Notes under the pieces: generated by a model
Seen by the model: only the letters and a program-made list of their open reading frames with translations
What the model was told of the DNA's origin: nothing
Databases searched by the model: none
Position numbers and translations under genes: made by a program
Shown: positions 1 to 64,000 of the stretch, piece after piece
Numbering within the stretch: the first letter of the stretch is position 1
Layout of the letters: each line of letters opens with the position of its first letter
Assembly (NCBI RefSeq): GCF_001742145.1
Contig: NZ_CP015749.1
Coordinates: 3,100,001 to 3,164,000 of the forward strand
Direction: 5' to 3'
Origin: Pectobacterium parmentieri
GTDB lineage: Bacteria; Pseudomonadota; Gammaproteobacteria; Enterobacterales; Enterobacteriaceae
Length of the DNA: 64,000 bases

Positions 1-300
1 CGTGTAGCCGAGCATCGTCCAGGTCGTATTATCTTTATGCCATAACGCGCTGGGATCGGGGTTAACAAAAATACGCAACCGCACGGCGTTTATGCCGTGA
101 TCGCGTAATATCTGCAACACATCACGCTGAGTTCCGGCATCATCACGCCAGGTAACCCCCCGATCTTCCAATTGCTTTACCCAACCAATATCTGCGCCAT
201 AAGCAAACGGCTGTGCCGCTTTAGCCAGATTGGTCGCCATAAATCCTATAAATAGCATTAACAATACAGAGATCATTCCTGAATAATTATTCTTTTTCAT
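1..300 (-). CDS. ganB: Arabinogalactan endo-beta-1,4-galactanase (GH53), 5' part only
   Basis: The first 100 codons of a gene that runs off the left edge. The ATG is at 300, with AAGGAGAAATGA just upstream. A hydrophobic signal peptide covers residues 1-28, ending near AKA-AQ, so the enzyme is exported. The mature N-terminus has GADIGWVKQLEDRGV and later HGINAVRLRIFVNP, which are hallmarks of GH53 endogalactanases that cut the beta-1,4-galactan side chains of pectin. It lies 220 bp behind a sugar ABC transporter on the same strand, a plausible importer of its products. The catalytic glutamates lie outside the window. Confidence 0.88.
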   Translation of the reverse strand, partial: MKKNNYSGMISVLLMLFIGFMATNLAKAAQPFAYGADIGWVKQLEDRGVTWRDDAGTQRDVLQILRDHGINAVRLRIFVNPDPSALWHKDNTTWTMLGYT

Positions 301-520
301 TCATTTCTCCTTGAGATAACACGCTTAAATGGTATTGATTACATAAACATCCTGTACAGAAATAATAGCGCTCGATAGTTATAAAAAATAAATTTCACAT
401 AGAAAAACAAACAGCCAATATTAATATCATTGGCTGCTTAGTTAATTTTCTGAACTTTTCCCGCGAATTCAACATTACATTTTCGATGAAGTTACCCTCA
501 CCATGACAGACATCTATTTT

Positions 521-1606
521 TTAATTAATTCGCCTTCCATTTTCATCAAAAAAATGCACATTTTCACTACGACAGGTAAGCGGAATCGTTGAGTAAGGCG
601 TAATACTGTTGTCACCCGACAAATGCACCTTAAAATGACTCACACCAGAGTAAGCACCAAAAATATACGTCGCATTACCCAACCTTTCAGTGACTTCACT
701 GTTGATAGACAAGCTGACATCGCCACCATTCGGGTCAATACTCAGGTGCTCAGGGCGAATACCCACGGTGATTTTCTGATCGGCATGCAACCCGTGGTTA
801 GCAAGATTAACGGAAAACGTATTGAGCTTATTGATCAAGATACTCACTACATTTCCTTCAATCTTTATCACTTCACCTGGTAGAAAATTCATATTCGGCG
901 AACCGATAAAACCAGCGACAAAAATATTTTCTGGCTTATGGTATAGCGCCATCGGTGTGCCAACCTGCTCAATATATCCTTTGTTTAACACCACGATTTT
1001 ATCTGCCAACGTCATCGCTTCCACTTGGTCGTGCGTCACATATACCATCGTGTTACGCATTTCCTGATGAAGCCGGGCAATCTGTAAACGCATTTCCACG
1101 CGTAATTCGGCATCAAGGTTCGATAGCGGCTCATCGAATAAGAACACTTTAGGATCGCGTACAATCGCCCGCCCGATCGCAACGCGCTGACGCTGACCGC
1201 CAGACAGTTGCTTCGGTGTACGATCCAACAAGGCTTCGAGCTGAAGCGTCATCGCCGCCTTTCGCACCATTTTTTCGACTTCGGCTTTAGGGTGTCCATT
1301 CATTCTTAACCCAAATCCCATATTTTCAGCCACTGTCATATGTGGATACAGCGCATAGGATTGGAAAACCATCGCAATACCTCGCTCTGCGGGATCAAAA
1401 TGGTTAACTAGACGGTTATCAATATGAATTTCACCCTCCGTGATCTCTTCCAGTCCAGCGATCATTCTCAGCAACGTCGATTTACCACATCCCGATGGGC
1501 CAACGAATACCACAAACTCACCAGAATTAATTTCAAGATTGATACGATGGATCGTTTCCGTCTTATCGTAACGTTTCACTATATTTTTTAGTAAAATATC
1601 AGCCAT
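521..1606 (-). CDS. Sugar ABC transporter ATP-binding protein (MalK/UgpC type)
   Basis: A 361-residue ATPase that energises the two adjacent permeases at the inner membrane. Walker A GPSGCGKST is at residues 37-45, the signature LSGGQRQRVAIGR begins near residue 133, and Walker B is VFLFDEPLSNLD followed by an H-loop in YVTHDQVEA. The C-terminal part (about 240-361) is the OB-fold (TOBE) domain of MalK/MsmK-type ATPases. It is the fourth gene of the transporter operon, 36 bp after the permease gene. The endogalactanase gene downstream suggests that galactooligosaccharide is the substrate; that is inference from context. Confidence 0.9.
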   Translation of the reverse strand: MADILLKNIVKRYDKTETIHRINLEINSGEFVVFVGPSGCGKSTLLRMIAGLEEITEGEIHIDNRLVNHFDPAERGIAMVFQSYALYPHMTVAENMGFGLRMNGHPKAEVEKMVRKAAMTLQLEALLDRTPKQLSGGQRQRVAIGRAIVRDPKVFLFDEPLSNLDAELRVEMRLQIARLHQEMRNTMVYVTHDQVEAMTLADKIVVLNKGYIEQVGTPMALYHKPENIFVAGFIGSPNMNFLPGEVIKIEGNVVSILINKLNTFSVNLANHGLHADQKITVGIRPEHLSIDPNGGDVSLSINSEVTERLGNATYIFGAYSGVSHFKVHLSGDNSITPYSTIPLTCRSENVHFFDENGRRIN

Positions 1607-1642
1607 GTGAACCTCAAACGTTAATTTGCCATTGAGAGCGTA

Positions 1643-2455
1643 TTACTTTACCGCTCCCGTCATGCTGGCGATAAATTGCTTCTGCATGGCAAAGAAGATA
1701 AGTAAACTGGGAAGTGTAGAAATCACTGTTCCAACCATAATAAGTCCAAAATCTGGAGAATAAGCGGAAGCAAAACTCGATAGCACCAGATTAATCGTTT
1801 TTAATTCGTTAGATTGAAGGACAATAAGCGGCCAGAGAAAGGCATTCCATGACGTCATGAAAACAATAATAAAAGCAGCAGAATAACTGGCACGCATAAT
1901 TGGTACATAGACATACAGAAAAATTTTCCACTCAGCGACGCTTTCCACACGCGCCGCATCGATCAGCTCTCTCGGAAACGTTTTAGTACACTGCCTAAAG
2001 TAGAAAATAATAAATGCCCCGGCCACTGTCGGCATGATCACAGCAAAGTGCGTATCGAGTAACCCAGCCTGACCAAACATGGTGAAGAGCGGGATCATTA
2101 ATGCCGCGAACGGAATCATCATCGTCGTTAATAGCGCCACATAGACACGCTCACGATTCTTGCTGGCATAAATCTCAAACGCATAGCCTGCGATAGAGCA
2201 CACGACAAGCGTTGATACTGTACTAATCAACGCAATTTTTGACGTGTTCCAGAACACCAGCGCCAGATCCACCTGGCTCGTCAGATTGGTAAAGTTGACC
2301 AGCAATTGATCGCCAAACGTGAATTTCCCCATGTTAATTTGACTGGTGCTATTGGTACTCGACACAACCATCCAATAGAACGGGAAAAGCGAAAAAATGC
2401 TCATCAACACGAGAAAAATATGCATGAGTATACTGTTAACTTTACTTTTTCTCAT
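1643..2455 (-). CDS. Sugar ABC transporter permease (MalG type)
   Basis: A 270-residue inner-membrane protein with six hydrophobic segments. It carries the EAA loop contacting the ATPase (ELIDAARVESVAEWKIF, about residues 163-179) and ends in SMTGAVK, like many MalG/LacG-type permeases (typically 270-300 residues). It follows the other permease gene after one base, so the two are probably translationally coupled. It pairs with that gene to form the channel of a carbohydrate importer. Confidence 0.9.
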   Translation of the reverse strand: MRKSKVNSILMHIFLVLMSIFSLFPFYWMVVSSTNSTSQINMGKFTFGDQLLVNFTNLTSQVDLALVFWNTSKIALISTVSTLVVCSIAGYAFEIYASKNRERVYVALLTTMMIPFAALMIPLFTMFGQAGLLDTHFAVIMPTVAGAFIIFYFRQCTKTFPRELIDAARVESVAEWKIFLYVYVPIMRASYSAAFIIVFMTSWNAFLWPLIVLQSNELKTINLVLSSFASAYSPDFGLIMVGTVISTLPSLLIFFAMQKQFIASMTGAVK

Positions 2456-2456
2456 A

Positions 2457-3338
2457 TCATCCCTTCCGTGCGACTTTAAACTGAATCAGTGCCAGCACTG
2501 CTGAAAAAACAACAATGACGTATGAAACCGTTGCAGCATAGCCAAAGTTAGGCACAAATTTGAATGACAGGTTATAGATATAAAGCGATAACGTCAGCGT
2601 CGCATTTGCCGGACCACCATTCGTGATATTCATCGCTTCATCAAACAACTGTAATGTGCCAATGGTTGATGTCACACTGGTAAAAAGAATAACCGGTTTC
2701 AATAAGGGTATCGTAATGAAAAAAAATTGCTTAATTGGGCTAACGCCATCAACTCGGGCAGCCTCATAAATCGACTTATCAATATTCTGCATAGCGGAAA
2801 GATAAAATATCATGTTATATCCCGTCCAACGCCATGTAATGGCAATAATGATAGTCACTTTCGCCCAGAAAGGATCAGATAGCCACGGAATCGGATCGTC
2901 AATGACATGAATAAACAACAAAAATGAGTTAATCACGCCATCCAGTTCAAACATACTCTTAAAAAGAATTGAGTAAGCAACCAGTGAAGTTACGCAGGGT
3001 AAAAAGATCGCGATTCTAAACCACTGTCGATATTTAAGCTGAGAAGAATTTAAACAAGAAGAAATAGCCAATGATAATAAAATCATAATCGGAACTTGGA
3101 TTACCAAAAACACTAACGTATTCCAAAGTGCCGTTTTAAACATAGGATCATTGAATAAACGAAAGATATTTCCCAGGCCAACAAATTGTGTCACCACACC
3201 ACGGCCAGACTGAAACGATAGCCAAAGTGATTTGAATATAGGGTATATCGTCATTAAGGCAATTAACCCAACAGCGGTAGCAACAAAAGCCCAGCCGTTG
3301 ATGTTATAAAGCCTATTCATTTTAGGTTTATACATCAT
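2457..3338 (-). CDS. Sugar ABC transporter permease (MalF/LacF type)
   Basis: About 293 residues with six membrane segments and an EAA loop (SIYEAARVDGVSPIKQFFFITIP). At this length it resembles LacF-type permeases and lacks the long periplasmic insert of MalF. The reading frame opens with GTG at 3344; ATG at 3338 or 3335 is equally possible, and no strong ribosome-binding site separates them. It lies between the substrate-binding protein gene and the second permease gene. A stem-loop precedes it. Confidence 0.88.
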   Translation of the reverse strand: MMYKPKMNRLYNINGWAFVATAVGLIALMTIYPIFKSLWLSFQSGRGVVTQFVGLGNIFRLFNDPMFKTALWNTLVFLVIQVPIMILLSLAISSCLNSSQLKYRQWFRIAIFLPCVTSLVAYSILFKSMFELDGVINSFLLFIHVIDDPIPWLSDPFWAKVTIIIAITWRWTGYNMIFYLSAMQNIDKSIYEAARVDGVSPIKQFFFITIPLLKPVILFTSVTSTIGTLQLFDEAMNITNGGPANATLTLSLYIYNLSFKFVPNFGYAATVSYVIVVFSAVLALIQFKVARKG

Positions 3339-3368
3339 TATCACACCATCGATTTCTGGAGAGAAATG

Positions 3369-3391
3369 CTTGAGGGCTTGCCACCCTCAAG
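3369..3391 (-). promoter_or_regulatory. Intergenic stem-loop between binding protein and permease genes
   Basis: Perfect 8-bp arms CTTGAGGG / CCCTCAAG around a 7-nt loop sit just after the stop codon of the binding-protein gene and before the first permease. Such hairpins in importer operons (as between malE and malF) stabilise the upstream mRNA, so that the binding protein is made in excess. There is no T-run, so it is not an obvious full terminator. Confidence 0.55.
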
Positions 3392-3401
3392 CTCACACTC
3401 G

Positions 3402-4667
3402 CTACTGCATAATCTGGTTTTTCAATGTCGTTTCGGCACGTTTTAAAACGTTATCAACAGAATCACCTTTCAGTAATGCAGGTATTTCCGCGGCAATCGC
3501 GTTATCGACTTCCTGGGTATACATGCCGTAGGAAACCTGTGGGATTTCAGTCACCCATTTAGAAAAATCAGCAAACACGGGTTGCCCACCAAAGAACGGA
3601 TCGTTTACTGCGTAAGCCGGGCCGGAAGTGGCAGGAAGGAAGGTTGCGAGCGCACCACGATCGACCAAAAGCGTTTGATACATATTGCTATCCGCTGCGA
3701 AGGTTTTCTGCAAAAACTCAATCGCTTGTTTAGTACTCTTCCCTCCCTTTAAGACATACCAGCTCGACCCACCTTGGTTGGAGGCATGTGTTGCTTTGTC
3801 GAGGTTCAGTCGTGGAATCGGCGCGACACGCCATTTTCCTTTCTGATCTTCAGCACTTTTAATTGAACCAATCACCCATACACCAGAAACCACACTCGCT
3901 GATTTCCCAGCATTAAAACTCCCCACAAAACTCGACCAGCCAGAAATAGGGCGTGCTATTTTTGCGTCATTAATCGCCTTAATCGTTTTTAATGTTTCTT
4001 TCAGCGCATTGTTTTTGGTGAGATTGAGTTGCCCTTGATTATCAAAGAACCATTCTCCACCGGACTGCATCATAATATGAGGAAGAACCACATCGTTCAT
4101 GTCGTAGGTCAGCATATCAACGCCAGTTTTCGCTTTTACCTGCTTGCCGATCTCAATATATTTATCCCAAGTAATATTCACCATATCACTTTCTTTATAT
4201 CCGGCAGCTTCCAGATAATCGACTCGATAGAACATCCCAGCCACGCCGGAATCAAAAGGAACACCGTATACCTTATTCCCTACCGTCATCACTTTAGTTT
4301 TATAAGGTGCAAACTGGCTATAGTCGATAGCATCCTGTAATGGGATAAACGCGTCAGGATAAGCCTGAAGATATTTCTGAGCATTATAGTCTTCAATAAG
4401 AACAATATCAGGAAGCGAGTTTTTAACCCCGGAAGCCAGCATGGTATTTAATTTCTGCTCAATATCTTCTTTACCTGAGTCGATCACTTTCAGGCTAAAA
4501 CTTGGATCGGATTTTTTATATACCGACGATGCCTCATGCATTGCCGCGACATTGAAGTTAGGATCCCAAGCCCACACGCTGACTTCAGCAGCCAGGCTTT
4601 GACTCGATAAACCCAACGTGAGGAATGAAACTGCAAATAGGGTAGGTACTTTATTCTTGATCTTCAT
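3402..4667 (-). CDS. Sugar ABC transporter periplasmic substrate-binding protein
   Basis: A 421-residue extracellular solute-binding protein of family 1. Residues 1-26 form a signal peptide (LSSQSLA-AEV). The mature chain shows the usual pattern: VSVWAWDPNF at the start, IEQKLNTMLASG, PDIVLIEDYN, and YGVPFDSGVAGMFYR. It is the first gene of the operon (binding protein, two permeases, ATPase, then endogalactanase). The ligand is inferred to be beta-1,4-galactooligosaccharide from the GH53 neighbour. The length and sequence class resemble LacE-type proteins more than MalE. Confidence 0.9.
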   Translation of the reverse strand: MKIKNKVPTLFAVSFLTLGLSSQSLAAEVSVWAWDPNFNVAAMHEASSVYKKSDPSFSLKVIDSGKEDIEQKLNTMLASGVKNSLPDIVLIEDYNAQKYLQAYPDAFIPLQDAIDYSQFAPYKTKVMTVGNKVYGVPFDSGVAGMFYRVDYLEAAGYKESDMVNITWDKYIEIGKQVKAKTGVDMLTYDMNDVVLPHIMMQSGGEWFFDNQGQLNLTKNNALKETLKTIKAINDAKIARPISGWSSFVGSFNAGKSASVVSGVWVIGSIKSAEDQKGKWRVAPIPRLNLDKATHASNQGGSSWYVLKGGKSTKQAIEFLQKTFAADSNMYQTLLVDRGALATFLPATSGPAYAVNDPFFGGQPVFADFSKWVTEIPQVSYGMYTQEVDNAIAAEIPALLKGDSVDNVLKRAETTLKNQIMQ

Positions 4668-5059
4668 CAGAGCAGTCCTTCTTTACTTTTTGTAAGGAGA
4701 GGATATGAGTTACTGCATAATGAAGCAACGAGTTACACCGCTTACATTCTTTCATCCGGTGATACGGGTCACACAACAGGGAGAAAAATGACTAAATATT
4801 CGATCTAAATACAAAAAATTTAGGAAATATTTCCCCCCATAAACCCCATACCAACCGATAATCTTGCTTAAAACAAAAAAGAAAAACACCACAACAAATT
4901 GAAAATAAAGAAAAAAATGACAATACGAAAGTAAATAAAAAGGTTATTCAGCTAATATTAACCATAATCGTACCTTCACCCTGGAATTACACAAAAATGG
5001 AAGCGTTACCACACAGATTCAAGAGGCACACAGGGATACCTGTGTGCCGAAAAGTATGT
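4668..5059. promoter_or_regulatory. Regulatory gap with CRP-like site and LacI-type palindrome
   Basis: About 390 AT-rich bases without a gene, upstream of the ABC transporter operon. At 4758-4773 GGTGA-N6-TCACA matches the CRP consensus in 9 of 10 core positions. At about 4998-5009 GGAAGCGTTACC is an imperfect palindrome with a central CG, as in LacI-family operators; it could serve a galactan repressor, but this is weak. Catabolite control of the operon is likely; the rest shows nothing recognisable. Confidence 0.45.
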
Positions 5060-5641
5060 CTACGTTCTGGCAAACCAACCGTGAATGATGGCGTGCTGTA
5101 GCAGCATAATGGTCTTGCCGTCTTTAATCCGGCCATCGTTCATCATCGCGACGGCTTCACTAAACGGCAGCTCCAGTACCTCAATATCTTCATCTTCCAC
5201 GCCACCGCCCGCATTATCCCGCAGCGACTCATCGTATTCGGCAGCGAAAAAGTACACACGCTCCGTCAGACTGCCCGGCGACATATAGGCATAGAACAGC
5301 TTTTCAACATTGCCGATTGCATAGCCCGTTTCTTCTATCGCCTCGTTACGAATGCACTCTTCGGGCGAATGATCGTCCAGCAAACCGGCACACGCTTCCA
5401 ACAACATGCCGCTTTCATTGCCGTTAACATAGCTGGGAATACGGAACTGCCGTGTCAGGATCACCGTGCCTTTCTCCCGGTTGTACAGCAGAATCGTCGC
5501 TCCATCACCACGATCGTAGACCTCACGAGCCTGGCGAACGACACCGCCATTTTTTCTTTTCAAATCAAAAACATATTTATGAAGAATAAACCAATTATCG
5601 GATAGCAACTTCTTTTCGACGATATCAATAGGAGACGACAT
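5060..5641 (-). CDS. nudK: GDP-mannose pyrophosphatase NudK
   Basis: A 193-residue Nudix hydrolase that splits GDP-mannose (also GDP-glucose) into the sugar phosphate and GMP. The Nudix box reads [21 protein letters not shown] (about residues 87-108), with the REXXEE-type core present as NEAIEETG. The surrounding sequence ([46 protein letters not shown]) matches NudK closely, as does the length (E. coli 191). It is a single gene, transcribed divergently from the tautomerase gene. Confidence 0.93.
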
Positions 5642-5821
5642 GCAAACACCTCGGTAATCGATGGTTGGGAAGGCTCATTCATTTATAACAACGTAGATTC
5701 ATCATATCCCCTTTTATTTGATGAGAAAACGGGCAGGATAACGGCGTATTCCTGTTCTGGTTCGTCGTATGATAGGCCTCTCTGCCTTATCGCTAACCGC
5801 TACAATCGCTCTGGAGAATCC

Positions 5822-6052
5822 ATGCCATACGTTAATATCAAAATCACCAATGAAGGCGTCACCGCAGAACAAAAACGTCAGTTGATTGAGGGCGTGACAC
5901 AGTTGCTGGTCGATGTGCTCAATAAAAACCCAAAAACGACCGTAGTCGTGATTGATGAAGTTGAAACGGATAACTGGGGGATTGGCGGCGTGCCGGTAAC
6001 GGCGTTAAGAAAAGCAGCAGGGAAACCCTCTGCACCGTCTGATGTAGATTAA
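5822..6052 (+). CDS. 4-oxalocrotonate tautomerase family protein
   Basis: A 76-residue protein of the 4-OT superfamily. After removal of Met1 the catalytic Pro2 is exposed (M-PYVNIKITNEG). The first strand is followed by the helix VTAEQKRQLIEGVTQLLVDVL and by TTVVVIDEV, which is the usual beta-alpha-beta unit. GGVPVTALRK closes the fold. These small proteins form hexamers or dimers and tautomerise keto-enol substrates; the substrate here is unknown. It has its own upstream region, divergent from nudK. Confidence 0.85.
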   Translation: MPYVNIKITNEGVTAEQKRQLIEGVTQLLVDVLNKNPKTTVVVIDEVETDNWGIGGVPVTALRKAAGKPSAPSDVD

Positions 6053-6080
6053 CGATGTTTCCTTTCACAGGGCTTTGCTG

Positions 6081-6170
6081 ATGTACGAGACAGATACTGA
6101 TATGCTGGTATCCATCTTTGCCAAATATGAACAGGAATACCTGCACTTCTTCTGGGAATCCACCACTTAA
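6081..6170 (+). pseudogene. Short ORF, possible remnant of an immunity-like gene
   Basis: A 29-codon frame (begins MYETDTDML, ends FWESTT) placed 13 bp before the next gene and in the same direction. It reads like an internal or terminal piece of a longer acidic, aromatic-rich protein. No clear ribosome-binding site is present. It may be the fossil 3' end of a lost member of the immunity-gene array. Function unknown. Confidence 0.3.
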
Positions 6171-6183
6171 GGGAGCAAGAAAT

Positions 6184-6849
6184 ATGGATATTGAACAGTT
6201 AGCCGAGGCGCTATACGAGGATTTAAACGGCTATATTTCCAGCGTACAACACACCAATACGAACACGCTAACGATCCATTTCTGTTGTGATAACTGGCGC
6301 TATGACGAGCAACACAATTACTCCGTCTACTGCGAACCGCATGAGTCTTATCTGCGTCACTTTATGATTTGCTGCTATGACGTTGTCGAGCATGACATCC
6401 ACCCTACCAGCTCAGGCGAACTGACATTTACCGATCAGCATCCGCTATTGTGGGACTACAACGCACAGAAAGGCGGCTTGTACTATTCCACCGCAGCGAC
6501 GGCATCAAGCTATGAGCTACTCGGACGAATCTGGTCGGTTCACCAGCATCTTCTCGGTGACTGGCGTCCAATGAGCAATTATATCAACACTTATAAGCAC
6601 CAAGACGAGCCAATATTCGGCAATGATGGCAACGGATTACTCGCCAACGGCCCGAAACCTTTATTGGAAGCTTATCAACAGGCGTTATCCTGCGTGCTTA
6701 AAACCCGCTTTGTTCCGTCAGTTGAAATGAAAGGGGGCGTTAAAGCGTTGCTCTTTGATTCTGGCTTTGTCATTTGCAAACGGGTGGAACTACAAGAAAT
6801 CTTCCCCGACGCAGAAACATCAGCGGACCAAGAAAACACCTCATATTGA
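6184..6849 (+). CDS. Hypothetical protein, immunity-array member
   Basis: A 221-residue cytoplasmic protein with no signal peptide or membrane segment. It is rich in Cys and aromatic residues early on (FCCDNWRYDEQHNY, FMICCYDVVEHD). I do not recognise a family. The ATG at 6184 is chosen because GGGAGCAAGAA precedes it; the frame stays open further upstream. Its stop abuts the start of the Imm53 gene (TGA-ATG), so the two are probably coupled. The acidic, soluble character and the context suggest an antitoxin or immunity role, but that is inference. Confidence 0.7.
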   Translation: MDIEQLAEALYEDLNGYISSVQHTNTNTLTIHFCCDNWRYDEQHNYSVYCEPHESYLRHFMICCYDVVEHDIHPTSSGELTFTDQHPLLWDYNAQKGGLYYSTAATASSYELLGRIWSVHQHLLGDWRPMSNYINTYKHQDEPIFGNDGNGLLANGPKPLLEAYQQALSCVLKTRFVPSVEMKGGVKALLFDSGFVICKRVELQEIFPDAETSADQENTSY

Positions 6850-7173
6850 ATGCCCATGAGACAATGCCAAATGAACGAGTTGCAGGAAATTCAACAGTGG
6901 TATCAGACACAGTGTAACGGGACGTGGGAACACACGTTCGGCATTAGCATCGATACGCTCGATAACCCTGGCTGGAAAGTAAAAATCGATCTGGCCGAAA
7001 CATCACTTGCTGGCAAGCCCTTTGTCCCCCTGAGTCAGGGCGAGCAATCAGAAGACGGCGATTGGCTATTCTGTAAAACGGAAAACCTGCAATTCATTGG
7101 TTTTTGTAGCGTCAGTAATCTGGCAAAAATGTTAACGGTCTTTCTGAACTGGTGTCGTGATGCGAGAACATAA
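6850..7173 (+). CDS. Immunity protein 53 (Imm53) family
   Basis: A 107-residue protein matching the Imm53 pattern: ELQEIQQWYQTQCNGTWEH, then FGISIDTLDNPGWKVKIDL, then DWLFC, and a C-terminal helix LAKMLTVFLNWC. Imm53 proteins are predicted to neutralise toxin domains of polymorphic toxin systems by direct binding. No toxin gene is present nearby, so it is an orphan immunity gene. ATGs at 6850, 6856 and 6871 are all possible starts. It overlaps the next gene by about 14 bases. Confidence 0.85.
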   Translation: MPMRQCQMNELQEIQQWYQTQCNGTWEHTFGISIDTLDNPGWKVKIDLAETSLAGKPFVPLSQGEQSEDGDWLFCKTENLQFIGFCSVSNLAKMLTVFLNWCRDART

Positions 7174-7450
7174 AACCGCTGAATTTCAGGTAACGTTATG
7201 TTTAGCTGCAGGATCAGCCAGACGTACCCCCTGCCGCTCCGGCTATCGGCCTAATCATAAAGATCCCGTTAGCGGCGCGTACTTTATGGGGCAATTCCAT
7301 TTTGACGGTGAGATCGCCCCAGGAGAAACAACCTCAGCCACCGTAACCGTTATCGCTTCAGTAGAACAGGTAGACACACTTTCTCGTGTTGGCACATGGA
7401 CTCTGTGGGAAGGGCCGCACTATATCGGCTACGTTAAACTAGATCAATAA
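7160..7450 (+). CDS. Small EF-Tu C-terminal-domain-like protein
   Basis: A 96-residue protein that overlaps the end of the Imm53 gene. ATG at 7160 or GTG at 7157 could start it. The features RRTPCRSGYRPNHK, GQFHFDG and a late beta-rich half recall stand-alone copies of the EF-Tu beta-barrel domain found in immunity arrays. Its role is unknown. Overlap with Imm53 implies co-translation, and possibly a shared protective role against a translation-targeting toxin; this last point is speculation. Confidence 0.65.
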   Translation: MREHKTAEFQVTLCLAAGSARRTPCRSGYRPNHKDPVSGAYFMGQFHFDGEIAPGETTSATVTVIASVEQVDTLSRVGTWTLWEGPHYIGYVKLDQ

Positions 7451-7488
7451 TGTGGCACAACTTACGTAGAACGAAGTCTGCCCCAAAC

Positions 7489-8727
7489 TTATATCCCCAG
7501 CATGGTATCAATCAGCAAATACATGTTCAGGGAAACCACAATCACGACAATAAGCTGTCCGATGCGCTGTACCCATTTACCATTAACCATCGATCCCATC
7601 AGTTCACGGTTACTGGTGAAGGACAGTAAGGGAACCAACGCCAGCGCAATCCCGAAGCTCAGTACTACCTGACTTAGCACCAGCACCCGTGTCGGATCCA
7701 TACCGGACAGGATCACGATAAACGACGGCAGCATCGTGACGGTGCGGCGAACCCAAAGCGGAATATGGAAACGCACGAATCCCTGCATCACCACCTGCCC
7801 CGCCAGCGTACCGACAACGGTAGAGGAAAGACCCGCCGCCACCAGACTCAAACCAAAAATGACTGCGGCAGCTTTCCCTAACAGCGGCTCAAGCGTGAGG
7901 TAGGCTTTATCCAGATCGGCAATATCCTGATTGCCGCTAAAATGGAACGCTGCGGCGGCTGTTGCCATCATCGCCAGATTGACGAATCCCGCAATCGTCA
8001 TCGCAATCGCGACATCAACCTTCGTTGCAGAGTAGCGCTCGGCACGGGTGTGGCTTCCCCCATGTTGCGTCAGGGAAGAGTGCAGGTAAATCACATGCGG
8101 CATAATGGTCGCCCCCAGCACGCCTGCGGCCAGCAGCACGGCATCGGAGGTCGGTAAACTAGGTATTGCCATGCCTTTGGCTAACGCGGACAGCTCAGGC
8201 TGAGAAAATACCAGCTCGACAATATACGCCGCCGCAACAAACAGCAGCAGCCCGCCGATGACCATCTCTAGCGGTTTCTGCCCACGCTGTTGCAGCATGA
8301 GGATCAAGAAGGTAGCGACAGCGGTGAGGATAGCACCTTCCAGCAGTGACACGCCCAGCAACAGTTTGAAGCCAATCGCCGCGCCGATAAACTCGGCCAG
8401 ATCGGTCGCCATCGCAATAATTTCGGCCTGCACCCAGTACGCCCAAACGGCCGGGCGCGGGAAACGATCGCGAATATGTTCCGCCAGATTCTTACCTGTT
8501 GCGATGCCTAACTTGGCGGACAGCAGTTGGATCAGCATCGCCATCAGGTTCGCCCACACCACCACCCACAGCAGCGTGTAGCCATAGGCTGCACCAGATT
8601 GGATGTTTGTGGCAAAGTTACCGGGATCGATATAACCAATTGCCGCGATAAACGCCGGGCCCATCAGAGAAAGTTTGACCTTCCTTGATGTACGGCTTGT
8701 TGACTCAATAACACGGCTACCCGGCAT
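7489..8727 (-). CDS. mntH: Nramp-type Mn2+/Fe2+ proton symporter MntH
   Basis: A 412-residue inner-membrane protein with 11 hydrophobic segments, the same length as E. coli MntH. TM1 has the metal-binding DPGN ([12 protein letters not shown]) and TM6 has [14 protein letters not shown], whose Met and His are family hallmarks. It imports Mn2+ and Fe2+ with protons, supporting oxidative-stress resistance. It is monocistronic on the minus strand. A Fur-type palindrome lies about 50 bp upstream of the ATG, consistent with iron repression. Confidence 0.97.
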
Positions 8728-8769
8728 AGTATGACCCTTCTAACACTGTTGTTTTATTACTCTCACAAA

Positions 8770-8788
8770 AACGATAATGATTATCAAG
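8770..8788 (-). promoter_or_regulatory. Fur box upstream of mntH
   Basis: The core GATAATGATTATC (8773-8785) is a perfect 6-1-6 inverted repeat, the central part of the Fur consensus. It lies in the mntH promoter region, about 45-60 bp before the start codon. The E. coli mntH promoter is likewise repressed by Fur. Confidence 0.8.
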
Positions 8789-8894
8789 TGCATTTAGAGT
8801 GGTAATACCAATTCTTTTGATAGCTAATGATGATGAGTCATTCAAAAGCTAAAAAACATCTTTTTTATCAAACAAATCTTAACAAGATATAAAC

Positions 8895-8925
8895 AAAAAA
8901 CCCCATGCGGTGAGCACGGGGTTTG
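8895..8925 (-). terminator. Rho-independent terminator of grpE
   Basis: Read on the minus strand, AACCCCGTGC and GCATGGGGTT form a stem with one G-U pair, followed by TTTTTTG. It lies about 60 bp after the grpE stop. Confidence 0.85.
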
Positions 8926-8983
8926 GGCTGAAGGTACGTAATAGAATACGTAGAAAGCAGATGGTGCGTAAAAGCAGAAGGTA

Positions 8984-9571
8984 TCAGTCTTGTGCTTTTG
9001 ATACGGCAACCATCGCCGGACGCAGTAAACGACCGTTCAGCGTGTAGCCTTTTTGCATGACCATCATGACATGGTTCGGCTGGTGGTCGGCCGAAGGCAA
9101 CATGGTCATCGCCTGATGCACTTCTGGGTTAAACGGTACACCCACATCACCTACAACGTCGATGCCAAATTTATGCACGGCATCCAGCAATGATTTCAGT
9201 GTCAGTTCGACACCTTCAATCATCGCAGCCAATGATTCATTGGCTTTGTCCGCCGTATCCAGCGCACGTTCCAGATTATCGATGACTGGCAGCATTTCAT
9301 TGGCAAATTTCTCTACCGCAAATTTATGCGCCTTCTCGATATCCATTTCCGCACGGCGGCGAACGTTATCGGCTTCGGCACGAACGCGAAGCATATTGTC
9401 ACGTTCACGCTGTTGCAGCTCACTCAACTGGGTTTCCAGCTCGGCGATGCGCGCATCACGCGGGTCAGCTACGTCTGCCGTCTCTGGCCTGGCATCCGCT
9501 TGCTGCCCTTTTGCTGCTTCCTTTTGATCCAGGACTTGCTCGTCAGGCGTTTTCTGTTCTTTACTACTCAT
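8984..9571 (-). CDS. grpE: Nucleotide exchange factor GrpE
   Basis: A 195-residue co-chaperone that releases ADP from DnaK. An acidic, flexible N-terminus is followed by a long coiled coil (about 40-130, with [25 protein letters not shown] and [11 protein letters not shown]). The C-terminal beta domain has [13 protein letters not shown] and [19 protein letters not shown]. coli GrpE has 197 residues. It is divergent from nadK, as in E. coli, and is preceded by a consensus heat-shock promoter. Confidence 0.98.
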
Positions 9572-9612
9572 GAAATTCTCCGCGGTTTAGCATTAATCTC
9601 GCTAGTTGCTTA

Positions 9613-9640
9613 TTATGGGGATCAAAATCGGGGATTCAAG
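9613..9640 (-). promoter_or_regulatory. Sigma-32 heat-shock promoter of grpE
   Basis: On the minus strand CTTGAAT (9640-9634) is followed after about 13 bases by CCCCATAA (9620-9613). This matches the sigma-32 pattern CTTGAA-N13/15-CCCCAT and lies about 40 bp before the grpE ATG. Confidence 0.85.
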
Positions 9641-9719
9641 GGAACCTGTCATATATTGGTTCCCAACGCTGCCGGTACACCACGCTGAGGACAAAACAGC
9701 AATGAACACACCGCTTACA

Positions 9720-10598
9720 ATGAACAGGCCGTTTAATTGTATTGGCATTGTCGGCCACCCGCGCCACCCAACGGCGTTGGCAACGCATGAGATGCTCTAT
9801 CATTGGCTCACCGAAAAAGGTTACTCCGTTCTGATCGAACAGCAGATTGCGCGGGAACTTAACCTAAAAAATGCACCAACAGGTAGCCTTGCCGATATCG
9901 GTCAGCAGGCGGATCTAGCCGTGGTCGTCGGCGGTGACGGCAATATGCTGGGTGCCGCGCGCGTGCTATCGCGTTATGACATTAAGGTGATTGGTGTGAA
10001 TCGCGGTAATCTCGGTTTTTTAACCGATCTCGATCCCGATCACGCCCAGCAGCAACTTTCTGACGTACTCGATGGACATTACCTGAGCGAACAGCGATTT
10101 ATGCTGGAAGCGCACGTTTGCCGTGCAAACCAGCCCGACAGTATCAGCACCGCTATTAATGAAGTGGTGCTTCACCCGGGAAAAGTCGCACATATGATTG
10201 AATTTGAAGTCTATATTGACGACAAATTCGCATTTTCTCAGCGTTCGGACGGCCTGATTATCGCCACGCCCACAGGCTCAACCGCCTATTCGCTTTCTGC
10301 CGGTGGTCCTATCCTGACGCCGTCTTTGGAAGCCATTGCACTGGTGCCTATGTTCCCGCACACCTTGTCTGCCCGCCCGCTGGTCATCAACAGTAGCAGC
10401 ACGATTCGGCTGAAGTTTTCTTGCATTACTAACGATCTGGAAATCAGTTGCGACAGCCAGATTGCGCTACCGGTGCAGGAAGGCGAAGAGGTACTGATTC
10501 GCCGCAGCGAACATCACCTGAATTTGATTCACCCAAAAAACTACAGTTATTTCAACACACTAAGCTCAAAACTTGGCTGGTCAAAAAAATTATTCTAA
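9720..10598 (+). CDS. nadK: NAD kinase
   Basis: Phosphorylates NAD to NADP in the cytoplasm. The start at 9720 gives 292 residues, exactly the E. coli length, beginning [17 protein letters not shown]. The upstream in-frame ATG at 9702 has a better ribosome-binding site (GAGG 11 bases before it) and would add six residues. The catalytic GGDGNMLGA motif and [11 protein letters not shown] are present, as are [18 protein letters not shown] and [16 protein letters not shown]. It sits between grpE and recN as in other enterobacteria. Confidence 0.97.
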
Positions 10599-10616
10599 GA
10601 TTCTACTAATCTACTT

Positions 10617-10658
10617 TACTGTATATAAAACCAGTTTATACTGTATGTAAACACAGTC
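10617..10658 (+). promoter_or_regulatory. Two LexA (SOS) boxes in the recN promoter
   Basis: Box 1 (10619-10634) is CTGT-N8-CCAG, one base from consensus. Box 2 (10641-10656) is CTGT-ATGTAAAC-ACAG, a perfect CTGT-N8-ACAG. They lie 22-60 bp before the recN ATG. E. coli recN also has tandem LexA sites and is among the most strongly SOS-induced genes. Confidence 0.92.
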
Positions 10659-10677
10659 CTCATACAGGAAAACTATC

Positions 10678-12339
10678 ATGCTGGCGCAACTCACTATCAG
10701 TAACTTCGCCATCGTGCGCGAATTAGAAATCGATTTTCAGTCAGGAATGAGCGTGATCACCGGGGAAACCGGTGCGGGGAAATCGATTGCGATTGATGCC
10801 CTCGGCTTATGTTTGGGAAATCGTTCTGATGCCAGCATGGTCAGGCCGGGGACTGCCCGAGCCGACATCTGCGCCCGATTTGCGTTGGCAGATACCCCGA
10901 CTGCACGCCAGTGGCTGGAAGAAAACCAGTTAGATGACAGCAACGAGTGCCTACTACGCCGCGTCATTAGTGCCGATGGTCGCTCGCGCGGCTTTATTAA
11001 CGGCACTGCTGTGCCACTGTCTCAACTGCGTGAACTCGGTCAACACCTGATTCAGGTACATGGCCAGCATGCTCATCAGCTCCTGCTGCGCCCCGACCAT
11101 CAAAAACACCTACTGGATGCGTATGCCGATGAACCCAAATTGCTGGCTGCCATGCAGCAGGTTTGGCATCAGTGGCACCAAAGCTGCCGTGCGCTGGCAC
11201 AGCTACAACAGGCGGCGATTGAACGCGAGGCCCGCCGAGAACTGCTGCAATATCAATTGAAAGAGCTGAATGAATTCGCCCCACAGCCCGCTGAATACGA
11301 ACAAATTGATGTTGAATACAAACGTCTGGCAAATAGCGGTCAGCTACTGACGATGAGCCAACAAGCCATGCAGTTGCTGAGCGAAGACGAAGAACAGAAC
11401 ATACTTAATATGCTGCACAGCGTAAAAAGTCAGCTCGGTGAACTGATCGGCATGGATGAAACCCTGTCCGGCGTGCTGTCGATGCTTGAAGAAGCTGGTA
11501 TTCAGCTTAGTGAAGCCAGTGATGAACTGCGCCACTACAGCGAACAGATGGACCTCGACCCGATTCGGCTGTATGAGCTGGAACAACGTCTGTCACGTCA
11601 ACTCGCGCTGGCACGTAAGCACCATGTCGCTCCAGAGGCGCTCCCCATGTTTCACCAGCAACTATTGGAAGAGCAACAACAGTTGGAACAGCAGGAAAGC
11701 GACCATGACACGCTCAGCGCCGCCGTCAGCGAATACCACCAGCAGGCGTTGCACCTGGCACAACAGCTTCATGTGCATCGTCAGCACCACGCGAGTGAAC
11801 TGGCACAGCTTATCACCGCCAATATGCGTGAACTGGCAATGCCGCACGGTCACTTCACCATTGATGTCACGTTTACGCCAGACAGTCTGACGGCCACCGG
11901 TGCCGATAGTATTGAATTCCGCGTCACCACTAACCCCGGGCAACCACATCAGGCGCTGGCGAAAGTGGTATCAGGTGGCGAACTGTCGCGTATCGCACTG
12001 ATTATTCAAGTCATCACCGCGAAGAAAATGGACACCCCAGCCATGATCTTCGATGAAGTCGATGTGGGAATCAGCGGGCCAACCGCCGCCATCGTCGGCA
12101 GGATGCTGCGTCAGCTCGGTGAATCTACACAGGTTATGTGTGTGACACACTTACCGCAGGTCGCAGGCTGTGGTCACCAACACTTCTTCGTGAGTAAACA
12201 AACGGACGGTGCAGAAACGGAGACCCTGATGCAGCCGTTGGATAAACGTGCGCGGTTACAAGAGTTGGCAAGATTGTTAGGCGGTAGCGCCGTGACTAAA
12301 AATACGCTGGCGAATGCCAAAGAATTGCTGGCGGCATAA
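10678..12339 (+). CDS. recN: DNA repair protein RecN
   Basis: A 553-residue SMC-like ATPase involved in double-strand break repair. Walker A GETGAGKS is at residues 29-36, and long Gln/Leu-rich coiled coils fill about 150-365. The C-terminal half carries the ABC signature [14 protein letters not shown] and Walker [14 protein letters not shown], then [15 protein letters not shown]. The length equals that of E. coli RecN. It is SOS-controlled through the tandem LexA boxes just upstream. Confidence 0.98.
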
Positions 12340-12376
12340 AATCTGCAGCCGCCAAGGGCTAGAAAGGGGCATAACA

Positions 12377-12401
12377 GGTAAAAAAGCTCAACTTTTTTAC
12401 C
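12377..12401. repeat. Perfect hairpin between recN and bamE
   Basis: GGTAAAAAAG / CTTTTTTACC are perfect 10-bp arms around a 5-nt loop. The T-rich arm could act as a weak terminator for recN, but no T-run follows the stem. Confidence 0.4.
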
Positions 12402-12492
12402 TTCCTGAGGTCATACAATCGCCTTGTAGGTTTCCAAGTCCTGCAAGGTCTATTATCATCGGCAACCTATGCCCTTAAGGAATGTAATCACT

Positions 12493-12828
12493 ATGCGCTG
12501 TAAAACGCTGACTGTCGTCGCCGCGGTGGTTGTTATGCTGACTGCCGGTTGTTCCACACTGGAAAAGGTGGTCTATCGGCCGGACATCAATCAGGGAAAC
12601 TATCTGGCACCGGCTGACGTTGCAAAAATTCACACCGGCATGACCAAACAACAGGTCGCTTATACGCTGGGTACCCCCATGATGCAGGACCCGTTTGGCA
12701 GCGATACCTGGTTTTACATCTTCCGCCAACAGCCCGGTCATGAATCAGTAAAACAGCAGACGCTGACACTGACCTTCAGTAGTGGTGGCGTGCTGACCAA
12801 CATCAACAACAAGCCCGCGCTGGATTGA
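12493..12828 (+). CDS. bamE: Outer-membrane assembly lipoprotein BamE (SmpA)
   Basis: A 111-residue lipoprotein of the BAM complex that inserts beta-barrel proteins into the outer membrane. The lipobox LTAGC places the lipidated Cys at about residue 20. The conserved [30 protein letters not shown] and [14 protein letters not shown] follow. The start at 12493 (AAGGA about 10 bases upstream) matches the E. coli N-terminus MRCKTLT; the frame is open eight codons further up. A good terminator follows. Confidence 0.97.
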
Positions 12829-12865
12829 TGCTTTCAATACCGCTTGATGTATGATGGGTGCAACA

Positions 12866-12906
12866 ACAGGCAAATCTGAATATTTCAGGCTTGCCTGTGT
12901 TTTTTA
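12866..12906 (+). terminator. Rho-independent terminator after bamE
   Basis: ACAGGCAA / TTGCCTGT form an 8-bp stem extended by an inner CTGAA / TTCAG pair, followed by GTTTTTT. Confidence 0.85.
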
Positions 12907-12963
12907 ATGGCATTTTGGTAATGCGCGAGCAGAAAAACATCATCCGCCATTCAACCGTATTGC

Positions 12964-13254
12964 TCAGGCTTTATTCTTAGAACGCTCTGCTCGCTGGCGA
13001 CGTAGTTCTTTCGGATCGGCAATCAGCGGACGATAGATCTCTACGCGGTCCCCCTCCTGCACTACATCAGTCAACTTCGCCGCACGGCTGTAAATACCGA
13101 CTTTATTCACCTGCAAATCGATATCCTGGCGCAACTCCAGCAGGCCTGATGCCACAACAGCCTGCTCAACCGTACTGCCCTCTTCCAGCTTCACCGTGCG
13201 TAGATACTGGCGTTCTGGCAACGCGTACACCACATCAACCTGCATTGCGGACAC
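12964..13254 (-). CDS. rnfH: RnfH family ubiquitin-like protein (RatB)
   Basis: A 96-residue beta-grasp protein, the same length as E. coli RnfH. Hallmarks are [34 protein letters not shown] and [22 protein letters not shown] choose GTG at 13254 because AGAGG lies six bases before it; this start overlaps the end of ratA by 20 bases. An ATG nine bases later is the alternative. It is co-transcribed with ratA. Function remains poorly defined. Confidence 0.9.
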
Positions 13255-13681
13255 GGTAGACCTCTTTTGCTCGCTGCGTGAAAGCTTGCACCATATTTCC
13301 GGCCAGCTCCTTGAATACTTTGCCAAAAGCGAGTTCAATCAAGGCATTGGTGAATTCAAATTCCAGATGCAGTTCGACTTTGCAGGCATCAGCGCTCAGC
13401 GGCGTAAAATGCCAATCGCCACCCAACTGACGGAATGGGCCATCGACCAGTTGCATATTGATATTCTGGTTGTGCGTCAGCGTATTACGTGTAGTAAATG
13501 TCTTGCTAATACCCGCTTTGGAAACGTCGACGGCGGCCGTCATCTCCCCTTCTAACGAGGAGAGCACGCGGCTCCCCGTACAACCCGGTAAAAACGCGGG
13601 ATAGGAAGCAACATCATTCACCAGCTTGTACATCTGTTCAGCACTGAACGGCACCAGTGCTGAACGACTTATCTTTGGCAT
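13235..13681 (-). CDS. ratA: RatA toxin / ubiquinone-binding START-domain protein
   Basis: A 148-residue member of the polyketide cyclase/START family (COQ10-like). Key stretches are [29 protein letters not shown] at the N-terminus, then [17 protein letters not shown] and [21 protein letters not shown]. coli RatA is described as inhibiting 70S ribosome assembly; the COQ10 resemblance also suggests a role in quinone handling. It is the first gene of the ratA-rnfH pair, divergent from smpB. Confidence 0.92.
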
Positions 13682-13836
13682 ACTATTTTCCGAGATTCAT
13701 AAAACGCGCAAAATAATAGCATTGATAGCCCGACAGACAAAAACTCTGCGAAGCTTATCGCACGATATCATTAACCACGACACGGACGCACGGCGGGGAT
13801 TTCATTCCCAATGACATCCAGTATAATGACGGTACT

Positions 13837-14319
13837 ATGACAAAGAAAAAAGCATACAAACCCGGTTCCGCCACCATTGCGCAGAACAAACGCGCCCGTC
13901 ACGAATACTCCATTGAGGAAGAATTTGAGGCTGGCCTTGCGCTGCAAGGATGGGAAGTTAAATCACTGCGTGCAGGTAAAGCGAACCTCAGCGACAGCTA
14001 TGTCACCTTCATGAAAGGTGAGGCTTACCTGTTTGGCGCAACGATCACGCCGCTGAATGTGGCCTCATCGCACGTCGTTTGCGACCCTATACGCACGCGT
14101 AAACTCCTGCTCAACAAACGCGAACTGGACTCGCTGTTTGGCCGCGTCAGCCGCGATGGCTATACGGTTGTTGCATTGTCCATGTATTGGAAAAATGCCT
14201 GGAGCAAAGTCAAAATCGGCGTAGCGAAAGGTAAAAAAGATCACGACAAACGTGATGACATTAAAGAACGTGAATGGAAAGTAGACAAAGCCCGTATCAT
14301 GAAGAACGCCAATCGCTAA
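13837..14319 (+). CDS. smpB: SsrA-binding protein SmpB
   Basis: A 160-residue RNA-binding protein that delivers tmRNA to stalled ribosomes. It carries [41 protein letters not shown] and the basic C-terminal tail ending IMKNANR, which acts in the mRNA channel. Length and order (smpB then ssrA) are as in E. coli. The tmRNA gene starts 50 bp downstream. Confidence 0.98.
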
Positions 14320-14369
14320 GCCGCTGGCTTAACAACGGTGAGTTCTGGTATACTGGTGACAGTTTCTTG

Positions 14370-14732
14370 GGGGCTGATTCTGGATTCGACGGGATTTGCA
14401 AAGCCCAAGGTGCATGCCGAGGGGCGGTTTGCCTCGTAAAAAGCCGCAAAAAAATAGTCGCAAACGACGAAAACTACGCTTTAGCAGCTTAATAACCTGC
14501 TAAGAGCCCTCTCTCCCTAGCCTCCGCTCTTAGGACGGGGATCAAGAGAGGTCAAACCCAAAAGAGATCGCGTGGATGCCCTGCCTGGGGTTGAAGTGCT
14601 AAATCTAATCAGGCTAGTTTGTTAATGGCGTGTCTGTCCGCAGTTGGCAAGCGAATGTAAAGACTGACTAAGCATGTAGTACCGACGGTAGAGTAGTTCC
14701 GGACGGGGGTTCAAATCCCCCCAGCTCCACCA
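14370..14732 (+). ncRNA. ssrA: Transfer-messenger RNA (tmRNA)
   Basis: A 363-nt tmRNA, identical in length to that of E. coli. The 5' end GGGGCUGAUUCUGGAUUCGACGG and the 3' end with T-arm GGGUUCAAAUCCCCCC and ...AGCUCCACCA form the tRNA-like domain. The tag ORF at 14460-14492 encodes ANDENYALAA followed by TAA. It rescues stalled ribosomes with SmpB. A TATACT -10 hexamer lies at 14349-14354. The 3' end is the classical attachment site for the integrase encoded just downstream. Confidence 0.98.
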
Positions 14733-14774
14733 ATTTAGACATCGGGTATTACCAGATAAGTCCGATGAAGTACG

Positions 14775-14810
14775 AAAAGCCCGCATGGCGCAAGCCCTGC
14801 GGGCTTTTTT
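14775..14810 (+). terminator. Rho-independent terminator after ssrA
   Basis: AAAAGCCCGCA / TGCGGGCTTTTTT form a strong stem with a T-run, 42 bases after the CCA end of tmRNA. Confidence 0.88.
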
Positions 14811-14854
14811 GTGTCCGTCATTGTCCGACGATATTCGCCTGAATCCAGAGATTA

Positions 14855-14923
14855 TTGGTATACGAATTGGTATACGGTAGGATATATACCAAAAAGCGTA
14901 TACCAATTGCATGCGTATACCAA
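14855..14923. repeat. Cluster of TTGGTATACG iterons before the integrase gene
   Basis: Four exact copies of a 10-bp word: TTGGTATACG at 14855-14864 and 14867-14876, and its complement CGTATACCAA at 14897-14906 and 14914-14923. A degenerate fifth copy (TATATACCAA) is at 14883. They lie between the ssrA end and the int start codon, where arm-type integrase or excisionase sites are expected. They may also autoregulate int. Confidence 0.7.
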
Positions 14924-14940
14924 TCACGAAGGATATCCTC

Positions 14941-16152
14941 ATGGCACGGACAACCCGCCCTCTCACCCACACTGAAGTACAAAAGGCCAAAGCGACAGAC
15001 AAAGATCTGACGTTGCATGACGGCAACGGGTTATTCCTCTTAGTCAAAACTACCGGGAAAAAGCTGTGGCGGTTCCGTTACCAGAAACCAACAACCGGCC
15101 AGCGCACCATGATCGGATTTGGCGCTTACCCAGCGTTGTCATTAGCCGACGCCCGCGCAATGAGAGACGAAAAACTGTCTTTGTTAGCCAAAGGTATCGA
15201 TCCACAGGAAAAGGTGGCTAAAGAAGAGGAAGAGGCGAAAATCGCAGTAGAAAGCATCTTTCTTAACGTAGCGCGTAGCTGGTTCGCGTTGAAACAGACG
15301 AATGTCAGCGCCGATCACGCCAAAGATATTTGGCGCTCGTTGGAAAAAGATGTCCTCCCAGCGATTGAGAACATACCGGTGCAGGACATCAAAGCCCGCA
15401 CGCTGATACAGGCGTTAGAGCCGATTAAAGCGCGTGGCGCACTCGAAACCGTCAGGCGGTTGGTGCAGCGCATTAACGAAATCATGGTTTACGCGGTCAA
15501 TACGGGGCTAATTGATGCTAACCCAGCGTCTGGCATTGGTATGGCCTTTGAGCGCCCTAAAAAGCAGCATATGCCGACTATCCGGCCAGAAGAACTCCCC
15601 AAGCTGATGCACACCATCGCCATGTCTAACCTGTCCATTCCAACCCGTTGCTTATTAGAATGGCAGCTACTGACGCTAATTCGCCCGGCAGAAGCCTCCG
15701 CAACGGCATGGGCAGAGATCGATATAGAGAAAAGAACGTGGAGCATTCCGGCTGAACGCATGAAAGCCAAGCGTGATCATATCGTTCCGCTCTCCGATCA
15801 GGCGCTGGAACTGCTCGACATCATGCGCCCTATCAGCGGCAACCGCGAACATGTATTCCCCAGCCGCAACGATCCTAAAAAACCCATGAACAGCCAGACC
15901 GCCAACGCCGCATTAAAACGCATAGGCTACGGTGGCAAACTGGTCGCACATGGTTTACGCTCGATAGCCAGCACCGCCATGAATGAAGCCGGTTTTAATC
16001 CTGATGTGATTGAAGCGGCGTTGGCGCATTGTGATAAAAACGAAGTTCGACGGGCTTATAATCGCTCTACCTACCTTGAGCAGCGGAAAGAGTTGATGGA
16101 TTGGTGGGGGAATTTTGTCTATAACCGTCATCAACTAATGCAGGCTGTATAA
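14941..16152 (+). CDS. P4-type tyrosine integrase of the ssrA-linked island
   Basis: A 403-residue site-specific recombinase. The N-terminal DUF4102 arm-binding domain (LTHTEVQKAKATDKDLTLHDG, RFRYQKP, GAYPALSLADAR) is followed by a core-binding region. The catalytic domain has Arg in the IRPAEASATAW stretch, HGLRSIASTAMNEAGF for the His-X-X-Arg box, a His in ALAHCDKNEVRRAY, and the nucleophile Tyr in the same tail. The ATG at 14941 follows AAGGATATCCTC; an upstream in-frame ATG at 14911 has no such site. It faces away from ssrA, as in many islands. Confidence 0.95.
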   Translation: MARTTRPLTHTEVQKAKATDKDLTLHDGNGLFLLVKTTGKKLWRFRYQKPTTGQRTMIGFGAYPALSLADARAMRDEKLSLLAKGIDPQEKVAKEEEEAKIAVESIFLNVARSWFALKQTNVSADHAKDIWRSLEKDVLPAIENIPVQDIKARTLIQALEPIKARGALETVRRLVQRINEIMVYAVNTGLIDANPASGIGMAFERPKKQHMPTIRPEELPKLMHTIAMSNLSIPTRCLLEWQLLTLIRPAEASATAWAEIDIEKRTWSIPAERMKAKRDHIVPLSDQALELLDIMRPISGNREHVFPSRNDPKKPMNSQTANAALKRIGYGGKLVAHGLRSIASTAMNEAGFNPDVIEAALAHCDKNEVRRAYNRSTYLEQRKELMDWWGNFVYNRHQLMQAV

Positions 16153-16180
16153 CACAGATAAAATAGAAAGGGAGTCTTAG

Positions 16181-17538
16181 ATGCCAAATAATTATTATCA
16201 ATACATTGAAGACGTTAGTGATGATATAAAAACATGCCTTGAAGGCATGGGATGTCAGCCTATACTTTTTGTGGGTTCAGGGTTAACTAAAAGGTATCTT
16301 TCAGGTCCAAACTGGGAAGAATTACTACAACAGCTTGCAACTGAATGCCCTAATATTGATAAAAAATTCGCTTATTACAAACAAAAGTATCCAGAGCTAA
16401 TTGATATTGGAAGCGTTTTTTCTGATGCTTATAATGAGTGGGCATGGGGGGATGGTGAAAAATACTTTCCTTCAGAGTTATTTTAAGCAGGAAATGAGCC
16501 TGACATTTACTTTAAACACAAAATATCGAATATTTTCAACTCATTATTACAAGATAATAAAATCATAGATAACAGCGAAGTAGAACTTCTAACCCCCCCC
16601 CCCCCTCACTCTATAATAACTACAAATTATGACGAGCTACTTGAATCGATATACCCTGAGTTCACTCCAATTATCGGCCAAAAAATACTGTATGCGAACC
16701 ATGGCAGCATCGGAGAAATTCTTAAAATTCATGGTTGCTGCTCCACACCTAAAAGTATAATTATTAATCGTGATGACTATGGAGATTTCATAAAAAAGAA
16801 GAAGTATTTAAGTGCAAAACTTCTCACTTTTTTTGCTGAACACCCTCTTTTATTTATAGGGTACAGTGCAGAAGATGAAAACATTAAAAATATACTATCC
16901 GATATTGACGAACTAATTTCAGAGAATGGTGATGTAATTCCCAATATATACATATTGGAATGGGTAGACAAAAAAATGATAATGAATACCCGCGCCGGGA
17001 ACGGTTAATTCAAGTATCTGCAAATAAAAGCATCAGGATAAAAAGTATAGTTGCAAACGATTTTTCATGGGTATTCTCAGCCTTTGGTGCCAATAGAGCA
17101 CTTGATAATATAAATCCAAAATTGCTACGCTCTCTGTTAGCCCGTACATACGATCTCGTAAGAAGTGACATTCCCAGAAATCCAGTTCAGGTTGATTACC
17201 GCGTTTTATCAAGCATCAGTGAGTCAGAAGGCGAACTTGCAAAATTATATGGTATAGCCACATCCTCGGATGGCATGGCATTTAATGCGAGCTACCCTTT
17301 CACTTTAACCACACTTGGACAGTCACTTGGTTATAAAGGCTGGCATGATGCAAACAAACTTTTAGAAATAGTTAAAGATATAACCAACGTAGATATCAAG
17401 ACCTTCGATAACAAATATCATTATGCAATTATGAACGGTGACGAAATCCAATCTCATAGATATTCAAATTATCTCCGTGAGCTTCTTGAAAAAGTTAGAG
17501 ATGGAGAAGAATTTGAATTAGGGATAAAAGCTCCGTAA
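16181..17538 (+). pseudogene. SIR2-like (SIR2_2) protein, disrupted
   Basis: Reads as one protein of about 450 residues broken twice. The first 101 codons include the nucleotide-binding start ILFVGSGLTKRY, ending at an in-frame TAA (16484-16486). The same frame continues with SIIITTNYDELLE-type SIR2_2 signatures (ITTNYDELLES, KIHGCCSTPKS, LLFIGYSAEDENI). Near 16970 an A7 run is one base short, shifting to the last frame (ending 17538). A run of 13 C lies at 16593-16605. SIR2-like proteins deplete NAD in antiphage defence. Base composition is AT-rich, unlike neighbours. Start at 16181 follows GGGAGTC. Confidence 0.8.
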
Positions 17539-17612
17539 TGATTGATTAAAAGTATTATTTTTCGTCATTGCCGCCATCGCGGCGGATTTTCCCTTTCTAG
17601 TAATATCTTGAA

Positions 17613-17631
17613 CGGTGATGAGTGACTCATC
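17613..17631. repeat. Partial copy of the island repeat family (palindromic head)
   Basis: GTGATGAGTGACTCATCA at 17614-17631 is an almost perfect inverted repeat that also begins the longer copies at about 19368 and 33333. Confidence 0.5.
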
Positions 17632-17648
17632 ATTTGCATCATTGCATC

Positions 17649-17690
17649 TTACTTGACTACCCGTTTGCAAATTACTTGACCATCTCCAAC
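17649..17690 (+). repeat. Left IS-end-like repeat
   Basis: TTGACTACCCGTTTGCA (17653-17669) is followed by a second TTGACC start. The same word occurs twice, inverted, at 18564-18603, so the pair brackets the ATPase gene between them. Multiple short repeats at each end resemble IS21-family termini, but I cannot name the element. Confidence 0.5.
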
Positions 17691-17866
17691 GAAAAACGGA
17701 CACAAATCACCTACTGTATTGACATGCAGCTTTGAGCGAGGAGCGGACATGCAAGTCAGGATAAAATGTAGTTACTCAAATCATCAACAGGTCATCTGGT
17801 GATAGGGCAAAAGTACGCCATAACTATTACTGCTTCATCGCGTCTGTAAATGTTCAGGAGGGTTCA

Positions 17867-18418
17867 ATGTCTTCAGCTTTGCAACATCGTTTCATTCTTA
17901 CAGGTGGCCCAGGCTCAGGCAAAAGCACGATAGTTGATGCGATTATAAAACGAGGGTTTTGGAGTTCTAAAGAAGCTGGAAGAGGTGTTATACAAGACCA
18001 GGTTAACATCGGAGGTGATGCATTGCCTTGGGACAATCAGACTGCATTCGCAGAGCTCATGCTATCCTGGGAAATGCGTTCGTGGCACGAAGCGGAAGGG
18101 CAAACACAACCATGCTTCTTCGATCGTGGAGTTCCTGATGTTGTAGGTTATTTACGTCTTTCAGCGCTTACCATACCGAGGCATCTGGAAAACGCCATCG
18201 AGAAATTTCGCTACAACCGAACTGTATTTGTTGCACCACCCTGGCGTGACATATATGTACAAGATACAGAGCGAAAGCAATCTTTCGATATTGCCATCGC
18301 GACATATCATGCGATGGTGGAAACATACCGGGAATATGATTATCGATTAATTGAATTACCATGCGTTTCTGTTGAGGATCGTGTGGATTTTATCCTTTCC
18401 ACGATACAAAGCTTATAG
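17867..18418 (+). CDS. P-loop ATPase/kinase of the AAA_28 type
   Basis: A 183-residue soluble protein. Walker A GGPGSGKST begins near residue 14 and is followed by an adenylate-kinase-like pattern (CFFDRGVPDVVGYL for the Walker B/DxxG area, then RYNRTVFVAPPWRDIYVQDTERKQSF with lid arginines). Such small predicted NTPases/kinases are widespread and uncharacterised. The ATG is preceded by AGGAGGGTTCA. It stands alone between inverted IS-end-like repeats, which suggests it moved as cargo. Confidence 0.8.
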   Translation: MSSALQHRFILTGGPGSGKSTIVDAIIKRGFWSSKEAGRGVIQDQVNIGGDALPWDNQTAFAELMLSWEMRSWHEAEGQTQPCFFDRGVPDVVGYLRLSALTIPRHLENAIEKFRYNRTVFVAPPWRDIYVQDTERKQSFDIAIATYHAMVETYREYDYRLIELPCVSVEDRVDFILSTIQSL

Positions 18419-18563
18419 AAAAGCCTCCTCATCACATGATGAAACATAATGCCTGAATAAATCATATTCTGGTATACGAAGAACGCCCGCTTTTGGCACT
18501 TAGCTGCCGGTCAACTTAGAAGGAGACCGCCCTTCATATTCTGTTGGAAATTTCCAAGCGGAA

Positions 18564-18603
18564 TGCAAACAGGTAGTCAACTAAAATACAAATGGGTAGT
18601 CAA
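18564..18603 (-). repeat. Right IS-end-like repeat (two copies)
   Basis: TGCAAACAGGTAGTCAA (18564-18580) and TACAAATGGGTAGTCAA (18587-18603) are complements of the word at 17653-17669. Confidence 0.5.
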
Positions 18604-18621
18604 GTGAATGCAAACACCCAA

Positions 18622-18702
18622 TTACTCATTAATCTATTGATTAGTAAAAATAAAAAACTATAGTGAAGAGAGTGAGCTATTTTGTTCAAAACCTTTTTAT
18701 TT
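18622..18702. repeat. Island repeat family, tail portion
   Basis: The stretch with TTGATTAGTAAAAATAAAAA, GTGAAGAGAGTGA and TTTGTTCAAAACCTTTTTATTT is a diverged copy of the tails at 19410-19487 and 33380-33450. The palindromic head is lacking here. It lies upstream of the Phd-type antitoxin gene. Confidence 0.6.
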
Positions 18703-18788
18703 GCCTCCGCGTTTATTCCGTGATGCTGCTGCCTTTCTTATTAAGTGCTAAATTCAGTATCAAATATCATACTTAAAAGGGGCTGATT

Positions 18789-19040
18789 ATGTCCGTACAA
18801 CCTATTCTTGCCAATGCTACCGTGAGTATTAGCGACTTTAAAAAATCGCCCAATGCGGCGTTGAAAAAAGCTAACGGCGAGCCTGTAGCCGTGTTAACCA
18901 ATGGCCGTATCTCTGGCTATTATGTTTCCCCGGAAACATGGGAAGCGCTGGCCGACTATCAGGAAGATATCGAACTTGCCAAAATTGCCCGTTCCCGGAT
19001 GAAGGGGAAACGTGTGAAGGTCGATCTGGATGAGTTATAA
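18789..19040 (+). CDS. Antitoxin of the Phd/YefM (RelB-like StbD) family
   Basis: An 83-residue protein with the Phd/YefM-type start: VSISDFKKSPNAALKKANGEPVAVLTNGRISGYYVSP-type pattern, followed by the toxin-binding tail RMKGKRVKVDLDEL. It binds DNA through its N-terminus and neutralises the toxin with its C-terminus. The stop overlaps the start of the adjacent relE-type gene by 11 bases. The antitoxin is intact while the partner carries a stop codon. GGGGCTGATT precedes the ATG. Confidence 0.9.
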   Translation: MSVQPILANATVSISDFKKSPNAALKKANGEPVAVLTNGRISGYYVSPETWEALADYQEDIELAKIARSRMKGKRVKVDLDEL

Positions 19041-19314
19041 GCTGGAGTTTGAAGAGCACGCGCTGAAAGAATTTAAGAAGCTGGGGGCACCCGTGCGGGA
19101 GTAGTTCACCAAAAAACTGAAAGCGGTTTTACAAAATCCCCACGTTCCCGCCAACCGGCTTCACGGAATGGCTGACTGCTACAAAATCAAACTTCGTTCC
19201 GCTGGCTATCGGTTAGTGTATCAAGTGCTTGAGCATGAGATCGTGGTACTGGTTTTAGCTGTGGGCAAACGGGAACGCTCAGAGGTTTATCAAGCAGCCA
19301 AAGACCGACTATAG
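19030..19314 (+). pseudogene. relE: RelE/StbE toxin with an amber codon
   Basis: A full-length RelE-like reading frame of 94 codons is interrupted only by TAG at 19102-19104 (codon 25). The context ...PVRE-stop-FTKKL corresponds to VREQLKKKL in E. coli RelE, so CAG to TAG is the likely change. The rest is intact: GMADCYKIKLRSAGYRLVYQV and VGKRERSEVYQ hold the usual basic catalytic residues. It is a ribosome-dependent mRNA interferase family. Without suppression only a 24-residue peptide is made, so the toxin is probably dead. Confidence 0.9.
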
Positions 19315-19367
19315 GCACGGATATCTGACATTCACAGCTTTTTGTTATATGGCCTATCTGTCATCAA

Positions 19368-19487
19368 GGTGATGAGTAACTCGTCACCTGCTCACCAACT
19401 CATTACCCTTTAACACATTGATTCATAAAAATAAAAAATCACAGTGAAGAGAGTGAACAGTTTTGTGCAAAATCTTTTTATTTTGTC
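19368..19487. repeat. Island repeat family, full copy
   Basis: The palindromic head GGTGATGAGTAACTCGTCACC is followed by a spacer and the tail GTGAAGAGAGTGAACAGTTTTGTGCAAAATCTTTTTATTTTG. It ends 10 bp before the 3' end of the AbiEii gene. The copy at 33333-33450 has the same order and the same position next to a minus-strand gene. Confidence 0.75.
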
Positions 19488-19496
19488 TACTGACGC

Positions 19497-20414
19497 TTAC
19501 ATGACGAACGGCGCTTTCCCGCCCTCTCCTTTTAACGCTTGCTGTAACGCACTTAAGAGTGCTTTTAGTTCGCCGCTTAAATAGTGGCTAAAAGCCTCAC
19601 GCCCTAACGTTCTATCAAATACGGCCTGTGGCAGGAATCGCCGCATTTCAGCGCTAAAACGGCCATCCCCCACAACCTGATCAATGCTCTGTATGCGCTG
19701 TGCCAGTAGATCATCATAATTAGAGATGCGGTAATCCTGTATTTTCTTACGAATCAGATCGATATCATAAGTCGCGTTTTGTTGGATCAGCCACGGCAAG
19801 TCCCATACGTCACGATAGCGGATATATTTGGTAGTGGCGACAAGCGAAACCAGTTTGTCGCACATCACTTCATTCAGCGTTTCACACATGACCAGCGTAT
19901 CGGAATAACCATCGGGTAAAACCTGATAGTTACGTTTTAGCGTCATCGGCGTTCGGGTATAAGCCGGGATATTGGCGATCTCAATTTTGATCCGTTGCCT
20001 TGGCATATCGCGTTTTTCCGGTGCAGTGGTCACGGATACCTGCCATTTGTCGATGCGAACTTCCTCATAACCGGGTTCATTCCGCAATTCATTTGGCTCT
20101 TTCACGTTGACTTCAAGGCCGTACCGATTCCCTAGATAATCTTCAATACAGGCTTTCATGTTCTTCAGGTCTGCGCCAGAAAACGCAACACCGCCGGCGA
20201 AATCCAAATCTTCACTGAAGCGGTTTGCGCCATGGCACAGCCTTAACGATGTCCCTCCCTGAAAAGTAAGCGGCTCCAGCAAGCCCGCATTATCCAAACA
20301 GTAGAGGATGTCGTAGTGCAAAAGCTCCTTCTCCACCACATTGCGCAAGCCTTCAAGCTCGGCTGATTCCACCACTTTGCTGACCAATTCGGCAAAGTTA
20401 ACTTTCTGATTCAT
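19497..20414 (-). CDS. abiEii: AbiEii-type nucleotidyltransferase toxin
   Basis: A 305-residue member of the AbiEii/AbiGii family, the toxin of a type IV system used in abortive phage infection. The nucleotidyltransferase motif is GGTSLRLCHGANRFSEDLDF (about residues 50-70), with further conserved lysines in CDKLVSLVATTKYIRYRDVWDL. These enzymes are thought to modify tRNA. ATG at 20414 has GGAG eight bases upstream; the open frame extends to 20435. It overlaps the antitoxin gene by 17 bases. Confidence 0.88.
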   Translation of the reverse strand: MNQKVNFAELVSKVVESAELEGLRNVVEKELLHYDILYCLDNAGLLEPLTFQGGTSLRLCHGANRFSEDLDFAGGVAFSGADLKNMKACIEDYLGNRYGLEVNVKEPNELRNEPGYEEVRIDKWQVSVTTAPEKRDMPRQRIKIEIANIPAYTRTPMTLKRNYQVLPDGYSDTLVMCETLNEVMCDKLVSLVATTKYIRYRDVWDLPWLIQQNATYDIDLIRKKIQDYRISNYDDLLAQRIQSIDQVVGDGRFSAEMRRFLPQAVFDRTLGREAFSHYLSGELKALLSALQQALKGEGGKAPFVM

Positions 20415-20943
20415 GATGTAGCTCCGACTCGTCAATCAGGTGGGTATTGCGCCCAACGCGGCGTAAATCCCTCACGGCAGTTTTCTTCGTCGCTTGCCGT
20501 AACGGGGAATTGCCAAAATAGGTATCCTGCAAAATCTGCTCTGGGGGCCGCTTGGTATGGGTAAATTCAATCACCCCAAAAGGCGTTTTATGTTCTTCGG
20601 AACGTCCGGTGGTCATCACCGTGATCCGGTCAATAGGGATTTGAGAAATCACGCCATATTCTGACAATGCGGATTCAAGGCTAAGATAGTTATATTCACC
20701 ACGGCGTAGCGCTAACACGATGCGTTCAAGCGTATAGGCATCTTTGCTTTGGGCATGGTTATAGACGTACACACCGCGAATCGCACGGGTAAGAATGCCA
20801 TCTTTTACTAAACGATTTAGCCCGGCATTAAACGCTCTGGGCGTATCTTCATGGAAAATCTTGGCTAAATCGCGGGAGGTGAAGACATAACGCCCTTGCT
20901 TATCGAAAGCATTTAAACGCTCAATAGCAGTGATCCTGTCCAT
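20398..20943 (-). CDS. abiEi: AbiEi-type antitoxin / transcriptional repressor
   Basis: A 181-residue protein with an N-terminal winged helix (VFTSRDLAKIFHEDTPRAFNAGLNRLVKDGILTRAIRGVYVY) and a C-terminal antitoxin domain (YLSLESALSEYGVISQ, TVMTTGRSEEHKTPFGVIEF). AbiEi proteins bind repeats in their own promoter and counter AbiEii without direct contact. It precedes and overlaps abiEii. Candidate operator repeats lie directly upstream. Confidence 0.85.
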   Translation of the reverse strand: MDRITAIERLNAFDKQGRYVFTSRDLAKIFHEDTPRAFNAGLNRLVKDGILTRAIRGVYVYNHAQSKDAYTLERIVLALRRGEYNYLSLESALSEYGVISQIPIDRITVMTTGRSEEHKTPFGVIEFTHTKRPPEQILQDTYFGNSPLRQATKKTAVRDLRRVGRNTHLIDESELHHESES

Positions 20944-20975
20944 TCATAAGTCCACATGAAAACCACATAATTGTG

Positions 20976-21053
20976 TTATTCACGTATACTTGAATAGAAA
21001 CCATCCGTCAAGTACACACCAAAACCACTAAAAAGTGATATTCACGTGTACTT
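20976..21053. promoter_or_regulatory. Candidate AbiEi operator repeats
   Basis: TTATTCACGTATACTTGA (20976-20993) and ATATTCACGTGTACTTAT (about 21038-21055) are direct repeats. GTCAAGTACACACC (about 21007-21020) is an inverted relative in between. The cluster sits 30-110 bp upstream of the abiEi start codon, where AbiEi-type repressors bind. Confidence 0.6.
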
Positions 21054-21140
21054 ATCAAAGAGTTTTCATGGTTTGAGGTGACAAAAAGGTGGGATTCATA
21101 GAGTGAGAACGTTAGCAAAAAACCCTATCACTTTTCTGCA

Positions 21141-21164
21141 TTGGTATACGCTTAGGTATACCAA
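21141..21164. repeat. Second pair of integrase-type iterons
   Basis: TTGGTATACG (21141-21150) and GGTATACCAA (21155-21164) repeat, in inverted arrangement, the word found four times before the integrase gene. Confidence 0.5.
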
Positions 21165-21217
21165 CAAAGTCTGAACTCACATTTAAAACAGAAATATCAT
21201 TAAGTTACGTGAAAAAA

Positions 21218-21292
21218 TTCAGATTCCGCCAGCCAGTTGGAAAACGTGAGCGTTCAGAAGCATACGATGATGCGATAAAACGCTTACGTTAA
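21218..21292 (+). pseudogene. RelE remnant with internal deletion
   Basis: Reads KFRFRQP and then VGKRERSEAYDDAIKRLR before TAA (21290-21292). The second part is the C-terminal end of RelE proteins and the first part resembles the KIKLR strand, with the middle missing. No start codon or upstream half remains. It sits eight bases before the truncated repeat gene. Confidence 0.65.
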
Positions 21293-21299
21293 TACAACC

Positions 21300-21551
21300 A
21301 TGAAAGACGAGAAGAAACACAACCAACAATCAAGATCGTCCGGTTGGGGAGGAAAACGTACCGGTGCAGGCGCTCCAATTGGTAACACCAATGCGGTGAA
21401 ACATGGGGAACGCAGCCGCCAGGCATTCTTTCCGTTGGCGGGTGATAATGGACAATTCACGCCGTTGCAATTGCTACGTGCAAGAAACCTACTCCCAGCT
21501 CATGCCCGGCATACGCCGGGCAGAGCAGAAAATGACTTAGAACAGCAGTGA
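21300..21551 (+). pseudogene. Truncated copy of the small GGKR/GNTNAVKHG gene
   Basis: The first 65 or so codons match the intact gene at 31665-32024 (GWGGKRTGAGAPIGNTNAVKHG, QAFFPLAGDNGQFTPLQLLRARNLL). After about 21497 the sequence departs and the frame ends with unrelated codons 10 bp into the iutA 3' end. The break marks the left junction of the aerobactin block. The family is phage/island-associated; function unknown. Confidence 0.75.
21318..21497 (+). repeat. Left direct repeat flanking the aerobactin block
   Basis: About 180 bp nearly identical to 31685-31864 in the same orientation (for example GCGCTCCAATTGGTAACACC and the stretch after it). The repeats bracket roughly 10 kb with the siderophore genes. 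Confidence 0.8.
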
Positions 21552-23735
21552 GTAGTTCAAGCCAAAGGTGCGGCCACGCCCTTTGTAGTTGTACAGCGAC
21601 GCAGGACCGTAGCCCGGGCTGTAGTACAGCGGCGCGCGCTGGCCCCAGACGGTGGTGTAGTCGCGATCGAAAACGTTCTCCACGCTGAAGCTGAGTTTAC
21701 CCACCGGCAGATCATAGCTACCGAGCAGATCAACCGTGGTGTAACCATCGATTTTGTAGCCCTGAGCGTCGCTGACGTCGAAGGAAGTGGTGCTCTGTAC
21801 GCGCAGGCTCCACGGATCCGGTGCCCAACCGATGTAGGCCGTTGCTTTCGACGGGCTCGCCACCTTCACATCATACTTTTCCCAGCTACCGTTCACTTTA
21901 GACTCGGTTTTCAGCACGTTGAAGTTCGCACCGGTGCTCCAGTCGGTGTCCGGGATAAAGTAGTCCACCGCGCCTTCCACGCCGTAGATGCGGCGCTTGT
22001 CATCGACCACGCTGATGGTCAGGTCTTTATTTGCCTTCACGTTCTTATCGGAAATCGAGTAGTAGGCCGCGATTTGCGTACGCAGGTTATCGCCGGAGAA
22101 GCGCCAGCCCAGCTCGTAGGAGTCGACCTTCACGCCTTCCAGTTCGCTGTCATTCACGTTCACGCTGTTGGTCAGCGGAAGGTGCCCGTTCACCGCTGCG
22201 CCATAGGTGCCGCGCCCGTAGTATTTACCCGGATCCGGCAGCTCCACGCCCTGGGAGAAATTGAACCACGCCTGCTGGCGTTCGGTCAGATGAACCAGCA
22301 GACCGGCGTTAAACAAGAAGTTGTCGTAATCGACCGACCCGCCCGGGATCGCATCGGCGGACTGCGCCCTCCCGGCGGCAATCTGCTGTTGCTGCGCGTA
22401 GCCAATGAAATCATCAATCTTGTTCTCGGTGTACTGATAGCGCACACCGCCGCTCAGGGTAAAGATATCATTGATGTCATAGCTGGATTGCAGGAAGGTC
22501 GCCAGGTTAGTGATGTCATACCCCGGATAGCGTCCGGTGGTGTAAATCCGCTTGTTGTTCATCCCACCGGAAGCGTTTGCTTGGGCCAGATCGAAGAACA
22601 TCTGGTTAGAGGTAAAGCGCTCGTGATCCGCATCCAGCCCGTAGGTCAACTGCCAGCCGTCCAGCGGTTCGCTGTTGAGGGTCAGCTTCGCGCCATACTG
22701 GTCCGTGTCCTGCTGCGATGAGGAGAACGCGGTGGCCTGTTTGTTCGCGTTGACGGTCGGGAACGGATAAAACAGCAGCGATTCATCGCGGTAATAGACC
22801 TGGCCGACCAGTTCCTGACCGAGGAAATCGCTATTCGAGTATTGCAGGCTGATGAGATGACGCTCGGTGCCCGGAATACGGTCTGAATGCAGGCCGCTAC
22901 TGACGTATGGCTTGGTCGCGCCGCTGATTGCCGAAAAATCTTTCCCGAGGTTCAGCCCGTAATCGTCGTCACCCTGGCTTTTATAATATTGGGTAACCAA
23001 CTGAAGCTGTTGGGTATCATCGATATTCAGCGTCCCGGTGCCCATCACGTCCAGACGGTCGGAATACTGTAGGCCAGTCTGAGTGTTATCGAGCAGAGTC
23101 GCGTCGCCGTTACCGTCAAACCAGCCGCCGAACTTCTGGTACGCCACCGATGCGCGCCCGGAGATACGGTCGTTGCCGCCGGAGATGGCGCTGGCAACGC
23201 GCTCATCGTGATCCTTACTGCTGTTGAAACCGCTCTTGATCCCCGTCTCAAACTCCATCTGGGTATCCGGCTGGCCTTTTTTAGTCACAATATTGATAAG
23301 GCCGCCGGTACTACCGCCACCGTACAGCGCGGTGGCCCCGGAGATCACTTCAACGTGGTCGATATTGAACGGGTCGATGGAATCGAGTTGGCGGCTGTCG
23401 GTGCGCGACGAGTTCAGACGCACGCCGTCCACCAGCACGACCAGCGGACGGCCACGCACGTTCATCCCGTAGTTGGTACGGCTCTGGCTGCTGACGTCAA
23501 GACCGGGGATCAACTGAGCCAGTGCGTCTTTCAGCTCTTTACCGCCCTGGATCTGCTGCTCCAGTTCGGCTTTTTCAATCACCCACGTGGTTTGCGCCAT
23601 TTGCGCCACCGTACGGTTGGTGCGGTTGGCGGAAACCACTAACGTGTCGTCACTGCTCTGCTGTGCGACCGCTGGCGCCATCATGGCGAGCAACAACGGG
23701 TTAAGGGCCCAGAGCGTATGCTTTTTGGTTATCAT
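21537..23735 (-). CDS. iutA: Ferric aerobactin outer-membrane receptor IutA
   Basis: A 732-residue TonB-dependent receptor, the length of the E. coli protein. The signal peptide ends at VAQQ. A TonB box-like DTLVVSA is followed by the plug domain (KDALAQLIPGLDVSS, NVRGRPLVVLVDGVRLN, ALYGGGSTGGLINIVTKKG) and a 22-strand barrel ending in GLNYSLLF with the terminal Phe. It takes up ferric aerobactin (and cloacin DF13). Last gene of the iucABCD-iutA operon, 28 bp after iucD. GC-rich, foreign to its neighbours. Confidence 0.97.
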   Translation of the reverse strand: MITKKHTLWALNPLLLAMMAPAVAQQSSDDTLVVSANRTNRTVAQMAQTTWVIEKAELEQQIQGGKELKDALAQLIPGLDVSSQSRTNYGMNVRGRPLVVLVDGVRLNSSRTDSRQLDSIDPFNIDHVEVISGATALYGGGSTGGLINIVTKKGQPDTQMEFETGIKSGFNSSKDHDERVASAISGGNDRISGRASVAYQKFGGWFDGNGDATLLDNTQTGLQYSDRLDVMGTGTLNIDDTQQLQLVTQYYKSQGDDDYGLNLGKDFSAISGATKPYVSSGLHSDRIPGTERHLISLQYSNSDFLGQELVGQVYYRDESLLFYPFPTVNANKQATAFSSSQQDTDQYGAKLTLNSEPLDGWQLTYGLDADHERFTSNQMFFDLAQANASGGMNNKRIYTTGRYPGYDITNLATFLQSSYDINDIFTLSGGVRYQYTENKIDDFIGYAQQQQIAAGRAQSADAIPGGSVDYDNFLFNAGLLVHLTERQQAWFNFSQGVELPDPGKYYGRGTYGAAVNGHLPLTNSVNVNDSELEGVKVDSYELGWRFSGDNLRTQIAAYYSISDKNVKANKDLTISVVDDKRRIYGVEGAVDYFIPDTDWSTGANFNVLKTESKVNGSWEKYDVKVASPSKATAYIGWAPDPWSLRVQSTTSFDVSDAQGYKIDGYTTVDLLGSYDLPVGKLSFSVENVFDRDYTTVWGQRAPLYYSPGYGPASLYNYKGRGRTFGLNYSLLF

Positions 23736-23763
23736 TGTTATTCCTTCACACGGGTGGAAAATA

Positions 23764-25098
23764 TCAGCCCAAAGATGCTGTGTAGCGAGTCAGAGGAGCA
23801 GCCTCCGGCTGCGGTTTTTCCCGGCTGCCGCTGCGCCACTGAATCAGCGCGGGCGGCGTACTGAGATCGAACAAATCGCGCCCCATCGCGCAATTCAGAA
23901 TATGGGCGGCGCGCCACGCCATCAGGCTAAGCTGCGGCTCGGCAATACCGTGGGTCTGCATGCTGGCGTTAACGGCGAACAGGTGATTCTCTTTCGGGCC
24001 GTCCCACTCGATGGTGAAATCGTCCCGCACGTTGAAGCTGCACTCATCGCGCATAGCAATACGCGGCATCAGCGGAGACAGCATCTGCGGCAGCGCAGGG
24101 CGGTAGCCGGTGGCAAAAATCACCACGTCGCTCTCCAGCGTGTCGTAGCCTTTATCCAGATGATGCTCCAGCAGCAGTTGCCAGCCCTGGCCACGGCTTT
24201 CAAGACCGGTGACCGAACGACTCGGCATCAGATGGGCATTACGCGGCAGGCCGAGCACCTCGAAGCGGTGGTACAGCTCGCGATAAATCGTCAGCAGCGA
24301 CTCGGCAGTAATACCGTCAGAGGTCATTTTCTGCTCGTCGAGCATCTTCTGGCGCGCGGCGTGATTCAACCCGACGAAGCCGGACACGTACTCCGGGGTG
24401 AAATATTCATTGGCGAACGCCGCTTCATCCAGCGCGTTAAAGTTATTGCGACGCGACACCCAGCTAATCTCAGCAACTTCGCCCCATTCCCCGCGCAGAG
24501 CGTTGAGGAACAGGTCGGCGCCGCTTTGCCCGCCGCCGACCACCGTCACCCGCTTACCGCTCAGGTTGGGCTGGCACAGGCTCATTTCGCTGGCGTGGAA
24601 GCAGGTTGGCGAGACGCTTTTCACGCAGGCCGGCAGATGCGGCTGTTTGCCAATGCCCAGGCAGACGTGGCGGGCGAAGGTTTCTCCCCCGCAGGTTTGT
24701 ACGGCGAAAAGCTGGCGACGATCGTCAAACGCGATGCGTTCCACCGTATTGTTGAAACGCAGGTTTTCCATTCCTTCGGCGGCCCAGCGCAGGTAGTCGG
24801 AGAACTCATCGCGGGAAACGGTGCGCAACTCGGTGGTCAGGAAGCGATAGAATTTCTTGCGCTTCACCAGATAGTTCACAAAGCTGTACGGGCTGGTCGG
24901 CGCGACGGCGCTCACCAGATCTTTCAGGAACATGGTCTGCATATGGCAGTCCGGCACCAGCATCCCCGGATGCCAGGCAAACTGCGTGCGGCCGTCGAAG
25001 AAGCGGCTGCTGAAGCCTTCCGCTTCATGGGCTAGCGCCGCGATGCTCAGGTTAAACGGGCCAATGCCTACGCCAATGAAATCTACAGTGTTTGTCAT
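23764..25098 (-). CDS. iucD: L-lysine N6-monooxygenase IucD
   Basis: A 444-residue FAD/NADPH enzyme catalysing the first step of aerobactin synthesis, hydroxylation of lysine at N6. GVGIGPFNLSIAALAHE at the N-terminus binds FAD, VTVVGGGQSGADLFL binds NADPH, and FATGYRPALPQML is the family ATGY motif. The chain also has DGRTQFAWHPGMLVPDCHMQT as in IucD and PvdA. It begins three bases after iucC ends. Confidence 0.97.
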   Translation of the reverse strand: MTNTVDFIGVGIGPFNLSIAALAHEAEGFSSRFFDGRTQFAWHPGMLVPDCHMQTMFLKDLVSAVAPTSPYSFVNYLVKRKKFYRFLTTELRTVSRDEFSDYLRWAAEGMENLRFNNTVERIAFDDRRQLFAVQTCGGETFARHVCLGIGKQPHLPACVKSVSPTCFHASEMSLCQPNLSGKRVTVVGGGQSGADLFLNALRGEWGEVAEISWVSRRNNFNALDEAAFANEYFTPEYVSGFVGLNHAARQKMLDEQKMTSDGITAESLLTIYRELYHRFEVLGLPRNAHLMPSRSVTGLESRGQGWQLLLEHHLDKGYDTLESDVVIFATGYRPALPQMLSPLMPRIAMRDECSFNVRDDFTIEWDGPKENHLFAVNASMQTHGIAEPQLSLMAWRAAHILNCAMGRDLFDLSTPPALIQWRSGSREKPQPEAAPLTRYTASLG

Positions 25099-25101
25099 GA
25101 T

Positions 25102-26838
25102 TTAATCCTTTGTCGCCAGCCACAGCGGGTTTTGCAGATCCTCGAGGTAATTCGGCAGCATGCGGCTGCCGCCGTCCTGGTCAGGGAAGGTCAGTTTTAC
25201 CGGGTTCAGCACGACGCGAATGATTTGTGGCCTGAAGAGTGAGAAAAGCGCGAAACGCGCTGACAGTTGTGGGTGTTCCTGCATGTAATCACTCAACACT
25301 GTCGCCAGCAGTTGATAAAAACGTCTCTCCGGCACGCCGAGGCGTACCATAAGCGGCGAAACAAAGCGCAACACCGTCACAAAGTGGCCGGTCTGCAAAT
25401 CATGAATCAGATAGTCGGCGCTCAGGCGGGCGGTAACATCCCGCACTTCCTGAGGCAGGGAGTCCATCTCCGGGAACTCATCCTTCACCAGCCGCATGTC
25501 GCCCTGAAAATCCTTCAACAGAACGCGCTGCGGCACGCCATTTTTCATGGCGAGGGTAATATTTTGTCCGTGGGCGATCAGCGCGACGCCGTAGCGGCAC
25601 AGCAGGTGGTAGAGCGGCACCACCACCACGCGGAACATCTGCGACAGCCAGGCTTCCGCATCCATCCCGGACTGGGCGATATACGCGCCAATCAGCGGCC
25701 GGTTGTGCTCATCGCACTCCATCAGGGTCGCCATCAGAATTGGGATTTCATCGGACTTCAGCCAGCGGAACGGATTCTCGCGCCAGATAACGCCGAGCAT
25801 CTCCTGATAACGATACGGTGCCTGCGCCAGCGCGGCGTAGCCCTCGTGGGAAACGTAGCCCGCCGCCGGTTCGCCGAGGATCACCGCGCCGCTTTGTTGC
25901 AGCGTCGGGTCAGTGGCAAACACCTGCTGAAGCCAGCGCGAGGCCAGCGGCCCGGCGGCAATATATTTGCCCGGAATGCCGCGATAGCAGGAGGTGTTGT
26001 AAATCGTCAGCGGCAGTTTGATATCCAGCCCGACCTGGCGGCTGGCGTTGGTCAGGGTGCGCAGCGACTGCTGGGCGAGCCAGCGGTCGCCAAATTCACC
26101 CAACGACACCATGCGGCCCTCAGCCAGATCGGCAACGAAATCGAGGGCGATTTTTTGCTGCCACTGCCACGGATGCACCGGCAACGCGAGCCAGCTCTTG
26201 TCCAGCCCGCGCGCCTGCCAGGCCTGATGGAAACGGGCCAACTCCTGCGGGTCCATCGCCGCCGTCAGCAGTTGTTCGCTGTCCAGCGCGCTGTCGCAGC
26301 GCCAGACCATGTTGTCGCGTTTCACCGCCAGCCAATGAAGCTGGAAGGTATTGGCGTACTCCGGGGCATAGCGCGTCAGCGCGTCCCGTCCCCAGCCACG
26401 GCGGCCCTTATTAAAGGCGAATTTTGGATGACCACTGAGCAGGCACTGCAACCGATCGGCGTCCAGCGCGATAAGATCTTCCGCGCTCATGCCGCGACGT
26501 GCGTTGCGCAGTTGCAGGTCGCCCAGCAGCGTAGCGTAGAGATCCTGCATATGCTCGGCGACGGTGGCATCGCTCATCGACAGCACCGGCTTTAGCTGCA
26601 TCAGCAGCGTCTGTGCAACAACGGGCTCATCGGCGCAGCGCAGCGTTTCATGGTCGATCCACAGCCAGCCCCAGATCCCGCGCTGTGCGCTGAAGTGCCA
26701 CTCCGCGCCCGGCAGATTAATCGCGTAACAGTCATCGCCCAGAGACTCGGCGTGAAAGACCTGTTCGTATTCCAGTTCAGCCAGCATTTTCGCCACCAAC
26801 TGGCGGTTAACAATTTCCCAGTCCATACGGTTCATCAC
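25102..26838 (-). CDS. iucC: Aerobactin synthase IucC
   Basis: A 578-residue NIS (NRPS-independent siderophore) synthetase that adds the second N6-acetyl-N6-hydroxylysine to the citrate intermediate. Conserved blocks are LSGHPKFAFNKGRRGW, LPVHPWQWQQ, IKLPLTIYNTSCYRGIPGKYIAAGPL, HGQNITLAM and LLKDFQGDMRLV with ATP- and Mg-binding residues. Start and iucB stop overlap as ATGA, indicating coupling. Confidence 0.97.
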   Translation of the reverse strand: MMNRMDWEIVNRQLVAKMLAELEYEQVFHAESLGDDCYAINLPGAEWHFSAQRGIWGWLWIDHETLRCADEPVVAQTLLMQLKPVLSMSDATVAEHMQDLYATLLGDLQLRNARRGMSAEDLIALDADRLQCLLSGHPKFAFNKGRRGWGRDALTRYAPEYANTFQLHWLAVKRDNMVWRCDSALDSEQLLTAAMDPQELARFHQAWQARGLDKSWLALPVHPWQWQQKIALDFVADLAEGRMVSLGEFGDRWLAQQSLRTLTNASRQVGLDIKLPLTIYNTSCYRGIPGKYIAAGPLASRWLQQVFATDPTLQQSGAVILGEPAAGYVSHEGYAALAQAPYRYQEMLGVIWRENPFRWLKSDEIPILMATLMECDEHNRPLIGAYIAQSGMDAEAWLSQMFRVVVVPLYHLLCRYGVALIAHGQNITLAMKNGVPQRVLLKDFQGDMRLVKDEFPEMDSLPQEVRDVTARLSADYLIHDLQTGHFVTVLRFVSPLMVRLGVPERRFYQLLATVLSDYMQEHPQLSARFALFSLFRPQIIRVVLNPVKLTFPDQDGGSRMLPNYLEDLQNPLWLATKD

Positions 26839-27782
26839 AGGCCCACCTCCATAAAGAAGCGGGTGCGATCTGCCATCACCAGGCGCGAACGTTTATGCGG
26901 GAAGTCGAACTCTTTCAGCGTGCGGTAGCCCGCCGGATCGAAGTGGCGGAACAGGCGCTGGTTGTCGGCGCGCGGCTCCAGCACCGTGCGCTGCGTGCGC
27001 GGTTCATCCAGCAGCAAATAGTGCGTCAGCCCGCGCAGCCAGCTTTGAACATAGTGCGCACCTCGCCAGGCCTGTTCGCCGACCAGTAGGTGCAGACCGC
27101 GATCGTAGGGCTGCCAGGTATAGTGGCGGCCGATACGATCTTCCGCTGCCCAGTAAATTTCAAAGTAGCTGAACGGCTGATCGTCAAAACAGCCAATCAA
27201 CGGGAACGCATGTTTTCCGGTGAGCTGGCGTTCGAGATAGGCGGTTTGTAGCGCAAGGGAACCGCCTTGCTCCCAGAAATATTCCACACGCGGATCGTTC
27301 ATCCAGCGGGTAAAACGTTCGGCGTCCAGCGCCGGGTCTGCCACGCGGAAACTCAGGGTTTTACGCACGCGTGGATCGTAACGGCGATAAACCTCACCCT
27401 TCGGGCGCGCCGGGCGAGCAGGGAAGTAGATTTCACGTTCTGCGTCAAAGGTCATTTCGCCGGAGGCCTGTTTTGACGGCGCGCTCAGCCAGAGCGGGAG
27501 CTGCCAGAACACGGCGCGATGAATAATATCGCTGTGCATCTGCGCAAAAAGCGCCAGCGCCTGCGGCTCCTCGCGCCAGTCGGCGTAAGGCAAAATCAGC
27601 GCGGAGATCTGCGGCGCGGCGATGAAAATCTGATCCAGCGCATCGCGCAGCCAGCCTTCCGGCAGCGGACCCGGCCAGCGCAGCACCGCGCTGTTATCCT
27701 GGCCCCAGCCGAGAGTCAGTTGTGCGTCGAGTTTTTCACAGCGCAGGCCGTGGCCGCTGTGAACGATATTGGCCATAGACAT
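26835..27782 (-). CDS. iucB: N6-hydroxylysine O-acetyltransferase IucB
   Basis: A 315-residue GNAT-fold enzyme acetylating N6-hydroxylysine with acetyl-CoA. The C-terminal acyltransferase half carries WMNDPRVEYFWEQGG, FSYFEIYWAAEDRIGRHY and GEQAWRGAHYVQSWLRGLTHYLLLDEPRTQ. It starts directly after the iucA stop codon (TGA then ATG) and overlaps iucC. Confidence 0.96.
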   Translation of the reverse strand: MSMANIVHSGHGLRCEKLDAQLTLGWGQDNSAVLRWPGPLPEGWLRDALDQIFIAAPQISALILPYADWREEPQALALFAQMHSDIIHRAVFWQLPLWLSAPSKQASGEMTFDAEREIYFPARPARPKGEVYRRYDPRVRKTLSFRVADPALDAERFTRWMNDPRVEYFWEQGGSLALQTAYLERQLTGKHAFPLIGCFDDQPFSYFEIYWAAEDRIGRHYTWQPYDRGLHLLVGEQAWRGAHYVQSWLRGLTHYLLLDEPRTQRTVLEPRADNQRLFRHFDPAGYRTLKEFDFPHKRSRLVMADRTRFFMEVGL

Positions 27783-29507
27783 TCAGGACTCCTGCGCCAG
27801 CAGCGGGTTGGCGAAATCGAAATAGATGACCGATGGGTCGACGATGGTGTTTTCGTTGTGATCGTTCAGGTAACAGAAGAAGTTGCCTTTCACGTTCCAG
27901 AATGGGCTTTCCAGCACGTAGTCGAGACAGGTCTTGTGCGTCACCTGTTCGCGCACCGCGCAAAGCTGCATGCGTACCCGCGCCATCAGGCTAACTTCGC
28001 TGTCCAGCCCGGCAGCGCCCAGCGCGGCGGTGACGGCGAAGGTAGAGTTCACCAGCAGGTAGTACGGGAAGTAGCGCAGCAATTGCTCGTGGGTGAAAAT
28101 ATTTTCAGCCTGCGCCTCGCCGATAACGTCGAGCCAGCCCGCCGCATGTGGCATAAACGCGCTGCCCTGGCAGTCGCGGTAGATAAGCCCGATGGGGAGA
28201 TCCTGCTGCATCTCCACCAGAATATTTTGCTGATGCGCCAGCAGGACCAGGCCGTAATCCGCTTCGGCTGTGAACAGCGGTTTCAGTACCTGCTGGCAGT
28301 AGGCGTCAACCCACGTGTGGGCGGCCTGCTGCGGCGTGATCCCCAGACGTGCGCTCAGGCGTTTGACTGCCGCGACCAGCAGCGAATCGCCGCCATCCGG
28401 TGCGGCCTGCGTCAGAGACACCAGTACGTTGGTCTGGCTTTGTGGCCGATCGACCAGAAGGTTTTCACGCAGGGCAAACAGGCTTTCCGCCATGATATTG
28501 CCGTGCAGATCGCGCAGCCCCCCCCAGCCGTCCTCCTGCATCACCTGGAACGTCGGGAAACGGGTTTGCAACATCTGCCAGCGTTCCGTTTGCGCCAGAC
28601 GCGCCAGGCGCATGCCGCGCGTCACTTCTTTCACCGACAGGGTGCGCACGGAGTTGGTCAGGCGCACGCTGAGGGAAAACTTGATCATGTCGCGGCTGGT
28701 GGCGCAGTAAAGCGAACGGGAAGAGGTGGTCGGCAGCCACGGCGTACCGGCTTCGCCCAGATCCCGCAGTAGCCCCTGCTCCGCCAACTGCTGGCACCAT
28801 GGCTGTTCCAGCAGATACGCGGCCTGCCACGGATGCAGCGGGAAAAGCCACTGGCTATTGCTCAGTTCACTGAGCAACTGTGGGGCGTTTTCAGCGGCAA
28901 AGCGCGTCAGGCGCTGTTGCAGATTCAGATGCAGGCTGTCGCCCGCGATGTGCGCTTTATCAACCGAAAACCAGCGCAGCGAGAAGTGGGGAGCGAAGTC
29001 CGGCAGATAGCGCTCCGCCTCCTGTCGGGTAAAGGGTTCATGCGATTTTGGTGCCGGATGGAACGCGTGGCCCACCAGCAGCGCTTGTTCCGCTTCGCCA
29101 AAGTTCAGCGCGTGCTCGCGCAGGGTGGCCCAGTCGTGACGAGCGTCGATGGCCTGCTGCGTATGCGTATGGCTTTGGGTGACGCGCTGGTAAAACGCAT
29201 CGGCGTGAGACGCGGGCAGCGACAGCGTATGCCGGAGCGTATCAACAATGAGACGGGAAAATGTCGGGAAATCGACAGGCTCGCGATCCGAAGCGCTCAC
29301 TAACTGAGCCGGGAAGGCGAAACGGTGATGCTGAGTCGGTGAGAAGTAGTCCACCGTGAAATGCAGCGCCTGACGATCGTCGAGGGGGATAATCAGTTCA
29401 GCAGGCTGGCTTTCGGTCAGTCGCCACGTTCTGGTTTCACGAATAAGCGCGTTCAGGAAGCACTGCGCAGCGACATCCCAGGTCGGAGTTTTCTTTGGCA
29501 AAGTCAT
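27783..29507 (-). CDS. iucA: Aerobactin NIS synthetase IucA
   Basis: A 574-residue NIS synthetase that couples the first acyl-hydroxylysine to citrate. Characteristic blocks are GHAFHPAPKSHEPF, FPLHPWQAAYLL, LPTTSSRSLYCATSRDMIKFSLSVRLTNSVRTL and HQQNILVEM, with RDCQGSAFMPHA near the end. MTLPKKTPTWDVAAQC at 29507 matches the E. coli start; the frame is open 23 codons more, into the Fur-box region. First gene of the aerobactin operon. Confidence 0.96.
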   Translation of the reverse strand: MTLPKKTPTWDVAAQCFLNALIRETRTWRLTESQPAELIIPLDDRQALHFTVDYFSPTQHHRFAFPAQLVSASDREPVDFPTFSRLIVDTLRHTLSLPASHADAFYQRVTQSHTHTQQAIDARHDWATLREHALNFGEAEQALLVGHAFHPAPKSHEPFTRQEAERYLPDFAPHFSLRWFSVDKAHIAGDSLHLNLQQRLTRFAAENAPQLLSELSNSQWLFPLHPWQAAYLLEQPWCQQLAEQGLLRDLGEAGTPWLPTTSSRSLYCATSRDMIKFSLSVRLTNSVRTLSVKEVTRGMRLARLAQTERWQMLQTRFPTFQVMQEDGWGGLRDLHGNIMAESLFALRENLLVDRPQSQTNVLVSLTQAAPDGGDSLLVAAVKRLSARLGITPQQAAHTWVDAYCQQVLKPLFTAEADYGLVLLAHQQNILVEMQQDLPIGLIYRDCQGSAFMPHAAGWLDVIGEAQAENIFTHEQLLRYFPYYLLVNSTFAVTAALGAAGLDSEVSLMARVRMQLCAVREQVTHKTCLDYVLESPFWNVKGNFFCYLNDHNENTIVDPSVIYFDFANPLLAQES

Positions 29508-29531
29508 AATCAAACAGATCCCGCATGTTTT

Positions 29532-29568
29532 GATAATGCGAATTCTGCCGATAATGTTTCTCATTATC
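29532..29568 (-). promoter_or_regulatory. Overlapping Fur boxes at the iucA promoter
   Basis: GATAATGTTTCTCATTATC (29550-29568) matches the 19-bp Fur consensus at 17 positions when read on the minus strand. A second GATAAT half starts at 29532. The pair sits between iucA and the divergent exporter gene and should repress both in iron-replete cells. Confidence 0.9.
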
Positions 29569-29639
29569 AATAACAATTGTTAGAATTCATAAAATTAATT
29601 TCACAAATAAACACAATTTATATATGGATTAGCAACATT

Positions 29640-30851
29640 GTGACTCCTCTTGAGATAGCCGACGCGCCGCAAAAATCCTTGTCCTGTTGGCCGCTGGCGT
29701 TCAGCGCGGGGCTACTTGGCGTCGGGCAGAATGGCCTGCTGGTGGCGATCCCGGTTCTGGTGATTCAGACAAACCTTAGCCTGTCGATTTGGGCGGCGCT
29801 TTTAACGCTTGGCTCAATGCTGTTTCTGCCATCGTCGCCGTGGTGGGGAAAACAGATCGCGCGCCGGGGCAGCAAACCGGTGGTGCTCTGGGCGCTGGGG
29901 GGATACGGCGCGAGCTTTGCGCTGCTTGGCCTGGGCAGCGTGCTGCTGGCGACTCACGCCATTCCTCCGGGGGCGGGCATCGGGTTGTTAATTATCGCAC
30001 GGATTATCTACGGGCTTACCGTGTCGGCGATGGTTCCGGCCTGTCAGGTCTGGGCCTTACAGCGCGCAGGGGAAGCCAAACGAATGGCGGCGCTGGCGAC
30101 CATCAGTTCGGGATTAAGCTGCGGTCGACTGTTCGGGCCGCTGTGCGCCGCGGCGATGCTGACGCTGCATCCGCTTGCGCCGATGGCGCTGTTAATGGTC
30201 GCGCCGCTGCTGGCGCTTATCATGCTGCTGCGTTTACCGGGCACGCCGCCGCAGCCCGCAGCCAGTCGCAAAAGCGTGCGCCTCACGCCTGTATGCCTGC
30301 CGTATCTCCTCTGCGCGCTGCTGCTGTCGGCGACCGTCAGCCTGATGCAGCTTGGCCTGTCTCCCGCGCTCGCCCGCCAGTTCGCCACGGATACCGCCGC
30401 GATTAGTCATCAGGTAGCGTGGCTGCTCAGCGTGGCGGCGGTAGCATCGCTGATTGCTCAGTTTGGCGTGCTGCGCCCCCAGCGGCTGACGCCGATGGCG
30501 CTGCTGTTAAGCGCCGGGGCACTCATGTTATGCGGTCTGGCGTTGATGATATCTGTTCCGCTGTGGCTGTTTTATCCCGGCTGCGCACTGCTCTCCTTCG
30601 GGGCTGCGCTGGCGACGCCCGCCTATCAGCTTCTGCTTAACGACAAACTTGCCGACGGCGCGGGCGCAGGCTGGGTTGCCACCAGCCACACGCTGGGCTA
30701 CGGACTTTGCGCCATGCTAGTGCCGCTGGTCTCGCGAACCGGCATCAGCGTGGCGCTGCTGGTGACGGCTTTTGTCGCCGCCGCTATCTTCACCGGGGTG
30801 TCTGGCTTTATCTGGCTCAGCCGCCGCCATTCATCGTCTTCCGCAATCTAA
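29640..30851 (+). CDS. shiF: MFS exporter ShiF-like, divergent from aerobactin operon
   Basis: A 403-residue, 12-TM major facilitator with MFS loop motifs (GKQIARRGSKPVVLWALGGYG between TM2 and TM3). ShiF lies upstream of iucA in Shigella and E. coli and is thought to help aerobactin export. The GTG at 29640 (MTPLEIAD...) is chosen because no ATG exists nearby in this frame; the ribosome-binding site is weak. It is divergent from iucA and shares its Fur region. Very GC-rich. Confidence 0.85.
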   Translation: MTPLEIADAPQKSLSCWPLAFSAGLLGVGQNGLLVAIPVLVIQTNLSLSIWAALLTLGSMLFLPSSPWWGKQIARRGSKPVVLWALGGYGASFALLGLGSVLLATHAIPPGAGIGLLIIARIIYGLTVSAMVPACQVWALQRAGEAKRMAALATISSGLSCGRLFGPLCAAAMLTLHPLAPMALLMVAPLLALIMLLRLPGTPPQPAASRKSVRLTPVCLPYLLCALLLSATVSLMQLGLSPALARQFATDTAAISHQVAWLLSVAAVASLIAQFGVLRPQRLTPMALLLSAGALMLCGLALMISVPLWLFYPGCALLSFGAALATPAYQLLLNDKLADGAGAGWVATSHTLGYGLCAMLVPLVSRTGISVALLVTAFVAAAIFTGVSGFIWLSRRHSSSSAI

Positions 30852-30866
30852 GGATAAGGAAAAGTT

Positions 30867-31019
30867 ATGGATGAGGTTCTGGGCTATCGCCTGTTCAACG
30901 TGCAGTTGGCGCGTAAAAACGAAATTTCACCGTCTCTGCTGAGCCTGGTGTTCAGCGGGTCGGAGGTGGCGCAGATGAAATCTGAGCACAGAGGACACCA
31001 TCCAGTTACCATTGAGTAG
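30867..31019 (+). pseudogene. Siderophore-interacting protein, N-terminal remnant
   Basis: The first 38 or so codons (YRLFNVQLARKNEISPSLLSLVFSGSEVAQM) match the N-terminus of SIP/ViuB-type ferric-siderophore reductases. The reading then changes and stops at 31017. AAGGATAAGGAAAAGTT precedes the ATG. It marks the right junction of the aerobactin block, where the rest of the gene was lost on insertion or rearrangement. Confidence 0.75.
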
Positions 31020-31040
31020 CCGCTTGCCTCTCTTTTCTCA

Positions 31041-31079
31041 CCTCACTACAATGTATACAAAACACACAATGTAGTGAGG
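31041..31079. promoter_or_regulatory. Palindromic operator of the parDE pair
   Basis: CCTCACTACA (31041-31050) and TGTAGTGAGG (31070-31079) are perfect 10-bp arms. They end eight bases before the antitoxin ATG, the usual place for ParD-type autoregulation. Confidence 0.75.
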
Positions 31080-31086
31080 TGGCAAC

Positions 31087-31332
31087 ATGGGCGTCATATC
31101 CGTTCGCTTAAATGATGAAACAACCGCACAGCTTGATGCGCTGGCTAAAGCTACAGGACGTACCCGATCTTTTCTGGCTGGACAAGCCATTGAAGACTAT
31201 CTTGCGCGAGAAACCTGGCAGATAGCAGAGATCGAGCAAGCCATAAAAGAGGCCGATGCGGGTGATTTTGTCTCATCCGATGAAATGAATAACCTGTTTA
31301 GGGAATTAGGTACGGCAAGAAATGGAAATTAA
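31087..31332 (+). CDS. ParD/RelB-type ribbon-helix-helix antitoxin
   Basis: An 81-residue protein with the RHH DNA-binding start MGVISVRLNDETTAQLDALAKATGRTRSFLAGQAIEDYL-type pattern and an acidic C-terminal toxin-binding arm. It starts behind GAGGTGGCAAC and overlaps the toxin gene by 11 bases. It represses its own operon through the upstream palindrome. Confidence 0.92.
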   Translation: MGVISVRLNDETTAQLDALAKATGRTRSFLAGQAIEDYLARETWQIAEIEQAIKEADAGDFVSSDEMNNLFRELGTARNGN

Positions 31333-31606
31333 ATGGCTGCGTAAAGCCGCGGCCAATTTGGAAGCCGAATACCTCTATATCGCTCAAGACGATCCACAAG
31401 CTGCCAGCCAGTTCGTAGATGAAGTCCAAAGATTAACGGAATTACTACCGCAACAGCCAGCAATGGGAAGGCCAGGCCGTGTGCCAGGAACGCGTGAGCT
31501 AGTGTTAACACACTATCCCTACATCATCCCCTACCGTGTGAAAGATAATATGCTCCAGATTCTGCGCGTCTTTCATACACACAGACGTTTACCGTCAAAA
31601 TGGTGA
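31322..31606 (+). CDS. ParE/RelE-family toxin
   Basis: A 94-residue toxin. Features of the ParE/RelE fold are IKWLRKAAANLEAEYLYIAQDDPQAASQFVDEV, then GRPGRVPGTRELVLTHYPYIIPYRV and LQILRVFHTHRRLP. No frameshift or stop breaks it, so unlike the RelE copy at 19030 it looks functional. ParE members target gyrase and RelE members cleave mRNA; this one cannot be assigned from sequence alone. Confidence 0.92.
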   Translation: MEIKWLRKAAANLEAEYLYIAQDDPQAASQFVDEVQRLTELLPQQPAMGRPGRVPGTRELVLTHYPYIIPYRVKDNMLQILRVFHTHRRLPSKW

Positions 31607-31664
31607 ACAACCTCCTTTCTGGATTTTAACGAATGTACATCCACCGACTAACCGCCACGCAGTC

Positions 31665-32024
31665 ATGAAAAGCGATAAAAAATATAGCCAACAATCAAGA
31701 TCGTCCGGCTGGGGCGGGAAACGTATAGGCGCGGGCGCTCCAATTGGTAACACCAATGCGGTGAAACATGGGGAACGCAGCCGCCAGGCATTCTTTCCTT
31801 TGTCGGGTGATAATGGGCGATTTACACCGTTGCAATTGCTACGTGTAAGAAACCTGCTCCTTGCTGAACGTGTAGGCGAGTTGATGCACAGATCTCTTTC
31901 TTTGGGTACAGCCGCGTGGCGCGGGTTTATGCGACTAGATGGGATTCTATGGCAACACACACGAAAAATGATGGTATTGGAGCGCCGTAAAGCAAAATTA
32001 AATTTACAGCACTCCCAGCACTAA
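31665..32024 (+). CDS. Small island protein with GGKR-x-GNTNAVKHG motif
   Basis: A 119-residue basic protein of unknown function. The N-terminal GWGGKRIGAGAPIGNTNAVKHG motif is frequent in small phage and island proteins (some are terminase-like). A helical C-terminal half has RVGELMHRSLSLGTAAWRGF. It is the intact copy of the gene whose 5' half also lies at 21300, at the other edge of the aerobactin block. No strong ribosome-binding site is seen. Confidence 0.7.
   Translation: MKSDKKYSQQSRSSGWGGKRIGAGAPIGNTNAVKHGERSRQAFFPLSGDNGRFTPLQLLRVRNLLLAERVGELMHRSLSLGTAAWRGFMRLDGILWQHTRKMMVLERRKAKLNLQHSQH
31685..31864 (+). repeat. Right direct repeat flanking the aerobactin block
   Basis: Same orientation as 21318-21497 and nearly identical to it, including ACATGGGGAACGCAGCCGCC. 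Recombination between the two would excise the siderophore locus together with ParDE. Confidence 0.8.
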
Positions 32025-32186
32025 AAACCGGCACATCAAGCGAAACTCTATTGCCATACGCAGATTATTTTTCAGAGTGACTTTTTATTTTAGTTATATG
32101 AAAAAACAACAACAGTTTAAAATAAATTAAAATATATACTTATGGCTAAACTTCAATTTCCCACAGGAAATCTTTTTATTGGGACG

Positions 32187-32777
32187 TCAGAGAATACTTT
32201 TATCAAAAATATCGGCTAATGGTCGAGTATTGCCATGGTATCCGGCTACATTAGCTTCTAACCATTCCTGAATGCCAATCTTTTCGAAAGAAACACCATA
32301 GCCACAATTAATAATCATATGCTCGAACAATAAACGCTGAGAACGTCCATTGCCTTCCCGAAACGGATGAATCACATTCAAATCTGAATAATATTCTGCT
32401 AACTGAATTATTAGCGCTGGGCGCTCAAAGCCTTGTAAAAAAGCATCATTGGATAGCTGCGTAAAAATTTTATTGGCTTCAATTTCGATACGGGATGCGG
32501 TGCAAAAACGTGTTTGACCTTTAGAAATATCGATACACCGTATTTCTCCTGCCCAATCGAATAAATCCCCGAATATTTTCCCGTGCAGACCACACCAATA
32601 ATGCAGATCGTAAGGCGGCTCTTCAAATTCAATATCGAGAACGGCCAGTTCGGATAGTTGACGTTCCGCATCGTCAAATTTACTGTCATCGTTGATGCCG
32701 AGTTTATTTATCAGGATATCGCTATCAGGATAGGTATAAGGATCTTGCCCTGAGCCATATTTATCAGGCATAACCAC
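32187..32777 (-). CDS. fic: Fic-domain AMP transferase toxin
   Basis: A 196-residue class I Fic protein. The catalytic motif HPFREGNGRSQR is complete, with His137, the acidic residue and the two arginines of HPFx(D/E)GNGRxxR. Upstream parts GLHGKIFGDLFDWAGEIR are typical. Fic proteins AMPylate targets such as gyrase and topoisomerase IV. There is no inhibitory helix in the chain itself, so the adjacent antitoxin must supply it. The two genes overlap by 14 bases. Confidence 0.92.
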   Translation of the reverse strand: MVMPDKYGSGQDPYTYPDSDILINKLGINDDSKFDDAERQLSELAVLDIEFEEPPYDLHYWCGLHGKIFGDLFDWAGEIRCIDISKGQTRFCTASRIEIEANKIFTQLSNDAFLQGFERPALIIQLAEYYSDLNVIHPFREGNGRSQRLLFEHMIINCGYGVSFEKIGIQEWLEANVAGYHGNTRPLADIFDKSIL

Positions 32778-33255
32778 TCGCCTTATACATGGCTATCAGA
32801 TTTTTTCTCAGCGCCTCTCTGTCCTGCTTGTCGCTTGGAAGTGGCGTATCCTCAACGCTGAATCCTTCAAGACGCATACTGTCCCGATAGTTTTTGAGTT
32901 TCACCTGATTGTAGTAATCACGCTTTTCTTCCAGCGTCACCATAAGTGGGGATCGCGTTTTGTCTGGCAACGCTTTTGTCGTGATTTTCCGGTGCTGTTT
33001 AAATATCGACAGATCGGTATTTTTCAATTTCTCGATCAACCGTTCCCCGTCGCCAAACACGCCCCATGACGAGATAGACAAGGCTTGCCGTTTGCCATTT
33101 TTCTCGCGTGATATGTTGATATCCATCGTTGACTGGAGCGTGTTTAACACGTCCTGTACTTTTCTTTCAGAGATACCCGTAGCGGTGACGATAGATTGCG
33201 TATTAGGAGAATTCTCTTGTACCAGAGCCGCGAGTACCGCCATTTCATAACGCAT
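32764..33255 (-). CDS. wHTH-YhfG fusion, antitoxin of Fic
   Basis: A 163-residue protein in two parts. Residues 1-60 look like a winged helix (MAVLAALVQENSPNTQSIVTATGISERKVQDVLNTLQ). Residues 104-163 resemble YhfG/FicA (LEEKRDYYNQVKLKNYRDSMRLEGF), the small antitoxin that blocks Fic. YhfG is normally about 55 residues alone, so this is a fused DNA-binding version that could autoregulate. It overlaps fic. Confidence 0.75.
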   Translation of the reverse strand: MRYEMAVLAALVQENSPNTQSIVTATGISERKVQDVLNTLQSTMDINISREKNGKRQALSISSWGVFGDGERLIEKLKNTDLSIFKQHRKITTKALPDKTRSPLMVTLEEKRDYYNQVKLKNYRDSMRLEGFSVEDTPLPSDKQDREALRKNLIAMYKASGYA

Positions 33256-33332
33256 GGGCTTTCACCTTTAATCCGCATATATATGCGATAAAGAGTACCA
33301 CAATTACGACCCAGGCGTATTTTACCTGCATG

Positions 33333-33450
33333 TGTGATGAGTGACTCGTCACCTGTTCACTCACTGTTAACCACTTAACTCACTAAAAATAAAGATAAAA
33401 AATGAAAGATGAAGAGAGTGAACAGTTTTGTGCAAAATCTTTTTATTTTG
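33333..33450. repeat. Island repeat family, full copy
   Basis: Head GTGATGAGTGACTCGTCACC and tail GATGAAGAGAGTGAACAG, TTTTGTGCAAAATCTTTTTATTTTG in the same order as at 19368-19487. It lies between the Fic and DUF1493 genes. Confidence 0.75.
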
Positions 33451-33467
33451 GCGTCACGTCCATGCCT

Positions 33468-33797
33468 CTAATCGTATAACCACTTCCCTGCTTTAGCTGA
33501 CTCAATGATCATCCCGACAGTAAGCGGTTTTAACGCCTTCGGTAGTGGTTTCTTTTGCCAGATTGGGTACTCATATGCAAAATAATTTCTTCCCTCAAAA
33601 TTTGAATAATCGATATTAAAATGTCCGAATACATCGAGAAGGAAATCGTGCGCATCTTCCGGCAGAAACAGATAATCGTCCTGCAATGTCCAGTCTTTAG
33701 TGACTTGCTTAATACCGGATTTAAACCAATGAGCCCTAATAGGGTAATGCTCCATGAGGTATTGAATAACCTCATTTTCAGTATTTTTCTCGCTCAT
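33468..33797 (-). CDS. DUF1493 family protein
   Basis: A 109-residue acidic cytoplasmic protein: IQYLMEHYPI at the N-terminus, then LQDDYLFLPEDAHDFLLDVFGHFNIDYSNF and the closing LTVGMIIESAKAGKWLYD. This is the DUF1493 pattern, sometimes likened to acyl carrier proteins, but no role is known. In enterobacteria DUF1493 genes often sit in toxin or immunity neighbourhoods; here it borders the island repeat. Confidence 0.8.
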   Translation of the reverse strand: MSEKNTENEVIQYLMEHYPIRAHWFKSGIKQVTKDWTLQDDYLFLPEDAHDFLLDVFGHFNIDYSNFEGRNYFAYEYPIWQKKPLPKALKPLTVGMIIESAKAGKWLYD

Positions 33798-33871
33798 GTC
33801 AGTTTTAATGTACTGTAGGGTGAAAATCGTTTGTCTTTAATTATACACAAGCAGATTAGCCAGGTAAAAAA

Positions 33872-34114
33872 ATGCAGACCGTTTTAAGCCTGTTATATAT
33901 TGATGTGAACCTGTGCACAGTGTGCGATCACTATTTTGATGATGTTGCCTGTGGTCAAGGGGACATTTGGGTATATCGCTCAGGCTCGCTCTCCAACACC
34001 TATTTCATTGTCGATTTCCATGTTGGAATGACAGAGCAATTAGATATTTCCCCCTTTTACATAAAAAGCACCGCCAGGAAGCACGTACTGTGTGATCGAA
34101 GAAAATGGTTATGA
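33872..34114 (+). CDS. Weak small ORF, hypothetical
   Basis: An 80-codon frame with CAGG eight bases before the ATG. No family is recognised. It is Cys- and Tyr-rich (DVNLCTVCDHYFDDVACGQGD) and reads somewhat like a damaged protein. It occupies an otherwise empty 545-bp stretch between the island and the LysE gene; a terminator-like stem (AAGGGG / CCCCTTTTT) follows at 34209-34235. Confidence 0.3.
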   Translation: MQTVLSLLYIDVNLCTVCDHYFDDVACGQGDIWVYRSGSLSNTYFIVDFHVGMTEQLDISPFYIKSTARKHVLCDRRKWL

Positions 34115-34208
34115 ACAAAAGGTTGTGTTTAAAAATTAATACTCCTTTATGATCTAACAGCAAGTGGCATTCCGCCCACACCTGCGTTGGCAACAGGATG
34201 TTGATAAG

Positions 34209-34235
34209 AAGGGGAACGCCGTCAGCCCCTTTTTC
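34209..34235 (+). terminator. Terminator-like stem upstream of the LysE gene
   Basis: AAGGGG and CCCCTT form a short stem followed by TTTTT. Confidence 0.5.
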
Positions 34236-34341
34236 TGTTACTATCGCGCGTTGGAAAATAGCGATATGTATGTAAATATATCTCGCATTACATCGCCGCT
34301 CTCAATCACGCTTTCACAGTGAACTACACGCAGGAGAAATC

Positions 34342-34968
34342 ATGAGCCTTCACCTCTGGCTGGCTTATACAGGGATCATCATCGCCCTGATTGCCATTCC
34401 GGGCCCGTCTGCCTTAATTAGCATGTCGCACGGTTTACGCTACGGCGCGTCACGTGCAACAGCAACCGTACTCGGCGGAGTCAGCGCGGCAATGATATTG
34501 ATGTCCTGTTCAGCATTGGGGTTAGGTGCCATCCTTGCCGCGTCAACCACCGCATTTATCGCATTAAAAATTATTGGTGCGGTTTATCTCATCTGGTTAG
34601 GCATCGCGTCATGGCGTTCCAAAGATATGACCACAGCGGAGCAGGATGTGCAGGAAACAGGGGCTCCAGGTTGGTTTCCGCTATACCGCAAAGGCTTTCT
34701 CGTTGGGATCAGTAATCCTAAAGATCTGCTGTTTTTCGCGGCACTGTTCCCCAATTTTATCGATACCAACGCCCCGCACGCCTTACAGCTCATCATTCTG
34801 GCGGTAACCTGGGCTTTCTTCGATTTCAGCATCATGTTTATCTATGCCTGCACCGGCCGCCGTTTATCGGGCCTGTTTTCCAATCCACGCCGCATCAAGC
34901 TGTTCAACCGCTCAACGGGTGGGATCTTTATTCTGGCAGGCACCACACTAGCGGCGTCAACGCGCTAA
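34342..34968 (+). CDS. LysE/RhtB family amino-acid exporter
   Basis: A 208-residue inner-membrane protein with six hydrophobic segments. The family signature IPGPSALISMSHGLRYGASRATATVLGG is near the N-terminus and VGISNPKDLLFFAALFPNFI near residue 125. Such exporters pump out homoserine, threonine, leucine or related compounds; the substrate is not evident. GGAG lies seven bases before the ATG. It is a single gene. Confidence 0.92.
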   Translation: MSLHLWLAYTGIIIALIAIPGPSALISMSHGLRYGASRATATVLGGVSAAMILMSCSALGLGAILAASTTAFIALKIIGAVYLIWLGIASWRSKDMTTAEQDVQETGAPGWFPLYRKGFLVGISNPKDLLFFAALFPNFIDTNAPHALQLIILAVTWAFFDFSIMFIYACTGRRLSGLFSNPRRIKLFNRSTGGIFILAGTTLAASTR

Positions 34969-35012
34969 GCAATATGGCTCCTGCTGCCTCAAAGCCAGCA
35001 GGAGCCACGTCG

Positions 35013-35495
35013 TTACGATGCCGTAACGAAATCAGCAATGCCCTTCTCATCCAGCCGATAACGAACCCACTCATCCTGCGGCTTCGCACCAATACTTTTG
35101 TAGAAATCGATCGCAGGTTGGTTCCAGTCCAACACGCTCCATTCTAGCCGTCCGCACTGTCTTTCCTGCGCGAGACGCGCAATCTGTTTCAGCAGCGCTT
35201 TACCCGCTCCCGCATTACGATACGCCTGCCCAATATAGAGATCTTCCAGATAGATGCCATATTTCCCCAGCCAGGTTGAATAGCTCATGAAGAAAATCGC
35301 ATAGCCGACGGGCTTGCCGTCAATCTCACAGATCAGCGTTTCAGCCGTCGCGCCCTCGCCAAATAACGAATTCTCAATATCTTCAATCGAGGCTAACACT
35401 TCATGGCGCGCCTTCTCATATACGGCCAATTCAATGATTAAATCCAAAATCACGCTCGCATCTGATTTCTGCGCAGGGCGGATGACAATATTCAT
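35013..35495 (-). CDS. GNAT family N-acetyltransferase
   Basis: A 160-residue enzyme with the whole GNAT fold. It starts NIVIRPAQKSDASVILDLI, has YLEDLYIGQAYRNAGAGKALLKQIARLA for the acetyl-CoA loop (R/Q-x-x-G-x-G/A), and ends GAKPQDEWVRYRLD. The pattern resembles diamine/spermidine N-acetyltransferases (SSAT-like). Substrate not determined. Single gene on the minus strand, convergent with the exporter gene. Confidence 0.9.
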   Translation of the reverse strand: MNIVIRPAQKSDASVILDLIIELAVYEKARHEVLASIEDIENSLFGEGATAETLICEIDGKPVGYAIFFMSYSTWLGKYGIYLEDLYIGQAYRNAGAGKALLKQIARLAQERQCGRLEWSVLDWNQPAIDFYKSIGAKPQDEWVRYRLDEKGIADFVTAS

Positions 35496-35601
35496 AAAGC
35501 GTCTTTTCTCCGGAGCTAACTTTTCAGTATCAACAATAGCTAAGGCTTACCATGCTACCGGATTAAAAATACTGTATGAACTGCATTTTCTACAGCGACT
35601 G

Positions 35602-35793
35602 ATGAACATCATGTACCTGGATTTACACCGTATCGATTTAAACTTGCTGGCGGTGTTTCACTGCGTGTACCCACATCAATCCGTCGCCGCTGCGGCAAAA
35701 GAACTGGCAATGAGCGCATCGGCAGTCAGAACGCGCCTACGGGTCGCTATCACTCTTATAAATAGATCACAAGATAACTTGTCATACAGATAA
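35602..35793 (+). pseudogene. LysR-family regulator, N-terminal remnant
   Basis: Sixty-three codons start like a LysR regulator: LHRIDLNLLAVFHCVYPHQSVAAAAKELAMSASAVRTRLR covers the first helices of the HTH. The rest (effector domain) is missing and the frame ends in unrelated codons at 35793. It precedes the xyloside genes and could be the ruin of a regulator of them or an unrelated decayed gene. Confidence 0.65.
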
Positions 35794-36014
35794 TACGAAA
35801 AAAAGACCACATTAATACATTGATATAAAATGGAAATAGCTCTGCATATCTTCTGGTTACGCTGCTTTTATTATCATTTTTTTGTGACCTGTCTAACACA
35901 TACCAAGAAACGTAACCTTCTTAATAAAATCCGCAATAGTTAATCCTCTACTAAGGGGATAACAATAGCCACGAGCCTAGCAAGAAGTTCCTCAATCCTC
36001 TTTTGGAGTTTCCA

Positions 36015-37451
36015 ATGACCAACAATAATAAGCTGAGCGTTGCGGAGAAAATCGGCTTTGGCATGGGCGATGCCGCCTGTGGCATCGTTTATTCTTCCGT
36101 AACCATGTTTCTTACCTACTTTTATACCGATATTTATGGCATCTCCGCCGCCGCAGTGGGGGTGATGTTTCTAGTAACTCGCGTGCTGGATGCCATCGTT
36201 GACCCGCTGATTGGCCTAGTTGCAGACCGCACCAAGACACGCTGGGGGCACTTTCGCCCGTGGCTGGTCTGGTTTGCCGTCCCCTACGCCGTGATTGCCG
36301 TGTTGGCCTACACCACACCGGAACTGAATGGCACCGGTAAACTGGTTTATGCCTACATCACTTACACGTTGCTGATGCTGTTCTACACCTTTATCAACAT
36401 TCCTTACTGCTCACTCGGCGGTGTCATCACCAGCGATGAAAAAGACAGAATTTCCGCGCAGTCGTATCGCTTTACCATTTCTTCAATGGCAGGGCTATTG
36501 GTATCGGTCGGCACGCTGTGGCTAGTCGACTGGATTGGCGGCACCAACAAACAATTAGGCTATCAGGGCACCATGATGATTATGGGTAGTCTGGCTGTTG
36601 TGATGCTGTTTTTTTGCTTCTTCACCACAAACGAACGCATCAACCCTGCCGTAGATAAAAATCAGAACGTCTGGGACGATGTCAGAAATCTGCTGAGCAA
36701 CGATCAGTGGCGCATCGTGGCTATTATTACCTTCTTTTCCAGCATGGCAGGCGTCATGCGCGGCGCGGCGACGCTGTATTATGCAACCTACCTGATGGTA
36801 GGGCCGGAACAAGGCAGCGCAGCCGGAACGGCGATGAAATCCGCGTTTATCACCACCAGCGTCGTCGGCACCATTATTGGTGCGATGATGGCGGGTTATT
36901 TTGGTAAACGCTTCAGCAGCATAAGTCTGTTCAAAAATATCAACCTGTTGCTGGTGTTTGTCGGCATCATCTTATTCATGGTGCCGCCACAGTGGCTGGC
37001 TGTCGTCTTCCCGCTCTACTTTTTGATCGGCTTTTTCCACCAGATGTACCAACCGTTCAAATGGAACATGATGGCCAACGCCGCCGATTACGGCGAGTGG
37101 AAAACGGGCCGCCGCATTACTGGTCTCTCTTTCTCTGGCAATCTGTTCGCCCTGAAACTGGGTATGGCAATTGCGGGAGCCATCGTCGGTTTTTCACTCG
37201 GCTGGTTCGGCTATGTGGCGGGTTCCCCCACACAAACGCCACTCGCCACAGCGGGTATTATCGGCTTACTGAGCATCGGTCCATCACTTTCCTATCTGGT
37301 ACTTTATTGGCTGGTACGTTTTTACAAGCTGGACGATAAAACGATGGAAACTATTCAGGCCGATCTGGCGAAACGCCACAACACAGCCGACCGCGCGGCG
37401 GAAAGCGAACTTCCTGTCGATCAGGGCCTGACGCCAAAAGGCGCAGCCTGA
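36015..37451 (+). CDS. GPH-family xyloside/xylobiose symporter (YagG/XynP-like)
   Basis: A 478-residue, 12-TM cation symporter of the glycoside-pentoside-hexuronide family. It has the MelB-type motifs FYTDIYGISAAAVGVMFLVTRVLDAIVDPLIGLVADRTKTRWG and GIIGLLSIGPS. The ATG at 36015 has TTTTGGAG upstream (36001-36008); an in-frame TTG at 36003 is unlikely. It is followed 54 bp later by a GH43 beta-xylosidase gene, the same pairing as yagG-yagH in E. coli, so the pair imports and hydrolyses xylooligosaccharides. No clear regulator remains. Confidence 0.88.
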   Translation: MTNNNKLSVAEKIGFGMGDAACGIVYSSVTMFLTYFYTDIYGISAAAVGVMFLVTRVLDAIVDPLIGLVADRTKTRWGHFRPWLVWFAVPYAVIAVLAYTTPELNGTGKLVYAYITYTLLMLFYTFINIPYCSLGGVITSDEKDRISAQSYRFTISSMAGLLVSVGTLWLVDWIGGTNKQLGYQGTMMIMGSLAVVMLFFCFFTTNERINPAVDKNQNVWDDVRNLLSNDQWRIVAIITFFSSMAGVMRGAATLYYATYLMVGPEQGSAAGTAMKSAFITTSVVGTIIGAMMAGYFGKRFSSISLFKNINLLLVFVGIILFMVPPQWLAVVFPLYFLIGFFHQMYQPFKWNMMANAADYGEWKTGRRITGLSFSGNLFALKLGMAIAGAIVGFSLGWFGYVAGSPTQTPLATAGIIGLLSIGPSLSYLVLYWLVRFYKLDDKTMETIQADLAKRHNTADRAAESELPVDQGLTPKGAA

Positions 37452-37504
37452 TCGCGATATCTGCGGGTAGCGCGCTGCCCGCCCTTTACTATCAGGATGA
37501 TGAC

Positions 37505-39073
37505 ATGAGTACAGCACATTCTCCCTGGAACCCAGATTTGGGTAACGGACGCTATAAGAATCCGATTTTATGCGCCGATTATTCCGATCCTGACATCGTG
37601 CGCGTTGGCGACGATTTTTACATGGTGTCGTCCAGCTTTAACCACATGCCTGCGTTACCGATCCTGCATTCTCAGGATCTGGTGAACTGGACGTTAATCA
37701 ATCACGTATTCAGCCGGTTCGATCTGCCCGGATATGAACAATTTCAGCCAGGAAAAGGCGTATGGGCACCCAGCATTCGCTATCATGCCGGAAAATTCTG
37801 GGTGTTTTTCAGTACGCCCGATGAAGGGATCTTTATGTCGCAGGCTGACGATCCCAAAGGCGAATGGAGCGCACCGCATTGTCTCAGGCAGGCTAAAGGC
37901 TGGATCGACCCATGCCCGTTCTGGGATGACGACGGCACCGCCTGGCTAATCCACGCTTTTGCCTTTAGCCGCAGCGGTAAGAAACACCTGCTGCAACTGT
38001 GCCGAATGGCAGAAGATGGTCGAGCTCTACTCGATGAAGGAAAGATCGTCGTTGATGGTCGGGCAACACAGCCCACCATCGAAGGGCCGAAGCTGTATAA
38101 GCGCAACGGCTGGTATTACATTTTCGCACCAGCGGGGGGCGTTCCCACCGGATGGCAAACGGTACTGCGTGCACGCTCACTGAATGGGCCGTGGCAAAGC
38201 AGGATCGTACTGCACCAGGGCACCACATCGGTTAATGGCCCGCATCAGGGCGGCTGGGTCGAATTAGATAACGGTGAAAGCTGGTTTGTACATTTTCAGG
38301 ATCGCCATGCCTATGGACGAGTCGTCCACCTACAGCCGATGCGCTGGCAGGACGACTGGCCGCTGATCGGTGAACAGCATAATGCGCAAGGGTTAGGGCA
38401 ACCGGTGTTGGAAGCCGCCAAACCTCGCGTAAACGCCTCCGTAAGCATGCAACAGCCATTAACCTCCGACGATTTTTCTTCGGCGGTACTAGGGCGGCAA
38501 TGGCAATGGCAAGCAAACCCCGATGAACGCTGGTTAGCGCATACCCAACCGGGACTTAAGCTATTCTGCCAGCCCATGCCTACCCGCGCGGGTGAAGCTT
38601 CATGGTATGACGTACCGAATTTGCTGATGCAAAAATTTCCGGCTGAGGAATTCGAGGCCACGATGAATCTAACACCTGTTCTGGAACAGGTGGGCGATCG
38701 CTGCGGCCTGATTATTTATGGTGAGCGTTTCGCTTTCCTCGGCGTAGAGAAAAGCGCAGAAGGTCTGGAATTGGTAACCGGATTCGGCTGGATGAGTGAT
38801 GCTCAGCAGTTGGAACAACACCAGAAGACTTTAGCGGTGTTACCTGGACAGCAGAGCATCACTCTGCGGGTCACCGTGCGGCAAAACGCCATTTGTCAGT
38901 TCGCCTGGCTGGGCAATAACGGGGAATATTGTACGTTTGACGATAGCTTCGCTGCCGGCCCTGGCAAGTGGGTAGGTGCTAAAGTGGGGCTGTACGCACT
39001 GACGACGGCACGAGGAAATAGTGGGAGTCACGCTTGGGTCAACAATGTGAACGTCACCGCTATCGAGCAATAA
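37505..39073 (+). CDS. Glycoside hydrolase family 43 beta-xylosidase (YagH-like)
   Basis: A 522-residue cytoplasmic enzyme without a signal peptide. The catalytic five-bladed propeller carries the general base Asp in CADYSDPDIVRVGDDFYMV, the middle Asp in KGWIDPCPFWDDDG and the acid Glu in TIEGPKLYKRNGWYYI. A C-terminal beta-sandwich (about 330-522) is typical of GH43 xylosidases. It cleaves xylobiose and short xylooligosaccharides taken up by the adjacent symporter. Confidence 0.9.
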   Translation: MSTAHSPWNPDLGNGRYKNPILCADYSDPDIVRVGDDFYMVSSSFNHMPALPILHSQDLVNWTLINHVFSRFDLPGYEQFQPGKGVWAPSIRYHAGKFWVFFSTPDEGIFMSQADDPKGEWSAPHCLRQAKGWIDPCPFWDDDGTAWLIHAFAFSRSGKKHLLQLCRMAEDGRALLDEGKIVVDGRATQPTIEGPKLYKRNGWYYIFAPAGGVPTGWQTVLRARSLNGPWQSRIVLHQGTTSVNGPHQGGWVELDNGESWFVHFQDRHAYGRVVHLQPMRWQDDWPLIGEQHNAQGLGQPVLEAAKPRVNASVSMQQPLTSDDFSSAVLGRQWQWQANPDERWLAHTQPGLKLFCQPMPTRAGEASWYDVPNLLMQKFPAEEFEATMNLTPVLEQVGDRCGLIIYGERFAFLGVEKSAEGLELVTGFGWMSDAQQLEQHQKTLAVLPGQQSITLRVTVRQNAICQFAWLGNNGEYCTFDDSFAAGPGKWVGAKVGLYALTTARGNSGSHAWVNNVNVTAIEQ

Positions 39074-39152
39074 CCCGATAGCGGCTATAGGAAAGGTCAC
39101 GAGTCTGGCTGTCTGCGCTTCGGTGCAGTTTTGGTATTAGCGAGTTTTAGTA

Positions 39153-39581
39153 TTAAATACCGAGAGCATCGGCAGCCTGCTCACTTTCTGCTTTGGGGAA
39201 GTTTGCATAGACCAGCGCATCGAGTAACGCAGCGCGATCGATCGCCGGATAAATATCCGAGTTCTGCAAAAGCTGACCGATTTCCTGAGCCGTCAACTGA
39301 GGATAGATGGCGTGTGAAGCAACAGTTATATCGCGGGCGGCGTAACCCAGCTTGCGTAAAATCACCGCAGTCTGCTGGTGTGTTGTCGCATCCTGATACA
39401 CGGTATAAAGCACATCGGCAATTAATGTCGACGTCAAAACCGAAATACGGGACACATCCCCCACTCGCCCACCCAGTGCCTGAAGGATGTTCTCGACGGC
39501 CTGTTCTGGCGTTTTTCCCTGCGCCTGTTGTGAAGCCAGTACGGAAACCAATTTATTTTTTATTTCATCATTCGCCATCAT
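39153..39581 (-). CDS. Hypothetical helical protein
   Basis: A 142-residue cytoplasmic, mainly alpha-helical protein with no family I recognise. It starts MMANDEIKNKLVSVLASQQAQGKTPEQAVENILQAL and has repeated helical segments with KLGYAARDITVASHAIYP. AAGGA precedes the ATG pair. It stands alone, convergent with the GH43 gene and facing nifJ divergently. No cofactor motifs or membrane segments are seen. Confidence 0.7.
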   Translation of the reverse strand: MMANDEIKNKLVSVLASQQAQGKTPEQAVENILQALGGRVGDVSRISVLTSTLIADVLYTVYQDATTHQQTAVILRKLGYAARDITVASHAIYPQLTAQEIGQLLQNSDIYPAIDRAALLDALVYANFPKAESEQAADALGI

Positions 39582-39973
39582 TCGGTTCCTTCATACGTTT
39601 ATTACTGATGTTGTTTTAATATAAGCACGCTACCTGTCATGACCGTAATGAGCAAACAAAATCATGCATCAGTACTCTTGAATAGGTACAAAAAGACATC
39701 AACCCGCTCTGCGGTGTATAATAACGCCTATCTTTCGGAAACGCGGCTCTTCTTAATCCTAATCACGAAAGAAACATACAGAAAGATAGCTTGAAGTATG
39801 ACGGAGATAAAATACAGTTTGATACAACTCCGCATACATCGTTCCACCCTCTTTTTTCCTGAAATGCGATAATCCTCCGATAAAAATCGCATTTTCGTTT
39901 ATGCCCTGTCATTTTCATCGCCCGAAAAGACCATGTAAAATAAAGGGCTTAGTGAGCAAGAAGGCTATAAGTC
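39582..39973. other. Gap upstream of nifJ
   Basis: No gene is visible. AGCTTGAAGTATGACGG (39788-39804) is the complement of one end of the intergenic repeat at 53161, a solitary half copy. The remainder is AT-rich promoter-like DNA with no motif I can name. Confidence 0.5.
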
Positions 39974-42900
39974 ATGATCACCACCGACGGTAATAACGCA
40001 GTCGCCTCTGTAGCGTGGCGAAGCAATGAAGTCATCGCCATCTACCCCATCACGCCCAGTTCCAGCATGGCTGAACACGCCGCCGCCTGGTCGAGCGACG
40101 GCGGGCTGAATATATGGGGAGACACGCCACGCGTTGTTGAAATGCAATCAGAAGGCGGTGCGATCGCTACCGTCCACGGCGCATTGCAGACCGGTACACT
40201 CGCCACCACGTTTACCTCATCGCAGGGTTTGCTGCTGATGATCCCCACGTTGTATAAGCTGGCCGGCGAGCTAACCCCGTTCGTACTGCACGTCGCTGCC
40301 CGTACAGTTGCGACACATGCACTTTCGATCTTTTGCGATCATTCGGACGTCATGGCAGTACGCCAGACAGGCTGTGCCATGCTGTGCGCCAGCAATGTGC
40401 AGGAAGCACAGGACTTTGCGCTGATTTCGCAAGTCGCCAGTCTGAACAGTCGACTACCGTTTATCCATTTCTTCGACGGTTTCCGTACCTCACACGAAAT
40501 TAATAAAATTGAGCCGCTGAGTGATGAGGTGATCCGCCACCTTCTGCCACAGCAGGCCATTGATGCACACCGTGAGCGAGCGCTCACACCGGAGCGTCCG
40601 GTGATTCGTGGTACGGCATCTAATCCAGATACCTTCTTCCAGGCGCGTGAAGCGACTAACCGCTGGTATGACGCAGCTTATGAGCACGTTGAGCAGGCGA
40701 TGAACGATTTCGCCGCCGCCACAGGACGCCAGTACCAGCCGTTTGAATACTACGGTCACCCGGAAGCGACCAAAGTCGTCATACTGATGGGCTCCGGCGT
40801 CGGCACCTGCGAAGAAGTGGTTGATACGCTGTTGACGCACGGTGAGAAAGTTGGCGTGGTGAAAATTCGCCTGTACCGTCCATTCTCCGCCAAACATCTG
40901 CTGGGCGTCATTCCGCAAACGGCAAAGAGCATTGCAGTACTGGATCGAACTAAAGAGCCGGGTGCGCTGGCTGAGCCGCTGTATCTCGATGTGATGACCA
41001 CGCTGGCAGAGGCGTTCTCCGCAGGTGAGCGTTCACTTATGCCACGTGTGATTGGCGGGCGTTACGGGCTATCTTCCAAAGAATTTACCCCGCAGTGCAT
41101 ACAGGCCATCTTTAATGAGTTAGCACTTGCTAACCCACGCCCTCGCTTCACGGTAGGGATTTATGACGATGTTACCAACCTGTCTCTGCCATTATCGGAA
41201 CAGCACTTTCCAAGCAGTGCGTCGCTCGAAGCCCTGTTCTACGGCTTGGGTAGTGACGGCACCGTTTCTGCGACCAAGAACGCAATCAAAATCGTCGGTG
41301 AAACCACCCCGATGTTTGTACAGGGCTACTTTGTCTATGATTCGAAGAAAGCGGGTAGCCTGACCGTTTCCCACATGCGTGTTGGTCCGCATCCGATAAA
41401 CTCAGCTTATCTGATCGACCAAGCTGATTTTGTTGCCTGCCATCAGTGGCAGTTTATCGACAAGTACAGCATGGTCGAACGGCTAAAGCCTGGCGGCGTT
41501 TTCCTGATTAACTCGCCGTATAGCAGCGACGATCTGTGGCACCGTTTGCCGCAGGAAGTGCAGGCTGGGCTCAACCAGCGTAATGCTCGTGTATACAGTA
41601 TCAACGCCGCCAAAATTGCCCGCGAGTGCCATCTGGGGGCGCGCATTAATACCGTGATGCAGATGGCGTTCTTCCACCTGTCACAGATTCTGCCAGCGGA
41701 TGTAGCGGTAGAAAAACTGCGCACTGCCATCGCCAAAAGCTACGGCAGTAAAGGTCAGGAGTTGGTTGAGCGTAACTGGCAAGCACTGAGCGCCACGCTG
41801 GAAGCACTGGCGGAAGTCCCGCGAGAGGCTGTCAACCCAGACAGCCCGCAACGCCCACCGGTGGTTTCCGATGCCGCGCCCGATTTCGTCAAGACCGTCA
41901 CAGCGGCAATGCTGGCTGGGCTAGGCGATACGCTGCCCGTTTCTGCCCTGCCGCCCGATGGCACCTGGCCGACTGGCACCACCAAGTGGGAAAAACGCAA
42001 TATCGCGGAAGAAATTCCGCTGTGGCAGCCACAACTCTGTACGCAGTGTAACCACTGTGTCGCCGCCTGCCCGCACTCAGCTATTCGTGCCAAAGTCGTC
42101 CAGCCCGATGCGATGGAGAATGCGCCAGCTTCTCTGCAATCACTGGATGTAAAAGCACGCGATATGCGCGGCCAGAAATACGTGTTGCAGGTCGCCCCAG
42201 AAGACTGCACTGGCTGTAACCTGTGTGTGGAAGTCTGTCCGGCCAAAGACCGCCAGAACCCAGAAATCAAAGCCATCAATATGGAATCCCGTCTGGATAA
42301 TCTGACAGCAGAAAAAGAGAACTTCGATTTCTTCCTGCAATTACCAGAAATCGACAAATCCACGCTGGAACGTATCGATATCCGTACTTCTCAGCTAATT
42401 TCGCCGCTGTTCGAGTACTCAGGTGCCTGTTCAGGCTGTGGCGAAACGCCGTACATCAAGCTACTGACGCAACTCTATGGCGATCGTCTGCTGGTAGCGA
42501 ATGCCACGGGTTGTTCGTCTATTTATGGTGGCAATCTGCCCACCACGCCGTGGACCACCGATGCCAATGGCCGCGGCCCAGCTTGGGCGAACTCGCTGTT
42601 CGAGGATAACGCCGAGTTCGGTCTGGGCTTCCGCCTGAGCGTCGACCAACACCGCCTGCGCGCCGTGCGTTTGCTCAAAAAATTAGCACCGCAACTGCCG
42701 CAAGATCTGGTGAATGCGTTACAGGAAGCATCTATCGCGCCCGATCTGCGACGTCAGCAGATTGAACAGTTGCGTGGATTGCTGTCAGCCATCAATGACA
42801 CCGATGCCAACGTGCTGGCAAGCGAAGCCGACCACTTTGTCGATAAATCTATCTGGCTCATCGGTGGCGACGGCTGGGCGTATGACATCGGCTACGGCGG

Positions 42901-43507
42901 CTTGGATCACGTCATGAGCCTAAGCGAAAACGTCAACGTGCTGGTACTGGATACGCAGTGTTACTCCAACACCGGCGGCCAGCAGTCCAAAGCCACGCCG
43001 TTGGGGGCAGTGACCAAATTTGGTGAGAAAGGAAAACGCAAAGCGCGTAAGGATTTGGGCATCAACGTCATGATGTACGGTCACGTATACGTCGCGCAGA
43101 TCTCGCTGGGTGCGCAGTTGAACCAAACGGTGAAAGCGATTCAGGAAGCGGAAGCCTGGCCAGGTCCGTCACTGATTATCGCGTACAGCCCGTGTGAAGA
43201 GCACGGCTACGATCTGGCATTCAGCCACGATCAGATGCGTCAGTTAACGGCAACCGGCTTCTGGCCGCTCTATCGCTTCGATCCACGTCGCGCCGAAGAA
43301 GGTAAAGCGGCGCTGGTGACGGATTCTCGTCCACCATCAAGCAGCCTGAGCGAAACGCTGCTGAAAGAGCAACGCTTTCGCCGCTTGAATAGCATGATGC
43401 CGGAAGAAACCGCGCAACTCTATGAAGAGGCGGAGCTGGATCTGCGCCGCCGTTTTGACTTCCTGACTATGATGGCAGGCAAGGCAGAGAAAAACCCGCA
43501 GGAATAA
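39974..43507 (+). CDS. nifJ: Pyruvate:ferredoxin (flavodoxin) oxidoreductase NifJ/YdbK
   Basis: A single-chain, 1177-residue enzyme converting pyruvate and CoA to acetyl-CoA, CO2 and reduced flavodoxin or ferredoxin. The N-terminal pyrimidine domain has NAVASVAWRSNEVIAIYPITPSS. The 2x4Fe-4S ferredoxin insert is CTQCNHCVAACPHSAIR and CTGCNLCVEVCPAKDR; a further cluster binds at SGACSGCGETPY and Cys in ATGCSSIYGG. The TPP region is GGDGWAYDIGYGG plus YSNTGGQQSKATPLGA. Start by AAGG at 39964-ish is weak. A terminator follows. Confidence 0.97.
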   Translation: MITTDGNNAVASVAWRSNEVIAIYPITPSSSMAEHAAAWSSDGGLNIWGDTPRVVEMQSEGGAIATVHGALQTGTLATTFTSSQGLLLMIPTLYKLAGELTPFVLHVAARTVATHALSIFCDHSDVMAVRQTGCAMLCASNVQEAQDFALISQVASLNSRLPFIHFFDGFRTSHEINKIEPLSDEVIRHLLPQQAIDAHRERALTPERPVIRGTASNPDTFFQAREATNRWYDAAYEHVEQAMNDFAAATGRQYQPFEYYGHPEATKVVILMGSGVGTCEEVVDTLLTHGEKVGVVKIRLYRPFSAKHLLGVIPQTAKSIAVLDRTKEPGALAEPLYLDVMTTLAEAFSAGERSLMPRVIGGRYGLSSKEFTPQCIQAIFNELALANPRPRFTVGIYDDVTNLSLPLSEQHFPSSASLEALFYGLGSDGTVSATKNAIKIVGETTPMFVQGYFVYDSKKAGSLTVSHMRVGPHPINSAYLIDQADFVACHQWQFIDKYSMVERLKPGGVFLINSPYSSDDLWHRLPQEVQAGLNQRNARVYSINAAKIARECHLGARINTVMQMAFFHLSQILPADVAVEKLRTAIAKSYGSKGQELVERNWQALSATLEALAEVPREAVNPDSPQRPPVVSDAAPDFVKTVTAAMLAGLGDTLPVSALPPDGTWPTGTTKWEKRNIAEEIPLWQPQLCTQCNHCVAACPHSAIRAKVVQPDAMENAPASLQSLDVKARDMRGQKYVLQVAPEDCTGCNLCVEVCPAKDRQNPEIKAINMESRLDNLTAEKENFDFFLQLPEIDKSTLERIDIRTSQLISPLFEYSGACSGCGETPYIKLLTQLYGDRLLVANATGCSSIYGGNLPTTPWTTDANGRGPAWANSLFEDNAEFGLGFRLSVDQHRLRAVRLLKKLAPQLPQDLVNALQEASIAPDLRRQQIEQLRGLLSAINDTDANVLASEADHFVDKSIWLIGGDGWAYDIGYGGLDHVMSLSENVNVLVLDTQCYSNTGGQQSKATPLGAVTKFGEKGKRKARKDLGINVMMYGHVYVAQISLGAQLNQTVKAIQEAEAWPGPSLIIAYSPCEEHGYDLAFSHDQMRQLTATGFWPLYRFDPRRAEEGKAALVTDSRPPSSSLSETLLKEQRFRRLNSMMPEETAQLYEEAELDLRRRFDFLTMMAGKAEKNPQE

Positions 43508-43520
43508 CCTTTCCCCTCCA

Positions 43521-43542
43521 AACCGGCTTCGGCCGGTTTTTT
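43521..43542 (+). terminator. Rho-independent terminator after nifJ
   Basis: AACCGGC / GCCGGTT arms around TTCG and a TTTTTT run, 14 bases after the stop. Confidence 0.85.
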
Positions 43543-43807
43543 ATTTACCGTTTTTATTATCCTTTTTCCTTTGCCATTCCCTTCTCACCTTTCTCTTTCG
43601 CACAGACTCATCAATACAATTTGATTTGCTCCCTCTCCCGATAAACAGAGAGCCGAACAAGGATGAATACCAAAAAATCCAACGCGGATAGCCCAGTTTG
43701 TCAGGCAGGGTAAAGAGGGGCTGACAAGAAGCGAGTTACCTTATACTTTATAGGATTATTCGCTCGTTATAGCGTCAAATCGATTTCAACGCAGCAGAGG
43801 ATGAAAC
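43543..43807. other. Gap upstream of the cytochrome b561 gene
   Basis: No gene is seen. TTATACTTTATAGGATTATT (43741-43760) could contain a -10 hexamer for cybB. No other structure is evident. Confidence 0.3.
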
Positions 43808-44344
43808 ATGAAAGGAAAGTTCGCACCATCGCAGATTGCACTGCACTGGTTGGTTTTTATGTTGCTCGTTGTAACCTACGCGACAATAGAATTACGTGGA
43901 TTTGCTGAACGAGGTTCGTTGCTACGCACTGTGATGATTGTTACGCATTTTAGCTGTGGCGTAGCCATATTGGTTCTGATGCTGGCCCGTCTGCTGTTAC
44001 GCCATCGCCATACCTCACCCGCCATTACGCCACCGCCGTCCCGTTTGCAAAGTGCGCTGGGCTCACTCACTCACGCCATCATTTATCTACTGTTTATCAC
44101 GCTACCGATTTTGGGCGTTGCTTCACGCTACTATAATGGTCGGGACTGGATGCTTTTTGGTATCGGTATGCCAACGTCAAGCACGCCGAATTTTGAACTG
44201 GCTGAAACGCTGATTGGCTGGCATGAAACGCTGGCACCGCTAGGGTACTGGCTCATTGCGCTGCATACCGCTGCTGCTCTGTTCCACCACTATGTCATGA
44301 AAGACAACACGCTGCTGCGCATGATGCCCGCCAAGCGTGATTAA
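43808..44344 (+). CDS. cybB: Cytochrome b561
   Basis: A 178-residue, four-helix diheme membrane cytochrome. Histidines for heme sit in QIALHWLVFMLL, VTHFSCGVAILVLML, GWHETLAPLGYW and LHTAAALFHHYVMKDNTLLRMMP. E. coli CybB has 176 residues and was described as superoxide:ubiquinone oxidoreductase. It precedes the amidase gene by 21 bp, which suggests joint transcription. Confidence 0.95.
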   Translation: MKGKFAPSQIALHWLVFMLLVVTYATIELRGFAERGSLLRTVMIVTHFSCGVAILVLMLARLLLRHRHTSPAITPPPSRLQSALGSLTHAIIYLLFITLPILGVASRYYNGRDWMLFGIGMPTSSTPNFELAETLIGWHETLAPLGYWLIALHTAAALFHHYVMKDNTLLRMMPAKRD

Positions 44345-44365
44345 TCAGGCAACGAAGGAGCAAGA

Positions 44366-45163
44366 ATGAAAGTCGCGCTGGGACAATTCGCCGTTGACCG
44401 CGAGTGGCAACAAAACGCCACGACAATCGCTGACTTTATGTCGGCAGCACAACAAAACGGTGCCGATCTGCTGGTGCTGCCTGAAGGTGTGCTCGCTCGC
44501 GATATTACCAACCCCAACATGGTGCTCACCGCCGCCCAACCGCTTGATGGCCCGTTTGTATCGCAGTTGCTGGAAGCCAGCAAAGGCAGCGACATGACAA
44601 CCATGCTGTGCGTGCATATTCCTAATGGCGAAGGAAAAGTCTGGAATACGCTGCTGGCGCTGCGTAACGGTGAAATCATCGCCCAATACCGAAAGCTGCA
44701 TCTGTATGATGCGTTCTCCGTACAGGAATCGGAAAACGTTCTGGCAGGCGAAGCCATTCCGCCATTATTGACCATCGCTGGGTTGAACGTCGGGCTGATG
44801 ACTTGCTATGACATTCGCTTCCCTGAGCTTGCACGCCGTCTGGTGCTGGACGGCGCAGACGTACTCGTTCTCCCTTCCGCCTGGATTAAGGGACCGCTGA
44901 AAGAAGCGCACTGGGAGTTACTGGTGCGCGCACGAGCACTGGAAAACACCACCTACCTCGTCGCCGTTGGCGAATGTGGCGTCAAGAATATCGGCAACAG
45001 CATGGTCGTTGATCCTTTAGGCGTCGTCGTCGTTCAGGCACCGGAAACTCCGGCGCTCGTCTATGCCGACATTCAGCCAGAACGGCTGGCGCACGCCCGT
45101 CAGGTTCTTCCGGTACTCGCTAATCGACGTTTTACAAAACCTATGCTGGAAGGGGAACGCTGA
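44366..45163 (+). CDS. ybeM: Deaminated glutathione amidase (YbeM/Nit1-like)
   Basis: A 265-residue nitrilase-superfamily amidase. The Glu-Lys-Cys triad is visible as VLPEGVLARD (Glu), YRKLHLYDAF (Lys) and GLMTCYDIRFPEL (Cys). It hydrolyses deaminated glutathione, a repair of a transaminase side product. GAAGGAG lies before the ATG. The length is close to E. coli YbeM (262). Confidence 0.88.
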   Translation: MKVALGQFAVDREWQQNATTIADFMSAAQQNGADLLVLPEGVLARDITNPNMVLTAAQPLDGPFVSQLLEASKGSDMTTMLCVHIPNGEGKVWNTLLALRNGEIIAQYRKLHLYDAFSVQESENVLAGEAIPPLLTIAGLNVGLMTCYDIRFPELARRLVLDGADVLVLPSAWIKGPLKEAHWELLVRARALENTTYLVAVGECGVKNIGNSMVVDPLGVVVVQAPETPALVYADIQPERLAHARQVLPVLANRRFTKPMLEGER

Positions 45164-45208
45164 GTTGGCGATATACTAGATAAACCTGTGCTCTTATTGA
45201 CACGTCAA

Positions 45209-45230
45209 AAAGTGTGATTAGTTACACATG
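45209..45230. promoter_or_regulatory. CRP-like site upstream of the L,D-transpeptidase gene
   Basis: TGTGA-TTAGTT-ACACA (45213-45228) matches the CRP consensus at nine of ten positions. Confidence 0.4.
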
Positions 45231-45338
45231 TTGTTTCCCTCAAAGGCCATTCTGCACATATAATGCGCATCCGGTCGTTATCGACCCTAGCAGCCCGGCC
45301 TCCCTATTCGGAGGCGCATTTATCACTCAAATAAAGAA

Positions 45339-46412
45339 ATGAAAATGAGTATTCGCGCGATCTTTACTTTAGTTCTTGCAGCCGCCGCATTCAGCCAGGC
45401 CGCTTTTGCCGTTGTTTATCCTCTGCCTGCGGCTAACAGCCGACTAATAGGCGAGAATCTGGAAATCACCGTACCGGAAGATAGCACGCTGCCGTTGGAG
45501 CATTTTGCAGCACAGTTTCAAATGGGGCTGAGCAACATCATGGAAGCCAACCCGGATGCGGACGTCTACTTGCCCGTTCCCGGCAGCAAAATGGTGATCC
45601 CTCATCAGTTAATTCTGCCAGACGCACCGCGTGAAGGCATTGTTATTAACAGCGCAGAAATGCGTCTGTACTATTATCCAAAAGGCTCCAAGACCGTGGT
45701 GGTGCTACCGATCGGTATTGGTGAGTTGGGTAAAGATACACCGATTAACTGGACAACCTCCGTTCAGCGCAAGAAAGCGGGCCCAACCTGGACACCAACC
45801 GCGAAGATGCATGCAGAATATGCGGCACGCGGTGAAACGCTGAAAGCCGTGTTCCCAGCAGGTCCGGATAACCCGATGGGGCTGTACGCACTGTACATCG
45901 GTAACCTGTACGCAATCCACGGCACCAACGCCAATTTTGGTATTGGCCTGCGTGTCAGCCACGGCTGTGTTCGTCTGCGTGCTGATGATATTAAATATCT
46001 GTTCAACAACGTTCCGGTCGGTACACGCGTTCAGTTCATCAATGAACCAGTGAAAGCCACCGTTGAGCCAGATGGTTCACGCTATGTCGAAGTTCACAAT
46101 CCGCTGTCTCGCACGGTAGAAGAATTCCATTCTGATTCTCCGGCACCGATCAGCATGACGCCAAAAGTGAGCAAGGTTCTGGCCGATGCCAGCGTGAACA
46201 CAAGCGAAGTGGATCAGGCAATCCAGAGACGCTCTGGCATGCCGACCAAAATCAATGGCTTGATCGAAGAAGTCACGCCAGCGATCCCGGTTGAATCGGT
46301 TGCTGCGCCAGTCACTCCAGAAGCACAGCCGCAACACAGTCTCAACGCGGAACAAAACGCTGCCCCTGCTGAGTCACAAACGACGGCTGAGGCCAACGCC
46401 AACCGTTCGTAA
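45339..46412 (+). CDS. L,D-transpeptidase (ErfK/YcfS/YbiS family)
   Basis: A 357-residue periplasmic enzyme that anchors Braun lipoprotein to, or cross-links, peptidoglycan. The signal peptide spans residues 1-24. A LysM-like region ([19 protein letters not shown]) is followed by the YkuD domain with the catalytic [21 protein letters not shown], Cys in SHGCVR. An extra tail rich in Ala, Pro and Gln (310-357) is long compared with E. coli LdtA (310). Initiation may also be at 45345. The upstream region has a CRP-like site and a hairpin (45298-45315). Confidence 0.92.
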
Positions 46413-46473
46413 TCGCCATGATGCGTTGGAAACCGACTTAGGTTTCCAACGCTTCTCTCAAACGCCCTACCGT

Positions 46474-47754
46474 TTAATCTTTCTGTGAAGCTTCCAGCGC
46501 TTGCGCCACATCTGCGATGATGTCGTCAATGTGCTCAATACCCACTGAAATTCTAACCAGATCTTCACTCACTCCCGCCTTCGCCAACTCTTCCGCATTC
46601 AATTGCCGATGCGTGGTACTTGCTGGATGGCACGCAAGCGATTTGGCATCACCAATATTGACCAGTCGTAAAATCATCTGCAGTGCATCAATAAAATGAC
46701 CACCCGATGCTTTACCGCCTTTGATGCCAAAGCTGATAATCCCAGATGCTTTACCTGAGGTAATTTTGTCGCAGTTCGCTTTGTATGGGCTATCCGGCAA
46801 CGCACCATAATTCACCCACGTCACCAGCGGATGCTGATTCAGGTAACTAGCCAGCGTCTCCGCATTGCTGCAATGGCGTTCGATACGCAGGCTGAGGGTT
46901 TCCAGCCCCTGCAACAACAAGAACGTGCTATGAGGGGAAAGTGCCGCGCCAGTATTGCGCAGCGGCACCACGCGGCAGCGCCCAATATAGGCCGCCGGAC
47001 CGAAGGCTTCGGTATACACCACACCGTGGTAAGAAGGATCGGGCTCGTTCAGCAACGGGAAACGCGCTTTATTCGCAACCCAGTCAAACTTGCCAGAATC
47101 GATAATCGCACCGCCGATCGTGGTGCCATGACCGCCAATATACTTAGTCAGCGAGTGGACGACGATATCTGCACCGTGCTCAAAAGGCCGGCACAACACG
47201 GGTGTCGCCACGGTGTTATCAACAATAACCGGGACACCGTGGCGGTGCGCAATCTCCGCGATTTTGGCAATATCCACGATATTTCCCGCCGGATTCCCAA
47301 TCGATTCACAGAAAACCGCGCGAGTGCGCTCGTCAATCAGCGATTCCAGCGTCGTAAAATCATCGAAAGAGGCCATCCGTACCTCAACCCCCTGACGCGG
47401 CAATGTGTGAGCAAACAGGTTATAGGTGCCGCCATACAACTGGCTGGTGCTGACGATATTGTCCCCAACCTGCGTGAGTGCCTGAAGCGAATAGCTAATT
47501 GCCGCCATGCCGGACGACAGCACCAGCGCGCCGACCCCGCCTTCAATGGCCGCCAGTCGCTGTTCCAGCACCGCATTTGTCGGGTTCATGATACGGCTAT
47601 AGATATTGCCTGCCACCTTCAGATCAAATAGATCGGCACCGTGTTGCGTGTCGTCAAAGGTGTAAGAGGTTGTCTGATAAATCGGCACAGCGGCAGACTT
47701 CGTTGTCGCTTCAGATTCATAACCATGATGTAGCGCGAGGGATTCCAGTTTCAT
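46474..47754 (-). CDS. O-acetylhomoserine aminocarboxypropyltransferase (MetY type)
   Basis: A 426-residue PLP enzyme that makes homocysteine from O-acetylhomoserine and sulfide. The start at 47754 (MKLESLALHHGYESEATTKS) has AAGG eight bases upstream and matches MetY N-termini; an open extension reaches 47802. The PLP lysine lies in VHSLTKYIGGHGTTIGG. The chain also has PTNAVLEQRLAAIEGGVGALVLSSGMAA and LSVGIEHIDDIIADVAQAL. Confidence 0.93.
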   Translation of the reverse strand: MKLESLALHHGYESEATTKSAAVPIYQTTSYTFDDTQHGADLFDLKVAGNIYSRIMNPTNAVLEQRLAAIEGGVGALVLSSGMAAISYSLQALTQVGDNIVSTSQLYGGTYNLFAHTLPRQGVEVRMASFDDFTTLESLIDERTRAVFCESIGNPAGNIVDIAKIAEIAHRHGVPVIVDNTVATPVLCRPFEHGADIVVHSLTKYIGGHGTTIGGAIIDSGKFDWVANKARFPLLNEPDPSYHGVVYTEAFGPAAYIGRCRVVPLRNTGAALSPHSTFLLLQGLETLSLRIERHCSNAETLASYLNQHPLVTWVNYGALPDSPYKANCDKITSGKASGIISFGIKGGKASGGHFIDALQMILRLVNIGDAKSLACHPASTTHRQLNAEELAKAGVSEDLVRISVGIEHIDDIIADVAQALEASQKD

Positions 47755-48075
47755 CTTACGGACCTTTTGTTGATCGTTGGAGTGAGGAAAATATTGAGAC
47801 AAAATAGCAGACTATAATCGGGAAAAGCACTTGATGATGTAGAAGAAATGGAGATAAGTTAGTAAAAACAAGACTAAATTTCAGCGTTACATTATTACGC
47901 CGGAGCCCCCTCGCAAAACCACACGCTACCGCTGTACCGAACCGGAAAAAGCGATAAACTTTGTGCAGAGGAAAAAATGTGCGCATCGTAACCTATCTAC
48001 TCGTATCGTATTGCACCGTCTGCAAATCACAGCTACTTTTAACGTCATGGATCTCCCCACCCGAAAGCGCAATAA

Positions 48076-49563
48076 ATGACTGATAAAATAAAAAATATCG
48101 CCACCTGCGAATTGCCTGCCAGCATCCAATTCCCCCGCTACGATCGTCGGACGCTAAAGCCGCGTATCGTCCATATCGGTTTTGGCGCTTTTCATCGCGC
48201 TCATCAGGCGCTGCTCACCGATCGCGTTCTGAATAAGATGGGAGGAGACTGGGGGATTTGTGAGGTCGTGTTATTCAGCGACGACACCATGATCAATGCG
48301 TTGCGCCAGCAGGATCACCTGTTTACCGTGCTGGAAAAAGCCGCAACGGGCAATCAACCGATTGTCGTCGGTGCCGTGTGTGAATCGCTACATGCCAGAA
48401 TAGAAGGCATTGATGCCATTATTGAGAAACTTGCCGCACCAGAAACCGCCATCGTCTCCCTGACAATTACCGAAAAAGGCTATTGCATGGACGGTTCGAG
48501 CGGCAAATTAGATCGTACCAATAAACTGATTCAACAGGATCTCGCCGATCCGCGTCGCCCCGCCTCCGTACCAGGATTGCTGGCGGAAGCACTGCGCTTA
48601 CGCCACGAACGCGGGATTGCGCCATTCACCGTTCTTTCCTGCGATAACGTGCCAGAGAATGGTAAAACGGCCAAAGCTGCCGTACTGGAATCTGCAAGAA
48701 TCAACGATCAGAGCCTGATCGAGTGGATCAAGATTAATGTTTCCTTCCCAAATACGATGGTGGACCGCATTGTTCCTGCGGCAACGCCCGAAGCGTTGCA
48801 GGAAATTGCAGACCACCTCGGTGTTACCGATCCCTGTGCAATAGCCTGTGAGCCCTTTATTCAATGGGTGATCGAAGATCATTTCACCGCAGGACGTCCA
48901 GAATGGGAAAAAGCGGGCGTACAGCTAGTACATGATGTCCTGCCGTTTGAAGAAATGAAACTGCGTATGTTGAACGGCAGCCACTCATTTTTAGCCTATC
49001 TTGGCTATCTCGCCGGGTATAATCATGTCAGCGATTGTATGAACGACGAGAACTATCGTCGGGCGGTGTCTCATCTCATGTTATTGGAGCAGGCACCGAC
49101 GCTCAGCGTGGTGGATATCGATCTGAAAGACTACGCTGTCCAGTTGCTTGCTCGTTTTTCCAACCCAGCGCTCAAACATCGGACTTGGCAAATTGCAATG
49201 GACGGTTCACAGAAACTGCCTCAACGCATGTTGGAATCGCTACGTTGGCATGTGCGCAATGGAGGAGACTATCGTGCTCTGGCATTGGGGATCGCGGGTT
49301 GGATGCGCTATGTCAGCGGAAAAGATGATGCGGGCAACTCGATCGAAATTCGCGATCCGTTGGCTGACAAGTTTGAGCTCATCGTTTCGGAAACCTCAGA
49401 TAGTGCCGAGCGGGTCAGTGCGTTTCTCAATATTCGTTCTATTTTCGGCGAAGACCTGCCAGTCAACCACGATGTATTCAATGCTATCGCGCAGGCTTAT
49501 CTGAAGCTGCGCGATCACGGCGCAAAGAACACCGTGGCCGCACTGATACACGACGTTAAATAA
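48076..49563 (+). CDS. uxuB: Fructuronate reductase (D-mannonate oxidoreductase) UxuB
   Basis: A 495-residue member of the long-chain mannitol dehydrogenase family that interconverts D-fructuronate and D-mannonate with NAD. PRIVHIGFGAFHRAHQALLTD holds the dinucleotide-binding glycines. The catalytic LRMLNGSHSFLAYLGYLAG holds the Lys/Asn/His set, followed by RTWQIAMDGSQKLPQRML. It serves galacturonate/glucuronate use next to a pectin-oligomer transporter. YdfI-like enzymes are close relatives, so exact substrate is probable, not certain. It ends eight bases over the convergent neighbour. Confidence 0.85.
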   Translation: MTDKIKNIATCELPASIQFPRYDRRTLKPRIVHIGFGAFHRAHQALLTDRVLNKMGGDWGICEVVLFSDDTMINALRQQDHLFTVLEKAATGNQPIVVGAVCESLHARIEGIDAIIEKLAAPETAIVSLTITEKGYCMDGSSGKLDRTNKLIQQDLADPRRPASVPGLLAEALRLRHERGIAPFTVLSCDNVPENGKTAKAAVLESARINDQSLIEWIKINVSFPNTMVDRIVPAATPEALQEIADHLGVTDPCAIACEPFIQWVIEDHFTAGRPEWEKAGVQLVHDVLPFEEMKLRMLNGSHSFLAYLGYLAGYNHVSDCMNDENYRRAVSHLMLLEQAPTLSVVDIDLKDYAVQLLARFSNPALKHRTWQIAMDGSQKLPQRMLESLRWHVRNGGDYRALALGIAGWMRYVSGKDDAGNSIEIRDPLADKFELIVSETSDSAERVSAFLNIRSIFGEDLPVNHDVFNAIAQAYLKLRDHGAKNTVAALIHDVK

Positions 49564-49930
49564 TAATAAACCCAAGCAACGCAAGGTAAATCGCACTTTG
49601 GATGCCCAGCCCCAGAGTGCGGCTTTTGCCTTTTGTTTCATCCAGCCACGGCAGCGCTGACCAACTCATTCCCCCTCCAATAACCGCGATCGCCAACATC
49701 GCTACGGCTATCAGCCAGACGAGCTTATCCAGTAGCGAGTTGGGAAACAAAATTTGCAATGCGGAAACCACAAGAAACAACGTGCCGCAGCGTAATACCC
49801 CGACCAAGATACCCGCGCGATCTCTCAGCCCACGCGGGGCCGAAGAAGGTAGCCAAGCCTGAAAAGCAAACAACCCAACTACAGCAATAAAAATCACATA
49901 AATAATGGCGTAGACCAGCAAATGACTCAC
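49556..49930 (-). CDS. Small membrane protein of unknown function
   Basis: A 124-residue hydrophobic protein with four predicted membrane helices (about 3-23, 40-60, 68-88 and 103-124). Between the first two lies LPSSAPRGLRDRAG. I do not recognise a family. It overlaps the uxuB 3' end by eight bases on the opposite strand. GGAGTTGTAACG lies before the ATG. Confidence 0.75.
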   Translation of the reverse strand: MSHLLVYAIIYVIFIAVVGLFAFQAWLPSSAPRGLRDRAGILVGVLRCGTLFLVVSALQILFPNSLLDKLVWLIAVAMLAIAVIGGGMSWSALPWLDETKGKSRTLGLGIQSAIYLALLGFIII

Positions 49931-50313
49931 GTTACAACTCCTGATGAGGGAATACGATAAAGCACACGGCTCGGGATGATGACGACATTTTCTCTATAAG
50001 GTCAATGCGTTATTACACACTATGCTATCGATTTGTCGGGCAGGGCTCAATATTTCCTCGTCACCCGTTTGCATACATACCACCTCATCGTAATAAATCT
50101 ACACATTTTGTAAATTTAGAACACAAAAGAAAAATCAAAAAAAAATAAAAAGCAAATTAAAATATCTAATTTCATGATCAACCTGACAGATCGTCATTAA
50201 AAGCACTCGAAAGCGTGATCGTCAGTTTACTTTCTTTTCAATAGAGCAAATTATAAAGAAATGATAGTTCAATTGAACTGAAATATTGTTTCATATTTGT
50301 AATTAGGCTGATC
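49931..50313. other. AT-rich promoter region before the oligogalacturonide transporter
   Basis: No gene. The region is AT-rich. It ends in a KdgR-type operator (separate entry). No other motif stands out. Confidence 0.5.
50277..50297 (+). promoter_or_regulatory. KdgR operator
   Basis: TGAAATATTGTTTCATA (50279-50295) matches the KdgR consensus TGAAACNTTGTTTCAT with one change. It ends about 18 bp before the ATG at 50314. KdgR represses pectin-catabolism genes until KDG accumulates. Confidence 0.8.
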
Positions 50314-51840
50314 ATGAATAAACCAATCTCTTTTAAACACACCTTCTGCTACGGCAGTGCAAACCTGCTTGGCAGTGGCGCGCTCGCTATCAGCGGCGCA
50401 TGGCTGATGTACTTTTACACCACGTTTTGTGGATTAACATTGGTTCAAGCTGCTGCTATTTTCTCCGTTGCCAGCATCATTGATGCTATCAGTAACCCGA
50501 TCATGGGGTACATCAGCGATAACTTCTACAACACCCGTATTGGTCGCCGATTTGGACGCCGACGCTTCTTTATTTTGCTGGGTGCCCCTTTGGTTCTGGT
50601 CTACCCCATGCTGTGGGTTGAAGGCTTTGGCTTCTGGTACTATCTGGCGACATACGTGCTGTTCGAGCTGATTTATACCTCGATCATGGTGCCGTATGAA
50701 ACGCTGGCTACCGAAATGACCTCCGACTTTAAATTGCGCTCTAAGCTGACAGGTTCTAAAGCCATTTTCGGTAAAATCGCCAATTTTCTGGCAGCATTCA
50801 TTCCAGGACAGTTTATTGCCGTCTACGGTAAAGACTCTGCGACCCCCTTCTTCTATACCGGTCTGGTCTATGGTGCCATTATGTGTACGGCGATGATCTC
50901 ACTGTATATGACATCCTGGGAGCGTCCGGTAAACGAAATCGTCCGTGAAAGTACGTCCAGCCTGTGGCAAGCCATGAAAAAGCTGAGCGTAGATATGGCC
51001 TCCACCTTCCGCCTGCGTATTTTCCGCAAGCATCTGGGGATGTACCTGTTTGGCTTCGGCGCTGAATGGCTTTTCGCTTCCGCATTTACCTACTTCATCG
51101 TCTTTGGCCTGAAACAGAATACGGCGTTGGTGTCACACCTCAACAGTTTCAGCTCGGTCATGCAGCTCATTTCTACCGCAGCCTTCATCGGTATTTGCGT
51201 GAAAATGGGCTTTGCACGGCCGTTCCGTCTGGCACTGATGGTGGTGATTGTCAGCGTATTGGCCTATGCCGCGCTCTATTTTGCGAACTGGTCAGAAGAC
51301 ATGACCATCTTCGTCCTGTTTGCCATTACCGCTGTATTTGGCTTGAGCACTGGTGGTATCTACTACATTCCCTGGACGGTTTATACCTTCCTGGCCGATG
51401 TGGATGAAGTCCTGACCGGACGTCGCCGCGAGGGTATTTACGCAGGTGCAATGACGTTTGCTGGCAAAATGGTACGTTCCGTTATTGTCTTCGCAATGGG
51501 CTGGACGCTGAGCCAATTCGGCTTTGTCTCTGGGCAATCTGTACAGCCGGAATCTGCCGTACAGGCGATTGTTGGCGTGTTCTCACTGGGCGTTATCGCT
51601 CTGGCGCTGGTGGCAATTTACTACACGACGCAGATGAAGCTGGATCGTAAGAACCACGGCATTCTGCTAGAAGAGATTGCGCGTATCAAAGCGGGTGGAG
51701 CCATTAGCGATATACCGCCTCATGCTCGTGCTGTTGCGGAAGAGTTGACGGGTTGGGAATATGAGAAGTGCTGGGGTAACAACCCGTTAGGTGTTCAGTC
51801 AGAAGAAACAAAACCACAGGTTGCGACGGCACAGCATTAA
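50314..51840 (+). CDS. togT: Oligogalacturonide transporter TogT-like (GPH family)
   Basis: A 508-residue, 12-TM symporter of the GPH family. The N-terminus KHTFCYGSANLLGSGALAISGAWLMYFYTTFCGL and RRFFILLGAPLVLVYPML recall TogT of Dickeya. TogT imports oligogalacturonides released from pectin, and the KdgR box immediately upstream fits this. A substrate limited to uronate monomers cannot be excluded. Neighbour uxuB acts in the same catabolism. A strong terminator follows. Confidence 0.78.
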   Translation: MNKPISFKHTFCYGSANLLGSGALAISGAWLMYFYTTFCGLTLVQAAAIFSVASIIDAISNPIMGYISDNFYNTRIGRRFGRRRFFILLGAPLVLVYPMLWVEGFGFWYYLATYVLFELIYTSIMVPYETLATEMTSDFKLRSKLTGSKAIFGKIANFLAAFIPGQFIAVYGKDSATPFFYTGLVYGAIMCTAMISLYMTSWERPVNEIVRESTSSLWQAMKKLSVDMASTFRLRIFRKHLGMYLFGFGAEWLFASAFTYFIVFGLKQNTALVSHLNSFSSVMQLISTAAFIGICVKMGFARPFRLALMVVIVSVLAYAALYFANWSEDMTIFVLFAITAVFGLSTGGIYYIPWTVYTFLADVDEVLTGRRREGIYAGAMTFAGKMVRSVIVFAMGWTLSQFGFVSGQSVQPESAVQAIVGVFSLGVIALALVAIYYTTQMKLDRKNHGILLEEIARIKAGGAISDIPPHARAVAEELTGWEYEKCWGNNPLGVQSEETKPQVATAQH

Positions 51841-51916
51841 TTGAAACCCGTCATCGATTGAAAACAGGCGGTCATTAAAAACCGCCATCAGTTAAAAGCC
51901 ATCATCACTTAAAAAC

Positions 51917-51959
51917 AATCAGCCCAATCTTGTATTGGGCTGATTCATTTTGTTTTTTT
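51917..51959 (+). terminator. Rho-independent terminator after togT
   Basis: Perfect 12-bp arms AATCAGCCCAAT / ATTGGGCTGATT, then a T-rich run ending TTTTTTT. Confidence 0.85.
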
Positions 51960-52020
51960 GATTAGCTAAGTAAGCCAGACATCGCAGGCGATCGTGTCAA
52001 TCACCTGCCGAAATGCAGGG

Positions 52021-53031
52021 TTAAATCAGCGCAGCTTCTTTCAATTCACTTTTCAGGTAGGCGTAGTATATCGGGGCGGCAATTACACCAGACAAGCCGA
52101 ATGCCGCTTCAAACACCAGCATCGCCAATAGGATTTCCCACGCGTGTGCTTTGATCCTCGTCCCGACAATTTGTGCATTCAGGAAATACTCAAACTTGTG
52201 AATCAGCATCAAATACACCAGTGCAACCAACGCGATCGGCAACGAAAGGGATAAACCAGACAGAAAAACGATCGAGTTGGAAATCAGGTTACCGATAACC
52301 GGTAGCAAGCCAAAAACAAAGGTGAGCACTACCAGCGTTTTGGCAAACGGTAGATGAACACCAAACAGCGGCAGAGCACCAAGAATAAAAATAGCAGACA
52401 GCACCGTGTTAACCGCAGAAATTTTCACCTGGGCAAAAACAATATTGCGAAACGATGCCGACAGCAGAGAAACCCGACGTAGCAATTCCGCTTTTAGTAA
52501 CGGTTTTTCCGTGTCCTGATCGACGTTATAAAGTGAGACAATCGCCCCAAGAACCATACCAATAAGCATTGTCACAAATCCATGCAGGAAGCTTTTCCCC
52601 ATGTTCTGCAACATCACAATGTGTGCCTGAACCCATTGCAGCAACTCATGCTGAAGCTCTTCGATACTGACAGGCAAATATCCCGGTAAGTAGTGAACAA
52701 TCTGCTGCTGGATATCATTGAGGATATAGCCAATACGCACATTGAACGCAGCGGTATCCTTCATTTCCTGCATCAACAACCCGACCAAGCTGCCGAACAA
52801 TAGGCTTAACAGGCTGACCACCAGCGTGCTGATTACTGCAACCACAATCCAGCGGGCACGTTTACCGCTGATGACCCGCTGAAAATAGGGGGTCAGCAAA
52901 TTGACTATTTCATACACCAAAAAGCCGGCAATAAAGCAGGCCAGCAAGCGTAAAGGCAGCAATATAAACAGGCCACCCATAATAAAGAAAAAGCTCAGCA
53001 GGCGAGCTTGTTTCAGGTTCAGTAACTGCAT
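52021..53031 (-). CDS. AI-2E family transporter (PF01594-like)
   Basis: A 336-residue inner-membrane protein with about seven to eight hydrophobic segments. The family pattern FVFGLLPVIGNLISNSIVFLSGLSLSL and the C-terminal LLAMLVFEAAFGLSGVIAAPIYYAYLKSEL are present. Members export or import autoinducer-2, Na+/Li+ or unknown compounds; this one cannot be assigned more closely. Single gene. Confidence 0.88.
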   Translation of the reverse strand: MQLLNLKQARLLSFFFIMGGLFILLPLRLLACFIAGFLVYEIVNLLTPYFQRVISGKRARWIVVAVISTLVVSLLSLLFGSLVGLLMQEMKDTAAFNVRIGYILNDIQQQIVHYLPGYLPVSIEELQHELLQWVQAHIVMLQNMGKSFLHGFVTMLIGMVLGAIVSLYNVDQDTEKPLLKAELLRRVSLLSASFRNIVFAQVKISAVNTVLSAIFILGALPLFGVHLPFAKTLVVLTFVFGLLPVIGNLISNSIVFLSGLSLSLPIALVALVYLMLIHKFEYFLNAQIVGTRIKAHAWEILLAMLVFEAAFGLSGVIAAPIYYAYLKSELKEAALI

Positions 53032-53160
53032 GATGACATCCCGTATGAAGAGGCAACGCCGAGAATACCCTTTGTGGAGTATGCTACGCCTTTTTCGGCA
53101 TCAACAGATTGATATATATGCGCTAGATTTATGTCTATTCTGCGAGTGATAACCAACCAG

Positions 53161-53288
<128 letters not shown>

Positions 53289-53572
53289 ACAAACGAAGAG
53301 TATTTTTGGTGTTTTATCGGTGAAATACCAGCAGTGTTTTAGCTCGGACGGATATCAATCCACCAGGAAAAACACGTTGTCACCTTCACGGGTAGCGTCT
53401 GTGCCACTGCATCAAGTAAGCGATCGGTCTCTTGTCGCGGAAAAACGCCCGAAATCCGTAGATTCGCAACAGCAGAATCTACATGAAATATCAGTCAATA
53501 AAATACGTATTTCGTCGTGGTATATCCCTGCCAGGCCGACTTTTGTGGCGCAGATCACTCAAGACACCCACC

Positions 53573-53592
53573 TTTCCACTTAGAAGTGGAAA
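53573..53592. promoter_or_regulatory. Palindrome upstream of the DUF4310-4312 operon
   Basis: TTTCCACTT-AG-AAGTGGAAA is a perfect inverted repeat with nine-base arms. A second palindrome, TAACGT-CAA-ACGTTA, lies at 53612-53626. They are 53 to 106 bp before the first gene and are candidates for binding of the operon's PRD-type activator. Confidence 0.55.
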
Positions 53593-53678
53593 ATTACTCG
53601 CTACAAACTCTTAACGTCAAACGTTAGCTTTATACCGAGGCCATTAATGGGGTAAGACGAGTGAATAACGGAGCGGTA

Positions 53679-53999
53679 ATGAACGACGTTGGAGATCGGG
53701 CGGAGCAAACAGCAACCCTTGCCGAGCGTATGCTGGCGCAAATTTACACGTTGCTAAACCACCACGACATCACACCGAACGCAGTACAGCAACAGATGCT
53801 AACTTCTCACGTCCGCGCGATGGCTCACCGGTCCGTGACCGGCGAACCGCTGCCGGATGTGGACGCCAGCCTGTTTGACGAAATTTCGCCAGAGTCGATG
53901 GGTCTTGCCCACGATGTGGTGGAGGAATTTGGCAACCTCCCAGAGGAAGAGGCCTGGCTGCTGTCAGTCCACTTTGAAGTAGCAAAAAATAACCTATAA
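53679..53999 (+). CDS. Small stand-alone PRD-domain protein
   Basis: A 106-residue protein consisting of one PTS-regulation-domain-like unit: it ends ...GNLPEEEAWLLSVHFEVAKNNL, where the LPxxExxLLxxHFE pattern holds the His typical of PRDs, and it has SHVRAMAHRSVTGE earlier. It has no DNA-binding part. The ATG at 53679 has GGAG five bases upstream; GTG at 53661 is an alternative. It is the first gene of the operon, 10 bp before the SFCGS gene. It may sense or accept phosphoryl groups. Confidence 0.8.
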   Translation: MNDVGDRAEQTATLAERMLAQIYTLLNHHDITPNAVQQQMLTSHVRAMAHRSVTGEPLPDVDASLFDEISPESMGLAHDVVEEFGNLPEEEAWLLSVHFEVAKNNL

Positions 54000-54009
54000 G
54001 GAACGGAAG

Positions 54010-54372
54010 ATGGAACAGATTACTGTCGTCATTGGCGATCGTTTAGGTAAAGGCCAGAAAGTGGCAGCAGGTGTTGAAAAAGCAGGAGGCCGCGCGGTTG
54101 TCGTACCCGGCGTCGCAGCGGATATGAAGCTGGGTGATGTGATGAAAGCGGAAAACGCAACCTTCGGTATTTCATTTTGTGGTAGTGGCGGCGCAGGTGC
54201 CATCACTGCGCAGAATAAATACGGCTACAAAGCCAAATACGGCATGCGCTCTGTTGAGGAGGGTGTCACCGCCATCAACGAAGGCTGCAACGTACTAGGA
54301 TTCGGTTTTATGGATAAAGAAGAATTAGGCGAACGTCTGGTACTGGCGTGGCAAAAAAAGTACGGCGTATAA
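54010..54372 (+). CDS. Glycine-rich SFCGS family protein
   Basis: A 120-residue soluble protein whose name-giving motif ISFCGSGGAGAITAQ places a conserved Cys at residue 57 after a beta strand. It begins ITVVIGDRLGKGQKVAAGVEKAGG and has CNVLGFGFMDKEELGERLV. Cys followed by glycines and small residues resembles the phosphocysteine loop of PTS EIIB domains (C-x-x-G-x-x-S/T), although its position in the chain differs. Function unknown; it always seems to travel with DUF4310-4312 genes, here in tight succession. RBS AAGGAACGGAAG. Confidence 0.85.
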   Translation: MEQITVVIGDRLGKGQKVAAGVEKAGGRAVVVPGVAADMKLGDVMKAENATFGISFCGSGGAGAITAQNKYGYKAKYGMRSVEEGVTAINEGCNVLGFGFMDKEELGERLVLAWQKKYGV

Positions 54373-54374
54373 CC

Positions 54375-54671
54375 ATGAAAGAACAATTCACCACCACTGT
54401 CAGGGTTAAAGGAAAAGGTGATGAGAAAGCACGCGCCTTCGCCGATGCACTGAACCATGTTCAAACCGCGGTGATGAAGGCATCACCGCATATTTTACTG
54501 CGTATTGAACCACAGGAAGTGCAGGTTGTTCATGCGCACGAAACGGCGCGTAAAGAGGCGTTTTTGTTCCTCTTTCTGCGTCGAGAAAGACGCACGTACA
54601 GCGTGGAGCTGGACGTTACCGTCAACGTGACCGCCATCAATCTCGATAAAGTGGATTTTGTCACGGCATAA
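54375..54671 (+). CDS. DUF4312 family protein
   Basis: A 98-residue soluble protein. It starts FTTTVRVKGKGDEKARAFADALNHVQ and holds HILLRIEPQEVQVVHAHETARKEAFLFLF, ending in VELDVTVNVTAINLDKVDFVTA. A beta-alpha-beta fold is likely. The gene starts two bases after the SFCGS stop. No catalytic motif is evident; a His or two might matter. Family known only as DUF4312. Confidence 0.85.
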   Translation: MKEQFTTTVRVKGKGDEKARAFADALNHVQTAVMKASPHILLRIEPQEVQVVHAHETARKEAFLFLFLRRERRTYSVELDVTVNVTAINLDKVDFVTA

Positions 54672-54737
54672 CTCAACGCATATCCAGTTTTTCGCCCCGC
54701 AGGGCGGCGGATTGGCAAGATAGAAGAGGGCTGACTG

Positions 54738-55514
54738 ATGTTCTTAATCATACTAATAAAATCGCTCATCATTGGCGGCCTAGTTGGCGTCGGCGTTGGC
54801 GCAGGGGCTGCACGCATGTTTCATGCGCCTACCACTCAGGGGATGGGCGCATTTCGTACACTGGGCGAACTAAACTCTTGTGAAGGGGATCCGGCGTCAC
54901 ATTTCTCCTTTGGGCTGGGCTTCTTTTTTAACGCCTGGGCATCCTCCGTTGCGGCAGGGTCTTTCACTCAGGATGTTGACCACCGCATTATCCCAAACTG
55001 GGGCGCGGCGGCATTGATGGTGAGAAACCGTAATGTTGGCGAAACCCTACACGATCCCAAAAAGATGGCCATTGCTTGCGGTCTGATTGGCATGATCGTG
55101 GTGACTTTCCTTAATTTGACTGCCTCTTCCGTACCCGCAGCACTACAGGTGACCGCCGTTAAAGTGCTGGTTCCCGCAGCCAATCTACTAGTGAACATCG
55201 TGATGCCGGTGATCTTCTGGCTAGCTGCAATTGACGCAGGCAAAAAGTCCGGCTTCTGGGCCACCGTTTTCGGCGGCTCAGCACAACTGATTATGGGTAA
55301 CGCCGTACCGGGATTGGTTCTGGGTATTTTGATTGGTAAAGGTGTGGAAGAGAGCGGCTGGAACCGCGTTACCAAAGTGATGATGACAGCAATTGTTGCG
55401 CTGTTCGTGCTGAGCGCCTTCTTCCGCGGTTTCGATCTGAAAGTGATCGCATCCTTCAACCTGAGCGCGCCAAACTGGCTGGAGCTCATCCACAATTCGC
55501 TCAGCGGTAAATAA
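54738..55514 (+). CDS. DUF4311 family membrane protein
   Basis: A 258-residue integral membrane protein with about six hydrophobic segments: residues 4-26, 55-78, 108-130, 142-165, 180-203 and 214-233. Soluble loops carry DPASHFSFGLGFFFNAWASS and RNRNVGETLHDPKKMAIA. It is glycine-rich and has FGGSAQLIMGNAVPGLVLG. It is likely a channel subunit with DUF4310. No homology to ABC, MFS or known PTS EIIC is apparent by eye. GAGGGCTGACTG precedes the ATG. Confidence 0.85.
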   Translation: MFLIILIKSLIIGGLVGVGVGAGAARMFHAPTTQGMGAFRTLGELNSCEGDPASHFSFGLGFFFNAWASSVAAGSFTQDVDHRIIPNWGAAALMVRNRNVGETLHDPKKMAIACGLIGMIVVTFLNLTASSVPAALQVTAVKVLVPAANLLVNIVMPVIFWLAAIDAGKKSGFWATVFGGSAQLIMGNAVPGLVLGILIGKGVEESGWNRVTKVMMTAIVALFVLSAFFRGFDLKVIASFNLSAPNWLELIHNSLSGK

Positions 55515-55523
55515 GGAAAGACG

Positions 55524-56165
55524 ATGGAACAGAATAAAGGCTTTTGGTACGCCGACTGGTCATTCCCGATTTTCGTCGGCCTGCTCTCTTCCGGCGTTTT
55601 CGCCGGGACACATATGTATTACCTGTACGGCATTGGCGCGTTTAATGAAGTCGCGTTCGTATCAATGCTGCGTGCCGGGATGGATACCGGTGTCTACGGT
55701 GCGGTAGCGGCATTCGGTGCCAGTTTCCTGTTCGCCCGTATTATCGAGGGTTCACTGGTGGGGATCCTTGATATCGGCGGCGCAATCCAGACCGGTGTGG
55801 GTCTCGGCGTTCCGGCACTATTACTCGGTGCAGGTTTTGTGTTCCCGGTTGCGAACTTTGTTGCTTCTCTGGCGACGGGTCTGGTGATCGGTTTGGCGAT
55901 TGGCTACCTGATTATTCTGGCTCGTAAATTTACTATCAACCAAAGCGACTCTACCTACGGTGCAGATGTGATGATGGGCGCGGGTAACGCCTCTGGTCGC
56001 TTCCTTGGCCCGTTGATCATTCTCAGCGCGATGACAGCTTCAATTCCAATCGGCATCGGTTCTTTAGTAGGCGCACTGCTGTTCTATCTCTGGCAAAAGC
56101 CGATCACCGGAGGCGCGATCTTGGGGGCGATGCTGCTGGGCTCCCTCTTCCCAATCGCCCTCTGA
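55524..56165 (+). CDS. DUF4310 family membrane protein
   Basis: A 213-residue, Gly/Ala-rich membrane protein with five to six segments. It has GGAIQTGVGLGVPALLLGAG, YGADVMMGAGNASGRFLGPLIILSAM and ends GAILGAMLLGSLFPIAL. It is probably the second half of the permease with DUF4311. AAGGAAAGACG lies before the ATG, nine bases after the preceding stop. The transporter substrate is inferred from the catabolic genes downstream. Confidence 0.85.
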   Translation: MEQNKGFWYADWSFPIFVGLLSSGVFAGTHMYYLYGIGAFNEVAFVSMLRAGMDTGVYGAVAAFGASFLFARIIEGSLVGILDIGGAIQTGVGLGVPALLLGAGFVFPVANFVASLATGLVIGLAIGYLIILARKFTINQSDSTYGADVMMGAGNASGRFLGPLIILSAMTASIPIGIGSLVGALLFYLWQKPITGGAILGAMLLGSLFPIAL

Positions 56166-56207
56166 CACACACGGGCACTGAGGTGCCCGTTACTACTGGA
56201 GATATGT

Positions 56208-57341
56208 ATGTTTGATTTACTCCTGCGCCGGGCGCGTCTGGCTGACGACACAGTAACGGATATTGCCATCAAGTCAGGGAAAATCGCCGCATTGGGGGAG
56301 ATCCACGGCGCGGCACTCAAAACCATCAACCTACACGCAGCGCACTACGTGAGTGCCGGCTGGATCGATTCCCATGTGCACTGCTACCCGCACTCCCCAA
56401 TCTACCACGACCAGCCAGACAGTGTGGGGATCGCCACTGGCGTAACCACCGTCATTGATGCTGGCAGCACCGGCGCTGATGACGTGGATGATTTTTATAC
56501 GATTACTCGCCAGGCAGTAACCGAGGTATACGCGCTGCTGAATATCTCTCGCGTAGGGCTTATCGCGCAGAATGAACTGGCCGATATGGCCAATATTGAT
56601 GCCGAGGCCGTGCGCGATGCAGTGAAGCGCCACCCCCATTTTATCGTCGGTTTGAAAGCGCGGATGAGCAGTAGCGTGGTCGGCGAGAACGGTATCGCAC
56701 CTCTGGAGCGCGCGAAGGCAATTCAGAAAGCAAACGGCGAACTACCATTAATGGTACACATTGGTAACAACCCGCCGCACCTTGATGAAATTGCCGATCT
56801 GCTGACCACAGGGGACATCATTACCCACTGCTATAACGGCAAACCGAATCGTATTCTCACCCCTAGCGGTGAGCTGCGAGCATCGGTGGCGCGTGCGATT
56901 GCGCGCGGTGTACGGCTGGATGTCGGACATGGCAGCGCCAGTTTCAGCTTTGCCGTGGCGCAGCAGGCGATAGCCTTGGGGATTTTGCCACAAACCATCA
57001 GTTCCGATATCTACTGTCGCAATCGCATCGACGGCCCGGTGCGAACGCTTGCAAACGTAATGTCCAAATTCCTCGCCATTGGTCTATCACTGCCACAGGT
57101 CATTGCCTGTGTGACTGGCAATGCCGCCGCCGCCCTGCATCTGGAGTGTAAAGGTCAGCTTATCGCTGGTTATGACGCCGACCTGACGATCTTCGATCTA
57201 CGCAAACAACCAATACGATTTACCGACGCGGAAAACGACAGTTTGCAGGCTGACCAGTTACTTACGCCATTGGCTGCCATTCGTATGGGAAAAATCTATC
57301 TGACCGAACAAGGGAGTGCAGAACATGCCTTCGATTTATGA
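56208..57341 (+). CDS. Amidohydrolase/deacetylase (COG3964-like)
   Basis: A 377-residue metal-dependent amidohydrolase. Metal ligands are visible in DSHVHCYPH (HxH), the probably carbamylated Lys of GLKARMSSSVVG, His in LMVHIGNNPP, His in IITHCYNG, and the catalytic Asp in TISSDIYCRN. Relatives deacetylate N-acetyl amino acids or similar small amides. In this operon it would remove an acyl group from an amino-sugar acid before ammonia elimination. It starts behind GGAGATATGT and overlaps the next gene by 17 bases. Confidence 0.88.
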   Translation: MFDLLLRRARLADDTVTDIAIKSGKIAALGEIHGAALKTINLHAAHYVSAGWIDSHVHCYPHSPIYHDQPDSVGIATGVTTVIDAGSTGADDVDDFYTITRQAVTEVYALLNISRVGLIAQNELADMANIDAEAVRDAVKRHPHFIVGLKARMSSSVVGENGIAPLERAKAIQKANGELPLMVHIGNNPPHLDEIADLLTTGDIITHCYNGKPNRILTPSGELRASVARAIARGVRLDVGHGSASFSFAVAQQAIALGILPQTISSDIYCRNRIDGPVRTLANVMSKFLAIGLSLPQVIACVTGNAAAALHLECKGQLIAGYDADLTIFDLRKQPIRFTDAENDSLQADQLLTPLAAIRMGKIYLTEQGSAEHAFDL

Positions 57342-58443
57342 AAAGTATCAGTTAAAACGCGTCATCAATGCCTCGGGGCGCATGACCGTACTCGGTGTTT
57401 CCACGCCACGTCCAGACGTGGTGGATGCGGTATTAAGTGGCATGAACCACTACTTCGAAATGAAAGATCTGGTGAACAAAACCGGTGAATACATCGCCAG
57501 GCTGTTAGAGGTTGAAGGCGCAACCGTGGTGTCATGCGCATCGGCAGGAATTGCCCAATCTGTTGCGGCAGTGCTGGTACGCGACAGCGACTGGCTGCTG
57601 GAAAACCTGCACAGCACGGTGATGGATAACAACGAAATCGTACTACCACGCGGCCATAACGTTAACTTCGGGGCACCAGTCAGCACCATGGTTACGCTGG
57701 GCGGAGGAAAAGTCGTGGAAGCGGGCTACGCCAACGAGTGCTCAGCAGACCAACTGGCGGCGGCAATTTCATCACGCACAGCGGCAATCCTCTACATTAA
57801 ATCCCACCACTGTGTACAAAAGAGCATGCTCAGCGTTGAACAGGCCGCTGCGGTGGCGCACAAACACAACTTGCCGCTGATTGTCGATGCGGCAGCGGAA
57901 GAAGATTTACAGTGCTACTACCGTGCTGGAGCCGACCTGGTTATTTACAGCGGTGCGAAGGCGATTGAAGGACCAACCAGCGGGCTGGTGATCGGTAAAA
58001 CACAGTATGTGGAGTGGGTAAAACGCCAGACGGCAGGTATTGGCCGCGCGATGAAGGTAGGCAAAGAAGGCATCCTCGGCCTGACTTGCGCCATCGAGCA
58101 CTACCTCAGCACAAGTAAAGAGAGTGGCGCGGAAATGGTCGCCAAAATGACGCCGTTTCTTGAACATCTCAATACCCTGAAGGGCGTTAGCGCCCGTGTA
58201 GTGTGGGACAGCGCCGGGCGCGATATTGCCCGCAGCGAAATAAAATTTGATGAAGCCACTACTGGTATTGCCACTGGTGAACTGGTTAGCGCCCTAAAAC
58301 AAGGAGAATACGCTATCTACTTCCGTGGCTACAAAACCAATGAAGGGATTATCGAAGCCGATGTACGCAGCGTGACGGCCGACCAGTTAGAAATCGTTTA
58401 CCGCCGTATCGCCGAAGAATTGAACAAGGAGCACACAGCATGA
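57325..58443 (+). CDS. DgaE-like PLP-dependent ammonia-lyase
   Basis: A 372-residue SelA-like aminotransferase-fold enzyme. It begins YEKYQLKRVINASGRMTVLGVS and carries IYSGAKAIEGPTSGLVIG with the PLP lysine, as in DgaE (D-glucosaminate-6-phosphate ammonia-lyase of Salmonella). It should convert an amino-sugar acid phosphate to 2-keto-3-deoxy-6-phosphogluconate and NH3. The ATG at 57325 has GGGAG eight bases upstream. Its stop overlaps the aldolase start as ATGA. Confidence 0.87.
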   Translation: MPSIYEKYQLKRVINASGRMTVLGVSTPRPDVVDAVLSGMNHYFEMKDLVNKTGEYIARLLEVEGATVVSCASAGIAQSVAAVLVRDSDWLLENLHSTVMDNNEIVLPRGHNVNFGAPVSTMVTLGGGKVVEAGYANECSADQLAAAISSRTAAILYIKSHHCVQKSMLSVEQAAAVAHKHNLPLIVDAAAEEDLQCYYRAGADLVIYSGAKAIEGPTSGLVIGKTQYVEWVKRQTAGIGRAMKVGKEGILGLTCAIEHYLSTSKESGAEMVAKMTPFLEHLNTLKGVSARVVWDSAGRDIARSEIKFDEATTGIATGELVSALKQGEYAIYFRGYKTNEGIIEADVRSVTADQLEIVYRRIAEELNKEHTA

Positions 58444-59177
58444 AACTGACGCCAAATTTTTACCGTGACCGTGTATGCCTGAATGTGCTGGCGGGCAGCA
58501 AAGAGAACGCCAGTGAAATTTACGACGCTGCCGAAGGGCATGTACTGGTAGGTGTGCTGTCAAAAAACTACCCGGATGTGGCAAGCGCCGTGGCGGATAT
58601 GCGTGATTATGCCGAACGTATCAACAACGCGCTATCTATTGGCCTTGGAGCAGGCGATCCGAGCCAATCGGCGATGGTCAGCCTCATCGCCCGTGAAGTA
58701 CAACCGCAACACGTCAATCAGGTATTTACTGGTGTGGCAACCAGCCGCGCACTGCTGAGCCAAAACGACACCGTGGTGAACGGACTGGTGTCGCCAACCG
58801 GTACGCCAGGTCTGGTAAAAATTTCCACCGGGCCACTCAGCAGCCAGACAACAGACGGCATCGTGCCAGTCGATACCGCGATTGCCCTGCTAAAGGATAT
58901 GGGCGGTAGCTCGATTAAATACTTCCCGATGGGCGGCCTGAAATGCCGTGATGAGTATCAGGCCGTCGCTGAAGCCTGTGCGCGTAACGGGTTCTGGCTG
59001 GAGCCGACTGGCGGAATCGATCTGGATAATTATAGTGAGATCTTACAAATCGCTCTGGATGCAGGGGTCAGCAAAATCATTCCGCACATTTATAGCTCTA
59101 TTATTGATAAGGTGAGCGGCAACACTCGTCCATCCGATGTTCGCCAACTGCTGGCAATGACCAAAGCGCGAGTGTAA
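58440..59177 (+). CDS. KDGP aldolase family protein (DgaF-like)
   Basis: A 245-residue class I aldolase that should split KDGP into pyruvate and glyceraldehyde-3-phosphate. It has LGAGDPSQSAMVSLIAREVQPQHVNQVF, SPTGTPGLVKISTGPLS, and YFPMGGLKCRDEYQAVAEACARNGFWLEPTGGIDL. The Lys in GLKCR is a good Schiff-base candidate. It shares an ATGA overlap with the DgaE-like gene. Confidence 0.88.
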   Translation: MKLTPNFYRDRVCLNVLAGSKENASEIYDAAEGHVLVGVLSKNYPDVASAVADMRDYAERINNALSIGLGAGDPSQSAMVSLIAREVQPQHVNQVFTGVATSRALLSQNDTVVNGLVSPTGTPGLVKISTGPLSSQTTDGIVPVDTAIALLKDMGGSSIKYFPMGGLKCRDEYQAVAEACARNGFWLEPTGGIDLDNYSEILQIALDAGVSKIIPHIYSSIIDKVSGNTRPSDVRQLLAMTKARV

Positions 59178-59213
59178 CGGGCTCAGGACTTAAGACTACG
59201 CGAGGAGACCGAC

Positions 59214-61124
59214 GTGCGATTCCCTAACCAACGTTTAGCGCAACTATTTATAATGTTGCAGAACGAGACGCTACCACAGGATGAGTTGGCACAACGGCTA
59301 TCGGTGTCCACGCGTACCGTTCGCGCAGATATCACTGCATTAAACGCGCTGCTGGAACAACACGGTGCACAGTTTATTCTGACGCGTGGTAGCGGTTATC
59401 AGTTGAAAATCGACGATGAAACGCGTTACCAGACGTTACAAACCACCCGCTCGCGCGCACTGCGCATCCCCCGTAGCGGGCAGGAACGCGTGCAATATCT
59501 GGTGGTCAGGTTTCTGACCTCAGCGTTCTCCCTCAAACTTGAAGACCTGGCGGACGAATGGTTTGTCAGTCGTGCCACGTTGCAAAATGATATGGCCGAA
59601 GTGCGAGAGAGACTCTCCCGCTACCAATTAATACTGGAGACGCGTCCGCGCCACGGCATGAAGCTGTTTGGCAGTGAAATGTCTCTGCGCGCCTGTCTGA
59701 CCGATCTGCTATGGGAACTGACACAACAGAGCACGAAAAGCCCGCTGCTCACTGAAGAAACACTTAATCTGGGTGTACCAGAGGCGCTTGCAGCTATCTT
59801 ACATGACTGTTTTAGTCAGCATCACATTCGCCTCACCGATGAGGGAGATTTGTTTATTCGCCTCTACTGTGCGGTGGCGATACGTCGCATCAGCGAAGGC
59901 TACCCCTTATCGGAATTTAGCGCCGAGGATGGTGATGACAACGTGCGTGACGCCGCGAAGGATATTTCGGCAGCGTTGCAACAATTGGCGGGGAAACCGC
60001 TGGCTGCCGCTGAAGAACACTGGCTGCGGGTACATATTGCCGGGCGGCGTGTACAGGAACTCGTACCAAGCACCATCAGTGCCGATGACGATGAAACGCT
60101 GGTGAACTACATCCTCGGCTATATCAACACACACTATAACTACAACCTGCAAGATGATGCGCAACTGCACGCAGATTTGCTGACACATATCAAGACCATG
60201 ATCACCCGCGTGCGTTACCAGATAATGCTTCCTAATCCACTGTTGGATAACATCAAACAGCACTATCCGATGGCATGGGATATGACGCTGGCGGCAGTCT
60301 CAAGCTGGGGAAAATACACGCCATATGTGATCAGCGAAAACGAGATAGGCTTCCTGGTATTGCATATCGGTGTTGGTCTTGAACGGCATTACAATATCGG
60401 CTACCAGCGCCAGCCACACGTGTTACTCGTGTGCGATGCCGGTAATGCAATGGTCCGGATGATTGAAGCGGTGCTGGTGCGTAAGTATCCGCAGATCATC
60501 GTTACGCGTACCGTTACTCTGCGCGAATATGAACAGTGTGGGGGCATTGTCGAAGATTTTGTGATTTCCACAGCACGTATTAGCGAAAAAGATAAACCCG
60601 TAGTTACCATCGCACCTTTCCCTACCGACTATCAGTTAGAACAGATCGGTAAGCGAGTGCTGGTGGATCGCACTCGACCGTGGATGCTAGAGAAGTATTT
60701 CGACGCGGCGCATTTTCGTATTATTGATGGCACGATCGATCAGCAAACGCTGTTTACTACCCTGTGCGATCAGTTGCGTGATGAAGGTTTTGTCGATACA
60801 GCGTTCCTCGATTCAGTGGTCGAGCGTGAAGCGATTGTCAGCACTTTGTTTGGCGAAGGGATTGCGCTGCCGCATTCACTGGGCCTGCTGGCGCAAAAAA
60901 CCGTAGTCTATACCGTATTAGCCCCGCAGGGGATCCAATGGGGAGAAGAAACCGCACATGTGATCTTTTTACTGGCGATTAGCAAACGCGAGTATGAAGA
61001 GGCAATGGCTATCTACGATATCTTTGTCACCTTCCTGCGTGAACGCGCCACGGCAAGATTGTGTGCCTGTACAGATTTTGCAGCATTCAAGACGATAGCA
61101 ATGGAATGTGTCAGCCGTTTTTGA
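59214..61124 (+). CDS. PRD-type transcriptional regulator with EIIB and EIIA domains
   Basis: A 636-residue activator or antiterminator. An N-terminal HTH (ETLPQDELAQRLSVSTRTVRADITALNALL) is followed by a Mga-like helix set, two PRDs (about 190-400), an EIIB-like domain with VCDAGNAMVRM (Cys407) and a C-terminal EIIA-like domain with IALPHSLGLL (His554). Such proteins respond to phosphorylation by HPr and EII proteins. GTG at 59214 follows GAGGAGACCGAC. It closes the operon, so it probably controls the transport and catabolic genes. Confidence 0.93.
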   Translation: MRFPNQRLAQLFIMLQNETLPQDELAQRLSVSTRTVRADITALNALLEQHGAQFILTRGSGYQLKIDDETRYQTLQTTRSRALRIPRSGQERVQYLVVRFLTSAFSLKLEDLADEWFVSRATLQNDMAEVRERLSRYQLILETRPRHGMKLFGSEMSLRACLTDLLWELTQQSTKSPLLTEETLNLGVPEALAAILHDCFSQHHIRLTDEGDLFIRLYCAVAIRRISEGYPLSEFSAEDGDDNVRDAAKDISAALQQLAGKPLAAAEEHWLRVHIAGRRVQELVPSTISADDDETLVNYILGYINTHYNYNLQDDAQLHADLLTHIKTMITRVRYQIMLPNPLLDNIKQHYPMAWDMTLAAVSSWGKYTPYVISENEIGFLVLHIGVGLERHYNIGYQRQPHVLLVCDAGNAMVRMIEAVLVRKYPQIIVTRTVTLREYEQCGGIVEDFVISTARISEKDKPVVTIAPFPTDYQLEQIGKRVLVDRTRPWMLEKYFDAAHFRIIDGTIDQQTLFTTLCDQLRDEGFVDTAFLDSVVEREAIVSTLFGEGIALPHSLGLLAQKTVVYTVLAPQGIQWGEETAHVIFLLAISKREYEEAMAIYDIFVTFLRERATARLCACTDFAAFKTIAMECVSRF

Positions 61125-61843
61125 GAACAGTTATCCCAAGATGACAATGAAGAAATATGTCACCCGCCAGATGCCGTACTCCCATTGTGAAACCGAAAAA
61201 ATAATTTTAAATAAAATACCGATGTCGCCCCCTTCAGCGTAAGGATCACCAGCGATAGTTCTAAGATCCCCCCATAAAGCAGCGGCATTGCGAGTAAAAA
61301 ATGACGTTATTCTTAATCAAAATGTGCTATCTGGTGGCAAAGGTTATATTAGCTTAGCCACATCAATAAGTAGACGAGAGTCTACTTATTCATTTGCTAC
61401 CCTTTAATGTTCTCAATACACTAAAAATTAAGAGATTTTTAAGAAAAAACTACCGTACTTAATAAACGGTTATGGTTAAAGGGATAATTCGCAAGCAAGT
61501 GCAAGCAGATAGAAGAAAGCAGGATTAAATCGAAACGTTTCGCTGTTTATTTTAAAGAAGCATATTATATACAATAAAATAGTTAACTATTTATTTTAAC
61601 TTGATTTTCCAATTTTTCGTGAAAAATAGAAAATGTTTCTTATTCTCCATTCACGGAAAATCAATGCTACCTTATTGTTTTACTCACCGTAACCGTTCGT
61701 GGGGAATAATCTAGCGCAATCGGTTGCATTGAGAAAAATGATACTATCGTTGTTAATAACAACAATTTTTCTTTTATCATTATTTTCTACTGGAAAATAC
61801 GCGCGTCTACTTTTCTGGCCAGATAATCAACAATGATTCAAAC
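61125..61843. other. AT-rich gap with orphan LacI-type operator
   Basis: About 700 bases without a gene. CGAAACGTTTCG (61531-61542), flanked by AAAT and CTGTTT, is a perfect palindrome like RbsR/LacI-family operators, yet no sugar operon starts here. Long A/T runs surround it. Confidence 0.5.
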
Positions 61844-62236
61844 TTATGATGCCAAATTTGTTGAAGGCTCAACCGTATCTTGGTTCAGGATCAACAAGGA
61901 AAGCACCCGGTTTTCAACGTTCAGCTTAGAAAAAGACAGCGTGCTTAGCTGCTTTTTGGTAAAGCCATCAGACAGCAGATCCGAAACCACGCGCGTACTC
62001 AACACGTTGGCATTCGTTATAAAGTCGTGATAGGCAAACTTAACATTGATAGGTAGCACATCATCAATTGAGACGGGCGTATTCATTTCAGCACGCAATC
62101 CAAAATGGGCGTTGAAGGCAGAATTCGCGCAGACGACTTTACATTTTTCGTCAATCACTGCCACAGCACGCCGATCATTCTGAACTGGTTGAGAAAGCAT
62201 GCCTAAAATCTCATTCCGGCCAAATATCAGACTCAT
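61844..62236 (-). CDS. PAS-like single-domain protein
   Basis: A 130-residue protein resembling a PAS sensory domain: RRAVAVIDEKCKVVCANSAFNAHFGLRAEMN is the typical PAS core, followed by DFITNANVLSTRVVSDLL. It has no kinase, GGDEF or HTH partner domain. It may be a sensor that works in trans or a relic of a larger sensor. Codon use looks normal, and no frameshift is seen. The ATG follows AGAGGAAACA. Confidence 0.6.
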   Translation of the reverse strand: MSLIFGRNEILGMLSQPVQNDRRAVAVIDEKCKVVCANSAFNAHFGLRAEMNTPVSIDDVLPINVKFAYHDFITNANVLSTRVVSDLLSDGFTKKQLSTLSFSKLNVENRVLSLLILNQDTVEPSTNLAS

Positions 62237-63136
62237 TGTTTCCTCTGCATCATGCTATGTAAAAAGATATCTCACAGCGCACCATGACCTCACGGCACAC
62301 CATTGATAAGCAATCAACCTACCGGAAAATAAAAGGTTTCCGGACTAATAGTGTTCTTACCTACCCTAGAAAATCACCTAACGAAAAGGGTGAATTTCGC
62401 TGACCGGAACCGTTTATCGGTTCTCAAGCTAGCGGGGCTAAAACACCTGCCGCCTTACTTGCGTCAGTGATGTTGGGTATATCTATGTTATTTATTTTTG
62501 GAAACCGGATATTTCTGAATAAGACACAAAAATAACATTTTACTTTTCTTTTTTGTCAGCAACTCGCTGAGCGGCATCTTTACTCTTTTTAAGGAGGCCT
62601 ACGGCTGTGCGATGAAGCCTACCTAGAGTGTAGATTATTCACACTTATCTGCTCGTTGATAATCGGATAAATCTACTTCATTAATAGCTACAGACAATTA
62701 ACAAATAGAACAAAATCTCAACACATCGAACACACTTGACGCGCTAAATAACTGGCCTGCGTAGGAATATACTCTGAACAGGATTTTTACTATCGGCTGA
62801 ATAAGCGGGATCTTTATACCTTTTGATCGTAAAGGGCGATCAAAAACTTGATAACAATAGATATAATCTATTGAAAACAATGAATTGATCGTTAATGACA
62901 TTATAACAGCATAGCTAATTCTGCCGTCTTCCATATTGTGACGTATATCACTTATCACATTTTAGTTACCACAAAAAAACTGTCTGTTTTCTGAACCAAA
63001 AGACTACCTTTTAAGTAACACCCCATTGCTTTTCCTGCATTGCGTGATCAATCGCGCAAAAAAGAAACAAAGATAACGAGTTAACTACAATTAACCATTA
63101 TTTGACATAGCATTAACATGTTTAAGGAGAAGCGCT
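62237..63136. other. Long acs leader region
   Basis: About 900 bases, AT-rich. A CRP site lies at 62934-62955 (separate entry). AAGGAGG occurs at 62590-62596 without a long frame behind it. An ORF of 86 codons on the minus strand (62698-62958) looks spurious. Confidence 0.5.
62934..62955 (+). promoter_or_regulatory. CRP site upstream of acs
   Basis: TGTGA-CGTATA-TCACT (62937-62952) matches CRP at nine of ten core positions, about 180 bp before the ATG of acs. In E. coli acs is CRP-activated. Confidence 0.7.
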
Positions 63137-64000
63137 ATGACACAACATAATAAACACGCCATTCCCGCCGCTATTGCGGAAAATGCACTGATTAATGCCC
63201 AGCAATACGAAAACATGTATCGGCTGTCCGTTGACGATCCCGCCACCTTTTGGGGTGAGCAGGGAAAGATCGTCGATTGGATCAAACCCTATGAAACGAT
63301 CAAGAACACCTCATTCGACCCAGGCCACATCCGTATTCGCTGGTTTGAGGACGGTACGCTTAATGTGGCAGCAAACTGTCTGGACCGCCATCTGGCCGAG
63401 CGTGGCGATCAAACCGCCATTATTTGGGAAGGCGATGACGCAACAGAAAGTAAGAAAGTTACCTATCGAGAGCTGCACCAATCTGTGTGCCGCTTCGCCA
63501 ATGTACTGAAGTCGCAGGGCGTCAAGAAAGGCGATGTCGTTGCCATTTATATGCCGATGGTGCCGGAAGCGGCTGTGGCAATGCTGGCCTGTGCCAGAAT
63601 CGGCGCGATTCACTCGGTGATCTTCGGAGGCTTCTCTCCCGAAGCTATTTCCGGGCGTATCATTGACTCCAGCGCCAAACTCGTTATCACCGCCGATGAA
63701 GGCGTTCGCGCCGGGCGTGTGATTCCGCTGAAGAAGAATATTGATGAAGCGCTAAAGAATCCGAACGTCACCACCATTTCCAGCGTTATCGTTTTCCGTC
63801 GCACGGGAAAGAACGGTGAATGGAAAGATGGGCGCGATCTGTGGTGGCACGATCTGGTTGAAAAAGCAGACGACCATTGCCCACCAGAAGAGATGAATGC
63901 GGAAGATCCGCTGTTTATCCTTTATACATCGGGTTCAACCGGCAAACCCAAAGGTGTATTGCATACCACTGGCGGCTATCTGGTTTATGCTGCACTGACC
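63137..64000 (+). CDS. acs: Acetyl-CoA synthetase, N-terminal 288 codons
   Basis: The first 288 codons of an AMP-forming acetate-CoA ligase, cut by the window edge. Visible blocks: [72 protein letters not shown] and the AMP-binding P-loop [15 protein letters not shown]. It scavenges acetate to acetyl-CoA. AAGGAGAAGCGCT lies before the ATG. Usual length is about 650 residues. Confidence 0.97.

What the first reader, a model, noticed from the sequence alone, without database searches (positions are those of the whole stretch)
53573..61124. Operon with an uncharacterised four-part transporter (DUF4310, DUF4311, DUF4312, SFCGS)
Nine tightly spaced genes combine two multi-pass membrane DUF proteins and two small soluble DUF proteins with a deacetylase, a DgaE-like lyase, a KDGP aldolase and PTS-type regulators. 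No ABC, MFS, TRAP or classical PTS permease is present, while the catabolic genes need an import step. The simplest reading is that DUF4310/4311 form the channel and DUF4312/SFCGS the cytoplasmic partners of a new transporter class, perhaps phosphorylating because all regulators are PTS-linked.
Basis: partly seen in the sequence, partly recalled or inferred. Interest (0 to 1): 0.9.

Follow-up and report, generated by a model that had tools for sequence, protein, structure and literature searches.

The report
Uncharacterised import module in aminosugar-acid operon
Nine neighbouring genes look like a complete kit for importing and eating an acetylated sugar acid of the sort released from chitin, and the import part is built from proteins that resemble no known transporter; that import role is inferred from gene neighbourhoods, not yet shown.

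Summary
The operon is real: nine genes on one strand, 53661-61124, all matching named families. NCBIfam already groups eight of them as EF_0829-EF_0839/AHA_3910-3917 without naming a function for the DUF proteins; my searches found no paper that does. All 80 relatives examined (best 80 of 469) keep the nine genes in the same order. Related DgaE/aldolase operons carry a mannose-type PTS, a gluconate symporter or a lactose-type PTS instead of the DUF module, so DUF4311/DUF4310 is the import step by substitution. Likely substrate: N-acetyl-D-glucosaminate; 50 of 80 relatives add a lactonase. PTS linkage is supported (Bartonella plasmids place HPr-EI directly after the operon; conserved PRD histidines), but phosphorylating transport is not shown: the genome has a separate KDG kinase. 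SFCGS may be a distant RpiB-fold protein related to E. coli YhfU (mixed signals). The membrane pair could not be folded (pLDDT 36). Verdict: real, partly supported, worth testing.

The parts
53661..53999 (+). standalone PRD-domain protein, EF_0829/AHA_3910 family (112 aa)
   Evidence: TIGR03582 137.5 bits, over cut-off; PF00874 17.8 bits, below its cut-off of 23; His50 and His104 invariant in 84 of 84 distinct sequences
54010..54372 (+). SFCGS glycine-rich protein (120 aa); conserved D10-R11, G13-K14-G15-Q16 and C57-G-S-G-G
   Evidence: PF14272/TIGR03577; Cys57 in 73 of 74 distinct sequences, the exception being a damaged locus, L092; AF2 model pLDDT 67, beta-alpha-beta-alpha-beta with Cys57 after strand 3
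54375..54671 (+). DUF4312 small soluble protein (98 aa)
   Evidence: PF14189/TIGR03578
54738..55514 (+). DUF4311 membrane protein (258 aa; 5 strongly hydrophobic segments by a simple scan)
   Evidence: PF14188/TIGR03580; hydropathy
55524..56165 (+). DUF4310 membrane protein (213 aa; 5-6 hydrophobic segments by the same scan)
   Evidence: PF14187/TIGR03579; hydropathy
56208..57341 (+). EF_0837-type amidohydrolase/deacetylase (377 aa)
   Evidence: TIGR03583 556 bits over cut-off; PDB 8wzy 657 bits over residues 1-376
57328..58443 (+). DgaE-family PLP ammonia-lyase (371 aa)
   Evidence: TIGR01437; PDB 7lc0/7lce 300 bits; residues aligned to H162, H163, R301, R332, R346 conserved
58440..59177 (+). 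KDGP aldolase, DgaF type (245 aa)
   Evidence: PF07071; NF047796 390 bits over 300 cut-off; PDB 3m0z 462 bits
59214..61124 (+). HTH/Mga-PRD-EIIA_2 transcriptional regulator (636 aa)
   Evidence: PF08279, PF05043, PF00874, PF00359; EIIA His554 in 85 of 88 distinct sequences, gap in the three Enterococcus/Listeria-labelled rows

Best explanation
The operon imports and degrades an acetylated amino-sugar acid, most likely N-acetyl-D-glucosaminate (GlcNAc1A, 2-acetamido-2-deoxygluconate). DUF4311 and DUF4310 together form the inner-membrane permease. SFCGS, DUF4312 and the small PRD protein are its cytoplasmic subunits, and the unit is energised or gated by the PTS phosphoryl chain (PEP, EI, HPr, then PRD or the regulator's EIIA). 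In the preferred form the substrate leaves the permease as the 6-phosphate, perhaps through Cys57 of SFCGS. [quoted passage not shown] Shown here: gene content, conservation, transporter substitution, conserved residues, the HPr-EI neighbour. Inferred: substrate identity, transport itself, subunit roles, phosphorylation.
For: Catabolic enzymes match deacetylase, DgaE and DgaF families. Substitution: Lacticaseibacillus (L179) and two sampled genomes (L206, L207) have mannose-type EIIABCD beside DgaE and aldolase; Priestia (L180) has a gluconate:H+ symporter; C. difficile (L178) and Niallia (L182) have lactose-type EIIC plus MupG; none of these six loci shows a match to the DUF module. A PfkB kinase is found in the three of these six without a mannose-type PTS and in none of the three with one; DUF-module loci without another permease show none: 0 of 80, 0 of 10 further genome regions, 0 of 2 Bartonella plasmids, none in the window. 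Two related Bartonella plasmids carry ptsP directly after the operon; it is an HPr-EI fusion in the one scanned, with GLHARPA and TSHVAI (active-site motifs as recalled) intact, and the other has a 100% tblastn match to it. Median identity to the window over 80 loci: SFCGS 95.8, DUF4310 93.9, DUF4311 91.8, against 78.8 deacetylase, 85.7 lyase, 86.5 aldolase. 50 of 80 relatives have a lactonase match between aldolase and regulator, as do 6 of 10 further regions; 46 of the 49 with a readable start look signal-peptide-like by a crude rule. Lyase residues placed near the phosphate by published docking (PMC9529869, passages read) are invariant in 85 of 85 distinct sequences.
Against: No uptake or phosphorylation was measured. 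No sequence similarity of DUF4311/DUF4310 to a transporter family or solved structure in the searches made. The window's genome has a KdgK over its curated cut-off (524 vs 400 bits), so phosphate could come later. The three arginines are also present in loci with a kinase, so they do not discriminate. DUF4312 (median 86.6%) and the PRD protein (74.1%) are not better conserved than the enzymes. In E. faecalis the DUF module coexists with an EIIC, MupG and a kinase. The two Firmicutes-type regulators scanned have no EIIA match, so no dedicated EIIA is in sight there. AF2 gave no usable membrane model. The two Bartonella plasmids are related and count as one event.
Confidence: 0.5

Rival explanations
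1. The DUF module is an importer but does not phosphorylate. N-acetyl-glucosaminate enters unchanged, is deacetylated and deaminated to KDG, and the chromosomal KdgK then makes KDG-6-P, as in the published ong pathway of Pseudoalteromonas. PTS only controls expression and perhaps transport activity through the PRD domains.
For: KdgK over cut-off in the window's genome. The ong pathway works this way with a sodium symporter, and its enzymes gave no product on phosphorylated GlcNAc1A (PMC9537276, passages read). The kinases beside the Priestia, C. difficile and E. faecalis lyases match KDG-kinase-type models, all below cut-off, and their lyases keep the same arginines. PRD domains are usually regulatory (recalled). 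No EIIB or EIIC family match.
Against: The operon's lyase is of the DgaE type, whose characterised member acts on the 6-phosphate, and keeps the docked phosphate arginines. DUF-only loci lack the local kinase found beside the gluconate symporter. Bartonella plasmids bring their own HPr-EI.
Confidence: 0.32
2. DUF4311/DUF4310 are an extremely diverged form of the mannose-type PTS EIIC/EIID pair, with SFCGS as a relic of EIIB.
For: Two small membrane subunits of similar size; dga, the closest pathway, uses that PTS family. SFCGS reads GDRLGKGQ where mannose-type EIIB typically reads DDRLIHGQ, in register at residues 1-32; hhalign score 19.3 against a shuffled-column null of mean 12.0, sd 2.4, maximum 18.8 of 25.
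Against: The phosphorylated His of EIIB (recalled) is Lys in SFCGS. No Pfam match to a PTS family; no hhalign signal to EIIC-Sor, EIID or EIIC-GAT, though I had no proven positive control (EIIC against EIID, run alongside, gave none), so the power of that test is unknown.
Confidence: 0.08
3. The four proteins are not the importer. SFCGS is an RpiB-like enzyme of the pathway, the membrane proteins are a sensor or exporter, and uptake is done by a permease encoded elsewhere.
For: SFCGS members match LacAB_rpiB weakly (5 of 6, best E 0.013) and RpiB uses the equivalent cysteine in catalysis (recalled).
Against: The module is replaced by known transporters in related operons. In the yhf operons, with different enzymes, an RpiB-like Cys protein also sits directly beside a polytopic membrane protein, with a small PRD gene in the operon. 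No permease gene beside the operon is shared by the window, Klebsiella and Salmonella stretches shown.
Confidence: 0.1

Closest known systems
dgaABCDEF, D-glucosaminate PTS and catabolism of Salmonella (description seen in passages of PMC9529869)
   Same: DgaE-type lyase and DgaF-type aldolase feeding KDG-6-P into the Entner-Doudoroff end; PTS-linked
   Different: dga imports free glucosaminate through a mannose-type EIIABCD; the three mannose-type loci examined here show no deacetylase match. Here a deacetylase is present and the four EII genes are replaced by SFCGS, DUF4312, DUF4311, DUF4310.
ong cluster, oxidative chitin use in Pseudoalteromonas prydzensis (PMC9537276 and PMC12017989, passages seen)
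   Same: Deacetylation then deamination of GlcNAc1A, ending at KDG-6-P
   Different: ong uses a sodium symporter, a D-aminoacylase-type deacetylase, a D-amino-acid-deaminase-type enzyme and KdgK; this operon has an EF_0837-type deacetylase and a DgaE-type lyase, and no symporter or kinase
EF_0829-EF_0839/AHA_3910-3917 conserved cluster (NCBIfam models TIGR03577-TIGR03583, TIGR01437)
   Same: This operon is a member: all eight non-regulator proteins pass the model cut-offs
   Different: Nothing structural; the models name no function for the four DUF proteins
yhfSTUVWXYZ operon of E. coli K-12 (YhfY PRD, YhfU DUF2620, YhfT membrane)
   Same: Small PRD protein, an RpiB-like Cys protein and, beside it, a polytopic membrane protein in one operon; PRD match hhalign probability 91; YhfU versus SFCGS score 19.0 against null maximum 15.7 of 25
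   Different: Different enzymes, one membrane protein instead of two, no DUF4312; membrane proteins show no detectable similarity

Membership tests
EF_0829-EF_0839/AHA_3910-3917 cluster | all eight family models over their curated cut-offs | tested here: met
   TIGR03582, 03577, 03578, 03580, 03579, 03583, 01437, 03581 all over cut-off
PTS Enzyme II (any class) | sequence match to an EIIB or EIIC/EIID family | tested here: not met
   no Pfam match to a PTS permease or EIIB family at E<=1 for SFCGS, DUF4311 or DUF4310 (HMMER's filters drop most matches above about 0.1)
PTS Enzyme II (any class) | EIIC-like fold of the membrane subunits | tested here: inconclusive
   AF2 of the joined pair pLDDT 36; hhalign without signal and without a proven positive control
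PTS Enzyme II (any class) | substrate phosphorylated during import | not testable with these tools
   only indirect: no kinase match in DUF-only loci, HPr-EI in Bartonella; against: KdgK in the genome
Mannose-type PTS (dga) | phosphorylatable His in the EIIB RLIHGQ motif | tested here: not met
   SFCGS has Lys14 at that position in the register (the alignment itself is marginal; the role of the His is recalled)
RpiB/LacAB isomerases | match over the Pfam gathering score | tested here: not met
   14.5 bits against 24.7; 5 of 6 members match weakly, best E 0.013
RpiB/LacAB isomerases | same fold with Cys after strand 3 | tested here: inconclusive
   model has Cys57 after strand 3 but pLDDT <50 for residues 59-97; RpiB only rank 31 in Foldseek, E 0.85
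dga-type catabolic branch | DgaE-type lyase with active-site residues and DgaF-type aldolase | tested here: met
   but the lyase is below the narrow NF047797 cut-off (384 of 600 bits), R226 is Lys in 84 of 85 and H162 is Ala in Bartonella
ong pathway | SSS transporter OngIT and OngB/OngC-type enzymes | tested here: not met
   none of the nine proteins is named an SSS transporter by the libraries, and the deacetylase and lyase belong to EF_0837 and DgaE families; not compared directly with OngB/OngC sequences

The most novel reading that the evidence does not exclude
A new class of PTS-driven permease: a standalone PRD domain acts as the EIIA-like phosphocarrier, an RpiB-fold protein with a P-loop-like cysteine (SFCGS, and YhfU in E. 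coli) acts as the EIIB-like subunit, and a membrane protein unrelated to every known EIIC (DUF4311+DUF4310, or YhfT) moves the substrate. It would include the uncharacterised yhf system of E. coli K-12.
Probability: 0.15. Interest if true: 0.9.

Novelty: new variant of a known kind. Interest (0 to 1): 0.62.

Why it matters
If right, it gives function to four protein families that NCBIfam and Pfam leave without one; 469 stretches of the species-genome collection encode a DUF4310 relative, and the operon occurs in Salmonella, Klebsiella and Enterococcus records. It would add a transporter class to the known bacterial sugar-uptake mechanisms and offer a route by which bacteria lacking the ong genes could use oxidised chitin sugars; a proteomic study of Aeromonas on chitin left that route unconfirmed (PMC11653859, passages seen). 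The link to yhf would make an unexplained E. coli K-12 operon testable.

Tried and rejected
Structure of the membrane pair: DUF4311 and DUF4310 lie in one frame 9 bases apart, so I folded them as one chain by reading the TAA between them as Gly, with 90 further rows (22 joined, the rest single proteins) of 88-98% identity. The result was unusable (pLDDT 36, pTM 0.26), probably because the alignment was too uniform. No fold search was run on it. DUF4312 was not folded.

YhfT as a fused DUF4311-DUF4310: looked plausible by eye at the N-terminus, but hhalign gave nothing (best P 0.15). Not claimed.

Phosphate arginines of the lyase as proof of a phosphorylated substrate: rejected as decisive after one search showed them in kinase-bearing loci too.

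DUF4311 matches DUF2232 weakly (5 of 6 members, best E 0.008); not pursued. Viral contigs: three scans, no relatives. E. coli: no near match to a 4-kb piece among 5,426 genomes. LPMO in the window's genome: none, so the organism would have to scavenge the substrate; this counts against a chitin-oxidising lifestyle of the host itself. Promoter/terminator scan upstream: nothing.
Full report
What is there. Nine genes, 53661-61124, all on the + strand, spaced -14 to 66 bases apart. In order: small PRD protein, SFCGS, DUF4312, DUF4311, DUF4310, deacetylase, DgaE-type lyase, KDGP aldolase, PRD/EIIA regulator. NCBIfam already has models for the first eight (EF_0829-EF_0839/AHA_3910-3917 and TIGR01437); those of SFCGS, DUF4312, DUF4311 and DUF4310 are named only as conserved hypothetical proteins. 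In Salmonella the same genes are annotated as equivalents of STM4440-STM4448. Searches for DUF4310-4312 (0 papers), SFCGS, EF08xx, STM444x and AHA39xx names found no functional paper; the library holds open-licence PMC papers only, and one search listed 40 of 160, mostly unrelated. Of the three STM444x papers I looked into one, where STM4446 is a line in an expression table (PMC11000858, one passage).

Conservation. A scan of species genomes found 469 stretches encoding a DUF4310 relative; the best 80 were returned and examined, so the sample leans to close relatives. All 80 have matches to all nine genes, in the same order and strand; one, L092, has damaged genes and lost SFCGS at a stricter length filter. 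In a more even sample of 398 Pseudomonadota genomes, 12 have DUF4310 and the same 12 have a DgaE-family protein over cut-off; eight further genomes have only below-cut-off lyase matches. All 12 belong to the window's family. More distant operons with the same core come from two Bartonella plasmids, E. faecalis and a record labelled Listeria phage that reads as bacterial DNA. In L013, L014, L098 and L100, identity to the window is SFCGS 70-76%, DUF4311 67-72%, DUF4310 69-75%, against deacetylase 47-54% and lyase 51-62%; the aldolase, where complete enough, is also high (63-72%), while DUF4312 (47-49%) and the PRD protein (38-41%) are low. So three of the four DUF proteins, not all four, are unusually conserved. 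Among the loci I opened, none has the four genes without the catabolic genes, except an Aeromonas caviae record where an apparent deletion has removed most of DUF4310, the deacetylase and the lyase.

Pathway. The aldolase passes the DgaF model; the lyase belongs to the DgaE family but scores below the narrow D-glucosaminate-6-P lyase model (384 of 600 bits). Against the solved lyase (7lc0/7lce), residues aligned to H163, K213, R301, R332 and R346 are invariant in 85 of 85 distinct sequences, H162 in 84, while R226 is Lys in 84 (incomplete and duplicate sequences were dropped first). R301, R332 and R346 are near the phosphate in a manual docking (PMC9529869, passages). The deacetylase suggests an N-acetylated substrate. 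In 50 of 80 relatives a lactonase match sits between aldolase and regulator (the Klebsiella protein is PF10282), and in 6 of 10 further regions; 46 of 49 readable starts look signal-peptide-like by a crude rule. The window lacks it. A lactone outside the cytoplasm and an acetylated aldonate inside point to N-acetyl-D-glucosaminate: oxidative chitin cleavage leaves a terminal 1,5-lactone in equilibrium with the aldonic acid (PMC12017989, passages). This is inference; related acetylated sugar acids are not excluded. The window's genome has no LPMO.

Who imports it? I compared what stands beside DgaE-type lyases elsewhere. The plasmid searches matched 222 records for the lyase and 214 for the deacetylase, 60 of each listed; besides those already seen I opened five: C. 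difficile (L178), Lacticaseibacillus (L179), Priestia (L180), Niallia (L182) and one Rhizobium deacetylase locus (L181), where no lyase is annotated within 7 kb and which I left out of the comparison. Second lyase copies in two sampled genomes gave L206 and L207. Mannose-type EIIABCD: L179, L206, L207, with neither kinase nor deacetylase match. Gluconate symporter: L180, with kinase and deacetylase. Lactose-type EIIC with MupG: L178, L182, with kinase and deacetylase. DUF module alone: 80 of 80 relatives, 10 of 10 further genome regions (of 11 other positive genomes; one was not fetched), two Bartonella plasmids and the window, with deacetylase and without a kinase match. The Listeria-labelled record also shows none but ends about 0.3 kb after the aldolase. 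E. faecalis is the exception: DUF module, EIIC, MupG and kinase together. So the DUF module occupies the transporter slot and, for kinase content, groups with the mannose-PTS loci. Two cautions: only six non-DUF loci were compared, and the window's genome carries a KdgK elsewhere, so the missing local kinase proves little in enterobacteria.

PTS link. The regulator carries EIIA with its His conserved in 85 of 88 distinct sequences; the three gaps are the Enterococcus and Listeria-labelled rows (L013, L098, L100), and the two of these scanned have no EIIA match. The small PRD protein keeps His50 and His104 in 84 of 84 sequences; YhfY keeps only the first of these in the three sequences seen. 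In both Bartonella plasmids the gene after the regulator is annotated ptsP; in HY406 it is an HPr-EI fusion with both active-site motifs (recalled) intact, and HY761 has a 100% tblastn match to it. Alphaproteobacteria usually lack sugar-type PTS (recalled), so carrying the phosphoryl donor with the operon suggests it is needed, whether for transport or for control.

SFCGS. Five of six members weakly match LacAB_rpiB and three of six DUF2620, the family of YhfU; one member also matched Cecropin at E 0.003, which shows the noise. hhalign against shuffled-column nulls (25 each): YhfU-SFCGS 19.0 against maximum 15.7; RpiB-like set 2 with YhfU 29.0 against 19.2 and with SFCGS 20.5 against 16.9; RpiB set 1 with SFCGS 14.2, not above its null. 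Cys57 is present in 73 of 74. The AF2 model (pLDDT 67) puts it after strand 3, as in RpiB and unlike classical EIIB (both recalled), but residues 59-97 are unreliable. A second, marginal resemblance is the N-terminal GDRLGKGQ to DDRLIHGQ of mannose-type EIIB.

Wider pattern. In E. coli K-12 and Cetobacterium the yhf operon also has a small PRD gene and an RpiB-like Cys protein (YhfU) directly beside a polytopic membrane protein (YhfT), with different enzymes; a Vibrio plasmid shows the same three by tblastn. This is the main reason to read SFCGS as a transport subunit rather than a pathway enzyme. The membrane proteins themselves show no similarity by the profiles I could build.

Verdict. A real, conserved, uncharacterised operon. 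Import by DUF4311/DUF4310 is the best reading; a PTS-driven, phosphorylating mechanism is about as likely as not. The families are known, the function is not.

Noticed in passing
L014:8047-10062 and L130:15405-17420: Two related Bartonella plasmids (HY406, HY761) carry the whole operon followed by ptsP, an HPr-EI fusion; the HY761 plasmid also has its rep/par genes twice, in opposite orientations, upstream.
   Followed up: partly
L017:4936-12345 and L101:5294-13657: yhf operon of E. coli K-12 and a Cetobacterium plasmid: PRD protein, DUF2620 (YhfU, CNTGxGxAL) and YhfT, an arrangement parallel to the operon in hand.
   Followed up: partly
L016:9714-10271: Aeromonas caviae KAM479: one reading frame runs from the DUF4310 start into the aldolase, as if most of DUF4310, the deacetylase and the lyase had been deleted or misassembled.
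   Followed up: no
L098 (OR848318.1), L100 (OR846593.1): Records deposited as Listeria and Enterococcus phages whose stretches read as bacterial chromosome carrying this operon.
   Followed up: no
window 56208-57341: PDB 8wzy, labelled dihydroorotase, matches this deacetylase at 657 bits over residues 1-376; the label looks doubtful.
   Followed up: no
L178:5310-11906, L182, L013:10548-17263: Lactose-type EIIC plus MupG plus deacetylase, DgaE-type lyase, aldolase and PfkB kinase: possibly a pathway for a disaccharide ending in an N-acetylated aldonate.
   Followed up: no
L135-L141, L143: Proteins with open frames of about 215-228 aa matching LacAB_rpiB only over about residues 1-105 of the model (GCGTGQG motif in L136), in several Enterobacterales including the window's genome.
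   Followed up: no
L092: Leclercia locus with several shortened operon genes (gaps of 260-396 bases between neighbours), perhaps sequencing errors.
   Followed up: no
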